From Thioalkalivibrio sp. ALMg11 (lineage in GTDB: Bacteria > Pseudomonadota > Gammaproteobacteria > Ectothiorhodospirales > Ectothiorhodospiraceae): 64,000 bases of DNA. The stretch is taken from NCBI RefSeq assembly GCF_000377905.1, contig NZ_KB898874.1:310001-374000 (forward strand), in the 5' to 3' direction. The translations under genes and the position numbers were made by a program. The notes under the pieces were generated by a model. That model was not told where the DNA came from. It did no database searches and was given only the letters and a program-made list of their open reading frames with translations. Below are positions 1 to 64,000 of the stretch, one piece after another. How positions within the stretch are numbered: position 1 is the first letter of the stretch; each line of letters starts with the position of its first letter.

Positions 1-1442
1 TCCTCGCGGGCGAGGATGCCTACAAGTTCAAGAAGCCACTGAACCTCGGTTTCCTCGACTTCTCCACCTTGGAGGCTCGCCGCCACTACTGCGAGACCGA
101 GCTGGAGGTCAATCGCCGTCTGGCGCCCCAGATCTATCTGGAGCTCGCCACCCTCAATGGCGACGATGCCCACCCCGTCATCAACGGCGAAGGCCCCATC
201 CTCGACTACGCCGTGCACATGCGCCGGTTCGACCGCGCCCGCCAACTGGACCATCTGCTGGACAAGGGCCAACTACCCGCCGCCGCCATGGATACACTGG
301 GCCACTACATCGCCGCCTTTCATGAACGCACCGAACGCACCGATGCGCAGTCCGAATACGGCACCGCAGAGGCCGCCACCCAGCCGATGCTGGACAACTT
401 CCCGGCCCTCGACGAGACCGTGCGTGGCGCATCGGACCGGGCACGCCTGGAACGGCTGGAACAGTGGACTCGCTCGGAAATCCATCGACTGCATGATGTA
501 CTTCAGGCTCGGCATGACGAAGGGTTCGTACGCCATGGCCATGGCGACCTGCACCTGGGCAACCTGGTCTATGTCGATGACGAGAACGGCGAGGAAGTGC
601 CGGTCGCCTTCGACGCGATCGAGTTTGACCCCGCCTTGCGCTGGATCGACGTGATCTCCGAGATCGCCTTTACCACCATGGATCTTCTGGCCCGTCAGTC
701 GCGCGCCCACGCCTGGCGACTGCTGAATGCCTATCTGGACGGGCGCGAAGACTTCGACGGCCTCGCGCTCCTGCCGCTGTACCAGGTCTACCGTGCACTG
801 ATCCGGGCCAAGGTCCAGGGCATTCACGGGACCGAGGCACAGCTCCCCTCCGATGAACAGGCGGCCCACAAGGCCGAGATGGGGCGCTATCTTGCCCTGG
901 CCGAGCGCCTGACCGAACGCGGATCGCCCCGGCTGATCCTGATGCACGGCGTCTCCGGCAGCGGCAAGACCGTGATCAGCACGCAGATCGTCGAAGCCCT
1001 GGGTGCCGTGCGCCTGCGCTCCGACATCGAACGCAAGCGCATGTCCGACGCCGTCTCCTACAGTGCGGACGCCCGGGCCCGGATCTACGCGCATCTGCGC
1101 GAGCGCGCCGAACACCTGCTGGCGCTCGGCCTGACCGTGGTGGTCGACGCCACCTTCCTCACCCGCGACCAGCGCGCCCCATTCCAGCGCCTGGCGCAGG
1201 AACAGGCGGCCGGCTTTGCAGTAGTTGCCTGCCGCGCCCGTGATGAGGTGCTGCGCGAACGACTCGAGGCACGCACCCGCGCGGCCCGTGATGCCTCGGA
1301 TGCCGGCGTCGAGGTGATGGAACAGCAACAGCCGCAGCAGGAATGGCCCGCCCCAGAGGAGGGCCGCATCGAGGTCGCTCCGGAGGCACCGCTGGATCCG
1401 GACGCGCTCGCCCGCCAGTTGCTGCAACCCGTCGCAACCTGA
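1..1442 (+). CDS. Aminoglycoside-phosphotransferase-like / P-loop kinase fusion protein (5' partial)
   Basis: The frame is open to the window's left edge (first full codon at 3), so the start lies outside. The N-terminal part resembles APH/choline-kinase folds: a Brenner-type motif HGDLHLGN near 538-561 is followed by FDAIEFDP, a likely metal-binding segment. After about 300 residues comes a second domain with a Walker A loop, GVSGSGKT near 947-970, of the AAA_33 / gluconate-kinase-like type. This two-domain fusion is a known bacterial family of uncharacterised kinases; the substrate is unknown. The C-terminus is rich in Gln, Glu and Pro. It stands upstream of secreted-protein genes on the same strand with a 117-base gap, so it is not obviously co-translated with them. 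Confidence 0.85.
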   Translation, partial: LAGEDAYKFKKPLNLGFLDFSTLEARRHYCETELEVNRRLAPQIYLELATLNGDDAHPVINGEGPILDYAVHMRRFDRARQLDHLLDKGQLPAAAMDTLGHYIAAFHERTERTDAQSEYGTAEAATQPMLDNFPALDETVRGASDRARLERLEQWTRSEIHRLHDVLQARHDEGFVRHGHGDLHLGNLVYVDDENGEEVPVAFDAIEFDPALRWIDVISEIAFTTMDLLARQSRAHAWRLLNAYLDGREDFDGLALLPLYQVYRALIRAKVQGIHGTEAQLPSDEQAAHKAEMGRYLALAERLTERGSPRLILMHGVSGSGKTVISTQIVEALGAVRLRSDIERKRMSDAVSYSADARARIYAHLRERAEHLLALGLTVVVDATFLTRDQRAPFQRLAQEQAAGFAVVACRARDEVLRERLEARTRAARDASDAGVEVMEQQQPQQEWPAPEEGRIEVAPEAPLDPDALARQLLQPVAT

Positions 1443-1559
1443 GCGACGGGCTACAATCAGCGATAGACAGACACCGGATACTCCGTCAACTTCGCTACGT
1501 ACGAACTGGCACGCTCGCCCTCGAGATCCGAACCCGTCCAGCAACCTGCAGGAGCCCCC

Positions 1560-2360
1560 ATGCATCATCGCCGCCCCGGCCCGCTCGACCGAATTCGCCG
1601 CGCCCTCATGCCCATCGCTCTAGGCGGGCTGCTCGCCATCGGCTCCACCGCCCAGGCCGATGCCCTGCTGCACTACGTCGACGACGAGGGGCTGGAGAGC
1701 CAGATCCTGGTGCGGGGCGAGACCGTGCGCATGGAACTCAACGAGTCCATCAGCGGAACCTCCGGCTACATGCTCTTCGATGCCACGACCGACAAGCTCA
1801 CGGTCGTGGATGACAGCGAGCAGACCTACACCCCGCTGACCCGCGAGGTGATGGACCAGCAAATGCGCGCCATGACCGACATGGTCAGTGACCTGCGCCG
1901 GCAGATGGAACAGCTTCCACCCGAGGTGCGCCAGCAGCTCGAGGACCAGCTGGGCATCGGGGCAGAGGGTTTCGATGCCGAAATCGACACCCGTGCCACC
2001 GGCGAACAACGCACGATCGGGGACTTCGTCTGCGACGATTACGAGGTGCTGATCGACGGACAGGTGCAAAGCACGGTCTGCGTGACGGAGCCGGATACCC
2101 TGGGCCTGGGCAGCGCTGACTTCGCGACCCTGGGCGCCTTGATGGATCGCCTGTACGAGCTGTCCCTGAGCGCCCTGGAGGCCGGTGGGCCGATGGCCTC
2201 GCAGATGGGCGCCTCCCTGCTGCCTCGCGTCGACGGCATCCCGCTGCAGGTCAGCGAAAAGGGCGGCGTGACCACGCGCCTTGCGGGCATCTCCACCGAC
2301 GACCTCAGCGCCGAGCTCTTCACCGTCCCCGACAGCTATGCCGAACGCGACCTTTTCTGA
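1560..2360 (+). CDS. Secreted protein of unknown function (DUF4412-like)
   Basis: A 266-residue protein whose N-terminus carries an arginine-rich n-region, a hydrophobic stretch and an AQA-D site near residue 36, so it is probably exported to the periplasm. A ribosome site AGGAGC lies five bases before the ATG; an inner ATG at 1608 is possible. The mature part is acidic and has repeated aromatic/Asp patterns such as DDSEQTYTPLT, followed by a Met/Gln-rich helical segment. The layout recalls DUF4412-type periplasmic proteins, but this was not verified. Its 3' end overlaps the NlpC/P60 lipoprotein gene by 23 bases, which suggests coupled expression. Confidence 0.75.
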   Translation: MHHRRPGPLDRIRRALMPIALGGLLAIGSTAQADALLHYVDDEGLESQILVRGETVRMELNESISGTSGYMLFDATTDKLTVVDDSEQTYTPLTREVMDQQMRAMTDMVSDLRRQMEQLPPEVRQQLEDQLGIGAEGFDAEIDTRATGEQRTIGDFVCDDYEVLIDGQVQSTVCVTEPDTLGLGSADFATLGALMDRLYELSLSALEAGGPMASQMGASLLPRVDGIPLQVSEKGGVTTRLAGISTDDLSAELFTVPDSYAERDLF

Positions 2361-2889
2361 CACCTGGCGCAGCCGGCTTCCCCTGGCCCTGACCGGTCCC
2401 GCGCTTCTGCTGCTTGCGGCCTGCAGCGCGGGACCCGAACCCCGCGGCGGGGATACCGTGCCCGTTGCCATACCCGAAGGCCTTGCGGACGGCCCAATGA
2501 GCCCCACGCCCGAGGCTGGCCTCGAACGCTCCGAAGTCGTGCTGACCGCCCTCGGTCACCTCGACACCCCGTACCAGTACGGCGGCACCGATGCCACCGG
2601 GCTGGACTGCTCGGCCCTCGTCCAGCGCGCCTACCGCGAGGTCGGGCGCGCCGTCCCGCGCACTACGCGCGATCAGGCCCGGGCCGCGACGCGGCGCGAC
2701 GGCTCGCCCACCCCGGGCGATGTGGTGTTCTTCGCCATCAACGGGAATCAAATCGACCACGTCGGGGTCTACGTGGGAGACGGCCGCTTCGTGCATGCAC
2801 CCAGCGCCCGCGGCCAGGTACGTATTGAGCATCTGGACAACCCGTACTGGGCGCCCCGAACACGCTTTGCCGGTCATTTCTTCGACTGA
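2338..2889 (+). CDS. NlpC/P60 (C40) family lipoprotein, peptidoglycan endopeptidase
   Basis: The ATG at 2338 is chosen because it places a lipoprotein signal directly after the start, with lipobox LLAAC near residues 24-28. The mature domain has the NlpC/P60 triad context: GLDCSALV gives the catalytic cysteine and DHVGVYVGDGRFVHAP the histidine. Such enzymes cut peptide stems of peptidoglycan, usually at the gamma-D-Glu to diamino-acid bond, and act from the outer membrane or periplasm. About 183 residues is normal for the Spr/NlpC type. It overlaps the preceding secreted-protein gene and ends about 105 bases before the next one. Confidence 0.88.
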   Translation: MPNATFSDTWRSRLPLALTGPALLLLAACSAGPEPRGGDTVPVAIPEGLADGPMSPTPEAGLERSEVVLTALGHLDTPYQYGGTDATGLDCSALVQRAYREVGRAVPRTTRDQARAATRRDGSPTPGDVVFFAINGNQIDHVGVYVGDGRFVHAPSARGQVRIEHLDNPYWAPRTRFAGHFFD

Positions 2890-2994
2890 CCGCCAAATAC
2901 ATACAGAGCCCGCGCGTCAGCGCCGGCTGCGACGCCGACGGCACGCCTACAACCCCATCCTGCCAGACCTGGAACCACAATAGAGGAAGGAACC

Positions 2995-3513
2995 ATGAAG
3001 ACACTCACCGGTATCTCGCGCACTCTGCGCCACTCCGCCCTGGCGATCGGCCTCGGGCTCGGTCTCGCCGTCGGTGGCACAGCCAGCGCCTACGAAACCT
3101 TCATGGAGACCGACGAACGCGTCATCTTCAAGACCGAAGGGGAGTACGACTTCTACTTCGAGATGGTCGAAGAGGCCATCGCCGCCGAGGGCCTGGTCAT
3201 CAACAACGTCGGCTACATCGCCAACATGCTGGACCGCACCGCGGGACAGGAAAGCGGCGAAGGCATCTACCTCAACGGGCAGTCGGTCGACTTCTGCAGT
3301 GCCACCTACTCGCGAGCGACCATGGAGGCCGATCCGCACAACATGCTCTTCTGCCCCTACATCATCACTGTCTACGAACTCTCCGACGAACCGGGAACGG
3401 TCTACATGGGCTACACCCCGGTCCCCGAGGTGGGCGACAAGGACTCGAAGAATAGCTTGCGGGACGTGAACGAACTGGTCGAGCGCATCATCAAGGAAGC
3501 CCTCGCCTTCTAA
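2995..3513 (+). CDS. Secreted protein, DUF302-like
   Basis: A 172-residue protein with a strong ribosome site (AGGAAGGA) and a clear signal peptide ending near ASA-Y at residues 31-32. The mature domain contains a cysteine pair context CSATYSRATMEADPHNMLFC and a C-terminal helix. The fold pattern (EEAIAAEGLVINNVGYIANML, then a mixed strand region with VYELSDEPGTVYMGYTP) resembles DUF302 proteins, which are small alpha/beta proteins of unknown role often found in sulfur bacteria. The family call is by eye only. It is followed directly by a strong bidirectional terminator. Confidence 0.75.
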   Translation: MKTLTGISRTLRHSALAIGLGLGLAVGGTASAYETFMETDERVIFKTEGEYDFYFEMVEEAIAAEGLVINNVGYIANMLDRTAGQESGEGIYLNGQSVDFCSATYSRATMEADPHNMLFCPYIITVYELSDEPGTVYMGYTPVPEVGDKDSKNSLRDVNELVERIIKEALAF

Positions 3514-3536
3514 CCTGCAGCCCGGTCCGCAACGAA

Positions 3537-3576
3537 AAACGCCCGGGGCCGCAAGGCCACCGGGCGTTTTTTTGGG
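3537..3576. terminator. Bidirectional Rho-independent terminator
   Basis: A GC-rich hairpin (GCCCGGGGCC, loop GCAA, then GGCCACCGGGC) is followed by seven T on the plus strand. On the minus strand it is followed by a T run as well (the AAAAA before it). It lies between the convergent DUF302-like gene and secF, so it can end transcription from both sides. Confidence 0.85.
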
Positions 3577-3628
3577 CCCTGGCCTTATGTGCCTCTGGCA
3601 GGCTCATTCGACCAGGCGTGACCGGAAC

Positions 3629-4576
3629 TCAGGGCGTCTGATCCTCTTCCGCCCCTTCCTTCTTCACCGGCAGCAGAACCTGACGGTCCACGCCGAGCAG
3701 GAGGGCCGCGGTCGCCGCAATGAAGATCGACGAGTACGTCCCGACGATCACCCCGATGATCAACGCGATGGAAAAGTTCTGCAGCGCAGCGCCGCCGAGG
3801 ATGGCCAGCGAGAACAACACCAGCAAGGTGGTCATGCTGGTCACGATCGTCCGCGCCAGGGTCTTGTTCACCGCGTTGTTCATCACCTGTTCCGTGCCCT
3901 GCTTGCGCAGCACACGGAAGTTCTCGCGTATTCGGTCGTACACCACGATGGTGTCATTCAGCGAGTAGCCAATCACCGCCAGCACGGCTGCAAGCACCCC
4001 CAGATCGAACTCCATCTGCAGCAGCGAGAAGATCCCCAGCGTAATCAGCACGTCGTGCACCAGCGCCAGCACCGACCCAATGGAGAAGCGCCACTCGAAG
4101 CGCACGGCCACATAGATCAGGATGCCAGCCAGGGCATAGATCATCGCAAGACCGCCCTGCTCGCGCAGCTCCTCACCGACTGCCGGACCGACGAACTCCA
4201 CCCGGCGAAGATCCGGATCAGCCGGCCCGCCATCCCGAAGGGCATTCAACACCCGGTTGGACAACATCGCCGGGTTGTCGTCGTCTTCGCTTGGCGGCAG
4301 GCGAATCAACACATCGCGCGAGGTGCCGAAGGTCTGCACCTGCGCCCCCGCATAGCCGCCCGCCGACAGGGTCTCGCGGATCGTATCCAGCTCCACCGCT
4401 TCGGGGTAGCCCACTTCCACCAGGGTCCCCCCGGTGAAGTCGATCCCGAAGTTCAGCCCGCGGGTGGCCAGCAGCGCTACCGAGATAATGATCAGGACCA
4501 GCGAGATCGCGATCGTGATCTTGCGCTTGCCGAGGAAATCGATGTTCGATTCAGCGAAATTCAGATGCGGAAGCAT
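3629..4576 (-). CDS. secF: Protein translocase subunit SecF
   Basis: A 315-residue inner-membrane protein with six predicted membrane helices and a periplasmic P1 domain. The SecD/SecF signature appears near residue 50 as FGIDFTGGTLVEV, and the transport core contains LALVHDVLITLG and GYSLNDTIVVYDRIREN. With SecD and YajC it uses proton or sodium motive force to pull translocating proteins through SecYEG. It is the last gene of queA-tgt-yajC-secD-secF, 14 bases after secD. Length and motif order are normal for the family. Confidence 0.97.
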   Translation of the reverse strand: MLPHLNFAESNIDFLGKRKITIAISLVLIIISVALLATRGLNFGIDFTGGTLVEVGYPEAVELDTIRETLSAGGYAGAQVQTFGTSRDVLIRLPPSEDDDNPAMLSNRVLNALRDGGPADPDLRRVEFVGPAVGEELREQGGLAMIYALAGILIYVAVRFEWRFSIGSVLALVHDVLITLGIFSLLQMEFDLGVLAAVLAVIGYSLNDTIVVYDRIRENFRVLRKQGTEQVMNNAVNKTLARTIVTSMTTLLVLFSLAILGGAALQNFSIALIIGVIVGTYSSIFIAATAALLLGVDRQVLLPVKKEGAEEDQTP

Positions 4577-4590
4577 GGTTTTCTCCGCGC

Positions 4591-6459
4591 TCAGATGGCC
4601 AGGCGCGTCAGCCGACGCTGGCGCCCGTAGGTCAGATTGACGATTGCGCGGGTCACGATGATCGCGGTGAACATCGACGCGATGATCCCGATCGACAACG
4701 TGATGGCAAAGCCCTTGATCGGCCCGGTGCCGAACAGGAACAGCACCAGGGCCGCGATCAGCGTGGTCACGTTGGCGTCCGCGATGGTCGTGAACGCTCG
4801 GTCATAGCCCGACGAAATCGCCGCCTGGGGTGACAGTCCATTGCGAATTTCCTCGCGTATACGCTCGAAAATCAGCACGTTCGCATCCACCGCCATGCCG
4901 ACGGTCAGCACGATCCCTGCAATCCCCGGCAGGGTCAGGGTCGCCTGCAGCATCGACAAAACCGAGACGATGAAGATCAGGTTCAGTGCCAGCGCCACGT
5001 TCGCGATCAGTCCAAAGGCGCGGTAGTAGAGGACCATGAAGATCATCACCAGGATGAATCCGATCACCACGGACTGCATGCCGCGATCGATGTTCTCCTG
5101 GCCCAGACTCGGACCCACCGTGCGTTCCTCGACGATCGACATTGGCGCGGCTAGCGCACCGGCGCGCAGCAGCAGCGCGAGGTTGCGCGCCTCACGCGTG
5201 GTGTCCAGACCCGAGATCTGGAAGCGTCGGCCCAGCGGCTCGTTGATGCGCGCAACGTTGATGACCTCTTCGCTGCGCGAGGTGCGTATGACCTGCTCGC
5301 CGTCTTCCTCCACCGTCTCGGTGGTCGTCTCGATGAACACCGACGCCATCAGGCGACCCACGTTATCCGAGGTCACGCGCGAGAAGATGCGCGCCCCCTG
5401 GCCATCGAGATTGATGAACACGGCCGGGCCGCCGCTATCCTGGGCAATCCCGGAAGAGGCGTCGGTAATATAATCACCGGTGAGCATCACCTGACGCTGC
5501 AGCAGCACCGGGGTTCCGTCACGCTCGTGGTACAGGCGTGTGCCAGATGGCGCGCGGCCGGTTTGGTCGGCCTCCATCGGGTCGCCGGCCTCGGAGACCA
5601 GGCGAAACTCCAGCGTGGCGGTCGCACCCAGCACTTCCTTGGCCCGCGCGGTGTCCTGCACGCCCGGCAGCTGCACCACGATCCGGTGCTCGCCCTGCTG
5701 GGCAATGATCGGCTCGGCCACGCCCAGCTCATCCACGCGCGAACGCAGGGTAGAGATGTTCTGCTGCAGGGCCTGGCGGCGCAGCTCGGTCAGGTGGTCA
5801 TCGCTCAGGGTGGCCACCATGCGGCTGGTTTCGCCGCTCCCACGGATCTCCCATTCCAGCTCGCCGCGATATTCGCGGGTCAGCCAACTCTCGGCCGCCG
5901 CGAGGTTTTCCTCGTTCGCGAACATCACCGTCAGATCGCTGGAACTGCGCTCGATCGTGCCGAACGTCAGACGTTCGTCGCGCATCCGCCCGCGCAACTC
6001 GTTGGTGTAGCGCTCCATCGCCGTGCCGATCACGGCATCCAGATCAACTTCCATCAGGAAGTGCACCCCGCCGCGCAAGTCCAGACCCAGCGCCATCGGC
6101 TGGCCATTGATTGCGCGCAACCAGTTCGGCGTGGCCGGGGCCAGATTCAGGGCGACCGTGTGGTTGTCATCCAGCGCGTTACGCAGGATTTCGGCGGCCA
6201 GCGACTGCTCGTCGCTGGTCTCGAAGCGCAGCAGCAGCTGCCCGTCGTCTTGCTCATCGACCTGTTTCGGCGTCACACCCTGGGCACCCAGGATGGTGCC
6301 CATCAGGTCACGGATGTTCTCGTCGATCTCGCCGGTCACCGGATTGCCGATCTGCACCGACGGGTCTTCCGGGAACAGGTTGGGTAGGGCGTACAGCCCC
6401 GCGCCCAGAACGACCACGACGATCAGGGCGTACAACCACGCCGGATAGGAATTGCGCAT
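4591..6459 (-). CDS. secD: Protein translocase subunit SecD
   Basis: A 622-residue protein with one N-terminal membrane helix, the large periplasmic P1/P4 region and five C-terminal helices. Diagnostic segments are GLDLRGGVHFLMEVD after the first periplasmic stretch, and VGMAVDANVLIFERIREE with FGTGPIKGFAITL in the membrane core. It forms the SecDF complex that drives late steps of protein export. The gene sits between yajC (21 bases upstream) and secF (14 bases downstream), the standard order. Confidence 0.97.
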   Translation of the reverse strand: MRNSYPAWLYALIVVVVLGAGLYALPNLFPEDPSVQIGNPVTGEIDENIRDLMGTILGAQGVTPKQVDEQDDGQLLLRFETSDEQSLAAEILRNALDDNHTVALNLAPATPNWLRAINGQPMALGLDLRGGVHFLMEVDLDAVIGTAMERYTNELRGRMRDERLTFGTIERSSSDLTVMFANEENLAAAESWLTREYRGELEWEIRGSGETSRMVATLSDDHLTELRRQALQQNISTLRSRVDELGVAEPIIAQQGEHRIVVQLPGVQDTARAKEVLGATATLEFRLVSEAGDPMEADQTGRAPSGTRLYHERDGTPVLLQRQVMLTGDYITDASSGIAQDSGGPAVFINLDGQGARIFSRVTSDNVGRLMASVFIETTTETVEEDGEQVIRTSRSEEVINVARINEPLGRRFQISGLDTTREARNLALLLRAGALAAPMSIVEERTVGPSLGQENIDRGMQSVVIGFILVMIFMVLYYRAFGLIANVALALNLIFIVSVLSMLQATLTLPGIAGIVLTVGMAVDANVLIFERIREEIRNGLSPQAAISSGYDRAFTTIADANVTTLIAALVLFLFGTGPIKGFAITLSIGIIASMFTAIIVTRAIVNLTYGRQRRLTRLAI

Positions 6460-6480
6460 ATCGAGGACCCTGAAGGGCGT

Positions 6481-6810
6481 TTAGAGATCTTTGAGCGTGC
6501 CCTTGGGCATCACGGAGGCGACCGATTGCTTCTGTACGGCCACGTTCACGCCGTCGGCAATGTCGACCTTGACGAAGTCGTCGCTGACTTCGGTGATTTT
6601 GCCGGCCACACCGCCATTGGTGACGATCTCGTCACCCTTGGACAGGGCCTCGACCATGGAGCGGTGCTCCTTGGCGCGCTTGCTCTGCGGACGGATGATG
6701 AGGAAATACATGATCGCGAAGAAAATAACGATCATGATCAGGAACTCGATCATGCCGCCACCGGCCGCTCCACCTTCCTGGGCATGCGCTGCAGAAATCA
6801 GAAAGTCCAT
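6481..6810 (-). CDS. yajC: Preprotein translocase subunit YajC
   Basis: A 109-residue protein with a single N-terminal membrane helix (IEFLIMIVIFFAIMYFLIIR), followed by the family motif RPQSKRAKEH and a small basic/beta domain containing GDEIVTNGGVAGKI. YajC associates with SecDF and AcrB-type complexes at the inner membrane. It lies between tgt and secD on the same strand. The length is normal. Confidence 0.96.
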   Translation of the reverse strand: MDFLISAAHAQEGGAAGGGMIEFLIMIVIFFAIMYFLIIRPQSKRAKEHRSMVEALSKGDEIVTNGGVAGKITEVSDDFVKVDIADGVNVAVQKQSVASVMPKGTLKDL

Positions 6811-6894
6811 CGAAACACTCCGTCTTCGGTTCAGATTCGGACGCTACCGGGGAGGTCAGGCCACACCCGGCGAGCGAAAAAAATACCGCGCGGA

Positions 6895-9076
<2,182 letters not shown>

Positions 9077-9180
9077 GGCGCGCGATCCTACCACGCACCA
9101 CTCGATGTAGCGCGGGATGCCGCCGATCGCTCTGCCCCGTTTGTGCCACAGGGAACCTGCGCTACACTACCGCCCCACAA

Positions 9181-9267
9181 GCCGGGATGGCGGAACTGGT
9201 AGACGCGCCGGATTCAAAATCCGGTTCTGGAAACAGAGTGCGAGTTCGATTCTCGCTCCCGGCACCA
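9181..9267 (+). tRNA. tRNA-Leu(CAA)
   Basis: Acceptor stem GCCGGGA pairs with TCCCGGC, followed by discriminator A and an encoded CCA. The anticodon arm CCGGA-TTCAAAA-TCCGG gives anticodon CAA, which reads the Leu codon TTG. The 87-base length reflects the long variable arm of a class II tRNA, and the T arm carries GTTCGAT. Confidence 0.97.
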
Positions 9268-9335
9268 ATTTTTCTCGGGCCTTCCGCCAGGCCCGAAACT
9301 CAGGGAAGCACTATTGAGCGCTTCCCTGGCACCAG

Positions 9336-9411
9336 GCCGGTGTAGCTCAGTTGGTAGAGCATCTGATTTGTAATCAGAGGGTCGCGGGTTCGACTCCTGT
9401 CACCGGCTCCA
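9336..9411 (+). tRNA. tRNA-Thr(TGT)
   Basis: Acceptor stem GCCGGTG pairs with CACCGGC, followed by T and an encoded CCA. The anticodon arm TCTGA-TTTGTAA-TCAGA gives anticodon TGT (Thr, ACA), and the D and T loops are canonical. It lies 68 bases after tRNA-Leu and is probably on the same transcript. Confidence 0.97.
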
Positions 9412-9462
9412 TTTTTCTCGGGCAACACCCCGGCATCGGCCGGGTCGTCCGCAATCCGCACC

Positions 9463-10026
9463 TCATTGCCGTGCCGGTCGAACCACCAGAGTGGATGCCA
9501 CCATGTCGTGCAGCCCTTGCTTGCGTTCGGTGAACGCGGCCATCAGGAAGCCGATGTAGAGGGTCATGGCGGAGAGGATCTTCGACCAGTAGCGAGCGTT
9601 GGCTCGCCCAAAGCCGATCCGCTGGCCATCAGCATCCGTTACTCGCAACCCCAGCATCCGCTTGGCCGGTGTCGCCTGCCAGCCGGACGACTCGAAAACC
9701 GTGAAGTAAAGCCATAACACGGCCGTCCCGACCAGGATCCCCAGCAAGGCCCCGGCGCCCGCAATCACCTCGGGTTCATGGCCGACCATCGTCATGCCCA
9801 GGATAAAGCTCAGGGGCAGCACGACCAGCATCCCCAGGATGTTGGCGAGCACCCAATCGATCAACAACGCCAGCGCCCGATACCAAAAGCCGGCGTATTG
9901 GGCGGAAGCCAGGGACGTCGCAACCTCACCCTCGGCGCCCGACGCCTGCGGCATTAGCGCCGCACCGCACCCGAGACAGAAACGCGCTTCCTCGTGGACT
10001 TCCTGTCCACATTGCATACAAAACAT
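9463..10026 (-). CDS. Zinc-ribbon RDD family membrane protein
   Basis: A 187-residue protein. The N-terminus has a zinc ribbon, CMQCG...CLGCG, within the first 20 residues. After a linker comes an RDD domain with Arg-Ala-Leu-Ala-type and Asp residues (FWYRALALLIDWVLA) and three predicted membrane helices. The C-terminus includes TPAKRMLGLRVTDADG, typical of RDD proteins. The function of the family is not settled; some members act in ion transport. It stands alone, converging on the tRNA pair, about 85 bases beyond tadA. Confidence 0.87.
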   Translation of the reverse strand: MFCMQCGQEVHEEARFCLGCGAALMPQASGAEGEVATSLASAQYAGFWYRALALLIDWVLANILGMLVVLPLSFILGMTMVGHEPEVIAGAGALLGILVGTAVLWLYFTVFESSGWQATPAKRMLGLRVTDADGQRIGFGRANARYWSKILSAMTLYIGFLMAAFTERKQGLHDMVASTLVVRPARQ

Positions 10027-10111
10027 CTCACTCTCCTTGTGTCATGCCCGTTCCCGGGCCCGTCTGAAGGCCTTCCCTCTGGCCTGGCGTCCGCCTGAAA
10101 CGCGCGACGCG

Positions 10112-10606
10112 TCACTTGTCCCGCCGTTCGCGGAAGAAGCGGCGCAGTCGTTCTCCGGCCACGTCCCCTAGCACTCCGCCTGTCACATCGACCCGGTGGT
10201 TGTGCGCAGGGTGGTCGAACAGCTCCAGGGCGCCTCCGGCTGCCCCGGTGCGGGGGTCGCTGGCACCGAATACCACGCGCGCTACGCGGGCGTGGATCAT
10301 TGCACCGGCACACATGCTGCAGGGTTCCAGGGTCACGTAGAGCGTCGCACCCGGGAGCCGGTAGTTCTCCAGGCGCTCACCGGCGGCCCGAAGCGCCCGG
10401 ATTTCGGCGTGCGCGGTCGGGTCGTGCAGCCCGATCGGCGCGTTGTGGCTGGCCGCCAGGCACGTGCCATCGGCGGCCACCAGCACCGCCCCCACGGGGA
10501 CCTCGCCGACCTGTGCCGCTTGTTCGGCCTGTTCCAGCGCCCGCTCCATCCAGTAGTCATCGGCCCCTGCGTGATCCGGCGCGGGACCGGCGCCGCTAGG
10601 ATCCAT
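10112..10606 (-). CDS. tadA: tRNA-specific adenosine deaminase TadA
   Basis: An enzyme of about 164 residues that converts A34 to inosine in tRNA-Arg(ACG). The zinc deaminase motifs are HAEIRAL and PCSMCAGAMIHARV, with the Glu of HAE as proton shuttle. The ATG at 10606 overlaps the end of the peroxidase gene by 11 bases; a shorter start at the Met before ERALEQAEQ (about 10555) is also possible. The overlap suggests coupling to the upstream peroxidase and lipid-transport genes. Confidence 0.94.
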   Translation of the reverse strand: MDPSGAGPAPDHAGADDYWMERALEQAEQAAQVGEVPVGAVLVAADGTCLAASHNAPIGLHDPTAHAEIRALRAAGERLENYRLPGATLYVTLEPCSMCAGAMIHARVARVVFGASDPRTGAAGGALELFDHPAHNHRVDVTGGVLGDVAGERLRRFFRERRDK

Positions 10607-11105
10607 TCGCCGCGCTCGGGCGTGGTTCGTCCAGCGCCACCTCGATCGCACGGGTCAGATCAGCCGGCTTTTTCTGCGGGGCGAAGCGGTCGATCACGCG
10701 GCCGTCGCGCCCGACCAGAAACTTGGTGAAGTTCCACTTGATGCCCCGGGTGCCGAGCGCCCCGGGCGCCTGGTCCTTCAGATGCCGGTACAGGGGATAC
10801 GCCGCATCCCCGTTCACCTCGATGCGGGCGAACACCGGGAACGACACTCCGAAGCGCAGCCCGCAGGCGCGGATCTGGTCGGCATCCCCGGGCTCCTGCC
10901 CGCCGAACTGGTTGCATGGAAACCCCAGCACCCGGAACCCACGCTCGGCATAGCGCTCCTGCAGCGCCTGCAGGCCCTCGTACTGCGGCGTGAACCCGCA
11001 CTCGCTGGCCACGTTGACGATCAGCAGGACATCCCCGCGCCAGGCCGCCAGTGGCTGTTCTTCGCCGTCCGGAAGCGGCGCGGCAAAGTCAAAGACATCG
11101 TTCAT
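10596..11105 (-). CDS. Glutathione peroxidase family thiol peroxidase
   Basis: A 169-residue protein of the GPx fold. The peroxidatic cysteine is C36 in NVASECGFTP, and the Gln/Trp partners lie in FPCNQFGGQEP and WNFTKFLVGRDG. The second cysteine in FPCNQ fits the thioredoxin-dependent bacterial type. It should reduce hydrogen or lipid peroxides in the cytoplasm. The start overlaps the stop of the transporter lipoprotein gene by four bases (ATGA), so it is the fifth gene of the lipid-transport transcript. Confidence 0.93.
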   Translation of the reverse strand: MNDVFDFAAPLPDGEEQPLAAWRGDVLLIVNVASECGFTPQYEGLQALQERYAERGFRVLGFPCNQFGGQEPGDADQIRACGLRFGVSFPVFARIEVNGDAAYPLYRHLKDQAPGALGTRGIKWNFTKFLVGRDGRVIDRFAPQKKPADLTRAIEVALDEPRPSAANGS

Positions 11106-11773
11106 TCGTCGCCCGCCCGTTCCGCCTCGCGGAGCAGTTCGTCTTCCAGCCCGGCCAGCACCTCCGCGGTCGCCTGCGACAGCGCCGCCACCAGGCGCGA
11201 GGCCGAGCGGCGGTCGATGCTGCGCTCCGCCTCCATGTGTGCCAGGCGGGCGTGTTCGGCAAAGCGCAGCTGGGTGCGCAGGCCTACACGACCGACCCCG
11301 CGCACCGGGTCATCGGGACCCACCTCGCCCAGCTCTTCCAGATTCGCGGTATCGAGATCGCCGTACAGGGCCGTCACCAGGATGTGCAGCTGCACGGCCG
11401 GACGTCCTTGCGCGCGCGCAGCGGAGGCGTTGTCGACCAGCTCGATGGCCGCCCCGTGGCGCGTCCAGCGTTCCCGCAGCAGCTGCTCGACCTGCTCCGC
11501 CGGCGCCAGGAACCATTCGTTGTAGTAGTCCGACTCGTAGCGGTGATCTCCCAGTCGGTAGACCAGCCCCTTCCCGCCATACGCCGGCGCCACCCGCACC
11601 GACCCCAGCTCCACGGCCAGCGGTTCGCTCGTCTCGGCCATTCGCGGGGCCGGATCGGCCGGGAGTTCCAGCAGGAACCACGCGCGGTCCACCGCATCGC
11701 GCTCGGGAATCAGCGTGCAGCCGCCCAGCGTCCAGGCCATCAGTAGAAGCGCGGGAAGGGTCCATCGGGTCAT
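11102..11773 (-). CDS. ABC-type transport auxiliary lipoprotein (PqiC/DUF330-like)
   Basis: The ATG at 11773 gives a 223-residue lipoprotein with lipobox LGGC at about residues 14-17; longer in-frame extensions upstream overlap the MCE gene and are rejected. The mature part begins with a run of strands (RAWFLLELPADPAP) and has VRVAPAYGGKGLVYRLGDHRYESDYYNEWF, a pattern of ABC transport auxiliary (DUF330/PqiC) proteins. Such lipoproteins sit on the outer membrane and dock to MCE tunnels. It follows the MCE gene by four bases. Confidence 0.88.
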   Translation of the reverse strand: MTRWTLPALLLMAWTLGGCTLIPERDAVDRAWFLLELPADPAPRMAETSEPLAVELGSVRVAPAYGGKGLVYRLGDHRYESDYYNEWFLAPAEQVEQLLRERWTRHGAAIELVDNASAARAQGRPAVQLHILVTALYGDLDTANLEELGEVGPDDPVRGVGRVGLRTQLRFAEHARLAHMEAERSIDRRSASRLVAALSQATAEVLAGLEDELLREAERAGDE

Positions 11774-11777
11774 CGGT

Positions 11778-12791
11778 TTACTCCTCGTCCATCGAACTGC
11801 GCGGCGGCGGGGCACCGAACAGCGCACCTCCGGGATTGCGGCGAACATCGTCCGACAGGCTGCGCAAGCCGGTGATCGTAGCCTGCAGCTCGTCCAGAGT
11901 CTCCAGCAGCTTGCTCTCGCTGACGTCCATACCCCGGTCCAGTCGCTCCACCATGGCATCCATCCGGTCCACCAGGCGCCCGACATCGGCCGCCTCGGCG
12001 GTCTCGCGCAGTTCGCGCAGCGCGGCGCGGGTCTCGCTGGGCAGGGCCTGGGTATCCGGATGCTCGACCAGACGCTCGACCGACTCCATCACCCGGGTCG
12101 CCGTGCGGGTCGTGGTCTTGAGTTCGTCGATCATTTCATCGGCCTGCTCCGCCAGGCGCCCGGTATCCAGTTCGTTAAGCGTGGTATCCACGGTCACCAG
12201 GAGGTTGGTCAGGTTGTCCACGACGCCCTCGATATCCAGCTCGTCGATGCGCTTGAGCAGGTTCTCCGCGTATTCGAGGAACTGCATTGCGGTGCTGGGC
12301 GCAGACGGCACATAGATCGAGTGTGGCTCCCAGTCATGGGCTAGTGGCGGATGGGTTCCCGGCTCGGAGAAATCCGTCTCCAGGTAGCTCATGCCGGTGA
12401 TTCCCTGTGCCGCCATGCGCACGCGCAGCCCCGCGTCGACCAGATTTTCGAGAATACGGGTCTCGAACTCGCCTTCCCGCGCACTGGCGGCAAAGCGGTC
12501 CGGGTACAGCCGCGCCCGCACCATCACGTAGCGCCGGCGATCCCGCGGGCGCACATCGGATTCGTAGACCACCGAGGTAAAGGTCAGGTCGGTCACCTCG
12601 CCGATGTTCACGCCGCGAAACTTGACCGGCGCCCCGATCTCCAGGCCCTGGATCGAGGAATCCATGTAGGTCTCGATCTGGATGGACGGGCGCAGCAGAT
12701 TACCCGCCGTCAGGATCAGCAACGCCGCCACCAGGGCCGCTAGCCCGCCGAGGATGAACAACCCCAGTCGGAAATGATGTCGGGCACTCAT
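11778..12791 (-). CDS. MCE-domain (MlaD-like) lipid transport protein
   Basis: A 337-residue protein with one N-terminal membrane anchor (FRLGLFILGGLAALVAALLIL), then an MCE domain near residues 40-120 containing GAPVKFRGVNIGEVTDL. A long helical C-terminal region follows. MCE proteins form hexameric rings that move lipids between the membranes. The start at 12791 is set by a four-base overlap with the ATPase stop. It is longer than E. coli MlaD (about 183 residues), so it fits the MCE plus extended helix type. Confidence 0.92.
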   Translation of the reverse strand: MSARHHFRLGLFILGGLAALVAALLILTAGNLLRPSIQIETYMDSSIQGLEIGAPVKFRGVNIGEVTDLTFTSVVYESDVRPRDRRRYVMVRARLYPDRFAASAREGEFETRILENLVDAGLRVRMAAQGITGMSYLETDFSEPGTHPPLAHDWEPHSIYVPSAPSTAMQFLEYAENLLKRIDELDIEGVVDNLTNLLVTVDTTLNELDTGRLAEQADEMIDELKTTTRTATRVMESVERLVEHPDTQALPSETRAALRELRETAEAADVGRLVDRMDAMVERLDRGMDVSESKLLETLDELQATITGLRSLSDDVRRNPGGALFGAPPPRSSMDEE

Positions 12792-13591
12792 GCGGACCTC
12801 TCTTGGTCGGAATCCGTCCGCCGCAGGAAGCGCTGCACCCACGGATGATCTGATGTGTCACGCAGGGTGGCCGGGTCGCCCTCGGCGGCAATCCCCTGAC
12901 TTTCCTTGTCGAGCATAATCACCCGGTCGGCAATCGCAAAAATACTGGCCAGTTCGTGACTCACGATCACGATGGTCATGCCCAGGGTCCGGGCCAGGCG
13001 CTGGATCAGCCGATCCAGGTCCGCCGAGGTGATCGGGTCGAGGCCGGCAGAGGGCTCGTCCAGGAACAGAACCTCCGGGTCCAGCACCATGGCGCGGGCA
13101 ATGGCCGCGCGTTTCTGCATGCCGCCGCTGATCTCCGAGGGCATGAAATCGGCGAACGCCCCCAGCCCCACCAATTGCAGACGGGCGCGCGCGACCGCAT
13201 CCATCGCCTCGCGCGGGAGATCGGTGTGCACCTCCAGTGGCAGGCGCGCGTTCTCCAGCAGCGTCATTGACCCGAACAGCGCCCCCATCTGGTACATCAC
13301 CCCGACCCGGCGCAGGATCGCCTCGCGCTGCGCGCCCTCCGCCTCGGTGATATCCGCACCGGCGACCCAGATATGGCCGGCCTGAGGCCGGTAAAGCCCG
13401 ATCATGTGCTGGAGCAGCGTACTCTTGCCACTACCAGAGCCACCGAGAATCACGAAGATCTCGCCCCGGCGCACCTCGAAGTTCAGATTGCGCATCAGGA
13501 CGAGGTCGTCGAAGCCCATGGTCAGCCCGCGAACACGGATGACCACTTCACCTTGCGCGTTATCCGGGTTCGTCGCGGCCACACCGGTCAT
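12788..13591 (-). CDS. ABC transporter ATP-binding protein (MlaF-like)
   Basis: A 267-residue ATPase with Walker A GGSGSGKST near residues 50-58, signature SGGMQKR and Walker B LFLDEPSAGLDP, followed by the H-loop VSHE. It belongs to the MlaF/Ttg2A group that powers MCE lipid transporters. It lies three bases after the permease and overlaps the MCE gene by four bases. Confidence 0.93.
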   Translation of the reverse strand: MTGVAATNPDNAQGEVVIRVRGLTMGFDDLVLMRNLNFEVRRGEIFVILGGSGSGKSTLLQHMIGLYRPQAGHIWVAGADITEAEGAQREAILRRVGVMYQMGALFGSMTLLENARLPLEVHTDLPREAMDAVARARLQLVGLGAFADFMPSEISGGMQKRAAIARAMVLDPEVLFLDEPSAGLDPITSADLDRLIQRLARTLGMTIVIVSHELASIFAIADRVIMLDKESQGIAAEGDPATLRDTSDHPWVQRFLRRTDSDQERSA

Positions 13592-13594
13592 CCC

Positions 13595-14743
13595 TCAGAC
13601 CCCCAGGTGGTAGAAAAGCACGGCGAAGACGCCATCCAGCACCACGATGAGGATGATGGACGTGACCACCGCGCTGGTGGTCGAAAGCCCCACCGAGGCG
13701 GCCCCGCTGCCCGTCTGCAATCCGCGCAGGCAGCCGACCGTGGCGACCACCAGACCGAACACCACCGCCTTGACCAGGCCGGAGAACAGATCGGACAGTG
13801 TCAGCGCGGACGTCACCTGATTGAAGAACGCCACCCAGGGGATCCCAAAGCCCTGCATCACCACCGCGGCTCCGATCAGCCCGATCATGTTCGCGTACAG
13901 CGCCAGTAGAGGCGCAACCAGCAACCCCGCGAGCACCTTCGGCAGCACGAGAAAGCGCACCGGATCCAGCCCCATCGTCTTCAGGGCGTTGACTTCCTCG
14001 TTCACCTTCATCGTGCCGATCTCGGCCGCAAAGGCCGCCCCCGAGCGGCCCGCCAGCAGGATCGCCATCATCAACGGCCCCAGTTCGCGGAACAGCGACA
14101 CCGACACAAGGTTGGCGACGAAGATCTCGCCCCCGAACTGGCGCATCGCGATCGCCGACTGGAACGCCAGGATCACGCCCAGCAGGAAGGCGATCAACGA
14201 GACGATCGGCAAGGCCTGGAAGCCCGCTGCCTCCGCCACCCGCAAGGTATCGCCCCAACGCACCTGACGCGGGTGGCGCAGGGCACTGCCGACGGCCTGG
14301 GTCAACTCGCCGACAAAGCTGAACTGCGAGTGCGCCGCACGCCCCACCCGGTCCACGCCGTCCATCCACCCCTGCCACCAACCGCGCCCGTCCGCAGCCC
14401 GAGCCGGCTCGACCGCATCCAGCTCGCGATAAGGGGCAAGCTGCTCCTCGACCATCCGGCCCATACCCTCGAACTGGACCTCGGCGTCGGCGCGCGCGAA
14501 GTCTTGCTCCAGCGCATGCAGCAACGCCGCTCCGGCCCCGTCGCAGTAATCGACGCCCCGCAGGTCAACCAACACCGCGCCAGTCGCCTGCTGCCCCAGA
14601 TCGCGGGCACGACGCCGCAGCGAGCCCCAGTGCCGTTCCACCGCGTGCACATCCAGCCGCCCCGACAGGCGCAACCGGGGCGCGGGATCAACTGTGGCAT
14701 CATATTCGAACGGGGGTACCGCACTGGCGGCCGAGGAATCCAT
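13595..14743 (-). CDS. MlaE-type permease with N-terminal STAS-like domain
   Basis: A 382-residue protein from the ATG at 14743. The first about 110 residues look like a STAS domain (VLVDLRGVDYCDGAGAALLHAL), the equivalent of MlaB. The remainder is the MlaE/DUF140 permease with five or six helices and the conserved patterns GDTLRVAEAAG, GPLMMAILLAGRSGAAFAAEIGTMKVNEE and LDPVRFLVLPK. The fusion replaces separate mlaE and mlaB genes. It heads the operon and is divergent from the moxR gene across a 124-base gap that should hold both promoters. Confidence 0.92.
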   Translation of the reverse strand: MDSSAASAVPPFEYDATVDPAPRLRLSGRLDVHAVERHWGSLRRRARDLGQQATGAVLVDLRGVDYCDGAGAALLHALEQDFARADAEVQFEGMGRMVEEQLAPYRELDAVEPARAADGRGWWQGWMDGVDRVGRAAHSQFSFVGELTQAVGSALRHPRQVRWGDTLRVAEAAGFQALPIVSLIAFLLGVILAFQSAIAMRQFGGEIFVANLVSVSLFRELGPLMMAILLAGRSGAAFAAEIGTMKVNEEVNALKTMGLDPVRFLVLPKVLAGLLVAPLLALYANMIGLIGAAVVMQGFGIPWVAFFNQVTSALTLSDLFSGLVKAVVFGLVVATVGCLRGLQTGSGAASVGLSTTSAVVTSIILIVVLDGVFAVLFYHLGV

Positions 14744-14867
14744 CGCGTAACTCGCGGAGAACGAGCCTTCATGGTAGCCGCATCCTGGTACCTGGAACCA
14801 TTCGCCGGTGAAGAACTCCTCAAGGCAGACTGCCAACCCATCCGCCGCAACCAACAACGAGGCTCGA

Positions 14868-15806
14868 ATGTCATCGGCCAAGGACGCCCTGCAACAGGTA
14901 GAACGCGCACTTAACGATGTCCTCCTTGGCAAACCCGAGCCGGTGCGTCTGGCGCTGGCCTGCCTGCTGGCCAACGGGCATCTGCTGATCGAAGACGTGC
15001 CCGGGGTGGGCAAGACCACTCTGGCCCACGCGCTGGCCCGGGCGATGAACCTCGAGTACCAGCGCGTGCAGTTCACCAGTGACCTGCTGCCTGGCGATGT
15101 CCTCGGCGTCTCCATCTTCGAGCAGGGCAGCGGCCAGTTCCGCTTCCACCCCGGACCGATCTTTACCCAGGTCTTGCTGGCCGACGAGATCAACCGCGCG
15201 CCCCCGAAGACCCAGAGTGCCCTGCTGGAAGCGATGGAAGAGCGTCAGGCCAGCGTGGAGGGCGCCACCCGCGAATTGCCGGTGCCGTTTTTCGTCATCG
15301 CCACCCAGAACCCAGAGGAACAGGTCGGCACTCACCCGCTGCCGGAATCGCAACTCGACCGGTTCCTGATGCGCATCCAGCTTGGCTACCCGGACGCCGG
15401 TGCCGAACGGGCCCTGCTGGAACGCAGCGGTCCAGCCCCCGCGGCCGCACCGGTGGCGGAGACCCACCCCAACCCGCCCACCCTGGTGGCCCCGCACCAG
15501 TTGCGCGAGTGGCAGGACCGGGTGGCCGAGGTCCACGCCGACGCCGCGGTCCTCGACTATCTCCAGGGCCTGCTAAGCGCCAGCCGCGACCGTGCGCGCT
15601 TCGCCCATGGCCTGTCACCGCGTGCCGGACTGGGGCTGCTGCGCGCGGCGCGGGCCCATGCCTTCCTCGACGGTCGCGATTACACCACCCCAGACGACGT
15701 CGCCCGCGTGCTGCCGTCGGTCGCCGGGCATCGCGTGCGGGCACGCGAGCCGGAGGCCCCCGAACGCACGGTCGCGCGCCTCATGGAATGCGTCCCCACT
15801 CCGTGA
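14868..15806 (+). CDS. MoxR family AAA+ ATPase
   Basis: A 312-residue ATPase with Walker A DVPGVGKTT near residues 44-52, Walker B LLADEINRAPPK and the sensor-1 segment VIATQNPEEQ. MoxR proteins act as chaperone-like ATPases. When followed by DUF58 and transglutaminase genes, as here, they form a conserved three-gene module linked to envelope stress or maturation of a secreted or membrane target. The ATG at 14868 is preferred over an upstream Met at 14808, which lies in the divergent promoter region. Confidence 0.92.
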   Translation: MSSAKDALQQVERALNDVLLGKPEPVRLALACLLANGHLLIEDVPGVGKTTLAHALARAMNLEYQRVQFTSDLLPGDVLGVSIFEQGSGQFRFHPGPIFTQVLLADEINRAPPKTQSALLEAMEERQASVEGATRELPVPFFVIATQNPEEQVGTHPLPESQLDRFLMRIQLGYPDAGAERALLERSGPAPAAAPVAETHPNPPTLVAPHQLREWQDRVAEVHADAAVLDYLQGLLSASRDRARFAHGLSPRAGLGLLRAARAHAFLDGRDYTTPDDVARVLPSVAGHRVRAREPEAPERTVARLMECVPTP

Positions 15807-16810
15807 CCGGCCGCGCCGGCTCACGCAGCCGAACGGCCCGCCTGCGCGACGACGCGATCCGCTGGATCACCCGGCGTCACGCGCACGATGGCGACCAGGC
15901 CCGGCTCGGGCGCGACCGCATCTACATCCTGCCCACGCGTGCCGGGTACACCCTGCTCGGCATCATCCTGGTGATGCTCCTGGGGTCGATCAACTACTCC
16001 AACAACATGGCATTCCTGCTGACCTTCCTGCTGGTGGGCATTGGCCATAACGCCATGTGGTACACCCATCGCAACCTGCTGGGGCTGCAGATCTCCACCC
16101 TCCCCGTCCCTCCGGTATTTGCCGGTCAGCCGCTGACCCTCCCGCTGCGCCTGGCCGAAACCGCCGGACGGGCCCGCGAGGCCCTGATCCTGCGCATCGG
16201 GGCGCGCGCCACCGCTCCCTTTCCGGTCCCGGCACAGGGGACCCACACCGCACAGCTGGAACTCCCCGTCCTCGCGCGGGGCGTCTACCGCCTGCCACGT
16301 CAGCGGCTGGACACGCGCTACCCGCTGGGCATTCTGGAGGCCTGGAGCTGGCTGACCCTGGCGCCCGAGATCGTGGTCTACCCAACGCCGATCGATCCGG
16401 GGCACACCGCCGGGGGCGATGGCGAAGACGCCGCCGGGGCGCACGACCGGCGCGAGGGGGATGCGCCCGACCAGATCCGCCCCTACCGCACGGGCGACCC
16501 ACCCGGTCGCATCATCTGGAAGGCCTTCGCCCGCAGCGGCAAGCTGCATGTACGCGAATTCGCCAGCGGCCAGGGCGATCGCCTGTGGCTGGAATGGAAG
16601 GCCATGCCCGCCTCGGATACCGAGACCCGCCTGTCCATGCTGTGCCATCAAGTACTCGCGGCCCACGCGGAGGGCCGCGTCTTCGGCCTGCGCCTGCCCG
16701 ACCAGGCCCTGGAGCCGGCCCAGGGCGTCATTCACCGCGATCACTGCCTGCAGGCCCTTGCGCGATTCCGCAGCAAACCGGTCGAGTTGAATCCGGAGGC
16801 GGGCCGATGA
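15788..16810 (+). CDS. DUF58 domain-containing membrane protein
   Basis: The ATG at 15788 overlaps the moxR stop by 19 bases and gives 340 residues; a GTG at 15803 is an alternative. Two adjacent membrane helices at about residues 50-95 (TRAGYTLLGIILVMLLG and FLLTFLLVGIGHNAM) are followed by a soluble domain. The DUF58 signature DQIRPYRTGDPPGRIIWKAF lies near residue 230. The biochemical role is unknown; it is invariably paired with MoxR ATPases. It overlaps the next gene by four bases. Confidence 0.9.
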   Translation: MRPHSVTGRAGSRSRTARLRDDAIRWITRRHAHDGDQARLGRDRIYILPTRAGYTLLGIILVMLLGSINYSNNMAFLLTFLLVGIGHNAMWYTHRNLLGLQISTLPVPPVFAGQPLTLPLRLAETAGRAREALILRIGARATAPFPVPAQGTHTAQLELPVLARGVYRLPRQRLDTRYPLGILEAWSWLTLAPEIVVYPTPIDPGHTAGGDGEDAAGAHDRREGDAPDQIRPYRTGDPPGRIIWKAFARSGKLHVREFASGQGDRLWLEWKAMPASDTETRLSMLCHQVLAAHAEGRVFGLRLPDQALEPAQGVIHRDHCLQALARFRSKPVELNPEAGR

Positions 16811-18861
16811 GGGGCAAGACCCCCTCACCTCCACGCCGCACGGATCTGCGCGGATTGGAGCTGGCCCTGGTCGCCCTGCCGGTCGCCGCCCTGCCACACG
16901 TCTGGCATCAGCCGCCGTGGATCACCGCGCTGGTCGTGCTCGCCATCGTCGCGCGGGCGTGGCTGCTGGGCACGGGCCGCCCCGCGCCCTCGCTGGGTGT
17001 GATGAGCGTGCTGGCCGTGATCGCCGGCGGCCTGACCTTCGCCCAGTTCGGCACCGTATTCGGCCAGGAGGCCGGCACCGCGCTGCTGCTGGTGATGATC
17101 GCCTTCAAGCTGCTGGAGACCCGCAACCGCCGGGACATCGTGATCGCACTGTTTCTCGGCTACTTCGTTGTCGTTACCACCTATTTCTTTGACCAATCCA
17201 TCCTGATCGCGGCCTATTCCCTCCTGGCCACCTGGCTGCTCACGGCCGCGCTGATCCAGGTGCACGCCGGACGCGTGATCCCCCGCCCGCGCCTCGCGCG
17301 GCAGGCGGGCGCAATGCTGCTGCATGCCCTGCCCTTCATGCTGATCCTGTTCTTTGTCTTCCCGCGCGTCGAGGGTCCGCTGTGGGGCGATCCGCAACGC
17401 GAACAGACCGCGCGCACCGGGTTGTCCGGCGAGCTCAATCCCGGCGATATCGCCAACCTGCTGCAGGACGAATCGACCGCGCTGCGGGTCGAGTTCGACG
17501 GCCAGGTGCCGCCCCTGCGGGCGCAGTACTGGCGCGCCCTGGTCATGACGGATTTCGATGGCCGGCGCTGGTCCGCTGACGAAAACCGCTCGGTGATCCA
17601 GCCGGCGGCCAGCGACGCCGACAACGTCATCCGCTACACCGCCACCCTGGAACCCACGCGAGCGCGCTATCTGCCGATGCTGGATTACCCAAGCGCCCTG
17701 CCCGAGGATGCCGAGCTGCGCGCGAACTACCAGGTCCTGCGCGATCGCCCCGTGACTAGCCGCATCCAGTACAGCGCCGGGGCAGCCCTGACCACGCCAC
17801 CCGGAGCGGGCGAACCCACACTGGACCCACAGGAGCGCACCCGCGCGTTGCACCTGCCGCCTTCCGCCGCGCCGCGTTCACGGGCCGAGGTCGCCTTGTG
17901 GCGCGCCACTCACGGAGACGACGATCGCGCCATTATCCAGGAGGCCCTGCAACGCTTCAGCGCCGAGCCATACCGCTACACCCTCCAGCCGCCACGACTG
18001 GAAGACGACTCCACCGACACCTTCCTGTTCGAGACCCAGGCCGGCTACTGCGAGCACTATGCCTCCGCGTTTGCAGTCCTGATGCGCGCGGCCGACATTC
18101 CGACCCGCGTGGTCACCGGCTACCAGGGCGGTGCGTGGCAGGAACGCGGCGAATACCTGCGCCTGCGCAACGCCGATGCCCACGCCTGGAACGAGGTCTG
18201 GCTGGATGGCGAAGGCTGGACCCGGGTCGACCCCACCGCCGCCATCGCACCCGAACGCATCGAACAGGGGCTACCCGGCCTGGCCAGCGACACCGGCGAG
18301 GAGATGCCCGGCTTTCTCCGCCGCGGGGAGGGGCTCTCCTGGCTGCAGCGGGCTCGCTTCGGCATGGACGACTGGGGCGACTTCGTGCGCTTTCGCTGGG
18401 AGAGCTGGGTGCTGGCCTTCGACCCCGAGCGCCAGCGCGAGCTGTTCGCCCGTCTGGGGCTGGACTCGCAGGACTGGCGCTCGGTACTGATCGCGCTGGG
18501 AGCCGGATTCGGCAGCCTGGCCCTGATCGCCCTGGCCTGGGTATGGCTGCGCCGGCCGCGCCAGCGGCGGTCACCCGCCGATCGCATGCTGCAGCGGCTA
18601 TCGCGCCGCATCGCACGCCACGACCGCGGCCTGGCGCGCCAGCCCCACGAGACAGTCGATGCCTGGTCCCGCCGCGTCATACTGGCGCGTCCCGATCTGG
18701 GTGAATCCTTAATGGCCTTCGCAAAGGCCTACAACCGCCAGCGTTTCGCACCGTTGACGCCCGAACAACGCCGGGATGATTTGCGCCACCTGCGTACCCT
18801 GCTGCACGCGGTGCCGCGCGGGAAGCCGCCCGCGCCCAAGCCGGACCCCGTCCACGCATAG
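16807..18861 (+). CDS. Transglutaminase-like TgpA family membrane protein
   Basis: A 684-residue protein. The N-terminal third has several membrane helices, then a periplasmic transglutaminase-like domain, then a final helix near residue 565 and a basic cytoplasmic tail (DUF4129-like). The catalytic triad context is visible: AGYCEHYASAFAVLMR (Cys), NADAHAWNEVWLDGEGW (His) and RVDPTAA (Asp). Pseudomonas TgpA, the best-studied relative, is essential for growth there. It closes the moxR-DUF58-tgpA operon. Confidence 0.92.
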   Translation: MRGKTPSPPRRTDLRGLELALVALPVAALPHVWHQPPWITALVVLAIVARAWLLGTGRPAPSLGVMSVLAVIAGGLTFAQFGTVFGQEAGTALLLVMIAFKLLETRNRRDIVIALFLGYFVVVTTYFFDQSILIAAYSLLATWLLTAALIQVHAGRVIPRPRLARQAGAMLLHALPFMLILFFVFPRVEGPLWGDPQREQTARTGLSGELNPGDIANLLQDESTALRVEFDGQVPPLRAQYWRALVMTDFDGRRWSADENRSVIQPAASDADNVIRYTATLEPTRARYLPMLDYPSALPEDAELRANYQVLRDRPVTSRIQYSAGAALTTPPGAGEPTLDPQERTRALHLPPSAAPRSRAEVALWRATHGDDDRAIIQEALQRFSAEPYRYTLQPPRLEDDSTDTFLFETQAGYCEHYASAFAVLMRAADIPTRVVTGYQGGAWQERGEYLRLRNADAHAWNEVWLDGEGWTRVDPTAAIAPERIEQGLPGLASDTGEEMPGFLRRGEGLSWLQRARFGMDDWGDFVRFRWESWVLAFDPERQRELFARLGLDSQDWRSVLIALGAGFGSLALIALAWVWLRRPRQRRSPADRMLQRLSRRIARHDRGLARQPHETVDAWSRRVILARPDLGESLMAFAKAYNRQRFAPLTPEQRRDDLRHLRTLLHAVPRGKPPAPKPDPVHA

Positions 18862-18891
18862 TGCGCGCCCGTGTTTCCGGCGCCCCAAACG

Positions 18892-18934
18892 ACTCGGGGC
18901 CAGCCGGTCTTTCTGACCCGGCCGGCCCCGTTTC
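18892..18934. terminator. Hairpin between convergent tgpA-like gene and iscR, probable terminator
   Basis: GGGGCCAGCCGG and CCGGCCGGCCCC form a strong stem around an AT-richer loop just after the transglutaminase gene. The T tract on the plus strand is weak (GTTTCC), so termination strength is uncertain. Confidence 0.5.
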
Positions 18935-18975
18935 CTGTCCACGATCCGCGTTAGCGAATCGTCCCGCGTGACGCC

Positions 18976-19455
18976 TTATGCCGCGTCGTTGCGGAAGATG
19001 AAGTGGTGCCGGGCACCGCGCCGCTCGTCCTGACGCCGCGCGACCTTCTGCACCTCCGGACGGTTGGCGAACTGCGCCAGGGTAATCCCGTCGAGGAAGT
19101 CATAGAGCTGCTGGCTCAGGTCGTCCCACAGCTCGTGGGTCAGACAGCGATCGCCGTCCTGGCAGTCCTTGTGACCCTTGCAGCGCGTCACGTCGACCGA
19201 CTCATCCACCGCCGTAATGATGTTGGCGATGCTGATCTGGTCCGCCCGCTTGGCCAGGCGATAACCGCCACCCGGGCCCCGCACGCCTTCCACCAGATCG
19301 GCCTTGCGCAGCTTGGCGAACAGCTGCTCGAGGTAGGACAACGAAATGCCCTGGCACTGCGAGATGTCGGCAAGCGTCACGGGACCGATCCGGTCGTGAA
19401 TCGCCAGATCCATCATGGCCGTCACTGCATAGCGGCCCTTGGTTGAGAGTTTCAT
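18976..19455 (-). CDS. iscR: Fe-S cluster assembly transcriptional regulator IscR
   Basis: A 159-residue Rrf2 regulator. The winged-helix domain begins [18 protein letters not shown]. The three [2Fe-2S] ligand cysteines stand at residues 92, 98 and 104 (CKGHKDC..GDRC), the same positions as in E. coli IscR, and H107 follows as in that protein. The start is fixed by the conserved first residues; an upstream in-frame extension to 19518 is not needed. No iscS-iscU genes follow in the window, so the regulator is physically separate from its usual operon. Two probable IscR boxes lie 73-132 bases before the start. Confidence 0.93.
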
Positions 19456-19527
19456 GCTTGTTGCCTCCGAATAACCTTGAGTATGTGTCCTGCTCGACAT
19501 CCGTTCGCAGGCTCGCATCCATTCTTA

Positions 19528-19552
19528 ATTCTTGACAGTGCCTGTCAGGAAT
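19528..19552 (-). promoter_or_regulatory. iscR: Probable IscR type 1 box, proximal
   Basis: On the minus strand the site reads ATTCCTGAC, seven spacer bases (AGGCACT), then GTCAAGAAT. It matches most positions of the known E. coli type 1 consensus (ATASYYGACT ... AGTCRRSTAT), including both GAC and GTC cores. Its centre is 35 bases from a second similar site, and both precede iscR, which fits autorepression by holo-IscR. Confidence 0.6.
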
Positions 19553-19562
19553 AATTCCTTAC

Positions 19563-19587
19563 TTACCTGACAATGGTAGTCGGGAAT
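19563..19587 (-). promoter_or_regulatory. iscR: Probable IscR type 1 box, distal
   Basis: On the minus strand the site reads ATTCCCGACT, then ACCATT, then GTCAGGTAA, keeping the GACT and GTC cores and the flanking CCC/AGG of the type 1 consensus. It lies next to the motif GGGAATAATTCCC (19582-19594), and the proximal box has GGAATAATTCC next to it at 19548-19558, so the two sites look like copies of one operator unit. The remaining sequence up to 19743 shows no gene. Confidence 0.6.
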
Positions 19588-19743
19588 AATTCCCTTATTC
19601 TAGCAGGCGAATGAGCAAAGATCACGGAATGCTAACGTAGGTATTCAGAACCGTTCCATGCCGCGGAGTTCCCCGGCACAAGACCGCGTCGGCGACGGGC
19701 TCGCACTGGCAGGAGGCATTGGGGAGGGAGGAACGAAGAGATA

Positions 19744-19775
19744 ATCTGCCCGAGCGGAGACCCGCTCGGGCAGAT
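19744..19775 (-). terminator. Rho-independent terminator after the L,D-transpeptidase gene
   Basis: A perfect 14-bp stem (ATCTGCCCGAGCGG with its complement) closes a four-base loop. Read on the minus strand it is followed by TATCTCTT, a modest T-rich tail. It lies 45 bases beyond the stop of the last gene of the long leu-to-purF run and probably ends that transcript. Confidence 0.7.
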
Positions 19776-19819
19776 GGGCACCGGAGATGACGGATGCGCC
19801 CGTGCGGGCACTTGGGTTG

Positions 19820-20413
19820 TCAGCCGTGCGGCTGGCTGAGGTCCGACACGGCCGGGCCATCGAGAATCATCACCAGCGTCCCGACCGGCAGGCGCGGGAA
19901 CAGCTCGATCACTTCATCGTTGCGCATGCGCACACAGCCCACCGAGGCCGGTTCGCCAATGCGCCCCTCCTCGTCGGTCCCGTGGATGTAGATGTACCGG
20001 CGCAGCGAATCCACATTGCCGCCCCGATTGATGCCCGGCTCCAGCCCTTCCAGCCAGAGGATCCGCGAGGTGATGTTGTCGCGCGGGCTTTGCGCGCCCG
20101 GTTCGGTCAGGATTTCCGCGATCTGGCCGGTGTTGCCGCGGGCACGGAAGATCGTGCCCCGCGGCGCGCTGTCACCGAAGCGCTCGGCAATCCGATGCAG
20201 GCCCAGCGGCGTCTTGAAGGTGCCCTCTTCGAAGCCCACCCCGCGCGCCGAGGTGGACACATCGAAGATATCCGTCACCCGCCCGGCCTCCCAGACGTAC
20301 AGCCGCTGCTGGTCCACCCGGACCACCACCACCGGGACATCATCCGCATTGGGGGCTCGCTCGCGGGCATCCCGGACGACGGGTTCGATCCATTGGAGAC
20401 TGGGCAAGAGCAC
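19820..20413 (-). CDS. L,D-transpeptidase (YkuD) family protein
   Basis: A 197-residue protein starting at a GTG seven bases after the purF stop. The YkuD domain shows IYIHGTDEEGRIGEPAS and VGCVRMRNDEVIELF, giving the catalytic His and Cys. Such enzymes make 3-3 cross-links in peptidoglycan or attach proteins to it. No signal peptide is visible: the chain begins LLPSLQWIEPVVRD and runs directly into the first strand. Either it is exported by another route or its true start differs. It is the last gene of the cvpA-purF group. Confidence 0.87.
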   Translation of the reverse strand: MLLPSLQWIEPVVRDARERAPNADDVPVVVVRVDQQRLYVWEAGRVTDIFDVSTSARGVGFEEGTFKTPLGLHRIAERFGDSAPRGTIFRARGNTGQIAEILTEPGAQSPRDNITSRILWLEGLEPGINRGGNVDSLRRYIYIHGTDEEGRIGEPASVGCVRMRNDEVIELFPRLPVGTLVMILDGPAVSDLSQPHG

Positions 20414-20420
20414 CTCGCGT

Positions 20421-21929
20421 CTACTTCTTGTTGGCCAGATCCAGCACCTCGCCCGCGACCGGCGTGTTCATCAGCCCATCGCCGCGCAGCGCCGCGAGGT
20501 GCTCCAGGTAGTCCGGAGGCAGTCCGGTCACGTACTCCCCGGTGAAGACCGAGCAATCGAACTCCTGGATGTTCCGGTTGCCGCGGCGCACGGCCTTTTG
20601 CAGGTCTTCAAGGTCCTGGTAGATCAGGCGGTCGGCGGCAATCGCCTCGCACACCTGGGCCTCATCCCGACCGTGGGCAATCAGCTCGTCGGCGGCCGGC
20701 ATGTCGATCCCGTACACGTTGGGAAAGCGCACCGGCGGCGCCGCCGAGGCGAAATAGACCTTCTTCGCTCCCGCCTCGCGCGCCATCATCACGATCTCGC
20801 GCGAGGTCGTGCCACGCACGATGGAGTCGTCCACCAGCATCACGTTCTTGCCGCGGAACTCCAGCGATATCGCGTTGAGCTTCTGGCGCACGGATTTTCG
20901 CCGCTTGGTCTGGCCCGGCATGATGAACGTACGCCCGATGTAGCGGTTCTTGATGAACCCCTCGCGGTACTTGATGTTCAGCTCGTGCGCCATCTCCAGC
21001 GCCACGGTGCGGCCCGTATCCGGGATCGGCACGATCACGTCGATGTCATGGTCCGGCCAGATGCGCCGGATCTTTTCACCCAGCGCGGTCCCCATGCGCA
21101 TGCGGGCACGGTGCACGAACACGTTGTCGATCACCGAGTCCGGGCGCGCGAAGTACACATGTTCGAAGATGCAGGGGTTCAGGCGGGTGCCCTCGGCACA
21201 CACACGCGTGCTGACCTCGCCGTCCGGCGTGATGAATACCGCCTCCCCCGGTGCTAGGTCCCGCTCAAGATCAAAGCCCTGGGACTCCAGCGCGGCACTC
21301 TCGGAAGCCACCATCCATTCGCGCCCACCCTCTTCGGCCTCGCGCGAGCCGTAAACAATGGGTCGAATGCCGTGCGGATCGCGGAACGCCAGAAGGCCGC
21401 CCCCGGCGATCATCGCGACCACCGCATAGGCGCCTTCTGCCCGCTGATGCACGCGCTCCACGGCATCGAATACCGAATCCGGGGTCAACCCGTTGTCGAG
21501 GAAGCGCAGCAGCTCCTGGGCAAACACGTTCAGGAGGATCTCGGAGTCCGAGTCGGTGTTGATGTGCCGGCGATCAGTGGCGTACAGCGCCTGCTTGAGC
21601 TCGCGGGCGTTGGTCAGGTTGCCGTTGTGTCCCAGCGTAATCCCGAATGGCGAGTTCACGTAGAACGGCTGCGCCTCGGCGGAGCTGGACGAACCGGCCG
21701 TCGGGTAGCGCACGTGGCCGATACCCATATGGCCGGTCAGGCTCTGCATATGCTGGTTGTTAAACACGTCACGCACCAGACCGTTGTCCTTGCGCAGATG
21801 CAGCCGCCCGTCATCGTCACAGGTCACAATGCCCGCGGCATCCTGGCCCCGGTGCTGCAATACCAGCAGGGCGTCATAAAGGGGCTGGTTCACCGGGCTG
21901 CGCCCGACGATTCCGACAACTCCACACAT
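20421..21929 (-). CDS. purF: Amidophosphoribosyltransferase
   Basis: A 502-residue enzyme that makes 5-phosphoribosylamine from PRPP and glutamine, the first step of purine synthesis. The Ntn-type glutaminase starts MCGVVGIVG, so Cys2 is the nucleophile after Met removal. The PRPP site is [13 protein letters not shown] near residue 360. It lies downstream of cvpA on the same strand, the classical cvpA-purF pair, but here separated by a 301-bp repeat element. Confidence 0.97.
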
Positions 21930-21991
21930 ACGGTTTCAGGCTCCAGGGTTTTGCAAACGCTGCGCTGCAAACGCCGTTTACAGCTTGCTTT

Positions 21992-22292
21992 TAGGGAAAC
22001 GCTGATTAATGTACACGTTCGCGCTCGAGTCGATTTTGCGCGCGAACAAGGCGCGGCGACTGCCGTGCAGTCACTCTGCACAAGGGAGCCGCAACGCCGT
22101 GCGCACGCCCGTTTTCGTCAACAACGGTCGGCCGAGCCCGTTCATTCAATAGCTTGTCGGGTTGGTGCCCCAGGTTCCCCGATCCTGCGTTGCACCCCTT
22201 GCCGGTAGAACCACTACCGGCTGCGGGCCGCGCCTTGTCTCGGAAAACCTGGGGCACCAACGCGAACGTGTACATTAATCCGTGTTTCCCTA
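21992..22292. repeat. MITE-like structured repeat, copy 1 (inside cvpA-purF)
   Basis: Ends are terminal inverted repeats of about 30 bases: TAGGGAAACGCTGATTAATG on the left, and its near complement CATTAATCCGTGTTTCCCTA on the right, each preceded or followed by the TA dinucleotide. Inside is a 16-bp perfect stem, 22161-22176 with 22246-22261, enclosing a second 8-bp stem, 22201-22208 with 22214-22221, loop AACCA. No protein is encoded. The opposite-strand copy at 61222-61488 shares long identical blocks. It occupies nearly all of the cvpA-purF gap and would be transcribed as a folded RNA segment. Confidence 0.85.
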
Positions 22293-22841
22293 GGGCGTCG
22301 CCGGCTCGTCGACGTCGGGGATCACTTCTTCTACCGGCTCGTCGCTCGCCAGTAGATCATGGATCTGTTCCTGCCAGCCTTCCGGCAATTGGGCAATCAG
22401 CCAATCCACCAGGCGCTCGAATTCCGGGATCAGGCGGCTGTTTTCCCACCAGGACTCGTCCGGCATCAGCGTCAGCGAGGCAAGGAAGATCAGTACCGCC
22501 ACCAGTAGCACGCCGCGCAGCAGTCCGAAGATCACGCCCAGCGAGCGGTCGGTACCGGTCAGCCCGGTCCCCTTCACCAGGCGGTTGGCCACCACGCCGA
22601 GGATGCCGCCCACGATCAGGACACCGATGAAGATCAGGGCGAAGCCGATCCCCAGGCGCAGGGTGGCATCCGAAACCGCCTGGGGAATCTGCTCCGCCAC
22701 CTCGGCCGCATAGCGGATACCCAGCCACACACCCACGATCCACGTGGCAAGCGAAAAGGATTCGCGCACGAAGCCACGGAAAAGGCTGATCAGCCCCGAC
22801 ACAACGATCAGGGCGATGATGATGAGGTCGATCCAGTTCAC
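22290..22841 (-). CDS. cvpA: CvpA family inner-membrane protein
   Basis: A 183-residue protein with four membrane helices; the GTG at 22841 precedes NWIDLIIIALIVVSGLISLF, the family's usual N-terminus. CvpA proteins are needed for colicin V production in E. coli and for envelope homeostasis; the mechanism is unclear. The acidic C-terminal tail ends in a TAG that is formed by the terminal bases of the repeat element, so the last residues may have been altered by its insertion. It lies between dedD and purF. Confidence 0.92.
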   Translation of the reverse strand: MNWIDLIIIALIVVSGLISLFRGFVRESFSLATWIVGVWLGIRYAAEVAEQIPQAVSDATLRLGIGFALIFIGVLIVGGILGVVANRLVKGTGLTGTDRSLGVIFGLLRGVLLVAVLIFLASLTLMPDESWWENSRLIPEFERLVDWLIAQLPEGWQEQIHDLLASDEPVEEVIPDVDEPATP

Positions 22842-22920
22842 GGGGTCGGCATCGCGTGCTGAAAGGGCGCGTAGTTTACCCCAGCCATCGGTTCCTCGCA
22901 GGGCGCCCCGGTCATGGCCA

Positions 22921-23520
22921 TCAGGGGTGTGCCACCACAATGCCGGACAGCTCCAACTCGTCCTGCAGGCGTGCGCCCAGCTTCACGGCCTCCTCGCGCT
23001 GGGCCAGCGGTCCGACCTTCACCCGGTAGATCGGGCGGCCATCGGCGATGGAGTCATCGATGAAGGCGGGCCAGCCCGCGTCGCGCAGGCGGGCAGCCTG
23101 CTCGCGGGCGTTGTCCTCGCTGCGGAAGCTCCCGACCTGCACCGCCCAGCCGGCCTGCACCGGCTCGTCCGGTTCCACCGGGCGCACCGGGGCTGCCTCC
23201 CGGCGGGCCCCCGAATCCTCCGGATCCGCGTCGGCCGCCCGCGCGCCCTCGCCATTATCCAGGCTGTGCAACTCGGCAACCGGCCGGTCACGTTCCGCTG
23301 CCGGGGCGGGCGGCGCCTTGTCCCGGCGCGGCGTGGGACGCTCCGATGGCAGGGCGATATCGGGTTCGGCAAAGGTGGGCGCCGCGGGCACCGGGTCATC
23401 GATCCCGCTCATGTACTCGTAACCCGCCCCGTCGAACAACCAGGGCAGAAAGATGACCGCCAGCACGATCAGGATGACCGCGCCAACCAGGCGAAAGCGG
23501 ATGGGATTGTCGCTGGTCAT
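22921..23520 (-). CDS. SPOR domain protein (DedD-like)
   Basis: A 199-residue bitopic membrane protein. One helix at about residues 9-28 (RLVGAVILIVLAVIFLPWLF) is followed by a proline/charged linker and a C-terminal SPOR domain (GWAVQVGSFRSEDNAREQAARL ... YRVKVGPL), which binds denuded glycan strands at the septum. DedD helps cell constriction in E. coli, and the position between folC and cvpA is the same as there. Confidence 0.9.
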   Translation of the reverse strand: MTSDNPIRFRLVGAVILIVLAVIFLPWLFDGAGYEYMSGIDDPVPAAPTFAEPDIALPSERPTPRRDKAPPAPAAERDRPVAELHSLDNGEGARAADADPEDSGARREAAPVRPVEPDEPVQAGWAVQVGSFRSEDNAREQAARLRDAGWPAFIDDSIADGRPIYRVKVGPLAQREEAVKLGARLQDELELSGIVVAHP

Positions 23521-23631
23521 GCGGTCACCCGAGAGCGGCTGCCAGGGCCAGTTAAGGAAACACTACGCGCCTGTGACAGTACGCCGGCTCCCGCCGGCGC
23601 CGCAAGCCGGCGGGCACGACGCTCCTGATGC

Positions 23632-24969
23632 TCAAAGGGCATATACAACCTCGCCCGCGCCACTGAGCGCCTCGGCCTGCCCGGAAAGTGCCACGTCGGC
23701 CAGATCCTGCGACTGCTCCAGCACGGCCGCCACGGTGTAGAACGAGCCGAACACCACCACCCGGCCACAGGGTCCGGCGCAACGCGTTGCTTCCGCGATC
23801 GCGAGCGCGACGTCGTCCACGCGAGACACCGGGCGTTGCCCGCTCGCCTCCAGCTCGTCGGCCAGCGCCGCGGCGGGCAATGCCCGCGGCAAATCCAGCG
23901 GGACCGGCACCCAGGCATCGACGAGGCCATCCAGACGGCTCCACATAGCGGCACGCTCCTTGTCCGCCATCACGGCGACCAGGGCCACCACCGCGCCCGG
24001 GACGGGATGCGCCTCCAGCCAGCGGGCGAGTTCGCCCACCGCATGCACGTTGTGGGCAACATCCAGCAGCCATTCCGGCTCGCCGTGCACCACCTGCAGA
24101 CGCCCCGGCGCCGAGACCGCCAGGGCCCGACTGACGACACCTTCGTCGAGCCCCCGGGCCAGTCCCAGTGATTCGACCACCGCGAGGGCCGTCGCCGTGT
24201 TCAGGAGCGCCGCACCGTCGATCCGGGCGGCTGCGCCCTCGACTCGCCACTCGCGCTCCATCCCCTGCCATTGCCATCGTAGCGTGGTCCCATCGCGCGT
24301 CAGGGTGAAATCACGCCCGCTGCGCAGGACCTGCGCCCCCAACTGTTCGGCATGCTCCAGCACGCTGGCCGGCGGTTCGGGCTCACCCAGCACTACCGGG
24401 CGACTGGGGCGCATGACACCGGCCTTCTCGCGTCCGATCGCCTCGCGACTGTCGCCCAGCCAGGTCTGATGGTCGAGGTCCACCGCCGTGATCGCAGCGA
24501 CGTCGGCATCCCAGATATTCACGGCATCCAGGCGCCCGCCCAGACCCACTTCCAGCACCTGCACCGCGACATTCTGCTCGCGGAACAGCCAGGCCGCCGC
24601 CAGTGCACCGAACTCGAAATAGGTCAGCGAATCCTCGCCGCGGGCCTGGTCGATCGCCTCGAAGGCACGGCACAGGGCGGCATCGGAGACGGGCTCGCCG
24701 TCGATCCGGATACGTTCGTTGTAGTGGAGCAGATGTGGCGAGGTGAACAGACCCACCTTCAGCCCCTGGCCCTGCAGCAGGGCCGCGGTACGCGTCACCA
24801 CCGTGCCCTTGCCGTTGGTCCCGGCCACGATCACGGTGGGTGGTCCACCGGCCCCGCGCAGCCCCAGGCGATCGGCCACCAGGGCAATGCGCTCCAGGGT
24901 CAGATCCATCCCCACGGGGTGCAGTTGCTCCTGGAAGGCAAGCCACTCCGCCAGGGTCGTGAAGCGCAC
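23632..24969 (-). CDS. folC: Bifunctional dihydrofolate synthase / folylpolyglutamate synthase
   Basis: A 445-residue Mur-ligase-like enzyme that adds glutamate to dihydropteroate and folates. The ATP loop is VAGTNGKGTVVTRTAALL near residues 48-65, and later conserved segments are FEFGALAAAWLF, VEVGLGGRLDAVN-type and DVAHNVHAV. It starts at GTG, eight bases after accD, and is followed by dedD, the usual accD-folC-dedD order. Confidence 0.95.
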   Translation of the reverse strand: MRFTTLAEWLAFQEQLHPVGMDLTLERIALVADRLGLRGAGGPPTVIVAGTNGKGTVVTRTAALLQGQGLKVGLFTSPHLLHYNERIRIDGEPVSDAALCRAFEAIDQARGEDSLTYFEFGALAAAWLFREQNVAVQVLEVGLGGRLDAVNIWDADVAAITAVDLDHQTWLGDSREAIGREKAGVMRPSRPVVLGEPEPPASVLEHAEQLGAQVLRSGRDFTLTRDGTTLRWQWQGMEREWRVEGAAARIDGAALLNTATALAVVESLGLARGLDEGVVSRALAVSAPGRLQVVHGEPEWLLDVAHNVHAVGELARWLEAHPVPGAVVALVAVMADKERAAMWSRLDGLVDAWVPVPLDLPRALPAAALADELEASGQRPVSRVDDVALAIAEATRCAGPCGRVVVFGSFYTVAAVLEQSQDLADVALSGQAEALSGAGEVVYAL

Positions 24970-24977
24970 CGACTGCC

Positions 24978-25943
24978 TCAGGAGGCGCGCGGCGAGTCGA
25001 CGCGCTCGACGTCCTCGCCGTTCTCGGGGCTGATCACCTCGACGGCCCCCTCGCCTTCCGCCTCATCCGCGGTCGGGTCGGCGCCCGGCGCCGGGGCGTG
25101 GGTCAGCATGCCCAGCACCGCAGCCAGACGACTGCGCATGTCGCGGCGATCGACGATCATGTCGATTGCACCATGCTCGACCAGAAACTCCGAGCGCTGG
25201 AAGCCCTCGGGCAGGGTCTCGCGCACGGTCTGCTGGATCACGCGCGGCCCGGCAAAGCCAATCAGGGCATTCGGCTCGGCCACGTTGAGATCACCCAGCA
25301 TGGCCAGGCTCGCGGACACGCCACCCATGGTCGGATCGGTCATCACCGAGATGAACGGGATGCGTTCTTCCTGCATGCGCGCCAGCACCGCGCTGGTCTT
25401 GGCCATCTGCAACAGCGAGAACAATGCCTCCTGCATGCGCGCACCGCCGGAGGCACTGAAGCACACCAGCGGGATGCCCAGTTCCAGCGAGCGGTTGGCC
25501 CCGCGCACGAAGCGCTCGCCCACCGCCGAGCCCATGGAACCGCCCATGAAGCGGAAATCGAAGGCAGAGGCCACCAAGGGGCGCCCCAGAAGCTGGCCCT
25601 GCATCACCACCATGGCATCGCGTTCACCGGTGGCCCTCTGGGCAGCCACCAGGCGATCCTTGTACTTCTTGGAATCACGGAATTTCAGGACGTCGGAGGA
25701 TTCGATATTCGCCGCGATCTCTTCGCGGCCCTCGGCGTCCAGGAAGGTCTCCAGGCGCCGGCGTGCGCTCATCCGGCGGTGATGACTGCATTTCGGGCAG
25801 ACATCGAGGTTGCGCTCCACCTCGGGGCGATAAAGCGTCGCGTCACAGCCCTCGCAACGGACCCATAGACCTTCCGGGACCCCGCGCTTGGTCGCGTTGT
25901 CGGTGCGGATGCGCGAAGGCATCAACTTCTCGAACCAGCTCAT
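24978..25943 (-). CDS. accD: Acetyl-CoA carboxylase carboxyltransferase subunit beta
   Basis: A 321-residue subunit that, with AccA, transfers the carboxyl group from biotin to acetyl-CoA at the start of fatty-acid synthesis. The N-terminal zinc ribbon [20 protein letters not shown] lies near residues 30-55, and the crotonase-type core has [12 protein letters not shown] and [16 protein letters not shown]. The acidic C-terminal tail is about 30 residues longer than in E. coli. It lies between trpA and folC. Confidence 0.96.
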
Positions 25944-25979
25944 GCCGTCTCCCCGTAATTCGAATCGGCGCCGCGCATT

Positions 25980-26813
25980 CTACACCGTGGCTGCCGCGCC
26001 CGGGGAGCGCGCCGCATCCATGGCATGACGCATCTCACTGACCACCACCGCCGCCGCACGGGCAAAGCCGTCGGCATCTCCGTCGTGCTCCTCGGCCAGG
26101 CGCACGATCGCGCTGCCCACCACCACGGCATCGGCCACCTGCGCGACCTTCCCCGCAGTCTCGGCATCACGAATGCCGAAGCCCACGCCCAGCGGCAGCC
26201 CGGTGTGGCGGCGAAGACCTTCCAGGCGCGCGGCCAGTGCCGAGGTATCCAGGGTCTGCGAACCGGTCACGCCCTTGAGCGATACGTAGTAAACGAAGCC
26301 GCGCGCCGCCCGGGCCACATGATCGATACGTGCCTCCGAGGTCGTAGGCGCGATCAGGAAGATTGGATCGATGCCGGCCTGCTCCAGCAGCCCCACCACG
26401 TCCTCGCTTTCCTCCGGCGGCAGGTCCACCGTCAGCAGCCCGTCCAGCCCGGCTGCCTTCGCGGTCTGGGCAAAGGTCTCGTACCCCATGCGCTCCACCG
26501 GATTCAGGTAGCCCATCAGGACCACCGGCGTGGTGGTATCAGTCTTGCGGAACTCCGCCACCATGGCCAGCACATCGCGCAGCCCGGTCCCGAAGCGCAG
26601 GGCCCGCTCGCAGGCCTTCTGGATCACCGGGCCGTCAGCCATCGGATCGGAAAACGGGACGCCCAGCTCGATCAGGTCGGCCCCGGCCTCCACCAGTGCG
26701 TGCATCAGGGGCACGGTGGCCCCCGGCTCCGGGTCGCCCGCAGTCACGTACGGGATCAACGCCGCGCGATTCTGTTTGCGCAGTTCGGCAAAACGCTGCT
26801 CGATGCGGCTCAT
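25980..26813 (-). CDS. trpA: Tryptophan synthase alpha chain
   Basis: A 277-residue TIM barrel that cleaves indole-3-glycerol phosphate to indole and glyceraldehyde 3-phosphate. Diagnostic segments are [19 protein letters not shown] (catalytic Glu and Asp) and [11 protein letters not shown]. The start overlaps the trpB stop by four bases (ATGA), so alpha and beta subunits are translationally coupled. Confidence 0.96.
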
Positions 26814-28018
26814 AGCGTAATCCCCTCGCGTTCGGCCACGGTGTTCAAGTCCTTGTCGCCGCGACCGGACAAATTGATGATGATGCTTTGGTCGGGACGC
26901 ATCTGCGGAGCCAGATCCAGCACATGGGCAATCGCATGACTGGTCTCCAGTGCCGGAATGATGCCCTCGGTGCGGGTCATGCGGTGGAAGCCGGCCAGCG
27001 CCTGGTCATCCGTTACCGACACGTAGTTCACCCGGCCGATATCCTTCAGCCACGCATGCTCCGGACCCACGCCCGGGTAGTCCAGACCCGCCGAGACCGA
27101 GTGCGTACCGATGATCTGACCATTCTCGTCTTCCATCAGGTAAGTGCGGTTACCGTGCAGCACGCCGGGCTGCCCGGCGCACAGCGGTGCGGAGTGCCGC
27201 CCGGTCTCGACACCATCGCCCCCGGCCTCGACCCCGACCATCTCCACCGACTCGTCACCGAGGAACGCATGGAACAACCCGATCGCGTTGGACCCCCCGC
27301 CGACGCAGGCCACCAGGGTATCCGGCAGGCGGCCGGTCATCTCCAGGTGCTGCTCGCGCGCCTCGCGGCCGATCACCGCCTGGAAGTCGCGCACCATCGC
27401 CGGATACGGATGCGGGCCCGCCACGGTGCCGATAATGTAAAAGGTGTCGTCGACGTTGGTTACCCAGTCGCGCATCGCCTCGTTCAACGCGTCCTTGAGG
27501 GTGCGGGTCCCGGATTTCACCGCGACCACCTCGGCACCCAGAAGGCGCATGCGATAGACGTTCTGTGTCTGGCGCCGGGTGTCCTCCTCGCCCATGTAGA
27601 CCACGCATTCCAGCCCCAGCCGTGCGGCCACGGTCGCAGTCGCGACGCCGTGTTGTCCGGCACCGGTCTCGGCGATGATCCGCTTTTTGCCCAGGCGCTT
27701 GGCCAGCAGGGCCTGGCCGATGGTGTTGTTCACCTTGTGCGCGCCGGTGTGGTTCAGGTCCTCGCGCTTGAGGTAGATCTGCGCACCACCCAGTTCCTGC
27801 GACATGCGCTCGGCGTGATAGAGCGGGTTGGGCCGCCCAACGAACTGCTTCAGGTCATGATCCAGCTCCGCCAGGAAGTCGGGATCCTGCATGTACTGCT
27901 CGTACACCGCCTGCAGCTCGTCCAGCGCCCCCATCAGGGTCTCGGACACGAAGCGCCCGCCATACGGCCCGAAATGCCCACGGGCATCCGGGAAAGCCGC
28001 CCAGTCAATCTTGTTCAT
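26810..28018 (-). CDS. trpB: Tryptophan synthase beta chain
   Basis: A 402-residue PLP enzyme joining indole and serine. The ATG at 28018 precedes [20 protein letters not shown], a standard beginning. The PLP lysine is in [10 protein letters not shown] near residue 93, and the phosphate loop is VGGGSNAIG. It overlaps trpF by 14 bases upstream and trpA by four downstream. Confidence 0.97.
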
Positions 28019-28646
28019 CAGTCTCCACCTCGCATTGACGCACCGCCTGCACGAAGGCCCGCATGCGTCGTGCATCCTTGACCCCGGGCGCGGATTCCAC
28101 CCCGGAACTCACATCGACCCCGTACGGGCGCAGGTGTTCCAGCGCAGCGCGCACCGAGTCCGCGTCCAGCCCCCCGGCCAGCAGCCAGGGCCGTTCCAGG
28201 GCATCGGGGACGCGCTGCCAGTCGAAGCGATGCCCCGACCCGCCGCTGCGCCCCCCACCATGGCTATCCAGGAGAAACCCCTGGGCATCCGGGTGCTGCT
28301 CCATCGCCGGGCGTGGATCCTGCCCCTCGCCCATGGCGATGGCCTTCAGATAAGGCCGCCCGAAGCGCGCGCAAAACGGCGCCGTCTCGTGCCCGTGAAA
28401 CTGCAGGCAATCCAGCCCTACTGTCTGCAACACCTTTTCGACCCGGGACGGTTCAGGGTCCACGAACAGACCCACCGTGGTCACGAACGGCGGCAGCGCG
28501 GCCGCGATGACCGCGGCCTGCGCCGGCTCAACCGCCCGCCGACTCGCTGCATGAAACACCAGCCCGATGGCATCGGCCCCAGCCGCCGCCGCGGCGCGTG
28601 CCTGTTCCGGGCTCGTCACTCCGCAGATCTTCACCCGATAACGCAT
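28005..28646 (-). CDS. trpF: Phosphoribosylanthranilate isomerase
   Basis: A 213-residue barrel enzyme of tryptophan synthesis. [12 protein letters not shown] holds the catalytic Cys, and [18 protein letters not shown] and [10 protein letters not shown] are the phosphate-binding and catalytic Asp regions. The order truA-trpF-trpB-trpA-accD matches other gammaproteobacteria such as Pseudomonas, in which trpF is separate from trpC. Confidence 0.96.
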
Positions 28647-28717
28647 GCGCCGCCGGCCTCCTCATATCCGGTCGCAAAGCCTACCAGAACCCGGCGCGCT
28701 ATCCGGCTTTCCCGCAA

Positions 28718-29569
28718 TCACCCCGGCCCATTCCCCGGGACGCCGTCGAGAACCGGCCCCGCGGCGATCGGCAGCTCGAACTCCACCGGATAATCCACAT
28801 GCACGAAATAGAGTCCGCCGGCCGGCGCGGTGATCCCCGACGCGCGCCGATCGCGCGCCGCCAGAACCTCCTGCGGCCAGCCCGGATCGGCCCGCCCATC
28901 CCCCACGGCCAACAGCACGCCGGCGATATTGCGCACCATGTGATGCAGAAAGGCATTCGCGTGGATGTCCAGGATCACAAGTGCCCCGCGCCGGATGACC
29001 GACAGCGAATGCACGCGCCGCACCGGCGATTTCGCCTGGCAAGCCGCCGCCCGCAGGCTGCTGAAGTCATGTTCGCCAACAAAGGTCTGAGCCGCACGGT
29101 GCATGCGCTCCGCATCCAGCGGACGCCGCCACCAGGACACTCGCCCGGCCTCCAGCGCCGGACGCACCGCTCGATTCGCAATGACGTAGCGATACCGTCT
29201 GCCAAATGCGCCAAACCGGGCGTGAAACGCCTCCGGAACCGGTTGCGCCCACGTCACGGCAATGGCGTCAGGCAGCCGACTGTTGGCGCCCAGGATCCAT
29301 GCCCGCGGTTCGCGCTGCGCCGGGGTATCGAAATGCACCACCTGCGCCGTGGCATGGACTCCCGCATCGGTGCGCCCCGCACAACTCAACTCGACCGGAT
29401 GATTCGCCACAAACCCCAGCGCCGCTTCCAAATGCTGCTGCACGCTGGGACCGTCCTTCTGACGCTGCCAGCCCAACAACCCACGCCCGTCATATTCGAC
29501 CCCCAGCGCCCAGCGTTGTACCCGCTCACCCGCGTCGTTGAAGCCCAATTGTGCGTGCGCCTCGGTCAA
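28718..29569 (-). CDS. truA: tRNA pseudouridine(38-40) synthase TruA
   Basis: A 283-residue enzyme; the catalytic Asp is in SCAGRTDAGVHA. No ATG is available near the N-terminus. A TTG at 29569 is preferred because GAGGAG lies seven bases before it, inside the end of the upstream gene; a second TTG at 29548 is possible. The family core RWALGVEYDGRGLLGWQRQ starts about 19 residues later. It lies between the membrane protein gene downstream of fimV and trpF. Confidence 0.93.
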   Translation of the reverse strand: MTEAHAQLGFNDAGERVQRWALGVEYDGRGLLGWQRQKDGPSVQQHLEAALGFVANHPVELSCAGRTDAGVHATAQVVHFDTPAQREPRAWILGANSRLPDAIAVTWAQPVPEAFHARFGAFGRRYRYVIANRAVRPALEAGRVSWWRRPLDAERMHRAAQTFVGEHDFSSLRAAACQAKSPVRRVHSLSVIRRGALVILDIHANAFLHHMVRNIAGVLLAVGDGRADPGWPQEVLAARDRRASGITAPAGGLYFVHVDYPVEFELPIAAGPVLDGVPGNGPG

Positions 29570-29580
29570 AGTCCCGCTCC

Positions 29581-30300
29581 TCAAAAAAACCACCAAGTGA
29601 GCCAGGCGGCCAGCACCCCGGCCCACAAGCCGATAACTGGCGTCCAGGGAACCGCCCGATTCTCCGGCCCATGCCCATGCTCCGCCGGGCCATCCTCCGC
29701 GCCCCACTGCCCGGAAAGGGCCTGATCCAGACGCTGCACCAGCCACTCGCGCACCGCTTCCAGCCGAGCCTTTCTCGCTCCCCCAAGCGCGTCCCGACGC
29801 GCCTTGGTCGCCGGCCGATCACCCTCGAAATAAACCAGCGCGAGGAACAGTCGCCGGGCGAAACGCTCGCCCCAGGCACCGAACACCTGCCAAGGTCCCC
29901 CAAGAACCAACCCGAGACTGCGTACGAGCACAGGCCTTGAAAACCGCTCGGTGAGCCAGACCACCAGCAGCAACACCAGGACCAGGGCGAGGATACGAGT
30001 CCCGGCCTCCTGGAGCCCAGCAGCAAGATTGCCACCCTCCATCGGCCACAGGCCATAGAAGACCAGCAGGGAGAGGTAGAACCACTTCATGCGCAGGATC
30101 AAGCGACCGGCTCGGCCCCAGGCAAACCCGCCGGGCCACGCCAGGCCGCCCACGAGCGCGGCCATTACCACGAGTACCCGCGGCTCGGCCGATACCAGCG
30201 CAGCAGAAGCTGCCAGCACCCCCAGCAACGCCCACACCGCCAACACCACGCCCGGCGGGTGCGGTTCCGATTCTGTCGGCAATTCGCAGGTCTTGACCAA
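29581..30300 (-). CDS. Membrane protein of unknown function (weak CbiQ-like character)
   Basis: About 239 residues if started at the TTG at 30300, with GAGGGCGG before it. The frame is open to 30381, but that would place the fimV terminator inside the gene, so the longer start is unlikely. Four or five membrane helices flank a central segment, LTERFSRPVLVRSLGLVLGG, with the look of the coupling region of CbiQ/EcfT-type transmembrane proteins; the similarity is weak. The C-terminal part is amphipathic and charged and ends in a final helix. It sits between fimV and truA, 11 bases before truA. Confidence 0.7.
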   Translation of the reverse strand: MVKTCELPTESEPHPPGVVLAVWALLGVLAASAALVSAEPRVLVVMAALVGGLAWPGGFAWGRAGRLILRMKWFYLSLLVFYGLWPMEGGNLAAGLQEAGTRILALVLVLLLVVWLTERFSRPVLVRSLGLVLGGPWQVFGAWGERFARRLFLALVYFEGDRPATKARRDALGGARKARLEAVREWLVQRLDQALSGQWGAEDGPAEHGHGPENRAVPWTPVIGLWAGVLAAWLTWWFF

Positions 30301-30335
30301 GCGTGAACCGCCCTCGCAGCGATCGATGGAACCAA

Positions 30336-30374
30336 AAAGGCCCCGCCCGGGGTTTTGCCCCCGGGCGGGGCCGG
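30336..30374 (-). terminator. Rho-independent terminator after fimV
   Basis: A 14-bp GC stem (GGCCCCGCCCGGGG with its complement) around a six-base loop, followed on the minus strand by TTTTGG. It lies about 75 bases after the fimV stop and would separate fimV from the downstream membrane protein, truA and trp genes, at least in part. Confidence 0.8.
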
Positions 30375-30444
30375 TCTTCACACTGCGGGAGTCAGCCGAG
30401 ACCGGACCGGGAATATCCCGTCCAGAACCTCGACTTCCCGACGA

Positions 30445-32904
30445 TCACGAGCCCTGAATCTGCTCGCGGATCCCCTCGGCCTCGCGTTTCTGATCGTCGG
30501 TGCCCGAAGCCAGGACCTCGTCGATCAACTCCTGAGCGCCTTCCTGGTCCCCCATGTCGGCATAGGCCTGGGCCAGGCTCAGACGCGTAACATTCTCGTC
30601 CGCGTCCGCTCCTGCGGAACCATCCGCGGTTTCGCCCTGACCGGCAGCCGGCGCTCCGGAATCACCCGGGCCAAACAGGTCCTCGTCCAGATCCAGGCCA
30701 GGTTCCTGCGCCGTCTCCTCTCCGCCACTCGAGATGGAATCCGTCTCCGGCAGCTCGTTCTCGTCGAGGTCGAACGCGAGATTGTTGAGGTCCCCAGCTG
30801 AATCCTCGCTGGAAACATTACCTTCCGCGGCGTTCGCCAGATCCGCTTCCAGATTCTCGTCGAGGTCGAACGACAGGCCCTGATCATCCGTACCCGGCTC
30901 GCTCCCCGGACCTTCCGTTGCCTCGTCGGTCTCGGGAAGCTCCAGACCCGAGAAATCGATCTCATTGCTGTCGGATTCCGTCGAAGGCGCATCGCCGAGA
31001 TCACCGGCCATCGCGCCACCGGCTGCAGCGGTGCCAAGGCCGGCCCCCTGACCAATCCGGGATTCAAGATCGGACAGGCGATCACGCGTAGTCGTATCAC
31101 CCGCATCCAGCCGATCGCGCAGCGCACCGGCCGCCTGCCTTGCGCTCTCTTCATCCTCAAGCGCGAGATGTGCCTCGACCAATTTCAGGCGGTACTGGTT
31201 GTTATCCGGGTCGCGCTCGATCGCCGCATTGAGCGTCTCGACCGCCTGATCGTTCATGCCGTACGCCAGGCAGACATCTACCTCGGCCAGTACGTCATCG
31301 GTCGCCTCGCCTCCATTCTGACTGGTGCTGGCGACCACGACCTCGCCAACCTCTTCCCCCGACTCGGACGACAGGTGGGAAGACTCTTCCTGTTGCGTAT
31401 CATCGCGTTCCGCGCCACCCGTCGCCGCGGCCGTGCCAACCACGGTGGCGGCGGCCGCGCCCGTCGCCGAGCGTTCGGACGAACCCATCCCCCCGGTCTC
31501 GTAACCGCGGGCATCGGAGCCGGTCGCCTGCACCTTGCTGTTGTCCGCGCGCGGCTTCAGGCCGGAACCATGTTCGTCGACCATCACCTCGCGGCGGCCG
31601 CCGCGGGCAAAAGCCAGCAACACCAGCAGCAGCAGAATGACCAGCGCAATCGCCATCATCAGCAGTAACGGATCATTCATGATGCGTTCGTGCAGCGGGG
31701 CATTGCGTTCGGCATCCGCGCGATCCAGACGGGTGCGCAGCTGTTCGCGCTCGGCGCGCAGCTGGCTCAGCTGTTCCTCGAGCCCAGCCATGTTCTCGCT
31801 GGACACCTCGGCCAGACGGCCACGCTCGCCAAGCTCCTCGCGCAGTTCGGAGAGCTCGTCGCGCATTCCTTCCATTTCGGCGCGCTGGGATAGCAGGGCT
31901 TCCTGCAGCAGCTCTTCGGAACCGCCCTGGGTTGCCCCGGCTTCGGCACCTTCCGGCAGCAGATCGGCGACGATCTCCAGGCGATCTTCGGCCGCCACTT
32001 CGTCGGTCGCGGCCTCGTCGCCCACCGCCGTTTCGTCCTCGGTCACGGCCGATTCCGCATCGGCCACCGCGGACTGGTCGTCCTCAACCGCCGCGGCAGC
32101 ATCCTCGGAAACAGCCGCTTCTTCGTCCTCGGCCAACGCCTCGCCCTCGACACCCTCCTCAGCCGCGGTCGGAGCCGGCTCCGGTTCTTCGCGGGCGACA
32201 CGAGTGGATTCCTGCCAGGAGCGCGTCTGGTCGGCAACCTCGGCCCGCGCCTCGGCGGTACTGCGCGCCTCCAACTGTTCGCGGGACGGCGTACGCAATT
32301 CCGCATCCGCGCGCAGCGAATTGATGTTGTTGCCCATGAAGGCCTGCGGATTGGCATCGAGGAACGCGAGCATGGCTTGCTCGTCGCTGTATCCCGAGAC
32401 ACCGCTGCGGCGCACCACCGCGTAGAGGGTGTCGCCGCTGCGCACCTGGATGGTTTCGCCTTCGCGGGTCGCCCGCGGTACTGCGCCGGAGTCCCGGCTC
32501 ACGGCCGGCGCGGAAGTGCCGGAAGGCATCGTACCGGGCGGGTCCAGCAACAGCGAGACCTCGCGCATGGCGCGCCCGCCATCCCAGCGTGCCTCCAGCA
32601 ACATGCCCACATAGGGCTCACGCACCGGCCGGCGTGTGGTCAGGATGATGCGGTCACCCTCGACCTGGATGTTCAGGTCCCCCGGAACACCGCCACGGTT
32701 CAGACCGGCGCGGCGGTACGCATCCTCGGATGCCTGGCGAATTCGCAGCGAATCGCCGGCGGCCGCCGTTCCCCGCAAGGGAATCTCCGCCCGCAAGGGC
32801 TGATTCAGGAAGGATTGAAGATTGATTTCGCCGAAGCCCACGGAGTTCGAGGACGCCGGGGCCACCAGCAGCAAGAACAAAAACCCAACCAATAACTTGC
32901 GCAC
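30445..32904 (-). CDS. fimV: FimV/HubP family polar landmark protein
   Basis: An 819-residue, very acidic protein. In order: signal peptide with end near APASS (residues 1-20); the FimV N-terminal domain (GFGEINLQSFLNQPLRAEI); a LysM-like segment at about 150-200 (IQVRSGDTLYAVV); an Ala/Glu-rich region; a coiled coil about 330-400; a membrane helix about 408-430 (LLLMMAIALVILLLLVLLAF); a TPR-like part about 550-610; and the conserved FimV C-terminal motif (RLSLAQAYADMGDQEGAQEL). These proteins bind peptidoglycan and position type IV pilus and chromosome partners at the pole. It follows asd, as in Pseudomonas. Confidence 0.93.
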   Translation of the reverse strand: MRKLLVGFLFLLLVAPASSNSVGFGEINLQSFLNQPLRAEIPLRGTAAAGDSLRIRQASEDAYRRAGLNRGGVPGDLNIQVEGDRIILTTRRPVREPYVGMLLEARWDGGRAMREVSLLLDPPGTMPSGTSAPAVSRDSGAVPRATREGETIQVRSGDTLYAVVRRSGVSGYSDEQAMLAFLDANPQAFMGNNINSLRADAELRTPSREQLEARSTAEARAEVADQTRSWQESTRVAREEPEPAPTAAEEGVEGEALAEDEEAAVSEDAAAAVEDDQSAVADAESAVTEDETAVGDEAATDEVAAEDRLEIVADLLPEGAEAGATQGGSEELLQEALLSQRAEMEGMRDELSELREELGERGRLAEVSSENMAGLEEQLSQLRAEREQLRTRLDRADAERNAPLHERIMNDPLLLMMAIALVILLLLVLLAFARGGRREVMVDEHGSGLKPRADNSKVQATGSDARGYETGGMGSSERSATGAAAATVVGTAAATGGAERDDTQQEESSHLSSESGEEVGEVVVASTSQNGGEATDDVLAEVDVCLAYGMNDQAVETLNAAIERDPDNNQYRLKLVEAHLALEDEESARQAAGALRDRLDAGDTTTRDRLSDLESRIGQGAGLGTAAAGGAMAGDLGDAPSTESDSNEIDFSGLELPETDEATEGPGSEPGTDDQGLSFDLDENLEADLANAAEGNVSSEDSAGDLNNLAFDLDENELPETDSISSGGEETAQEPGLDLDEDLFGPGDSGAPAAGQGETADGSAGADADENVTRLSLAQAYADMGDQEGAQELIDEVLASGTDDQKREAEGIREQIQGS

Positions 32905-33013
32905 GAATTCCCCCTGAAAATGCCACGTGGCCTTAATGCCCCGGCCGACACGGCCGACGACCCCCTGGCCACGGATGTACCGGGTAGTGTCCCCGGCGTT
33001 TTCCCGGATTAAA

Positions 33014-34039
33014 TCACAGGTAATCGCGGATCAAAACCTCCGCGATCTGAATCGTGTTCAGCGCGGCCCCCTTGCGCACGTTGTCCGAGACCACCCAAAG
33101 GTTCAGCCCACGGGGGTGCGAAATGTCCTCGCGGATGCGCCCGACGAACACTGCATCCTTGCCGGAACCCTCGGTCACCGCAGTCGGGTAGCCCCCGTCC
33201 TCGTGCTTGTCCAGCACCGTGATTCCCGGTGCGCCGGAGAGGATCTCGCGCGCCTTCTCCGCACTGATCTTCTCGCGCGTCTCGATATGCAGGGCCTCGG
33301 AATGCCCGTAGAACACCGGAATGCGCACGGCGGTCGGGTTCACCAGGATGGACTCGTCGCCCATGATCTTCCGGGTCTCCCAGACCATCTTCATCTCTTC
33401 CTTGGTGTACCCGTTGTCCTGGAAGACGTCGATGTGCGGCAGGGCATTGAACGCGATCTGCTTGGGATACACATTGCACTCCACCGGACGGCCATTCAGC
33501 AACGCCGCCGTCTGGTGCGCCAGCTCCTCGATCGCCTCCTTGCCGGTACCGGACACGGCCTGATAGGTCGCCACGTTGATACGCTCGATGCCCACCGCGT
33601 CGTGCAGCGGCTTCAGCGCCACCAGCATCTGGATGGTGGAGCAGTTCGGGTTCGCGATGATCCCGTGTTTCGTGTAATCGCCCACCGCATCCGGATTCAC
33701 CTCCGGGATCACCAGCGGGATCTCCGGGTCGTAGCGGAACTGGGAGGTATTGTCGATCACGACACAGCCGGCCGCCGCCGCCTTGGGCGCATATTCCGCG
33801 GACACCGAGGCACCCGGCGAGAACAGCCCGATCTGCACCGTGGAAAAATCAAAAGTCGCCAGGTCCTCGACCTCCAGCTCGCGCCGGCCGTAGTCGACCG
33901 TCTTGCCCACCGACCGCGAGCTGGCCAGGGCATGCACGCGCCCGATCGGCAGGTCGCGCTCGGCCAGGATGGACAGCAGGGCCTCGCCGACGGCGCCGGT
34001 TGCACCGACCACGGCCACGTCAAATTTGCGGTCACTCAT
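33014..34039 (-). CDS. asd: Aspartate-semialdehyde dehydrogenase
   Basis: A 341-residue enzyme, with NADP-binding GATGAVGEALLSIL at the start and catalytic Cys in IIANPNCSTIQM near residue 130. It makes aspartate semialdehyde for lysine, threonine, methionine and diaminopimelate. It lies 46 bases after leuB and 109 bases before fimV, a typical leuB-asd-fimV order. Confidence 0.97.
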   Translation of the reverse strand: MSDRKFDVAVVGATGAVGEALLSILAERDLPIGRVHALASSRSVGKTVDYGRRELEVEDLATFDFSTVQIGLFSPGASVSAEYAPKAAAAGCVVIDNTSQFRYDPEIPLVIPEVNPDAVGDYTKHGIIANPNCSTIQMLVALKPLHDAVGIERINVATYQAVSGTGKEAIEELAHQTAALLNGRPVECNVYPKQIAFNALPHIDVFQDNGYTKEEMKMVWETRKIMGDESILVNPTAVRIPVFYGHSEALHIETREKISAEKAREILSGAPGITVLDKHEDGGYPTAVTEGSGKDAVFVGRIREDISHPRGLNLWVVSDNVRKGAALNTIQIAEVLIRDYL

Positions 34040-34085
34040 TGTTAATTCCTGGTTGAACTTTATTCTTCAAGGGTCTGATAAACTA

Positions 34086-35159
34086 TCAGTCGTCCAGTGC
34101 AGCTACTAGGGCGTCGCCCATACCCTGCGTACCCACCAGCTTCATGCCTTCACCGAAGATGTCCGGCGTACGCAGGCCCTGATCCAGCACCCGACCCACC
34201 GCGGCCTCGATGCGCTCCGCCAGGTCGTTGCGGTTCAGGCTGTGGCGCAGCAGCATCGCGACCGACAGTACGGTCGCCATCGGGTTGGCCTTGCCCTGCC
34301 CCGCGATATCCGGCGCCGAACCGTGAATCGGCTCGTACAGACCTACGCCCTCGCTGTTCAGCGAGGCGGACGGCAGCATGCCGATGGAGCCGGTCAGCAT
34401 CGCCGCCGCATCGGACAGGATGTCGCCGAACATGTTACCGGTGACCATCACGTCGAACTGCTTCGGATCGCGCACCAGCTGCATCGCGGCGTTGTCCACA
34501 TACATGTGGGACAGCTCGACCTCGGGGAATTCCTTCCCGACGCGCTCGACCACCTCGCGCCACAGCTCGGAGACCTCCAGCACGTTGGCCTTGTCCACCG
34601 AACACAGGCGCTTGCCCCGCTTCATTGCCGCCTCGAAGCCGACCCGCGCGATCCGCTCGATCTCCGACTCGCTGTAGGCCGCCGTGTTGAAGCCGTAGCG
34701 TTCCCCGTTTCGCTCCTCGATCCCGCGCGGCTGGCCAAAATAGATCCCCCCGGTCAGCTCGCGCACGATCAGGATATCCAGCCCGCTGACCACCTCCGGT
34801 TTCAGCGTGGACGCCGAGGCCAACTGCGGATACAGGATCGCCGGGCGCAGGTTCGCGAACAGGCCCAGATCCGAACGGATTCCCAGCAACCCGCGCTCCG
34901 GGCGCAGATCGCGCTCCAGCGACTCGTACTGCGGCCCGCCGACCGCACCCAGCAGGATCGCGTCGGCGCGGCGCGCCGCCTCGCGGGTCGCCTCCGGATA
35001 CGGGTGACCCGCCGCGTCGTGCGCCGAGCCCCCGATGAGGCCCTGTTCGATCTCCAGATCCAGCCCGCCGATCTCGCCCACGCGCTCCAGAACCTTCAGC
35101 GCCTCGGCCACGATCTCGGGCCCGATCCCGTCTCCAGGCAATACAAGAATTCGGCTCAC
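34086..35159 (-). CDS. leuB: 3-Isopropylmalate dehydrogenase
   Basis: A 357-residue NAD enzyme of leucine synthesis. The start [17 protein letters not shown] and the segments [14 protein letters not shown] and [13 protein letters not shown] are diagnostic; the latter carry the metal and substrate residues. It is separated from leuD by 225 bases holding a repeat, though on the same strand. Confidence 0.97.
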
Positions 35160-35206
35160 AAACGACTCCCAACCATCGGATTAATATTCAAATTCATTCA
35201 TCGCCC

Positions 35207-35370
35207 CCTGTAGGAGCCGAGCCCCTTCGGCGATGGGGCCTCCGGTAAGCCCTAGGCGGCCCGAGGACAGGCTCGTAAACCTCCATGGCCCCGAGCGCGC
35301 AGGAGCCAAACCTCTCGGCGAGGGGGCTTCCGGGCGCGGCCAATCGGCCAGAGGGCTGGCCTCCTACAGG
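35207..35370. repeat. Intergenic REP-like repeat between leuD and leuB
   Basis: The 164-base segment is bounded by inverted ends CCTGTAGGAG and CTCCTACAGG. Inside are two related hairpin units, GGAGCCGAGCCCCTTCGGCG at 35213 onward and a diverged copy GGAGCCAAACCTCTCGGCGA near 35302. The GTAGGAGC start resembles REP sequences known from Pseudomonas and relatives. It carries no gene. Confidence 0.75.
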
Positions 35371-35384
35371 TTAAACCTCACCCT

Positions 35385-36023
35385 CTACGACGCCATCCAC
35401 GGCCGCTCCTGACGCTGGCGCTCCTCGTAGGCACGGATGTCCTCCGCGAACTGCAGCGTCAGGGCGATGTCGTCCAGCCCGTTCAGCAGGCGATGGCGGC
35501 GATCCTCGTCGAGCGTAAAGCGGAATACCGTCGCGTCCGGCGCTGTCACGGTCAGCGCTTCCAGGTTCACTTCGACCTGGGCACCCGGGTTCGCCTCCAC
35601 CTGGTCGAACAGGCTTTGCACCTCGTCCTCGGCCAGCACCACGGGCAGCAGCCCGTTCTTGCAGCTGTTGGAGAAAAAGATGTCCGCGAACGACGGCGCG
35701 ATCACCGCACGAAAACCGAAATCGGTCAGCGCCCAGACCGCGTGCTCACGGGAGGAGCCGCAGCCAAAGTTCTTGCGCGCCAGCAGGATGGTCGCCTCGT
35801 CAAACGGCGCCTGATTCAGCACAAAGTCCGGGTTCGGCCGGCGCTTCGAGCCGTCCATGCCCGGCTCGCCCGGGTCCAGGTAGCGCCAGTCGTCGAAGGC
35901 ATTCGGGCCAAAGCCCGTGCGCTTGACCGACTTCAGGTACTGCTTGGGGATGATCGCGTCGGTATCCACGTTGGAGCGGTCCAGCGGCGCGACGATCCCC
36001 TTCTCTACGGTAAAGGCCTGCAT
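35385..36023 (-). CDS. leuD: 3-Isopropylmalate dehydratase small subunit
   Basis: A 212-residue subunit with the aconitase swivel domain: [33 protein letters not shown] and [21 protein letters not shown] are hallmarks. It pairs with LeuC to isomerise 2- to 3-isopropylmalate. It starts three bases after leuC. Confidence 0.97.
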
Positions 36024-36026
36024 CGC

Positions 36027-37439
36027 TTACGCCTCCTTCAAAGCAGACGGTTCAATGAAGTGCCCGGCCACCGCGGCCGCGGCGGCCAGCGAAGGGCTGA
36101 CCAGATGCGTGCGTCCACCCTGCCCCTGACGGCCCTCGAAGTTGCGGTTGGAGGTGGAGGCACAGCGTTCGCCCGGTTCCAGGCGGTCGGCATTCATCGC
36201 CAGGCACATCGAGCAGCCCGGCTCGCGCCACTCGAATCCGGCGTCCAGGAAGATGCGGTCCAGCCCTTCCTGCTCCGCCTGCTGCTTCACCAGCCCGGAG
36301 CCCGGCACCACCATCGCCAGCGTAATGTTGTCGGCCTTTTTGCGGCCCTTCACCACTTCGGCGGCGGCGCGCAGGTCCTCGATGCGCGAGTTGGTGCAGG
36401 AGCCGATGAACACCTTGTCCGGACGGATCTCCGTCATCGGGGTATTCGGCTTCAGGCCCATGTACTCCAGCGCCCGCTGCATGCCTTCGGCGCGCACCGG
36501 ATCGCTCTCGGCCGCCGGGTCCGGCACCCGGCCGTCGATCGGCGCGACCATCTCCGGCGAGGTGCCCCAGCTCACTTGCGGGGCAATCGCGGCGGCATCC
36601 AGCTCCACCACCGCGTCGAACTCGGCGTCCGGATCGGAGACCAGCCTGCGCCAATACTCGGCGGCGCGTTCGAACATCTCGCCGGTCGGCGCCTGCGGCT
36701 TGCCACGCACGTATTCGATGGTCTCCTCGTCCACCGCGACCATGCCCGCCCGGGCCCCGGCCTCGATCGACATGTTGCAGACACTCATCCGCCCCTCCAC
36801 CGACAGGCTACGGATCGCCGAGCCAGCGAACTCGATCGCATAGCCCGTACCACCGGCGGTGCCGATGCGACCGATAATCGCCAGCACCACATCCTTGGCC
36901 GTCACGCCCGGGCGCAACTCGCCCTCCACGCGAACCTGCATGGCCTTCGTCTTCTTCTGCCACAGGCACTGCGTGGCCAGCACATGCTCCACCTCGGAGG
37001 TGCCGATGCCGAAGGCCAGCGCGCCCAGCGCGCCATGGGTAGAGGTGTGCGAGTCTCCGCAGACCACGGTCATCCCCGGCAGGGTCGCGCCCTGCTCCGG
37101 GCCGATCACGTGCACGATGCCCTGGCGCACGTCGGCCATCGGGAAGAACTTCAGTCCGAGGCTCGTGACGTTGGCCTCCAGGGTCTCCACCTGGATGCGC
37201 GAGACCGGATCCGCGATCCCCTGGTCGCGGTTCTCCGTGGGCACGTTGTGGTCCGGCACCGCCAGCACGGAATCCCCGCGCCACGGCTTGCGCCCGGCCA
37301 GCCGCAGCCCCTCGAAGGCCTGCGGACTGGTCACCTCGTGCACCAGGTGGCGATCGATATAGAGCAGCGTCGAGCCATCCGGCTCCTCGCGCACCACATG
37401 CGCCTCCCACAACTTGTCGTACAGGGTCTTGCCTGCCAT
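36027..37439 (-). CDS. leuC: 3-Isopropylmalate dehydratase large subunit
   Basis: A 470-residue [4Fe-4S] enzyme. Cluster cysteines are in [14 protein letters not shown] (near residue 345) and GCSMCLAMN (near 405-410). Other marks are [21 protein letters not shown] and [16 protein letters not shown] at the C-terminus. It is the first gene of the leuCDB-asd run; the LysR gene starts about 490 bases away on the opposite strand. Confidence 0.97.
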
Positions 37440-37530
37440 TCCTTACTCCCGCGGCCGTGCCGCGTTCTATCGTTCTTGCGTTCCACCGGCGCTATACAGG
37501 CCCGCCCTTGCACGGCGTCGCCACAAGCAC

Positions 37531-37763
37531 CGTCATTGCGAGGAGCCGAAGGCGACGCGGCAACCTCCGTCCGGAACCACCGGATTCCTGATACCGGCGC
37601 TCTGCCAGCTTCAGGAGGTTACTCGCTGCGCTCGCCCTTCGGGCCTGCCTGCGGCCGTTCAACGCGCTTCGCGCTTTTGTGCCGCGTCGCTACGCTCTTC
37701 GCAATGACGGTGCATCTGGCAATGCCTCGCCATGACGGTGCCTTCTCCAGCGCCTCGCAATGA
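37531..37763. repeat. Intergenic inverted-repeat element (CGTCATTGCGAGG type) upstream of leuC
   Basis: The left arm CGTCATTGCGAGGAGCCGAA at 37531 and the right arm GCTACGCTCTTCGCAATGACG ending at 37709 are near complements. Partial end copies follow (CTCGCCATGACGG near 37727 and CTCGCAATGACG ending 37763). This sequence type is a widespread intergenic repeat in proteobacteria. It fills much of the leuC-LysR gap; the rest (37764-37931) shows no gene and should hold the promoters. Confidence 0.8.
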
Positions 37764-37931
37764 CGTCGTTTCATGACGCCCGTTGATCTAGAGTCTGGGC
37801 CCGCCCCGGTATTCTTTCAAATCCGATTTCTTATCCGTATCATTCCATACAGTTATACAAGGGGCGCCGGACCACGCCGAGTCCGGCCATCGAACTGAGC
37901 ATTATCTCACGCAGGGACTGGAGAGACACCG

Positions 37932-38813
37932 ATGCGCCCGGAACAACTCAGCGTCGAATCCCTGCAGGCCTTTGTGGCGGTCGTCGACACTGGCGCCTTC
38001 TCCGCCGCGGCCGAGCGGCTGCACCTGACCCAGCCCGCGATCAGCAAGCGCATCCAGACCCTGGAGGCCACGCTGGAACGCCCCCTGTTCGAGCGCCAGG
38101 GCCGCCGCGTACGCCCGACCGAGGTCGCGGAGCGCCTGCTGCCCGAGGCCCGCGAGATCCTCGCCCGCCTGCGCGCCATCGAGCAGCAGGTGGCCGACCT
38201 CGATCAGGTCGTGCGCGGACGCATCCGCCTGGCCACCTCGCACCACATCGCCCTGCACCGCTTGCCCGCACCACTGTCGGCCCTGCGCGAGCGCTACCCG
38301 GAGCTGGAACTGGAACTCGCGTTCATGGATTCGGAGGCCGGCATCGAGGCCGTAATGCACGGCGACGCCGACCTGGCCCTGGCTACCCTGCCGCATGAAC
38401 TGCCAAAAAACGCCGAGGCCCACACCGTCTGGACCGACCAACTGGTTCCGATGACCGCCCGCAACCGGGCCCAGGATACCCCGCTGGATACGCTCCAACG
38501 CCTGCACGACTGGCCGGCGATCCTGCCACCGGTCGACTCCACCACCCGCCGCCAGATCGATCAGGCGCTGGCCGCGCAGGGCCTGCACCCCACCGCCGCC
38601 CAGGAAAGCCCCTACCTCGAAGTCATCCGCATGATGATCACCGCCGGCCTCGGCATCGGCTTCCTGCCCCGCACCATGGCCACTGCCGACCTCGCGGTAC
38701 TCGACTGGCCCGGCGCGCCCATTACCCGCCACCTCGGCTGGGTCCGCCACGCCGACCGCTACCGCTCCCGCACCCTTGCGGCCGTCATCGAGGAATTAGA
38801 GGTAGCGGATTGA
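37932..38813 (+). CDS. LysR family transcriptional regulator
   Basis: A 293-residue regulator. The winged helix-turn-helix spans about residues 5-65 (SLQAFVAVVDTGAFSAAAERLHLTQPAISKRI), followed by the two-lobed effector domain. A ribosome site GGAGAG lies a few bases before the ATG. It is divergent from leuC, with which LysR genes are commonly paired, and convergent with arsJ. The effector and targets are not evident. Confidence 0.93.
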   Translation: MRPEQLSVESLQAFVAVVDTGAFSAAAERLHLTQPAISKRIQTLEATLERPLFERQGRRVRPTEVAERLLPEAREILARLRAIEQQVADLDQVVRGRIRLATSHHIALHRLPAPLSALRERYPELELELAFMDSEAGIEAVMHGDADLALATLPHELPKNAEAHTVWTDQLVPMTARNRAQDTPLDTLQRLHDWPAILPPVDSTTRRQIDQALAAQGLHPTAAQESPYLEVIRMMITAGLGIGFLPRTMATADLAVLDWPGAPITRHLGWVRHADRYRSRTLAAVIEELEVAD

Positions 38814-38849
38814 AAGAATGAGGTGACCGACCCGATTTCGATTCTTTCA
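38811..38849. terminator. Inverted repeat spanning convergent LysR and arsJ stop codons
   Basis: TGAAAGAAT (38811-38819) and ATTCTTTCA (38841-38849) are perfect complements around a 21-base loop. The first contains the LysR stop and the second the arsJ stop. It may be a weak shared terminator; there is no GC-rich stem, so this is uncertain. Confidence 0.35.
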
Positions 38850-40082
38850 GATGCGTGCGCGTTCGCGCGGGAGGAGGGACGAGATCATCCAGGTGGCGAA
38901 GATGAACAGGGTGGAGGCGATCAAAGCGCCTTCCAGGCCCCAAACCATGAAGATGGCACCGGAGGCGACGGTGCCGACCAGCCGGCCGCCGGCATTGGCC
39001 ATGTAGTAGAAGCCGACCTTCATCGCGACGCGGTCAGCGTCGGCATAGTCGAGGATCAGGAAGGAGTGGACAGCCGAGTTGATCGCGAACACAACGCCGA
39101 ACACGCCCAAGCCGACCATCAGCACCCAGGCCGGGTCCAGGCCCACCTCCAGACCGATCACGATGGCGATGGGCAGCAGCATCAGGATGAAGGCCCAAAG
39201 CCGCGCAGTGAGGCCGGTCGGGTGCACCCCGCCCTTGCCCAGCAGGCGTGGCACGGAGGCCTGCACGATGCCGTAGCCGATCACCCACAGCGCGAGGAAC
39301 GCGCCGACCTGCATGTGGTTCCAGTCCAGCGTGGCGCTGAGGAACACCGGCAGCGCGACCACGAACCAGACATCACGCGCGCCGAACAGGAAGAAGCGCG
39401 CCGCCGAGAGCACGTTGATCGCGGCGGAATTGGAGAACATCTGGGTGAACTTCGGCTTGCCACCGACCTTGCCGAGACCGCGCGGCAGGCCCACCACCGA
39501 GAACAGCATCACCACGGCGAGCATCCCGGCGAGGATCACCAGCGCCATCTGGAAGCCCACCGTGTAGAGCAGCGCACCACCGGCGAAGAAGCCGACACCC
39601 TTCAGCGCGTTCTTGGAGCCGGTCAGCACCGCAACCCAGCGGAACAGCCGCCCCTCCCCGGTCCCGGCGATGAGCTTCACGCCGGATTTCGCGCTCATCT
39701 TGTTCAGGTCCTTGGCGATCCCGGACAGGGCCTGCGCAAACATCACGTAGGCCACGCCCAGCCACGCCTCGGGCACCGTGAGCATCAGCAGGGCCGCCAC
39801 CTGCAACAGCGTCCCGCCAATCATCGTGGTGTTCACCCCCAGTCGTGCGGCCAGCCAGCCGCCAGTCAAGTTGGTGATCACCCCGAACAGCTCGTAGAAC
39901 AGGAACAGGAAGGCGATCTCCAGCGGGCTGTAGCCCAGCTGGTGGAAGAACAACACGACCAGCATGCGGATCGCGCCGTCGGTCACGGTAAACGCCCAGT
40001 AGTTCGCGGTGATCCGCGCGTAGGCGCCCAGCCCCAGGGTGGGCGGTCCGCCCGGGTCTGGCTGGTCGGCCGCTCCGCTCAC
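38847..40082 (-). CDS. arsJ: Organoarsenical efflux MFS transporter ArsJ
   Basis: A 411-residue major-facilitator protein with about twelve helices, starting at GTG. Its sequence has the ArsJ look (ITANYWAFTVTDGAIRMLVVLFFHQLGY, ARFFLFGARDVWFVVALPVFL). ArsJ exports 1-arseno-3-phosphoglycerate, formed when a GAPDH uses arsenate in place of phosphate. The partner GAPDH is directly upstream, seven bases away, which supports the call strongly. Confidence 0.92.
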   Translation of the reverse strand: MSGAADQPDPGGPPTLGLGAYARITANYWAFTVTDGAIRMLVVLFFHQLGYSPLEIAFLFLFYELFGVITNLTGGWLAARLGVNTTMIGGTLLQVAALLMLTVPEAWLGVAYVMFAQALSGIAKDLNKMSAKSGVKLIAGTGEGRLFRWVAVLTGSKNALKGVGFFAGGALLYTVGFQMALVILAGMLAVVMLFSVVGLPRGLGKVGGKPKFTQMFSNSAAINVLSAARFFLFGARDVWFVVALPVFLSATLDWNHMQVGAFLALWVIGYGIVQASVPRLLGKGGVHPTGLTARLWAFILMLLPIAIVIGLEVGLDPAWVLMVGLGVFGVVFAINSAVHSFLILDYADADRVAMKVGFYYMANAGGRLVGTVASGAIFMVWGLEGALIASTLFIFATWMISSLLPRERARI

Positions 40083-40089
40083 GTCCGCC

Positions 40090-41103
40090 TCAACCCCCCA
40101 GCTTGGCGACGCGGGCGACCAGCTCGACCAGCCGGTTTGCGTAGCCCCACTCGTTGTCGTACCAGGCCAGCACCTTCACCTGCGTGCCGTCGACCACCAT
40201 CGTGGACTGGGCATCCACGATGGACGAGCGCGGGTCGGTGCGGAAGTCGCTGGAGACCAGCGGGCGTTCCTCATAGCCGAGGATGCCGTTCAGATCGCCA
40301 CTCGCCGCCTCGCGCAGCAGGCCGTTGACCTCCTCCACCGTGGTCTCGCGCGCGGCCTCGAAGGTGAAATCCGTGAGCGACGCATTCATCAGCGGCACGC
40401 GTACCGCATGGCCGTTCAGCCGCCCGTTCAGTTCGGGGAAGATGTCGCCGATCGCCCTGGCCGAGCCGGTGGTGGTCGGGATCAGATTCAGCCCGGCGGC
40501 ACGGGCCCGACGCAGGTTGTCGCGCGGCAGGTCCACCGGCGACTGGGTGGCGGTCATGTCGTGCACAGTCAGGATGGTCCCGTGGCGGATCGACAGCGCC
40601 GGATGCAGCACCTTGACCAGCGGCGCCAGGCAGTTGGTCGTGCAGGAGGCGGCGGTCACTACGTGGTGTTTTTGCGGGTCGTAGGCCGCATCGTTCACGC
40701 CCATCACCACGTTCAGCGCGCGCTCGTCCTTCACCGGCGCCGCCACGACCACATTGCGAACATCGGCCACGAAATGCGGCTCTAGAGTCTCGATGCTCCG
40801 AAAGGCGCCAGTGGCGTCGATCACGATCTCCACGTCGGATTCGCCCCACGGCACGTCGGCCGGCTCTGCGAAACTCGTGTGCCGCACCTCGCGCCCGTCG
40901 ATGCGAATGCGCTCCGCCTCGGCCACGGGCTCGCGGCCCCAGCGCCCGTGCACGGAATCGAACTCCAGCAGATGCCCAGTGACGGTCCCGTCCGCCGCGA
41001 CCTCGTTCAGGTGCACGACCTCGATGTCGTCCCGGTCCCAGGCGGCGCGCAGCGCCAACCGACCAATCCGCCCCATCCCATTAATGCCTACGCGCACTGC
41101 CAT
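40090..41103 (-). CDS. ArsJ-associated glyceraldehyde-3-phosphate dehydrogenase
   Basis: A 337-residue GAPDH: NAD fold [18 protein letters not shown], catalytic Cys in [11 protein letters not shown] near residue 155, and C-terminal [15 protein letters not shown]. Adjacent arsJ indicates the arsenate-resistance type, which makes 1-arseno-3-phosphoglycerate for export. No arsR, arsC or phosphate-uptake gene is near. It may also serve central metabolism, but the context argues for the arsenic role. Confidence 0.93.
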
Positions 41104-41182
41104 GGAGCCACTCCCGCGAAAAATCGCGTCAGGATACCCCGCTCACATGACAAACGCATGACGCCCGACCGCCAAAACCCGT

Positions 41183-41385
41183 TTAACCACGAAGCCCACG
41201 AAGACACGAAGAAGGGCCGAGGCTGAACAGCAAGAGGGATCGAGAAACGCTGGCGGTCGTTCTGCCCGCTGTCGCCACCCCAGAACGTGCGCCAATTCCC
41301 TTCGCTATTCGTCTTGTGTCCTCCGGGCACTCTTTGACAACAGGCCTTTGTTCTTCTTCGTCTTCGTGGGCTTTGTGCTTGCCTG
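41183..41385. repeat. Intergenic inverted-repeat element (ACCACGAAG type)
   Basis: The left arm TTAACCACGAAGCCCACGAA (from 41183) and the right arm TTCTTCGTCTTCGTGGGCTT (about 41351-41372) are near complements. The GAAG/CACGAAG period recalls intergenic repeats common in many environmental bacteria. Together with about 80 bases of likely gapdh promoter it fills the gapdh-tspO gap; no gene is visible in it. Confidence 0.72.
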
Positions 41386-41405
41386 TCAGTTTTGGCGGCA
41401 AACCA

Positions 41406-41924
41406 TCAATTGAGCCAGACGATTCCGGCGTTGAGGTAGATGGCGAAGCCGACCCACAGCAGGTACGGCACCAGCAGGGCTCCGGCGATGCGGTCGATGC
41501 GCCAGAAGGCAATCAAAGTGGCCAGGATCAGCGGCCACAGGATCAGGATCTCGGCGAGCGCCAGATCCGGGCGCTGAAGGCCGAAGAACAGCACCGACCA
41601 TCCGAGATTCAGCGCGAGCTGAGCCAGGAACAGGCCCAGCGCAATCGGCGCGCCGGTCAGGCCGACGCGGCGCCAGACATGCCAGGCGGCGAGGCCCATC
41701 AGGCCGAACAGCACACTCCAGACCGGGCCGAACACCGCGTCCGGCGGATTCAGCGGCGGGCGCGCCAGCGTCGGATACCAGTCGCCGACCGAGAGACTGG
41801 TCGCCCAGCCACCCAGCCCGGCCACTGCAAAGACCAACACCATCCAGGCCAGCAGCCCGAGCATGTCCATAGCGAAGAAACGCCGGGGTGGGCGGGAGGG
41901 ACTGGCCGGATCGGATGTCGTCAC
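41406..41924 (-). CDS. tspO: TspO/MBR family tryptophan-rich sensory protein
   Basis: A 172-residue protein with five membrane helices, starting at GTG. Family residues include DWYPTLARPPLNPPDAVFGPVW near 50-70, LNLGWSVLFFG and PYLLWVGFAIYLN. TspO proteins bind porphyrins and are linked to tetrapyrrole and stress responses. It is divergent from the efflux adaptor gene and carries about 18 extra N-terminal residues. Confidence 0.92.
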   Translation of the reverse strand: MTTSDPASPSRPPRRFFAMDMLGLLAWMVLVFAVAGLGGWATSLSVGDWYPTLARPPLNPPDAVFGPVWSVLFGLMGLAAWHVWRRVGLTGAPIALGLFLAQLALNLGWSVLFFGLQRPDLALAEILILWPLILATLIAFWRIDRIAGALLVPYLLWVGFAIYLNAGIVWLN

Positions 41925-42058
41925 GGAATTCTCCTTGTGCTCGGGGGCCCCACTGCGGGTTCGATCGAGTCGGCGACGGAATCCGAAGGGAATTCATGCG
42001 GGATTCAGTCACCCACGCGACACTCTCACCTGACAACCCTGGATACAAGCGAGTTGCA

Positions 42059-43288
42059 ATGCCCCGCCCCGCAACCCTGATCACCGCGACCCTGTTTCTC
42101 CTGGCCGCCGGCATCCTCGGCTGGATGCTGCTGGGCCCGGAAGACGACACCGCGCCAAGCGATCGCCCCGGCGGCGGCGAGACCCGACCGGTCGCGGTAG
42201 CCGTTGCCGGCATCGAGGCACGCGGCCTGGTCGAACGCCGGCGCTTCACCGGCAGCATCGAGGGCGCGGATCGAATCGAAATCACCCCCCGTGTGGGCGG
42301 ACGTGTGGCCAATATCTTCGTGAATTTGGGGGACCGCGTGGAACCCGGCGATCCCCTGTTGCAGCTGGACACCGAGGAGTTCGAACAGGACGTGGCCCAG
42401 GCGGCGGCGGAACTGGAAGTCGCCGAGGCCAGCCTGGCCGAGGCCCTGGCCAGCCGCGATGCGACCCGGCGCGAGCTGCAGCGCACCCGCGAATTGCGCG
42501 ATCAGGGCATCGCCTCGCGCTCGGAGCTGGAGGCCGCGGAAACCGAGGTGGCCCTGGCGCAGACCCGCGTCGCCCTGGCCGAATCTCAGATACGGCAGCG
42601 GCGCTCCGCGCTGCGTACCCGCGAAATCCAGCTGGGCTATACCCGCATCGAGGCTGGTATGGCCGGCAGCGCCCGTTGGGTGGCGGAACGCCACGTCGAT
42701 CCCGGCACGGTCATCAGCGCCAACGAGCCCGCACTGGCCCTGGTCCGGCTGCAGCCGGTGCGCGCCATCCTGGCCGTTACCGAGGCGGACTATGGTCGGC
42801 TGTCGCCGGGCCAGGAGGCCCGGGTGCACACCGCCGCCTACCCCAACAAGGGATTTGCCGGAACCATCGCCCGGATCGCTCCCGAGTTTCGCCCCGGATC
42901 GCGTCAGGCTCGGGTCGAGGTGGAGATCCCCAACGAAGGTGACCTGCTGCGCCCGGGCATGTTCGTCGAGGCCGCCATCACGCTGGGGCAGCGCGACGCC
43001 GTCCGCGCCATCCCGCGCGACGCGATTATCCAGCGCGAGGCCGGCCCCACCGTGTTCAGTGTGGACCCCAGCGGCGAACGCCCGCAGGCCCGCCGCCACC
43101 CGGCCGTCACCGGCATCCGTGATGGCGACTGGGTCGAACTGCTGCAACCGGATTTGGCGGAGGGGACCGAGGTCGTGGTTCTCGGCCAGCACCTGCTCGC
43201 GGACGGCACCCCGCTGCGGCTGACCGACCCACGCAACGTGCCAGTCGGCGACGGCGCGTCCGAAGCGATCGAGCCGGAAACGCCGTGA
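42059..43288 (+). CDS. Efflux RND transporter periplasmic adaptor subunit
   Basis: A 409-residue HlyD/AcrA-type adaptor. The ATG at 42059 is chosen because it directly precedes the membrane segment (TLITATLFLLAAGILGWMLL). Order: anchor, biotinyl-lipoyl half (TPRVGGRVANIFVNLGDRVEPGDPLLQLD), alpha-hairpin about 110-190, second lipoyl half, beta-barrel (VRAILAVTEADYGRLSPGQEA) and membrane-proximal domain. Its stop overlaps a GTG that was evidently the start of the RND pump gene, now destroyed. Unless another pump is used, this adaptor has lost its partner. Confidence 0.93.
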   Translation: MPRPATLITATLFLLAAGILGWMLLGPEDDTAPSDRPGGGETRPVAVAVAGIEARGLVERRRFTGSIEGADRIEITPRVGGRVANIFVNLGDRVEPGDPLLQLDTEEFEQDVAQAAAELEVAEASLAEALASRDATRRELQRTRELRDQGIASRSELEAAETEVALAQTRVALAESQIRQRRSALRTREIQLGYTRIEAGMAGSARWVAERHVDPGTVISANEPALALVRLQPVRAILAVTEADYGRLSPGQEARVHTAAYPNKGFAGTIARIAPEFRPGSRQARVEVEIPNEGDLLRPGMFVEAAITLGQRDAVRAIPRDAIIQREAGPTVFSVDPSGERPQARRHPAVTGIRDGDWVELLQPDLAEGTEVVVLGQHLLADGTPLRLTDPRNVPVGDGASEAIEPETP

Positions 43289-43311
43289 ACCCAGCCCGTC
43301 TCACCAAAAAG
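43285..43311 (+). pseudogene. 5' remnant of RND efflux pump gene
   Basis: A GTG overlapping the adaptor stop (GTGA) begins a frame reading MNPARLTKK, an N-terminus in the style of RND pumps, and then runs into the left end of the IS200/IS605 element, where it stops after about 21 codons. Together with the 3' remnant at 44972-45064 it marks the lost inner-membrane pump. The exact break point is not certain. Confidence 0.6.
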
Positions 43312-43408
43312 GCGCGAGAAGCCCCTGGCTTTAGCCATGGGGAGGGATAGCGCCTGTTTTCCGTATTCGGGTTGTGCTAACCGGTATTGCTCTGGATAAT
43401 ACCTCTCT

Positions 43409-43852
43409 ATGGAGTATCGATCCAACCGCAACGTGGTGTTTGCCTGCCAGTACTATGTCATCTTCTGTCCGAAGTATCGGCGGAAAGTGCTGGTCGGCGA
43501 GGTGAGCGAGCGGCTGAAGGTCATTGCCCAGGACGTGGCGGCTGAAAGCGATGTGGAGATCATCGAGATGGAAACGGATCGGGATCACATCCATCTGCTG
43601 GTCAGCGTTGACCCCCAGTGGGGCATTGCCCGTTTCGTCAAGACGCTCAAGGGACGCAGCTCCCGGATGCTGAGGGCGGAGTTCCCGTCCTTGCGGAGCA
43701 AGCTGCCCACGCTGTGGAGCAACAGCTACTTCGTCTCAACGGTCGGCGGGGCGCCTTTGGCAATGGTCAAGCAGTACATCGAAAACCAGCCGACCTCCGA
43801 GCGCCCGAAAGAGCGTGAGAAGTGGGCGCGTTATCTTGAGGGTCTGGATTGA
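43409..43852 (+). CDS. tnpA: IS200/IS605 family transposase TnpA (Y1 HUH)
   Basis: A 147-residue Y1 transposase. The HUH metal motif is H60-I-H62 (DRDHIHLLVSV) and the nucleophilic tyrosine is Y123 (VKQYIENQ). It cuts and joins single-stranded ends at the element's hairpins. The size and motif spacing are normal and the frame is intact, so the enzyme may be active. It overlaps tnpB by four bases. Confidence 0.95.
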   Translation: MEYRSNRNVVFACQYYVIFCPKYRRKVLVGEVSERLKVIAQDVAAESDVEIIEMETDRDHIHLLVSVDPQWGIARFVKTLKGRSSRMLRAEFPSLRSKLPTLWSNSYFVSTVGGAPLAMVKQYIENQPTSERPKEREKWARYLEGLD

Positions 43853-44958
43853 CCGCACCGACCCAAACCGTGATCAAGACCCTCAGCGTGCGGGTGAAGG
43901 ACCGGCACGCCAGGGTGCTGGATCGGATGGCGATCGAGACCAACCAGGTCTGGAACCTCGCCAATGAAATGGCCTATGAGGCATGGCATGTGCCGGTGCC
44001 GGGCGTGGGCTGGATCCAGGGCATATGGCGGTCTGCCTTCGACATCCAGAAGGCGATGGCCGGCATCAACAAGCAGCGTGGCTGGATGATCGGCTCCGCC
44101 GTCATTCAGGAAATCATCGCCGTGCATGGGAAGTCCCGAAACCAGTTCAAACGCAGCAAGCTGCGCTGGCGGGTCTCCCGGGGCGCGAAGCGTAGCCTGG
44201 GCTGGATCCCGTTCAAGTCCCGAGCCGCTCGGTTCGAGGGCGGGAAGGTCCGCTTCGCCGGGCAGAGCTTCTCCGTGTGGGACAGCTACGGCCTCGATGA
44301 CTTCCAGTTCCGGGCCGGCAGTTTTGCGCAGGACGCGCGCGGACGCTGGTACTTCAATGTCCAGGTCGAGGCGCCGGTTCAGCCCCGTTCCGAAGGCACC
44401 CGGGCCATCGGCATCGACCTTGGGCTCAAGGATGTCGCTGCGTGTTCGGACGGCACCCGGCTCGAAGGGCGAAAGCCCTATCGGACGCTGGAGCAGAAGC
44501 TGGGCATCGCCCAGCGTGCGCGCAAAAAGCAGCGCGCCAAAGCCATCCACGCCAAGATCAAAAACCAGCGCAAGGATGCGCTACACCAGTTCAGCAGCCG
44601 CCTCGTTAAACAGAACGCTGCGATCTTCGTCGGCAACGTGAGTAGTTCCAATCTGGCCAAAACCCGCATGGCGAAGTCCGTGCTGGACGCCGGGTGGTCC
44701 ATGCTCCGAACCCAACTCCAGTACAAGGCGATCGCGCATGGGGTTTGGTTCGAGGAAGTCGACGAAGCCTATACCACCCAAGCCTGTTCGTGTTGCGGCG
44801 CTATCGGCCCCAACAGTCCGAAAGGTAGAGCAGGCCTTGGAATAAGAGAATGGACCTGTCATGCGTGCGGTACCGCGCATGACCGCGACATCAATGCCGC
44901 AAGGAACATTCTCGCGCTCGGGCACGAGCGTCTCGCAGGAGGAATCCCCCGGGTTTAG
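43849..44958 (+). CDS. tnpB: RNA-guided endonuclease TnpB (IS605 type)
   Basis: A 369-residue protein starting at TTG, overlapping the tnpA stop. RuvC-I Asp is D190 (IGIDLGLKD), the zinc ribbon uses C313/C316 and C337/C340, and RuvC-III Asp is D347 (HDRDINAARN). At the RuvC-II position the usual Glu-Asp-Leu is replaced by G262-N-V, so the standard catalytic Glu is absent there. The C-terminus runs into the right-end hairpin. The frame is intact. TnpB uses an RNA from the element's right end to cut the donor-free site. Confidence 0.92.
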   Translation: MTAPTQTVIKTLSVRVKDRHARVLDRMAIETNQVWNLANEMAYEAWHVPVPGVGWIQGIWRSAFDIQKAMAGINKQRGWMIGSAVIQEIIAVHGKSRNQFKRSKLRWRVSRGAKRSLGWIPFKSRAARFEGGKVRFAGQSFSVWDSYGLDDFQFRAGSFAQDARGRWYFNVQVEAPVQPRSEGTRAIGIDLGLKDVAACSDGTRLEGRKPYRTLEQKLGIAQRARKKQRAKAIHAKIKNQRKDALHQFSSRLVKQNAAIFVGNVSSSNLAKTRMAKSVLDAGWSMLRTQLQYKAIAHGVWFEEVDEAYTTQACSCCGAIGPNSPKGRAGLGIREWTCHACGTAHDRDINAARNILALGHERLAGGIPRV

Positions 44959-44971
44959 CCGTGGGGAGGGT

Positions 44972-45064
44972 GTCAACCTGGTGCTGATCCCGACGCTGTA
45001 CCACCGTCGAAGCCAACAGCACGGCCATGAACCCGTCTACCGGATGCCCGTCGACCATGCCTAG
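44972..45064 (+). pseudogene. 3' remnant of RND efflux pump gene
   Basis: Thirty in-frame codons, VNLVLIPTLYHRRSQQHGHE and ten more, end in TAG at 45062-45064. LVLIPTLY is the typical end of the last membrane helix of RND pumps, followed by a short charged tail. The outer-membrane channel gene starts inside this end, as in intact RND operons. The other roughly 1000 codons are missing, with an IS200/IS605 element in their place. Confidence 0.7.
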
Positions 45065-46622
45065 CCTTATCTCTGCCCTTCCGCTCCTCATGTTGGCTCT
45101 GATCGCGCCGGCCTACGGGGAGGACACGACCGATGACGGCCTGCGTCTGACGCTGTCGGCCGAAGAATTGCTGGAACAACGCCCGTTCGCCCGCCGCGAA
45201 GTGGCGGAACAGAGCCTTTCCCTTGAAGAGGCCGTAGCGCGCGCCCTGGAAGGCAACCGGGGGCTGCGCGCCGAGCGGCTGCAAACGGCAATCGCCGGTA
45301 CCTTCGAGGCTCAGGAACGTGCGGTTTTCGATCCAGCGCTATTTGCCGACATCGATATCTATCGCGACCGAGAGACTGATGAATCCGAGGGCCCTACACG
45401 GGATTTCTTCTTTGGCGAGCGACGGGGGCAAGTCGGATTACGACAGTCCCTGCCTACGGGCACAGACCTAACCCTGTCCGTTCGCAGCTCTCGTGCCAAC
45501 AGCTCTTTTCAAGACCAGAGCGAATACACTACCCGCGCCGGCCTGAGCCTGACTCAGGCATTACTGCGCGGGGGGCGGATCGAGTCCAACCTGGTGCGCC
45601 TGCGGCAGGCCAGCCTGGACGCGGAGGCCTCGGAATACGAGGTGCGCGGGTTCGTCGAACAACTGATCACCGATGTGGAAAGCCGCTACTGGGACCTCGT
45701 ACTGACCGACGAACAGATCGCGATCTTCGAAGAGGCCCTGGCCGTCGCGAGCCAGCAGCTTGACGAGACAGAACGCCGTATCCGTGCCGGGGACCGCCCG
45801 GAGACCGAGGCCGTCTCGGCCCGCGCGGAGGTGGCACTGCGTCGCCAGGGACTGATCGATGCCCGTAGCGAACGGGCCCTCGCACAGGATGCGCTGGCGC
45901 GCCTGATACAAGGGGACGGCAATCTGTGGGATACCCGCCTGGAGGCCCGCTCGGAGCCGGACCTGGAGCGCTACCATCTCGAGCCACTCGATACCTATGT
46001 CGCTCTCGCCCGCGATCACCGCGCCGACCTCAACGAGACCCGGCTACGCGTCCAGCGCGACGAGCTGGAGGTCATCCGCACCCGTAACGGGCTATTGCCG
46101 CGCCTGGACTTCTTTGTGCGCGTTGGCCAGTCCGGCTATGCCGAGAGCTTCGGCCAGACCTTCCGAGCCAGCCAGGGCGACGGCTATGACCTGGCCGCCG
46201 GTCTGCGCTTCGAGATGCCGATCGGCAACCGTTCCGCCGAGGCCGCGCACACCCGCGCACGGCTCACCCGCCTGCAGATCCAGGAGACCCTGGCGAATAT
46301 TGAACAGCTGGCCATCGAGGATGTCCGCGCGCGCTGGATTGACGCGGCACGCATCCGCGAACAGATCCAGGCACAGAAGGAAACGGTCGAGTTGCAGGAA
46401 GAGCTGCTGCGCGTGGAGCAGACGCGCTTCCGGGTCGGCGCCGGTACCGCCCTTGGCGTCTCCCAGGCCCAGCGCGACCTGCTCGAGAGCCGACTCAACC
46501 TGACCGAGACGGTGGTGCGTTTCCGTCAGCTCACGACCGAACTACTGAACGCCAGCGGCACCCTCCTGCTGCACCGCGGCATCGATGCCCCGGGTGCCGA
46601 TCGCGTGGAGCTACGGCTGTAG
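45057..46622 (+). CDS. TolC family outer membrane efflux protein
   Basis: About 521 residues from the ATG at 45057 (an ATG at 45027 is also open). A signal peptide ends near AYG-ED. The mature chain has the TolC/OEP pattern of two repeated halves, each with long coiled-coil helices: LEEAVARALEGNRGLRAERLQ with GLSLTQALLRGGR early, then the second repeat with FEMPIGNRSAEAAHTRARL. It forms a trimeric channel for efflux or type I secretion. It once followed an RND pump gene, now lost. Confidence 0.92.
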   Translation: MPSLISALPLLMLALIAPAYGEDTTDDGLRLTLSAEELLEQRPFARREVAEQSLSLEEAVARALEGNRGLRAERLQTAIAGTFEAQERAVFDPALFADIDIYRDRETDESEGPTRDFFFGERRGQVGLRQSLPTGTDLTLSVRSSRANSSFQDQSEYTTRAGLSLTQALLRGGRIESNLVRLRQASLDAEASEYEVRGFVEQLITDVESRYWDLVLTDEQIAIFEEALAVASQQLDETERRIRAGDRPETEAVSARAEVALRRQGLIDARSERALAQDALARLIQGDGNLWDTRLEARSEPDLERYHLEPLDTYVALARDHRADLNETRLRVQRDELEVIRTRNGLLPRLDFFVRVGQSGYAESFGQTFRASQGDGYDLAAGLRFEMPIGNRSAEAAHTRARLTRLQIQETLANIEQLAIEDVRARWIDAARIREQIQAQKETVELQEELLRVEQTRFRVGAGTALGVSQAQRDLLESRLNLTETVVRFRQLTTELLNASGTLLLHRGIDAPGADRVELRL

Positions 46623-46648
46623 GGGACCGCGGTTCCAGCCCTGCGGGG

Positions 46649-47224
46649 CTATTCGTCGACCGGGCGCGCATTGCCCTCGGCATCGATGGTCACCACCAGC
46701 ATGGCCCCGGCTCCGATGCTGCGTCCGGATAGATCCATGATGTTGGCCCGGTGGGTCACGTAGACCGCCGGCCCTTCCGCTTGCCGATATTCCTCGGCCA
46801 GGTGCTCGCGCCAGCCACGCATGCGTCGCTCGCGGTGCTGTTCGTTGGCCCGGAACACCGAGCCCATGGCCTCCAGCACCTCCGGCTCACCAAAGCCCAG
46901 AAGCGCTGCAGTATCCCGGTTGCGGCACCAGGGTCCGGAAAACACACGAAGCTCCTCCAGGCCGGCCGCCCTCAGGCGTTCGCCGATCTCGCGAGCCTGC
47001 GCCCGGCCCTCCTCGGAGAGATTGCGCTGGGTGGAACAGTCCCCAACGTCGAATCCCGAAGGGTCGCCGATCCCCGGCGCTATGGCATGGCGCATCAGCA
47101 GGATGCGATGAGGCTCCTGCAACTGCGCCACGATCGCACGTTCCTCCGCCAGGTCGCCCGCCAACAGCGGCGGAGTCACCGCGAACACCGCCATCCAGAA
47201 CACCAGAACGACAAAGCGCTTCAT
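46649..47224 (-). CDS. Histidine phosphatase family protein, exported
   Basis: A 191-residue protein with an N-terminal signal peptide ([20 protein letters not shown]). The phosphatase motif is [10 protein letters not shown] near residue 44, followed by [15 protein letters not shown] and [13 protein letters not shown], and the late His in VYVTHRANI. Such proteins have phosphomonoesterase activity on varied substrates; the substrate here is not evident. It overlaps the DUF2256 gene by four bases and converges on the outer-membrane channel gene. Confidence 0.9.
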
Positions 47225-47373
47225 GACGCCGATTTCCTCGAACGATGACGCCGGCAGGCGTCAGAGCAATAACGCACCTCATCCCAGCACCGAGCCCACT
47301 TGCGCCGCCACGCAAACGGCCGACCGCAGACCGCGCAAGTCTTCTCCAGCAGATGCGGTTTCGCGTGCGCCAT
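47221..47373 (-). CDS. DUF2256 family small zinc-ribbon-like protein
   Basis: A 50-residue protein from the ATG at 47373 with the family pattern [20 protein letters not shown] and [11 protein letters not shown], so two CxxC/CxxxC pairs likely bind zinc. DUF2256 genes often accompany photolyase or cryptochrome genes; none is in this window. It lies one base after the DCC-family gene and overlaps the phosphatase gene (ATGA). Confidence 0.85.
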
Positions 47374-47374
47374 G

Positions 47375-47788
47375 TCAGCGGTCCGGGTTACAGACCCCGT
47401 CGTCGCAACGCGAGCGCCAGCGGTAACGCGCGAACACGTTGTAAACACGATCCATCAGCCAGACGATCGGCGGCAGGCGATGCAGCACACCGCCGAGCCA
47501 GCGGTAATACGGCAGGTGCCGCCAGACCAGCACGAAGGCCCAGGCGCCGCTGCGAATGCGCCCGTCGCTGCTGATGGCATGCATGCGCTGCATGGCCTGA
47601 TCCCAGGTAATCCCCCAGGCTTCCAGCGGCGCGGAATCGGCATAAATATCGCGCCAATCGATCGCGCCCGCGGTATCGAGGCGCTGGTAGTGGCCGATCT
47701 CGCGCCGGCAAAGCGGACAGCCGCCGTCGAAGAACACGACCGGCCTTCCCGGCGCCTCGGGGCGTTGGTCTAGGTGGTTTTCAGGCAT
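47375..47788 (-). CDS. DCC family (DUF393) thiol-disulfide oxidoreductase-like protein
   Basis: A protein of 137 residues from the ATG at 47788. The N-terminal [19 protein letters not shown] carries the DxxCxxC motif of the DCC family, named for conserved Asp and Cys residues. It then has a Trp-rich helical core ([21 protein letters not shown]). Thioredoxin-like chemistry is supposed for the family but not shown. It overlaps the unknown gene upstream by eight bases. Confidence 0.88.
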
Positions 47789-48110
47789 GCCCCACCGGCC
47801 CCGTCTGCTGGTGCCGGGCATCATCGAGGGAGTTCAGTGCCCGCTCGACCACATCACGCGCCAGATCCTGCGTCATCTCGGGGTGGGCCGGGATCATCTC
47901 GGTGCGCACGGCCAGGGCCATTGCCAGGGCTTGGAGCACGTCGCCGTTGCAGGTATCCCCCAGCACGCCGATCTCGTTGTCGAGGGTGTCGGTCAGGCGA
48001 TCCAGCAACTGTTGCACCCGCACCGCGGAACCGGTCTCGGGGTGCAGACGGAAGTCGAAGGACACGGCCTCGCCGCTCGGGGTGACATAGCGATAGGGCA
48101 ATACGTCCAT
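47781..48110 (-). CDS. Conserved-looking protein of unknown function
   Basis: A 109-residue soluble protein with no signal peptide or membrane helix. It starts MDVLPYRYVTPSGEAVSFDF and becomes a helical bundle with Cys in LGDTCNGDVLQALAMALAV and a His/Gln-rich tail. No family is recognised. It overlaps the DCC gene and heads this four-gene minus-strand group. Confidence 0.72.
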   Translation of the reverse strand: MDVLPYRYVTPSGEAVSFDFRLHPETGSAVRVQQLLDRLTDTLDNEIGVLGDTCNGDVLQALAMALAVRTEMIPAHPEMTQDLARDVVERALNSLDDARHQQTGPVGHA

Positions 48111-48319
48111 GGCTTTCTCCTTCGCGAACGGTTGGGGGATGACGGCGAATTTCGGGGGCGGCCTTTAACCCCCTTCGTCATTGGGCCACGAAATGGCCAA
48201 ACAGTTCGACGCGCGCCGACGAGGGCTTTGGCGAACGCCTATCCCACCCGGCGAGCGCAAGCGTTATCCTTGCGCCCCATGAGGACCCATTCCCGGACCG
48301 CCATCTCTGTGCACGCCCG

Positions 48320-49063
48320 ATGCAAAGTGCTGACACCGTAATGGCCGCTCGCCGCAAGCGGCGCCCGCTCCGTCGTCTGCTGTACTGGACCGGTGGGCTG
48401 CTCGCGTTCCTGCTGGCGCTGGGGATCGGGGCGATCCTGGCCCTGGTGGTGCTGTTTGCCCGTGTAGACCCGCCCTACGGCATGGCCATGGTGGTGGCCA
48501 CCGACTGGCAGACCGCCTCCAACCGGCGCCCGGACTGGCAACGCCTGGACGACCTGCCCCGCCACCTGATGCTGGCGGTGATCGCGGCCGAGGACCAACA
48601 CTTCCCCAATCACAAAGGGTTCGACTGGGGCTCGGTGCGCCAGGCGCTCAGCGATCACGCGCGCGGCGGACGCCTGCGCGGAGCCAGCACCATCAGCCAG
48701 CAAACCGCCAAGAACCTCTTTCTGTGGCACGGCCGCTCCTGGGCACGCAAGACGCTGGAGGCCGGGTTCACCTTCGGCATGGAAACCCTCTGGCCCAAGC
48801 GGCGAATCCTCGAGATCTACCTCAATCTGGCGGAATGGGGTCCCGGCATCTATGGCATCGAGAACGCCGCCCAGCACTACTTTGGGGTCTCCGCCACCGA
48901 GCTCGATCGCCATCAGTCCGCGCGCCTGGCCGCCATCCTGCCCAGCCCCGGGCGCATGAACCCGGTACGCCCGGGGCCCAACCTTGATCGGCGGATCGTC
49001 TGGGTCGAGCAGCAGATGGCCCAGCTGGGCATCGCATGGCTGGATCCGATGCTGCTGGAATAA
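48320..49063 (+). CDS. mtgA: Monofunctional biosynthetic peptidoglycan transglycosylase
   Basis: A GT51 enzyme of 247 residues (240 if started at 48341). One membrane anchor near residues 20-45 is followed by the catalytic motif AAEDQHFPNHKGFD (Glu) and RGASTISQQTAKNLFLW, LEIYLNLAEWGPGIYGIENA and RLAAILPSPGRMNP. It polymerises lipid II without a transpeptidase domain. It is followed 115 bases later by the MscS channel. Confidence 0.95.
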   Translation: MQSADTVMAARRKRRPLRRLLYWTGGLLAFLLALGIGAILALVVLFARVDPPYGMAMVVATDWQTASNRRPDWQRLDDLPRHLMLAVIAAEDQHFPNHKGFDWGSVRQALSDHARGGRLRGASTISQQTAKNLFLWHGRSWARKTLEAGFTFGMETLWPKRRILEIYLNLAEWGPGIYGIENAAQHYFGVSATELDRHQSARLAAILPSPGRMNPVRPGPNLDRRIVWVEQQMAQLGIAWLDPMLLE

Positions 49064-49178
49064 AGCCTGCGCGCAGGCCACCAAAATTGTGGCACGGAAC
49101 TTCCAGCCTTTAGACTGCCTCCGACTGACCTGCACCGGGGGCATGCAAGGACGCCCCTCCCAGACATTGAGGTTTGCC

Positions 49179-51491
49179 GTGACCCATCTGCGCGCGCCGC
49201 GTATTTTCTTCTCCCACCTGCTCGTCCTTGTCGCTCTGCTACTGCTTCTGCCCCTCGGGGCCGCATCCGCGCAGGGTGCCGGCCAGCAAGATTCCGGCGG
49301 CGATCTGCGGCAAATGCTCATCGACGCGCTGGAGAACGAGGAGGCCCGGGAGGACCTGCTCGAGGCCCTGCGCGCCGACAGCGGCTCCAGTGCCGAGGAC
49401 TCCGCTACGGATGATCCGCCGATCGACACCGGCGAGAGTGAATCCGCCGCGCGCCAGATTGCCCAGCTGACCCAGTCACTGGCCGAGGGCACGGTCGCCG
49501 AGGTCCGGGCCCTGAACGACATCGCAGTGGATATCGTTGAGCGCGTTCGCGCAGTCGAGCCCACCGTATTCGGGCTGGCTGTCCTGGATCTCGCCTTCAT
49601 CATCGTGTTCACCGTGGTGGTGTTTTTGGTGCTGCGAAAACTGGGCGCGCCATGGTTTACCCGACTTGATCGCTGGGCCTTGAATGCGGCCGAGCATATG
49701 CGGCTCATGCGGGCGCTGCCGGCCGTGGTCCTGGCCGCGGCCATCGACTTCCTCGTCGTGATCCTCGCCTGGCTGGCCGGCTATGCACTGGCCCTGTTCG
49801 TGCTCGGCGACTCGGGCGAGATGAACACCCGGCACTCGCTGTTCCTGAACGCCTTCCTGCTGATCGAGGTGACCAAGGCGGCGCTGCGCCTGATCTTCGC
49901 CAGCCGCTACCACGGCCTGCGCCTGCTGCCGATGGCCGGGGACGAGGCCGCCTACTGGAACGCCTGGCTGGCCCGCATCGTGGGGTATATCGGCTACGGC
50001 CTGTTGCTGCTGGTCCCGATCACCAACAACCAGATCTCCTCCGAGGCGGGCCGCTCGCTGGGGCTGATCGTGATGCTGACGGCGTTCCTGTACGCCGCCG
50101 TAATCATCCTGCAGAACCGCACCCGGGTGCATGACCGCCTGATCAGGTTGGCCAACAAGGCGCAGTACGCCTTCACCCGCATGTTGATCTCGTTGCTGGC
50201 GAACTTCTGGCACTGGATCGCTCTGGTCTACTTCCTGGCCCTGGCCGTGGTCAGCATCACCCGACCGGAAGATGCGCTCCCCTTCATGGCCAAGGCGACC
50301 GGACAGACCCTGCTCGCCATCTTCGTGGGCATCTTCGTCGCCAACCTGCTGACCCAGCTGATCGGCCGCCAGATTCGGGTGCCCGAAGAGACCCGGGAGA
50401 AATTCCCGTCGCTGGAGCCACGCCTGAACTCCTACATCCCCAACGCGCTGAGGGTGATGCGCCTGGTGATCCTGCTGATCGTGCTGGCCGTGGTCGCGGA
50501 TGCCTGGGGTGTGTTCAGCCTGACCACCTGGCTGGCCTCGGATATCGGCATGGCAGTACTGGGCACCGCGATCTCGGTGGCGCTGATCCTGCTGGGCGTG
50601 CTGGCCGTCTGGCTGGTCTTTGCCAGCTGGGTCGAGCACCGCATGAACCCGAACACCGGTGGCGGCGGGCCGACCGCCCGCGAGACCACCCTGCTGACGA
50701 TCTTCCGCAACGCCATGGCCATCGTGCTGATCGTGTTGACCACCATGATCGTGCTCGCCGAGATCGGCGTGAATATCGGCCCGCTGCTGGCCGGTGCCGG
50801 TGTCCTCGGCCTGGCGATCGGCTTCGGTGCGCAGAAGCTAGTCCAGGACGTGATCACCGGCGTGTTCATCCAGCTGGAAAACGCGATCAACGTCGGCGAT
50901 GTGGTCACCGTGGCCGGCACCACCGGCGTGGTCGAGCGCCTGACCATCCGCTCGCTGGGCGTGCGCGACCTGTCCGGGACCTATCACCTGATCCCGTTCT
51001 CGTCCGTGGATGCGGTGGCCAACTACATGCGCGAATACGGCTATCACGTCGGCGAATACGGCGTGGCCTACCGCGAGGACATCGACGAGGTCATCGTGCG
51101 CCTGCGCGAGGCCTTCGAAGAACTCAAGGAAGATCCGGTGCAGGGGCCGAACATCCTCGACGAGATGGAGGTGCACGGCGTCACCTCGCTGGCCGACAGT
51201 TCGGTTAACGTGCGCATCCGCATCAAGGCCCTGCCGGGGACCCAGTTCGGCCTGGGCCGCGCGTTCAACCGCCTGGTCAAGAAGCACTTCGACGCAGCCG
51301 GCATCGAGATCCCGTTCCCGCACCAGACCATCTACTTCGGTCAGGAGAAGGACGGCGGCGCCCCGGCGGCCAACCTACGACTTCTGCAGGAGAAACCCGC
51401 CAACGAGCAGGATGACGAGGACTACTCGGATGACCAGCGGGCGCGGCCGAATCCGAAGCGCAAGGGCGACTACGACGAGGCCGACGACTGA
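49179..51491 (+). CDS. Large MscS family mechanosensitive channel (YbiO-like)
   Basis: About 770 residues from a GTG at 49179 with GAGG seven bases before; an ATG at 49143 would add twelve. A signal peptide is followed by an acidic Gln/Ser region and a helical segment, then about eleven membrane helices. The MscS core is near residues 540-640: GPLLAGAGVLGLAIGFGAQKLVQDVITGVFI. Its beta domain (NVGDVVTVAGTTGVVERLTIR) follows. The tail is highly acidic. The length and N-terminal extension resemble YbiO/YjeP-type channels that protect from osmotic downshock. Confidence 0.92.
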   Translation: MTHLRAPRIFFSHLLVLVALLLLLPLGAASAQGAGQQDSGGDLRQMLIDALENEEAREDLLEALRADSGSSAEDSATDDPPIDTGESESAARQIAQLTQSLAEGTVAEVRALNDIAVDIVERVRAVEPTVFGLAVLDLAFIIVFTVVVFLVLRKLGAPWFTRLDRWALNAAEHMRLMRALPAVVLAAAIDFLVVILAWLAGYALALFVLGDSGEMNTRHSLFLNAFLLIEVTKAALRLIFASRYHGLRLLPMAGDEAAYWNAWLARIVGYIGYGLLLLVPITNNQISSEAGRSLGLIVMLTAFLYAAVIILQNRTRVHDRLIRLANKAQYAFTRMLISLLANFWHWIALVYFLALAVVSITRPEDALPFMAKATGQTLLAIFVGIFVANLLTQLIGRQIRVPEETREKFPSLEPRLNSYIPNALRVMRLVILLIVLAVVADAWGVFSLTTWLASDIGMAVLGTAISVALILLGVLAVWLVFASWVEHRMNPNTGGGGPTARETTLLTIFRNAMAIVLIVLTTMIVLAEIGVNIGPLLAGAGVLGLAIGFGAQKLVQDVITGVFIQLENAINVGDVVTVAGTTGVVERLTIRSLGVRDLSGTYHLIPFSSVDAVANYMREYGYHVGEYGVAYREDIDEVIVRLREAFEELKEDPVQGPNILDEMEVHGVTSLADSSVNVRIRIKALPGTQFGLGRAFNRLVKKHFDAAGIEIPFPHQTIYFGQEKDGGAPAANLRLLQEKPANEQDDEDYSDDQRARPNPKRKGDYDEADD

Positions 51492-51632
51492 AGCACTTGT
51501 CCGTGAGCGAGGCTCGCACACGCCCACCCCCTGCTACCGCCAGGTCGCTAGCGAGGGCTTCGTGGGCGAACTCGCTCCCAGCAATCCTGCTGGCTCTTTT
51601 CGGCGCCCGGGACTTCGGGCGATCATGAACAT

Positions 51633-52319
51633 ATGCGTCTGCTGATCCTTCTTGTGCCTCTGCTCCTGCTCGTTGCCTGGGCACCCGGCTGGTGGGTCCG
51701 CCACACCATGAAGAAATACCATCGCCCGGCGGACCGCTACGATGGCTCCGGCGCGGAACTGGCGCGCGAGCTGCTGGACCGCCACGGGCTGCACAAGGTC
51801 CAGGTGGAAACCACGAAGGACGGGGATCACTACGACCCTGCCTCCCGCACCGTGCGCCTGTCACCGGAGAACCACGACGGCCACTCGCTGACGGCGATTA
51901 CCGTGGCCGCCCACGAGGTCGGCCACGCAGTGCAGCACGCTCAGGGCTACGCGCCACTGCGCATGCGCAGCACACTGGTCGGTCTGACGCGCTACGGCCA
52001 GCAAATCGGCGCCTGGCTGCTGATCGCCATTCCGTTCATTACGCTGCTGGCGCGGCATCCGGCGCCGGGGATCCTGTTTTTCCTGGCCGGGGTGCTGTCC
52101 ATGGGCCTGGCCGCACTGGTCCACTTCATCACCCTGCCTACCGAGTTCGACGCCAGCTTCCGTCGTGCCATGCCGATGCTGCGCGAGGGCAACTACCTGC
52201 ACCCGCCCGACTATCCGCATGCCGAACGCATCCTGAAGGCGGCGGCCTATACCTACCTGTCGCAATCGCTGATGAGCCTACTGAACATCGCCTCGTGGTT
52301 CCGGTACCTGCGCCGATGA
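51633..52319 (+). CDS. Zinc metallopeptidase, YugP-like
   Basis: A 228-residue membrane protein. The N-terminal helix is followed by a soluble part with LSPENHDGHSLTA and the zinc motif HEVGHAVQHAQGY near residue 90, then two or three helices and the family end (LPTEFDASFRRAM, LKAAAYTYLSQSL). The family is DUF2268-unrelated zinc peptidase YugP type; substrates are unknown. The gene overlaps the methyltransferase gene by four bases. The 141 bases before it hold no gene. Confidence 0.9.
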   Translation: MRLLILLVPLLLLVAWAPGWWVRHTMKKYHRPADRYDGSGAELARELLDRHGLHKVQVETTKDGDHYDPASRTVRLSPENHDGHSLTAITVAAHEVGHAVQHAQGYAPLRMRSTLVGLTRYGQQIGAWLLIAIPFITLLARHPAPGILFFLAGVLSMGLAALVHFITLPTEFDASFRRAMPMLREGNYLHPPDYPHAERILKAAAYTYLSQSLMSLLNIASWFRYLRR

Positions 52320-52996
52320 AAGTTCCCGCCCCGGACGCCTGTCCGTTGTGCGGGCAGCCCACCCATCCGTTTCACCATCGCGGGATCGGCGACGCCTCAC
52401 CCGGGGACTATCGCCGCTGTCGGCACTGCGGCGTGATCGCGCTGGAACGCAACGCCTGGCCCTGCCGCGAGGTGGAGCGGGCGTATTACCGCACCCACGA
52501 GAACCGGCCGGATGATCCCGGCTACCGTGCCCATCTGCAGCGGCTGACCGAACCACTGGTCAAGGCACGGCCACCCCCGGCCCACGGCCTCGACTGGGGT
52601 TGCGGCCCGCAACCGGTACTCGCCGGGCTGTTACGAGAATGCGGCTACACGATGGAGTTCTGGGACCCGGCCTTTGCCCCCGCACAACCCGATCCGCCCG
52701 AATACGGCTGGGACTTCCTCACCTGCACCGAGGTCCTGGAACACCTGCACAAGCCCATGAACACGCTGGGAACCATGGTCGCCGGACTGCGCCCCGGCGG
52801 GGTCCTTGCCGTGATGACCGAATGGCCGCCTGCGGCGGCCGGCTTTCGTCGCTGGCACTATCGCCGCGACCCCACCCATGTCGCCTTCTACGGTCCGGCA
52901 ACACTCCAGTGGATTGCCTCCCGCCTGGGATGCAGGCTGGACCTGCCTGCCCCCGATATCGCCCTGCTCACACGTACAGGAGACCGCCCGCAATGA
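52316..52996 (+). CDS. Class I SAM-dependent methyltransferase
   Basis: A 226-residue protein. The first about 45 residues form a zinc-ribbon-like start (CPLCGQ...CRHCG). A Rossmann domain follows: HGLDWGCGPQPVL is motif I and FLTCTEVLEHLHKPM motif IV-like, with GLRPGGVLAVMTEWPP after it. The RxDPTHVAFY segment is typical of Methyltransf_23 proteins. The substrate is unknown. The gene overlaps its neighbours by four bases on each side. Confidence 0.9.
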   Translation: MKVPAPDACPLCGQPTHPFHHRGIGDASPGDYRRCRHCGVIALERNAWPCREVERAYYRTHENRPDDPGYRAHLQRLTEPLVKARPPPAHGLDWGCGPQPVLAGLLRECGYTMEFWDPAFAPAQPDPPEYGWDFLTCTEVLEHLHKPMNTLGTMVAGLRPGGVLAVMTEWPPAAAGFRRWHYRRDPTHVAFYGPATLQWIASRLGCRLDLPAPDIALLTRTGDRPQ

Positions 52997-53508
52997 TCAA
53001 CCGACTGCGTACCTGGCGCCCGGAGTGGTTCGGTCTGACCATCGCGCACCTGCAGGCGATCCACGTCTGTGCCGCTGCTGGCGACCCGATGGATTCGGTA
53101 GAGTCCATTGAAGCCATTGCCGGCAGCGGACTCCAGGGCGATCGCTATGCCACCCATCGCGGACACTGGCACGCGGTCGAGAGCTGCCCGGTCACCCTGA
53201 TCACATCGCCGGAACTACAACGGGCGTCACACCGCCGCGGCCGCCCGATCGCCCCCGGGGAACATCGCCGCAACCTCGTGGTCTCCGACTGGTACCGCAT
53301 ACCTCGCCAGAGGGGCTTTCTTCGGATCGGAGAGGCCGTCCTGACGGTCGGTCGTCCACGCCCGCCCTGTGGGTATCTCAACCAGCTAGTGGGCTACAAC
53401 CTCGCACGAGCCCTCGGTCTCGACAGCGGGATTTGCCTTGAAGTCGTGCATTCCGGGGCCCTTCGCGTCGGCGACCGGGTGAGCTGGCACCCGGGTGGTC
53501 CCGCATGA
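52993..53508 (+). CDS. MOSC domain-containing protein
   Basis: A 171-residue protein with a beta-rich MOSC fold: GLQGDRYATHRGHW, VTLITSPEL, PGEHRRNLVV and the conserved Cys context RPRPPCGYLNQL. MOSC proteins handle sulfur or molybdenum-cofactor-linked reduction of N-hydroxylated substrates, or act in sulfur transfer. It is co-translated with the methyltransferase gene (ATGA overlap). Confidence 0.9.
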   Translation: MINRLRTWRPEWFGLTIAHLQAIHVCAAAGDPMDSVESIEAIAGSGLQGDRYATHRGHWHAVESCPVTLITSPELQRASHRRGRPIAPGEHRRNLVVSDWYRIPRQRGFLRIGEAVLTVGRPRPPCGYLNQLVGYNLARALGLDSGICLEVVHSGALRVGDRVSWHPGGPA

Positions 53509-53581
53509 TTCGGCCACGCTTGTTAAGCTGGGGTTAAGTGCCATTGATTACGATAGACATGTATTCACGAGGAGAAACTTT

Positions 53582-54172
53582 ATGAAGATTCGTTCCCAGT
53601 CCCTCGCCGGACTGATTGCCGCCGCCGCGCTCGCGCTGGCCAGCCCGCTCGCCATGGCCCAGGGCATGGGCCAGGGGCAAGGTCAGGGCGGCATGGGCAT
53701 GCAGGGTGGCCAGGGCGGCAACCCGCAGATGGAGATGCAGCAGCTCCAGCAGACCCTCGCCGAGACCCAGCAGCAGGCCATCGAGAACAACCCCCAGCTG
53801 GAACAAAAGGGTGAACAACTGGAGAACCTCGTGCTCGACAAGATGGAGTCCGCCGGCTATCAGCCGCGCCGGGATCTGGAGACCCTCGAGTCCGCCGAAG
53901 ACCGGTTGCGCGATCCGGACCTGAGCTCGGAGCAGCGTCAGGAAGTCATTCAGTCCGAGGACGTTCAGCAGGCTCAGATGAACCTGCAGGAAGCCCAGCA
54001 GGCCGTCGCGGAAGACCAGGAAATCCGTCAGGCGCAGGAATCCCTGCGTGAGGAGCTGATGGCCGCGATGCGCCAGGAAAACGCCGATATCGACGACGTG
54101 ATCGAGCGCATGCAGCAAATGCAGCAGCAGATGCAGCAGCAACAGGGTGGCCAGGGCGGCATGATGCGCTAA
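53582..54172 (+). CDS. Exported glutamine-rich coiled-coil protein of unknown function
   Basis: A 196-residue protein with a strong ribosome site GAGGAG and a signal peptide ending near AMA-Q at residue 25. A Gly/Gln/Met-rich linker is followed by a long heptad-rich helix (about residues 45-190), very rich in Gln and Glu, ending in a QMQQQMQQQQ stretch. No domain is recognised. It resembles periplasmic chaperone-like or CpxP/Spy-type helices in composition only. Confidence 0.82.
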   Translation: MKIRSQSLAGLIAAAALALASPLAMAQGMGQGQGQGGMGMQGGQGGNPQMEMQQLQQTLAETQQQAIENNPQLEQKGEQLENLVLDKMESAGYQPRRDLETLESAEDRLRDPDLSSEQRQEVIQSEDVQQAQMNLQEAQQAVAEDQEIRQAQESLREELMAAMRQENADIDDVIERMQQMQQQMQQQQGGQGGMMR

Positions 54173-54200
54173 TCGCGCAACGTCCCCGGCTACAAAGAGA

Positions 54201-54233
54201 GCCCGGCCCCTGCAAAGGGACCGGGCTTTTTTC
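54201..54233 (+). terminator. Rho-independent terminator
   Basis: GCCCGGCCCC, loop TGCAAA, then GGGACCGGGC, followed by six T. It lies about 28 bases after the coiled-coil protein gene and before the convergent malQ. Confidence 0.85.
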
Positions 54234-54259
54234 ATGTCCGCTGTACGCGCGTCTGGCGG

Positions 54260-55735
54260 TCAGTCGAGACGCCGTGTCTCCATCGCAAGGGCTCGCAAGG
54301 CCTCGGTCTGCCCATCGGGCAACTGACTCCAGTCAAAGCGCCAGCGCCAGTTGCCGTTACCCACCGTGCCGGGGGTGTTCATGCGCGCCTCCGACTCGAG
54401 GTGCAGGGCGTCCTGCATCGGCAGGATCGCAAGCTGCGCCGGTGAACGACAGGCCGCACGGATCAGCGGCCAGGGCATCTCCTCGGCCGGGCCCTCATCC
54501 AGTGTCCCGATCACATGCTCCTGCATGGCCGGCTCCAGGGATCGAAACCAGCCCAGCGTGGTGTCGTTGTCATGGGTCCCGGTATACACCGCACTCAGTT
54601 CATCGTGGTTCGCCGGCAGGTAGGGGTTGTCGTCGCCGCCTTCGAAGGCGAACTGCAGGATGCGCATGCCCGGCAGGTCGAAGCGCAGGCGCAACGCCGT
54701 GACCTCCGGGGTAATCACGCCCAGGTCCTCCGCCAGCAGCGGCAGCACGCCCAGGCGGGCCTGCAGCTGCTCGAAGAAGTCGTCACCCGGCCCGGGCACC
54801 CAGTGGCCCTGAGTCGCATCCGGCTCGCTAGCCGGCACCGCCCAGCTCGCCTCGAAGCCGCGGAAGTGGTCGATGCGCACGGCATCCACTGTCTCCAGCG
54901 TCCAGCGCATGCGCTCCACCCACCAGTCGTACCCGCGCTCGGCGAGACGATCCCAGCGATAATGCGGATTGCCCCAGCGCTGCCCGGTCTCGGAGAAGTA
55001 ATCCGGCGGCACCCCGGCAACGGTCTGCGGATGCCCGGTGGCGTCCAGGTCGAACAGGTCGCGATGGGCCCAGACCTCGGCGGAGTCGTGGGCCACGAAG
55101 ATCGGCATGTCACCGAGGATCAGGATGTCCTGCTTGCGTGCATGCTCGCGCACATCCTGCCACTGGTCGAACAGCACGAACTGGGCGAAGCGCACGGCCT
55201 CCAGGGCATCGGCCGCTTCAGCCTCCACGGCCGCCAGGGCGTCCGGATCGCGGTCGCGCAAAGCGGCCGGCCATTCCCACCAGGGGCGACCGTCCTCGCG
55301 GGCGCAGATGACCACGAAGCGCGCAAAATCATCCAGCCAGACCGGGCCCTGGGCATCACGGAAGGCCTGGTAGGCCTGCGCCCAGCCCTCGCCCGCTTGC
55401 TCCAGCCGCTCCCGCGCCTGTTGCAGCAGGGTCTCGACCGGCACGCCGTCCGCATCCAGGCCCGCCCGTTCTGCCAGCCGTTGTGGATCAATCAGGCGTA
55501 CGTCGCCGGCAAAGGCAGAGATGCTGGCGTAGGGGGAACCGTCTTCCTGCGGCGGATGCAACGGGAGGATCTGCCACAGGCTGAACCCGGCGTCGCGCGC
55601 CCAGTCGAGAAAGCGAAACGCCTCGTGCCCGAGGGTACCCACCGCGCCCGGGCCCGGCAGCGAAACGGGATGCAGCAGCACGCCAGCCCGGCGGCGCTGC
55701 ATCAACGGATTACAGTGATCTTCTCCCGTCACCAT
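54260..55735 (-). CDS. malQ: 4-alpha-Glucanotransferase (amylomaltase)
   Basis: A 491-residue GH77 enzyme. Catalytic features are VRIDHFRGFEASWAVP (nucleophilic Asp), LLAEDLGVITPEV (acid/base Glu) and GTHDNDTTLGWF. The N-terminus has RRAGVLLHPVSLPGPGAVGTLG, typical of GH77. It moves glucan chains between oligosaccharides and works with GH57 and GlgB on glycogen. It follows the GH57 gene by three bases. Confidence 0.95.
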   Translation of the reverse strand: MVTGEDHCNPLMQRRRAGVLLHPVSLPGPGAVGTLGHEAFRFLDWARDAGFSLWQILPLHPPQEDGSPYASISAFAGDVRLIDPQRLAERAGLDADGVPVETLLQQARERLEQAGEGWAQAYQAFRDAQGPVWLDDFARFVVICAREDGRPWWEWPAALRDRDPDALAAVEAEAADALEAVRFAQFVLFDQWQDVREHARKQDILILGDMPIFVAHDSAEVWAHRDLFDLDATGHPQTVAGVPPDYFSETGQRWGNPHYRWDRLAERGYDWWVERMRWTLETVDAVRIDHFRGFEASWAVPASEPDATQGHWVPGPGDDFFEQLQARLGVLPLLAEDLGVITPEVTALRLRFDLPGMRILQFAFEGGDDNPYLPANHDELSAVYTGTHDNDTTLGWFRSLEPAMQEHVIGTLDEGPAEEMPWPLIRAACRSPAQLAILPMQDALHLESEARMNTPGTVGNGNWRWRFDWSQLPDGQTEALRALAMETRRLD

Positions 55736-55738
55736 CGA

Positions 55739-57487
55739 CTACTGCCCCTTGCGCATGGTCCCGCCCGCAGCCGGATCGCCACCGCCAACCGAAAGCACCT
55801 CGCCCAGCGACTCGGGCACTTCCAGGTCCGCCAGCTGGTACAGCCGCGCCAGATGACGCCGGTAGAGCTGTTCGAAGTCGCTGACCGAACCGGCCGGGTT
55901 GTATTCCCCGAACCACCAGCACCAGTCGGACCCTTCGCAGACCGCCAACTGCTTGCGCAGTTGCGGCGTATCCAGCGCAGGGCGCCGCGCGATCGCCTGA
56001 TCCACCGCCGTCCAGGCCTCGATCAGGCGGTCCCAGCCGAGATTCTTGTCCGGGTCGCCGATCCAGGTGGAGAAGGTCCCGTAGACCCAGGACCCGGCCA
56101 CCATGCCCGGCAGCTCGCCGCGATCCGCGCGCGGCCCGCTGCGCTGGCAGACGTCGGAGAAGGTACACAGGTTCAGTCGCGGGTTTTCGGCCAGGCGCTC
56201 GTACAACGCCCGCAGGAAGTGGAAGCCGTTGTCTGGGTAATACTCCCAGGCGTTCTCGCCATCCAGGATCACCGCCACCACGCCACCCTCGGGCGACACC
56301 GCGGCGATGTTTTCCAGGTGATGAACAAAATCGCCCACTGCATCGTCGGCATGCCAGTCGGCATAGCGAAAGCCGATGGCGTCGGACAGCCCGTCATCAC
56401 GGAAGAAGATCTCGGTTTTGGCATCCGCAAGACGGTAGGGTCGGTGCAGCCAGCCCTCCTGTTCCGCCGAACCGGTGTTGGATTCGGCCGTCTGCCCGGC
56501 TGCGGCCAGGCTGTTACCCAGCACGGTCTGACCACTGGCGGTCCAGCAGATGTCGTAGTCGTCCAGCAAGCGTACCGTCGCCTCGCTGATACCGCCTTCC
56601 GACGGCCAGCAGCCGCGCGGACGGAAGCCGAAATACTGCTCGAACACCTCCAGCCCGCGTTCGATGTGCCAGCGCACTCGGGCCTCACCATCCGGGTAGG
56701 TCGGGGCCTGTGGCAGGGCAATATCCGGCATCGCATCGCGAGCGGAATCCAGATCCAGCAGCAACGGCACGATCGGATGGGCATACGGGGTAAACGACAA
56801 CTCCACCCGCCCCTGCTGCGCCAGCTCACGGTAGCGCGGCAGGATCCCCTTGACCTCGTCGCGGATCAGTTTCAGCAACCGCCCCCGGACATCGCGATTG
56901 AAGGCGGTATCGACCTTCAGCCAGCCCTGCACCTCGGGATAGGCCCGGCGCACGGTCTCGCCCAGCCAGGCCAGGTGGTAACAGGTGGCCAGGTCCTGGA
57001 AATAGCGATTGTCGAGGTGCGCCAGCAGCACCGGGTCCTCCAGCGCCTGGCGCGCCAGGGCCGCCAGGCGCTCGAACAACGGGAACGGCTCGATCATGCG
57101 TGGGGCATGTGCCCGCAGGCATACCCGCAGGATCTCGCGGCGCTGCACCGGGTCCACCGGCACGATGTCCATCTGCAACAGGTCCAGCACCGGATCGCCG
57201 AAGCTCGAGTGGTTGCCAATGCCGTTCTCCAGCCGCTCGCCGTAATCGGCGATCTGCTCCAGCAGGATCGGGGCGAAGTTCACCACCGCGCGCGCCTGGG
57301 GGCAGGCCTCCAGGTGCGCGGCCATGTCGGTGTAGTCCTTCAGCGCATGCAGGTAGGTCCACGGCAGCACGTATTCGCCGCTACCGGAATCAAAATACTG
57401 CGGCTGGTGCATGTGCCAGCACAGCACCACATCGAGCTGCGGCGGCTGGGTGGCGAGCGCAGTGCTACTGCCGGATTCAGCGGACAT
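55739..57487 (-). CDS. Glycoside hydrolase family 57 protein
   Basis: A 582-residue enzyme. The GH57 signature HMHQPQYFD is near residue 25, the nucleophile Glu region is [18 protein letters not shown], and the acid Asp region is [21 protein letters not shown]57 contains alpha-amylases, amylopullulanases and branching enzymes; which activity is present is unclear. The gene lies between malQ and glgC and overlaps glgC by 11 bases. Confidence 0.93.
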
Positions 57488-58742
57488 GGTGTGTCGCCTG
57501 GCCCAGCATCTCGGGCGTCACCACCCGGACACCGCCCGGGGAGACGAAGTAGTCGCGGGCATCCGCCTCGTCATCCACCCCGATCTCGGTCCCGTCCGGC
57601 ACCTTGCAGCCCTTGTCGATCACCGCGTTGCGGATCACGCAGTTCTCGCCAATGGTGACGCTCGGCAGAATCACCGAATCCTCGACCGTGGCGCAGGCAT
57701 TCACCTGCACGTTGGAGAACAGCAGCGAGTGGCGCACGGTACTGCCGGAAATGATGCAACCGCCGGACACCATGGAGTCGATCGCCATACCGCGGCGGTC
57801 CTCGTCGTCGAACACGAACTTGGCCGGGGGCAGCTGTTCCTGGTAGGTCCAGATCGGCCATTCCGAGTCGTACAGGTTCAGTTCCGGGGTCACGCCGATC
57901 AGCTCCAGATTGGCCTTCCAGTAGGAGTCGATCGTCCCCACGTCGCGCCAGTAGCTCTGGCGTACGCCCTGCTCGTCGCGGAACGGATAGGCCATCACCT
58001 GATGCCGCTCGATGATCTCGGGGATGATGTCCTTGCCGAAGTCATGGCTGGAAAAGGTGTCGTCCGCATCCTTGACCAGCTGATCGAACAGAAACTGTGT
58101 ATTGACCACGTAGATCCCCATGGAGGCCAGCGAGTGGGTCTTGCTGCCCGGGATCAGCGCCGGATCCTCCGGCTTCTCGGCAAACGACGTGATGCGGCTG
58201 GAGGCATCCACACCCATCACCCCGAAGGCCCTGGCATGCTCGCGCTCCACCTCCAGGCAGCCCACGGTCATGTCCGCGCCGCTCTCCACGTGGAAGGCGA
58301 TCATCTGGCCGTAGTCCATCTTGTAGATGTGATCCCCGGCCAGGATCAGCACGTAGCTCGGATTGTGCTGCCGAATGATGTCGATGTTCTGATAGACCGC
58401 ATCGGCCGTCCCGGCATACCAGGAGGTCTCGATACGCTGCTGCGCCGGCAGTAGCTCGATGAACTCGCCGAACTCCCCGCGCAGGAAGCTCCAGCCGCGC
58501 TGCATATGCTGGATCAGCGAATGGGCCTTGTACTGCGTGACCACCGCCACCTGGCGGATGCCCGAGTTGATACAGTTGGACAGGGGAAAATCGATAATGC
58601 GGAACTCGCCCCCGAAGGGCACGGCCGGCTTGGCCCGCCAAAGCGTCAGTTGTTTCAGTCGCGAGCCACGCCCGCCGGCCAGGATCAGGGCCAGGGTCTC
58701 CCGGGTCAGGCGGCTAACGTAGCGTTGCGGTTGCGGAGTCAT
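57477..58742 (-). CDS. glgC: Glucose-1-phosphate adenylyltransferase
   Basis: A 421-residue enzyme making ADP-glucose for glycogen. The ATG at 58742 is fixed by the family start; the nucleotide loop is [17 protein letters not shown], and other marks are [37 protein letters not shown] and [13 protein letters not shown]. The beta-helix C-terminal domain has repeats such as [13 protein letters not shown]. It is divergent from glgB with 88 bases between. Confidence 0.96.
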
Positions 58743-58830
58743 GCACCCTTCCTTGCTTAGTCGTGTTGTACTAGGGACCGTAAACCCGAACCCCGTCGTT
58801 CCACATACGAAATACGAGTTGGATCCGAGT

Positions 58831-61044
58831 ATGGCAACAGCCCCCGACAAATGCACCCGTTCCGTCGACATCCCGTTAGCACGTCTGACCGAGGCTCGGC
58901 TTCATGATCCCCATAGCGTCCTGGGACGCCATGCGCTGGATCAAAAAACCGCCTGTTACCGTGCCTGGCTACCGCACGCAAACGAGGCATCCATCGCGCT
59001 TTCCGACGATCGAGTGCTGCCCCTGAAGGCGGCACCCGGCCTTTCGGGCGTATTCCTGTGGCAGGGGGCGGGCGACGAACTCCCCGAACACCCGGTCCTG
59101 CAGTGGGTGCCCGAGGGTGGCACAGAGACATTACACCACGTTGACCCCTGGTCTTTCGCCCCCGATCTGCCGGATTTTGACCGTCACATCTTCGCCGAGG
59201 GGCGCCACTGGCATGCCCACCGCATGCTGGGCGCCCATCCGCTCACCCGCGATGGCATCGACGGCGTGCGCTTTGCCGTCTGGGCCCCCAGCGCCGAGCG
59301 TGTCTCGGTCGTGGGTGACTTCAACCGCTGGGACGGCCGCTGCCACCCGATGACCGTTCACTCCGGCAGCGGCATCTGGGAACTGTTCATACCGGGTCTG
59401 CCCACGGAGACGCTGTACAAGTTCGAGATCCGCAACCGCGAGCACGGCAGCCTGCACCTGAAGACCGACCCCTATGCTCGCGCCTACCAGGTGCGGCCCG
59501 AGACCGCCTCGCGCATCCAGCCCGCCAGCTCCTATGCCTGGGACGACGACCACTGGATGCGCAATCGCGACCCCGAGGCCTGGAAACACCGGCCCATGAG
59601 CATCTACGAGGTGCATCTGGGCTCCTGGCAGCGCAGCCCCGAGGGCGAATGGCCCAACTATCGCGAACTGGCCGAGCGCCTGGTGCCCTACGCGCGCGAC
59701 ATGGGCTTCACCCACCTCGAGCTACTGCCGATCACCGAGCACCCGTTCGACGGCTCCTGGGGCTATCAGAGCACCGGCTTTTTCGCCCCTACGTCGCGCT
59801 TCGGCGACGCCGACGACTTTCGCCACTTCGTCGACCAGGCCCACCAGGCCGGGCTGGGCGTGCTCCTCGACTGGGTCCCCGGCCACTTCCCGCGCGACGA
59901 GTTCGCGCTGGCACGCTTCGATGGCACCGCGCTGTACGAACATGCCGATCCGCGCATCGGCGAGCACCGCGGCTGGGGCACCTTGATCTTCAACTACTCC
60001 CGCCCCGAGGTCCGCAACTTCCTGCTCTCCAGCGCCCTGTGCTGGATCGAGGACTTCCACCTCGACGGTCTGCGCGTGGACGCCGTGGCCTCGATGCTCT
60101 ATCGCGACTACGACCGCGAGGGCGAGGACTGGCTGCCGAACATCCACGGCGGCAACGAGAATCTCGAGGCCATCGACTTCCTGAAGCACCTGAACGAGAC
60201 GGTCCAGACCAGCCACCCCGGCGTCGCCATGATTGCCGAGGAATCCACCGCCTGGCCGGGTGTCAGCCGACCGCCGTCGATGGGCGGGCTGGGCTTCACC
60301 ATGAAGTGGAACATGGGCTGGATGCACGACACCCTCACCTACTTCGGCATGGACCCGATCTACCGCAACCACCACCATGGCCAGCTCACCTTCGGCCAGC
60401 TTTACGCCTACAGCGAGAACTTCGTCCTGCCGTTCTCGCATGACGAAGTGGTGCACGGGAAGCACAGCCTGCGCGGCCGCATGCCCGGTAACGAGTGGGA
60501 GCAACACGCCAACCTGCGCCTGCTCTACAGCTGGCAGTGGCTCTATCCCGGCAAGAAGCTCCTGTTCATGGGACAGGAATTCGGCCAGGGCACCGAATGG
60601 TCCGAGGAACGCGAGCTGGACTGGTACGTGCTGCAGTACCCCCTGCACCAGGGCCTGCAGAATCTGGTGCGCGACCTGAACGGCGTGTACCGCAAAGACC
60701 CGGCCCTGCACGCCCGTGAATTCGAGCCGGACGGCTTCGACTGGCTGGACTGCGACGACGCCGAACACTCCACGATCAGCTTCGTGCGCCGCGATCACCA
60801 GGGGCGCCAGGTGGTCGTGGTGCTGAACATGACACCCATGGAGCGCGCGGCCTATCCGGTACCCGCACCCCATGCCGGGCGCTGGCGGGTCACCCTGAAC
60901 ACGGATGCGGAAGTCTACGGTGGAGGTTCACGCGGGCCGGCAGAGGCCTACGCCGAGCCGATCGAACGTCACGGCCACCCGGCCACGCTCTACCTGCACC
61001 TCCCGCCGCTCGCGGCGCTGCTGCTGGAACCGGTCGGAGACTGA
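58831..61044 (+). CDS. glgB: 1,4-alpha-Glucan branching enzyme
   Basis: About 737 residues from the ATG at 58831; the frame is open upstream to 58741, but that would run through the divergent promoter region. N-terminal GlgB domain, then CBM48 ([22 protein letters not shown]) and the GH13 core: nucleophile in [15 protein letters not shown], acid/base in [11 protein letters not shown], and [13 protein letters not shown]. The C-terminal beta domain is complete. It makes the alpha-1,6 branches of glycogen. Confidence 0.96.
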
Positions 61045-61054
61045 CTTCAGGGTG

Positions 61055-61096
61055 CCTCGTCTACATCGATACCCAAAAGAGATCGAGTAGACGAGG
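61055..61096. repeat. Hairpin downstream of glgB
   Basis: CCTCGTCTAC (61055-61064) and GTAGACGAGG (61087-61096) are perfect complements, with further pairing of ATCGAT and ATCGA inside. There is no T tract, so it may be a processing or attenuation structure rather than a classical terminator. Confidence 0.45.
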
Positions 61097-61098
61097 GT

Positions 61099-61224
61099 GC
61101 CCGTCGCTTTGAACTGGAAGGCTGGAACGCCAACGAGCTCGAGACTTCGCGGGACACGGAAATCGAGATCATACTGAGTATCGAGGGCTTCCCGATCCTG
61201 AAACTCAAGCGCGATCGAACCTAG
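61099..61224 (+). pseudogene. 3' fragment of a PepSY-like lipoprotein gene (paralogue of 61597-62067)
   Basis: The frame reads RRFELEGWNANELE and ends FPILKLKRDRT before TAG at 61222-61224. It resembles the end of the intact gene downstream (VIELEGITEDGDELNIRL ... LLSLERD) in length and pattern, but no start or upstream part is present. The stop codon is formed by the first bases of the repeat element. Probably a broken tandem copy. Confidence 0.5.
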
Positions 61225-61488
61225 GGAGACGCTGATGTAATCGCGCGCTCGCGTTGGTGCCCCCTGTTTCCCGAGATAAGGCGCGTCGTGCAGCGAGTAG
61301 TGGTTCTACTCGCAAGCGGCGCAACGCAGGATCGGGGAACAGGGGGCACCAACCCCGCAACGTATTGAATGAAGGGGATCGGCCGCCCGTTGTTGACGAA
61401 AACGGGCGCGCGCACGGCGTTGCGGCTCCCTTGTGCGAATGCAAAAGCGACTCGAGCGCGAACGTGCGATTACATCAGCGCCTCCCTG
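61222..61488. repeat. MITE-like structured repeat, copy 2
   Basis: Inverted copy of the element at 21992-22292. Ends TAGGGAGACGCTGATGTAAT and ATTACATCAGCGCCTCCCTG are near complements. The internal outer stem is 61253-61268 with 61338-61353 (16 bp, perfect) and the inner stem 61293-61300 with 61306-61313. A further end-like sequence, GGGAGACACTGATGAATGTG, follows at about 61490-61509. The remaining bases up to 61596 contain no gene. Confidence 0.82.
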
Positions 61489-61596
61489 GGGAGACACTGA
61501 TGAATGTGCATTTTCCCTGACGCGCGCTGGCTGCCTCGCATTCGTAGAACTAAACTCACCTGTATCGGCCCCAACGCACTATCAGGTCTCGAACTC

Positions 61597-62067
61597 ATGA
61601 ATCTTCGCTTTCTCTCGCTTGCCGCTGCCCCGGCCCTCCTTCTTCTGGCCGCGTGTAGCCCGGGTCAATCCGACACCATCCCGCTCGATTCGATTCAGGC
61701 CATCGTCGACATCGGCCAGGAACACGGTTTCGAGACCTTCGAGGAACTGGAAGCGGAAAGCGACTGGGAATTCGTCCTCAAGGGCTGGGACAATGCACAG
61801 CTTCGCATGGAGACCCGGTTCAATCTGGATGGCGAATTGCTTCGCGAAGAAAGCGTACGCGACCCCGATCACGCGTCGGGCATGACCGCCCAGATGATTC
61901 TCCGCTCAGCGGCCGTCGCGCGGGATCACGGCATGCTCCGCTTCAAGGAAATCGAGTTCGAAGACGACGGCGTCATCGAACTCGAGGGCATCACCGAAGA
62001 CGGCGACGAGCTGAATATACGACTCGATGGCGAAGATTTTACGCTGCTGTCACTCGAACGCGATTGA
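61597..62067 (+). CDS. PepSY-like lipoprotein of unknown function
   Basis: A 156-residue protein from the ATG at 61597, with lipobox LLAAC near residues 16-20. The mature part has a short helix (IQAIVDIGQEHGFETFEELEAES) then strand-rich repeats with acidic turns (GELLREESVRDPDH), the style of PepSY and BLIP-like domains. The protein is very acidic. A broken paralogue lies upstream at 61099-61224, separated by the repeat element. Confidence 0.78.
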   Translation: MNLRFLSLAAAPALLLLAACSPGQSDTIPLDSIQAIVDIGQEHGFETFEELEAESDWEFVLKGWDNAQLRMETRFNLDGELLREESVRDPDHASGMTAQMILRSAAVARDHGMLRFKEIEFEDDGVIELEGITEDGDELNIRLDGEDFTLLSLERD

Positions 62068-62171
62068 AGCGACGCTGACCCCTTCGACATAACAGTCAGC
62101 CCCAGAGGCCAACCCACTACTCGCATCCCTCGAGCCGCCCTCGGTCGAAATGACCGACGCGCTGGCGTCGT

Positions 62172-63662
62172 TCAGGCCTCAGGGCGCAGGTGCGGGAACA
62201 GCAGGACGTCGCGGATCGAGGCGCTGTCGGTCAGCAGCATGACCAGGCGGTCGATGCCGATGCCCTCGCCGGCGGTCGGCGGCAGGCCATATTCCAGCGC
62301 TCGGATGTAGTCGGCGTCATAGTGCATGGCCTCGTCGTCGCCAGCGTCTTTCTCCGCGACCTGGGCCTGAAAGCGTTCGGCCTGGTCTTCCGGGTCGTTC
62401 AGCTCGGAGAAGCCATTGGCAATCTCGCGCCCGCCGACAAACAGCTCGAAGCGATCGGTGACGAACGGATCGTCGTCGTTGCGCCGCGCCAGCGGCGAGA
62501 CCTCGGTCGGATAGGCGGTAATGAACGTCGGGTGACGCAGCTGGTTCTCGGCGGTGTACTCGAAGATCTCGGTCCACAGCTTGCCCAGACCGAAGCTCGG
62601 CTTGATCGGGATCTCCAGGCGCTCGCAGTGCGCGCGTACCTTCTCGATGTCGTCCAGGTCGCCTTCCGCGATCTCGGCGTTGTGGGCCAGGATCGCCTCG
62701 CGCACGCTCATGCGCGTGAACGGCTTGCCGAAATCGTAGGTCTCGCCCTGGTACTCGATGGTGGTCGTGCCCAGCACGTCCTCGCACAGACCACGCAGCA
62801 GCGTCTCGGTGCGGTCCATCAGCGCGCGGTAGTCCACGAACGCCTCGTAGAATTCGAGCATGGTGAACTCGGGGTTGTGTCGCGTGGACAGCCCCTCGTT
62901 GCGGAAATTTCGGTTGATCTCGAAGACCTTCTCGAAGCCGCCGACCACCAGGCGCTTGAGATACAGCTCCGGCGCGACGCGCAGGTACAGCGGCATGTCC
63001 AGCGCGTTGTGGTGGGTCGCGAACGGCCGCGCGGTCGCGCCCCCAGGGATCACCTGCATCATCGGTGTCTCCACCTCGATGAAGTCGTGATCCTCGAAGT
63101 ACTCGCGGATGTAACGCACGATACGGGTACGAGTGCGGAACAGCTCGCGGCTGTCCAGGCTGGTGATCAGGTCCACGTACCGCTGGCGATAGCGCTGCTC
63201 CTGGTCGGTCAGGCCGTGGAACTTCTCCGGCAGCGGACGCAGACTCTTGGTCAGCAGACGCAGCTCATCGAGCTGGACCGTCAACTCCCCGGTCTTGGTC
63301 TTGAACAGCGTGCCCTGACCTCCCACGATATCGCCCAGATCCCACTGCTTGAACGCCGGGTACACGCCCTCCGGCAGGCTGTCGCGCTGCGCGAACAACT
63401 GGATGTCGCCCGACTGATCGCGCAGGCGGATGAAGCTTGCCTTGCCCATCACGCGCTTGCCGACCATGCGTCCAGCGACCGTCACGCGAATCCCCTGCCC
63501 CTCCAGCGCCTCGCCCTCGGTCTCGTCATGCGCGGCGTGCAGCGCACCGGCCAGCGCATCGCGGCGGAAGTCGTTCGGGAATGCCGGACCGTCCGCGCGC
63601 AGTTCGTTCAGCTTGCTGCGGCGCTGCGCGATCAGCTTGTTCTCGTCAGTGGTTTCGGTCAT
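62172..63662 (-). CDS. lysS: Lysyl-tRNA synthetase (class II)
   Basis: A 496-residue enzyme from the ATG at 63662. The N-terminal OB fold ([19 protein letters not shown]) binds the anticodon; class II motif 2 is [20 protein letters not shown] and motif 3 [13 protein letters not shown]. It follows prfB by 24 bases, the usual prfB-lysS pair. Confidence 0.96.
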
Positions 63663-63686
63663 CAGAAATCCATGCAATAGGTAGAC

Positions 63687-64000
63687 TTACAAGCCACTCT
63701 TGAGACTGGCTTCAATGAAGGGGTCGAGGTCGCCGTCGAGCACGCCCTGAGTGTTGCCGACCTCGACGCCGGTGCGCAGGTCCTTGATCCGCGATTGATC
63801 CAGCACGTAGGAGCGGATCTGGCTGCCCCAGCCGATGTCGGACTTGGTGTCCTCCACCGCCTGCCGCTCGGCGTTGCGCTCCTGCAACTCGCGCTCGTAC
63901 AGCTTGGCGCGCAGCTGGTTCATCGCCATCTCGCGGTTCTTGTGCTGCGAGCGCCCGGCCTGACACGCCGCCACCACACCCGTCGGGACGTGCGTAATGC
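63687..64000 (-). CDS. prfB: Peptide chain release factor 2, C-terminal part (5' end outside window)
   Basis: The visible 104 codons cover the C-terminal part of RF2: [18 protein letters not shown] follows the GGQ region, which lies beyond the window edge, and the chain ends with [15 protein letters not shown]. The frame is open to the right edge. The programmed frameshift site of prfB would lie near the gene's start, outside the window. It is followed by lysS. Confidence 0.94.

Follow-up and report, generated by a model that had tools for sequence, protein, structure and literature searches.

MITEs are usually regarded as relics of which the ends alone are important. The Correia, RUP and ERIC elements are small bacterial MITEs with TA targets and a foldback structure. 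All three are named in the parts that we consulted of the literature on MITEs and repetitive hairpins (PMC2817692, PMC3733652, PMC10969869). In Pseudomonas fluorescens, the repeat R200 is 320 bp long, and R178 is 101 bp long with internal 11-bp inverted repeats (PMC2718517); REPs have been reported in Thioalkalivibrio too (PMC2817692, PMC3733652). The repeat described here, found in a 64,000-nucleotide stretch of DNA from Thioalkalivibrio sp. ALMg11 (the window), reverses the usual picture, in that the folded core is the part conserved between genera and between classes, and the ends vary.

Direct reading of the sequence bore out the first-pass annotation of the window, which had reported two copies of a structured repeat on opposite strands at 21992–22292 and 61222–61488. 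Copy 1 is flanked by cvpA (PF02674) and purF; copy 2 has a GlgB-like gene on one side and a gene with a PepSY domain on the other. All four compensated base pairs that had been listed between the copies are present, and the loop AACCA is kept in both. The outer stem is GTTGGTGCCCCAGGTT/AACCTGGGGCACCAAC in copy 1 versus GTTGGTGCCCCCTGTT/AACAGGGGGCACCAAC in copy 2, and the inner stem is GCCGGTAG/CTACCGGC versus GCGAGTAG/CTACTCGC. Inverted ends of about 30 bases flanked by TA had also been described; both copies have the inverted ends and copy 1 has both TAs, but the right-hand TA of copy 2 is TG. The features are collected in Table 1.

Table 1. Parts of the two element copies and adjoining features, in window coordinates.
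Feature	Position	Strand	Evidence
Element copy 1, 297 bp	21994..22290	+	sequence reading; alignment; empty site in relatives G008 and G010
Left target TA (TTAG here; CTAG in empty relatives)	21992..21993		sequence, empty sites, flank counts
Right target TA (CTAG); CTA doubles as cvpA stop codon, minus strand	22291..22292		sequence, empty sites
Left terminal inverted repeat, class A	21994..22023	+	alignment, covariation, end classes
Right terminal inverted repeat, class A	22261..22290	-	alignment, covariation, end classes
Left arm, long imperfect hairpin	22024..22136	+	fold, alignment
55-nt hairpin module, left copy	22045..22099	+	63.5 bits; homology of halves
Variable spacer closed by CCC(C)..(G)GGG	22137..22161	+	alignment, fold
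Right arm with 16-bp and 8-bp stems	22161..22260	+	sequence, fold, covariation
55-nt hairpin module, right copy, inverted	22185..22239	-	69.7 bits
Element copy 2, 263 bp, class B ends	61224..61486	-	sequence, alignment
Copy 2 module (right-arm module)	61275..61329	+	63.7 bits
Isolated end of a further element, adjoining copy 2	61489..61506	+	end-pattern match

The two stems of the original description are real, but they are part of a larger fold. The predicted structure is a cloverleaf, in which the paired ends form a 30-bp basal stem. Three parts branch from this stem: the left arm, the spacer with its small CCC..GGG hairpin, and the right arm, to which the two stems reported earlier correspond. 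Predicted folding energies lie far beyond those of shuffled sequences (z of -11.4 and -10.9 as RNA, and -9.8 as DNA for copy 1). The spacer position is occupied either by a short CCCCTTCGGGG hairpin or by a variable sequence of about 20 nt such as ATTCAATnnnTTGT. When the right half of the element is reverse-complemented, it aligns with the left half, and the two share one 55-nt module, composed of ACAAGGCGC, a hairpin with a five-base loop, and CGCAACGC. In copy 2 the left arm is shorter by about 35 bases, a loss that takes in most of the left module's first half. The end pattern matched three times in the window (0.32 expected), and two of these matches are the ends of copy 1. Because an isolated end of a further element adjoins copy 2, this spot may have been hit repeatedly.

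The window copies are only two among dozens in this genome. We searched 58 genomes, 30 of them from the genus, by BLAST with copy 1 and found matches in 16, all Thioalkalivibrio; at most 12 candidates were scored per genome, so copy counts from this search are lower bounds. A profile search over the collected loci yielded, after removal of duplicates, 134 distinct full copies of 267–318 bp (both TAs included), and the prediction that copies exist beyond the two in the window thus held. Of the 134, 25 come from this genome, which is a lower bound on its copies since only places located through the end pattern were taken in. The element's 17-mer is present in at least 110 named stretches; among the matches listed, 90 are from Thioalkalivibrio, and the other 20 stretches are absent from the profile-search copy list. 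Plasmid records contained no match to the window element.

Comparison with relatives revealed empty insertion sites. In G008 (flank 96% identical) and G010 (92%), the cvpA–purF gap contains an unbroken CTTCTAGGG, which is an empty CTAG site, at the spot that the element occupies in this genome, flanked by TTTTA and TAGGG. Two genomes of other species (G003 and G021, loci L201 and L202) have an independent insertion elsewhere in the gap, and G022 and G024 have none. The site of copy 2 shares only its downstream flank with G008. Among the 134 copies, the flanks are TA/TA in 75, CTAG/CTAG in 41 and TTAA/TTAA in 13. The insertion target is YTAR, CTAG and TTAA being the usual forms, and a minimum of TA flanks each side; a 4-bp duplication fits the TTAA/TTAA flanks and misfits the TTAG/CTAA flanks of six copies. 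At cvpA, the gene's minus-strand stop codon lies partly within the CTAG target, and duplication of the target therefore leaves the stop intact. In two species, oppositely oriented elements (L130 and L187) lie at seemingly identical flanking sequence. The element is thus short, non-coding, multicopy and dispersed, with terminal inverted repeats, a target-site duplication and empty sites. Judged by its presence and absence in related genomes, it is mobile, and these sequence features identify it as a non-autonomous transposable element (MITE) of Thioalkalivibrio.

The simplest model offered at the outset, a MITE moved by an external transposase, agrees with the empty sites, the many copies and the inverted ends at YTAR, and an autonomous transposon with the same ends, which had been named as a check, was found as an IS5-family element in relatives G029, G010 and G012. 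G029 carries three full-length, TA-flanked copies of a 1202-bp IS5-family IS with ends GGGAAACGCTGATCAATG and GGGAAACACTGATTTATT (the first base is changed at one of the three) that encodes a 321-aa IS5-family transposase (NF033581, 319 bits). G010 has one similar IS5-family IS. In a further IS, from G012, the gene contains a gap, and the two IS ends are similar to the two classes of end seen among the small elements. Direct reading shows IS and element sequences parting after about 18 bp. An IS-derived interior, the feature of type I MITEs, was absent when the ends were read, and since the likeness to the IS stops after about 18 bp, we assign the element to the type II MITEs. An IS5-family IS with matching ends is the likely mobiliser. 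PF01609 genes were present in three of the seven genomes tested; this genome, one of the seven, had no PF01609 match and has one isolated IS end. Neither of two transposase loci in G021, one of them at a contig end, bears any of the element's ends. An IS630 origin, suggested by the TA target, was considered and rejected. PF13358 (IS630-type) genes occur in seven of 30 genomes, four of the seven being among the 19 genus members searched. Element ends do not bound any of these four genus loci, although several loci stop at contig ends: L077, L078 and L079 have no such end, and at L073 both ends belong to an adjacent IS5-type element.

To quantify covariation, we drew up the helices manually, using folds of single copies, and counted changes over the 134 copies, because RNAalifold on all copies gave a poor right arm. 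Double-changed cells numbered 416 in the end stem (400 without the outermost pair) versus a shuffled mean of 108, 135 versus 54 in the right outer stem, and 55 versus 16 in the right apical stem; the left arm showed little covariation. The covariation first seen in two copies therefore extends to the further copies, strongly so in the end stem and right arm. All four Watson–Crick pairs occur at column pair 17–285. The pairing partner, up to 296 columns off, is the most informative variable column at 16–286 (0.64 versus 0.21 for the next-best column), 21–281, 27–275 (0.81 versus 0.39), 28–274 and 212–228, and also at 3–299, the outermost pair, which tracks the target (A–T at TTAA) and so is not to be counted as compensation. 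For a number of columns, 17, 24, 181 and 182 among them, the partner is equaled or beaten by a different column, which follows from the existence of two end classes. These classes are always matched within a copy: among the 127 copies that could be classified (seven of the 134 were unclear), 97 are A/A, 30 are B/B and none is A/B.

When copies that occupy one site in several species are compared, the outcome differs from that for copies at different sites. In eight comparisons at seven sites, none of 40 changed pairs is compensated, a count into which a block of five adjacent changes at L027 enters twice; with one comparison per site the figure is 0 of 31. Two further same-site comparisons, in which four of 26 changed pairs are compensated, were set aside as likely separate insertions, a judgment based on their 39–40 differing sites. 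Among non-orthologous copies that have diverged to a similar degree (0–5 changes in unpaired columns), 47–51% of changed pairs are compensated, and 71–76% in the end stem. Pairs in resident copies are thus altered on a single side at a time, which assigns symmetric change to the mobile lineage, and the contrast between 0 of 40 and 47–51% argues that the covariation does not come from selection on the resident cvpA–purF message. A time-depth effect, with old master lineages and conserved loops, could mimic such transposition-linked compensation.

These counts bear on the proposal that the element encodes a functional RNA or a structure of the cvpA–purF mRNA, with host-level selection maintaining the fold. 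The predicted RNA fold is very stable, read-through is plausible at both window copies (cvpA–purF and glgB–PepSY), and loops are conserved across genera. Furthermore, paired columns of same-site copies are somewhat less changed than unpaired ones (40 of 186 versus 26 of 75, summed over the eight comparisons). On the modeled strand, mismatches over all helices comprise 540 G–T and 164 A–C, an excess that stems largely from fixed G–T pairs in the left arm and ends. Three such left-arm pairs, found in 126, 102 and 88 copies, fit an RNA role and count against the mobile-lineage reading. When the seven common-wobble pairs are left out, the bias becomes unclear (142 G–T versus 123 A–C; 47:35 in the left arm, 33:51 in the right arm and 54:35 in the ends), and it is the covarying right arm that is richer in A–C. 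Selection on RNA within the cvpA–purF mRNA, one of the options first suggested, is also unsupported in view of the uncompensated same-site changes and of the insertion itself, which is missing from G008 and G010, the closest relatives compared, whereas an independent one lies elsewhere in the gap in G003 and G021; nor does the element match an Rfam family. We therefore consider a host-selected RNA improbable. The broader suggestion, that the folded form is under selection, is not supported for the cvpA–purF message; during mobility, the folded form may be either selected or generated.

The same data speak to a purely mutational origin, in which the arms of resident copies would correct each other by template switching with no selection involved. 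Matched end classes in all 127 classifiable copies agree with such correction, as does the pair L107 and L090 of a single strain, two near-identical copies with almost exclusively symmetric differences. Correction at resident copies predicts, however, that same-site copies be symmetric, and all 40 of their changes are one-sided, making this origin unlikely. The symmetry between L107 and L090 is suggestive of end-to-end copying during transposition, and arm correction coupled to transposition is a possible part of the explanation that we prefer, a non-autonomous element whose fold is kept through mobility.

The homology of the two halves, and with it the phylum-wide occurrence of the 55-nt module, had been missed in the first-pass annotation. 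A first module model (R1, E up to 0.001) had hits in 60 of the 369 class genomes searched, representing 45 of 271 genera, with just two of the 60 from the genus of the window. A second (R2, E up to 0.0001) matched 79 of 398 genomes of the phylum, in 43 of 213 genera; 48 of the 79 lie outside the class, and 38 of those 48 belong to one family. In both models six outer pairs were set one base off, so these matches rest on sequence and on the apical stem. In the right register, covariation over 41 modules is 0.492, versus 0.175 for shuffled alignments and at most 0.13 when slid, a value favored by the fitting of the alignment to the model and arising mostly in the apical helix. The module loops are conserved across genera.

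To learn what surrounds the module elsewhere, we examined 67 loci from other genera, some of them several per genome and six within 180 bp of a locus end. Good inverted repeats bound 58 of the 61 loci that have at least 180 bp on each side, whereas none of the 82 control positions within these loci is so bounded. Elements of 255–290 bp account for 47 of the 61, with the module 50–57 bp from the near end and 158–178 bp from the far end. The predicted folds are again cloverleaves, usually with a CCC-loop-GGG mini-hairpin between the arms. The two ends of an element share 95% identity across these 47, an identity built in by choosing the ends as inverted repeats. Between elements, the ends are 48% identical (shuffled, 42%) and fall into 23 clusters at a 75% threshold, and the modules are 68% identical (shuffled, 55%), a likeness partly built in by the model used to find the matches. 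The other 14 loci have single arms, other lengths, or no clear ends. Three loci (L238, L254 and L349) hold single-arm versions of about 97–99 bp with one module, for which no outer ends were found, and two longer relatives of 430–450 bp (L247 and L256) seem to have an extra arm between the ends.

Convergence of GC-rich hairpins, rather than descent within a single family, might be invoked for the cross-genus matches, given the partial mis-specification of both models, the built-in share of module likeness and the 14 divergent loci. Neither length nor ends were used in finding the matches, however, and the elements agree in length and in module offset, have ends of a kind found at none of the control positions, in several cases hold another module, inverted and at constant spacing, and usually share the mini-hairpin. 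Convergence is thus very hard to credit.

Relatives of the element occur on plasmid records of Azotobacter, Halomonas, Pseudomonas and Pseudoalteromonas. The L244 element has plasmid matches in four records, with clear inverted ends in three of the four regions (L291, L292 and L294), and no match in the phage collection. L344 has plasmid matches in seven records; L351 also has matches in seven, three of them only outside the element. In G174, relatives with TATACCCAA ends (L344–L346) resemble Pseudoalteromonas plasmid sequences. On an Azotobacter chroococcum plasmid (L293), an element relative directly adjoins an annotated IS630-family transposase gene.

DDE_Tnp_1 genes were found in six of 11 other-genus genomes, representing five genera. 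None of 30 DDE_Tnp_1 loci in these six genomes has element ends on both sides, as searched with one end sequence per genome, and a few have single-sided end matches. A scan of four genomes with the GGGCCTGTT end pattern gave close pairs and single ends. Five unpaired end sites in G602 had no longer element within the 3 kb read. Since these other-genus searches found no autonomous partner, the partner is known in Thioalkalivibrio only. Other sequences in G602, at L336 and L343 and including one of 163 bp in L343, have the ends of that genome's element; from their ends, it is as if several small elements in G602 used one transposase, itself not found.

We consider it probable that the element is a non-autonomous DNA transposon, a type II MITE of a widespread structured family, whose ends are served in trans, whose fold is kept through mobility, and whose resident copies decay. 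Presence and absence at the target, matching IS5 ends within the genus, the potential to fold, covariation, one-sided change at fixed sites, and a conserved core with varied ends are the observations from which we start. An IS5-type transposase would act in trans on the element ends in Thioalkalivibrio. The fold may be kept since only well-paired copies, which place their ends side by side, would be good substrates for the next transposition, and/or since transposition would use one end as the template for the other. The conserved module may be a cis-acting site read by a host factor common to these bacteria. Adaptation of the family to a new transposase would then exchange the ends, and resident copies would decay thereafter.

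The conserved core and varied ends suggest that the folded core, and not just the ends, is what is kept, from which we infer a function for the core. More tentatively, with the balance leaning somewhat against it, the elements may form a phylum-wide class of mobile elements, defined by a conserved folded core (two inverted 55-nt modules around a mini-hairpin, in a total of about 270 bp) and by symmetric exchange of ends between transposases, with a core that is selected and read by a Pseudomonadota-wide factor. If so, a non-coding element would keep its identity while switching its mobilizing enzyme, and two testable ideas would follow: that DNA folding helps the transposase to pair the ends, and that a host factor reads the core. 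The analysis also carries a caution, that strong covariation in repeats may stem from a mobile lineage rather than from a functional RNA at every site.

Among described families, Rfam 15 at gathering thresholds recognized two tRNAs only in the window. With E up to 1, its matches over the elements in 10 loci were just three weak ones to microRNA families (E 0.58–0.66), below gathering score, and matches to t44 and rsmX in the same loci fall outside the elements. Correia, RUP and ERIC elements, as generally described, are set apart by lengths and ends other than those of this element. Our literature search, which left subscription papers mostly outside its coverage, returned no recognized description of the family, and an earlier description is possible.

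REP/REPIN identity was rejected on palindrome length and tag: the module has a foot of RACAAGGC..GCAACGC and a length of 55 nt. The element is like the REP doublets moved by RAYT tyrosine transposases in its two inverted hairpins and many copies; unlike REPs, described in the portions consulted as 20–40 bp with a GTAG or CGTC tag, it has the foot ACAAGGC and a 55-nt unit, and unlike REP doublets the whole element has terminal repeats and a DDE-type target (PMC2817692, PMC3733652). It resembles the MITE-like R0 and R2 repeats of P. fluorescens in being intergenic, with inverted ends matching resident insertion sequences; those repeats are 89 and 110 bp, and a two-module core is not described for them in the sections available (PMC2718517). 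The closest likeness in kind is to type II MITEs, with a length under 500 bp, no coding capacity, inverted ends of about 30 bp, a target duplication, likeness to an IS confined to the ends, and a stable fold (PMC10969869). The parts of that review that we covered describe no conserved core with exchangeable ends, and its type II MITEs are AT-rich. The element of Thioalkalivibrio, in contrast, is GC-rich, has two arms with homologous inverted modules, and shares its core across genera with elements whose ends differ.
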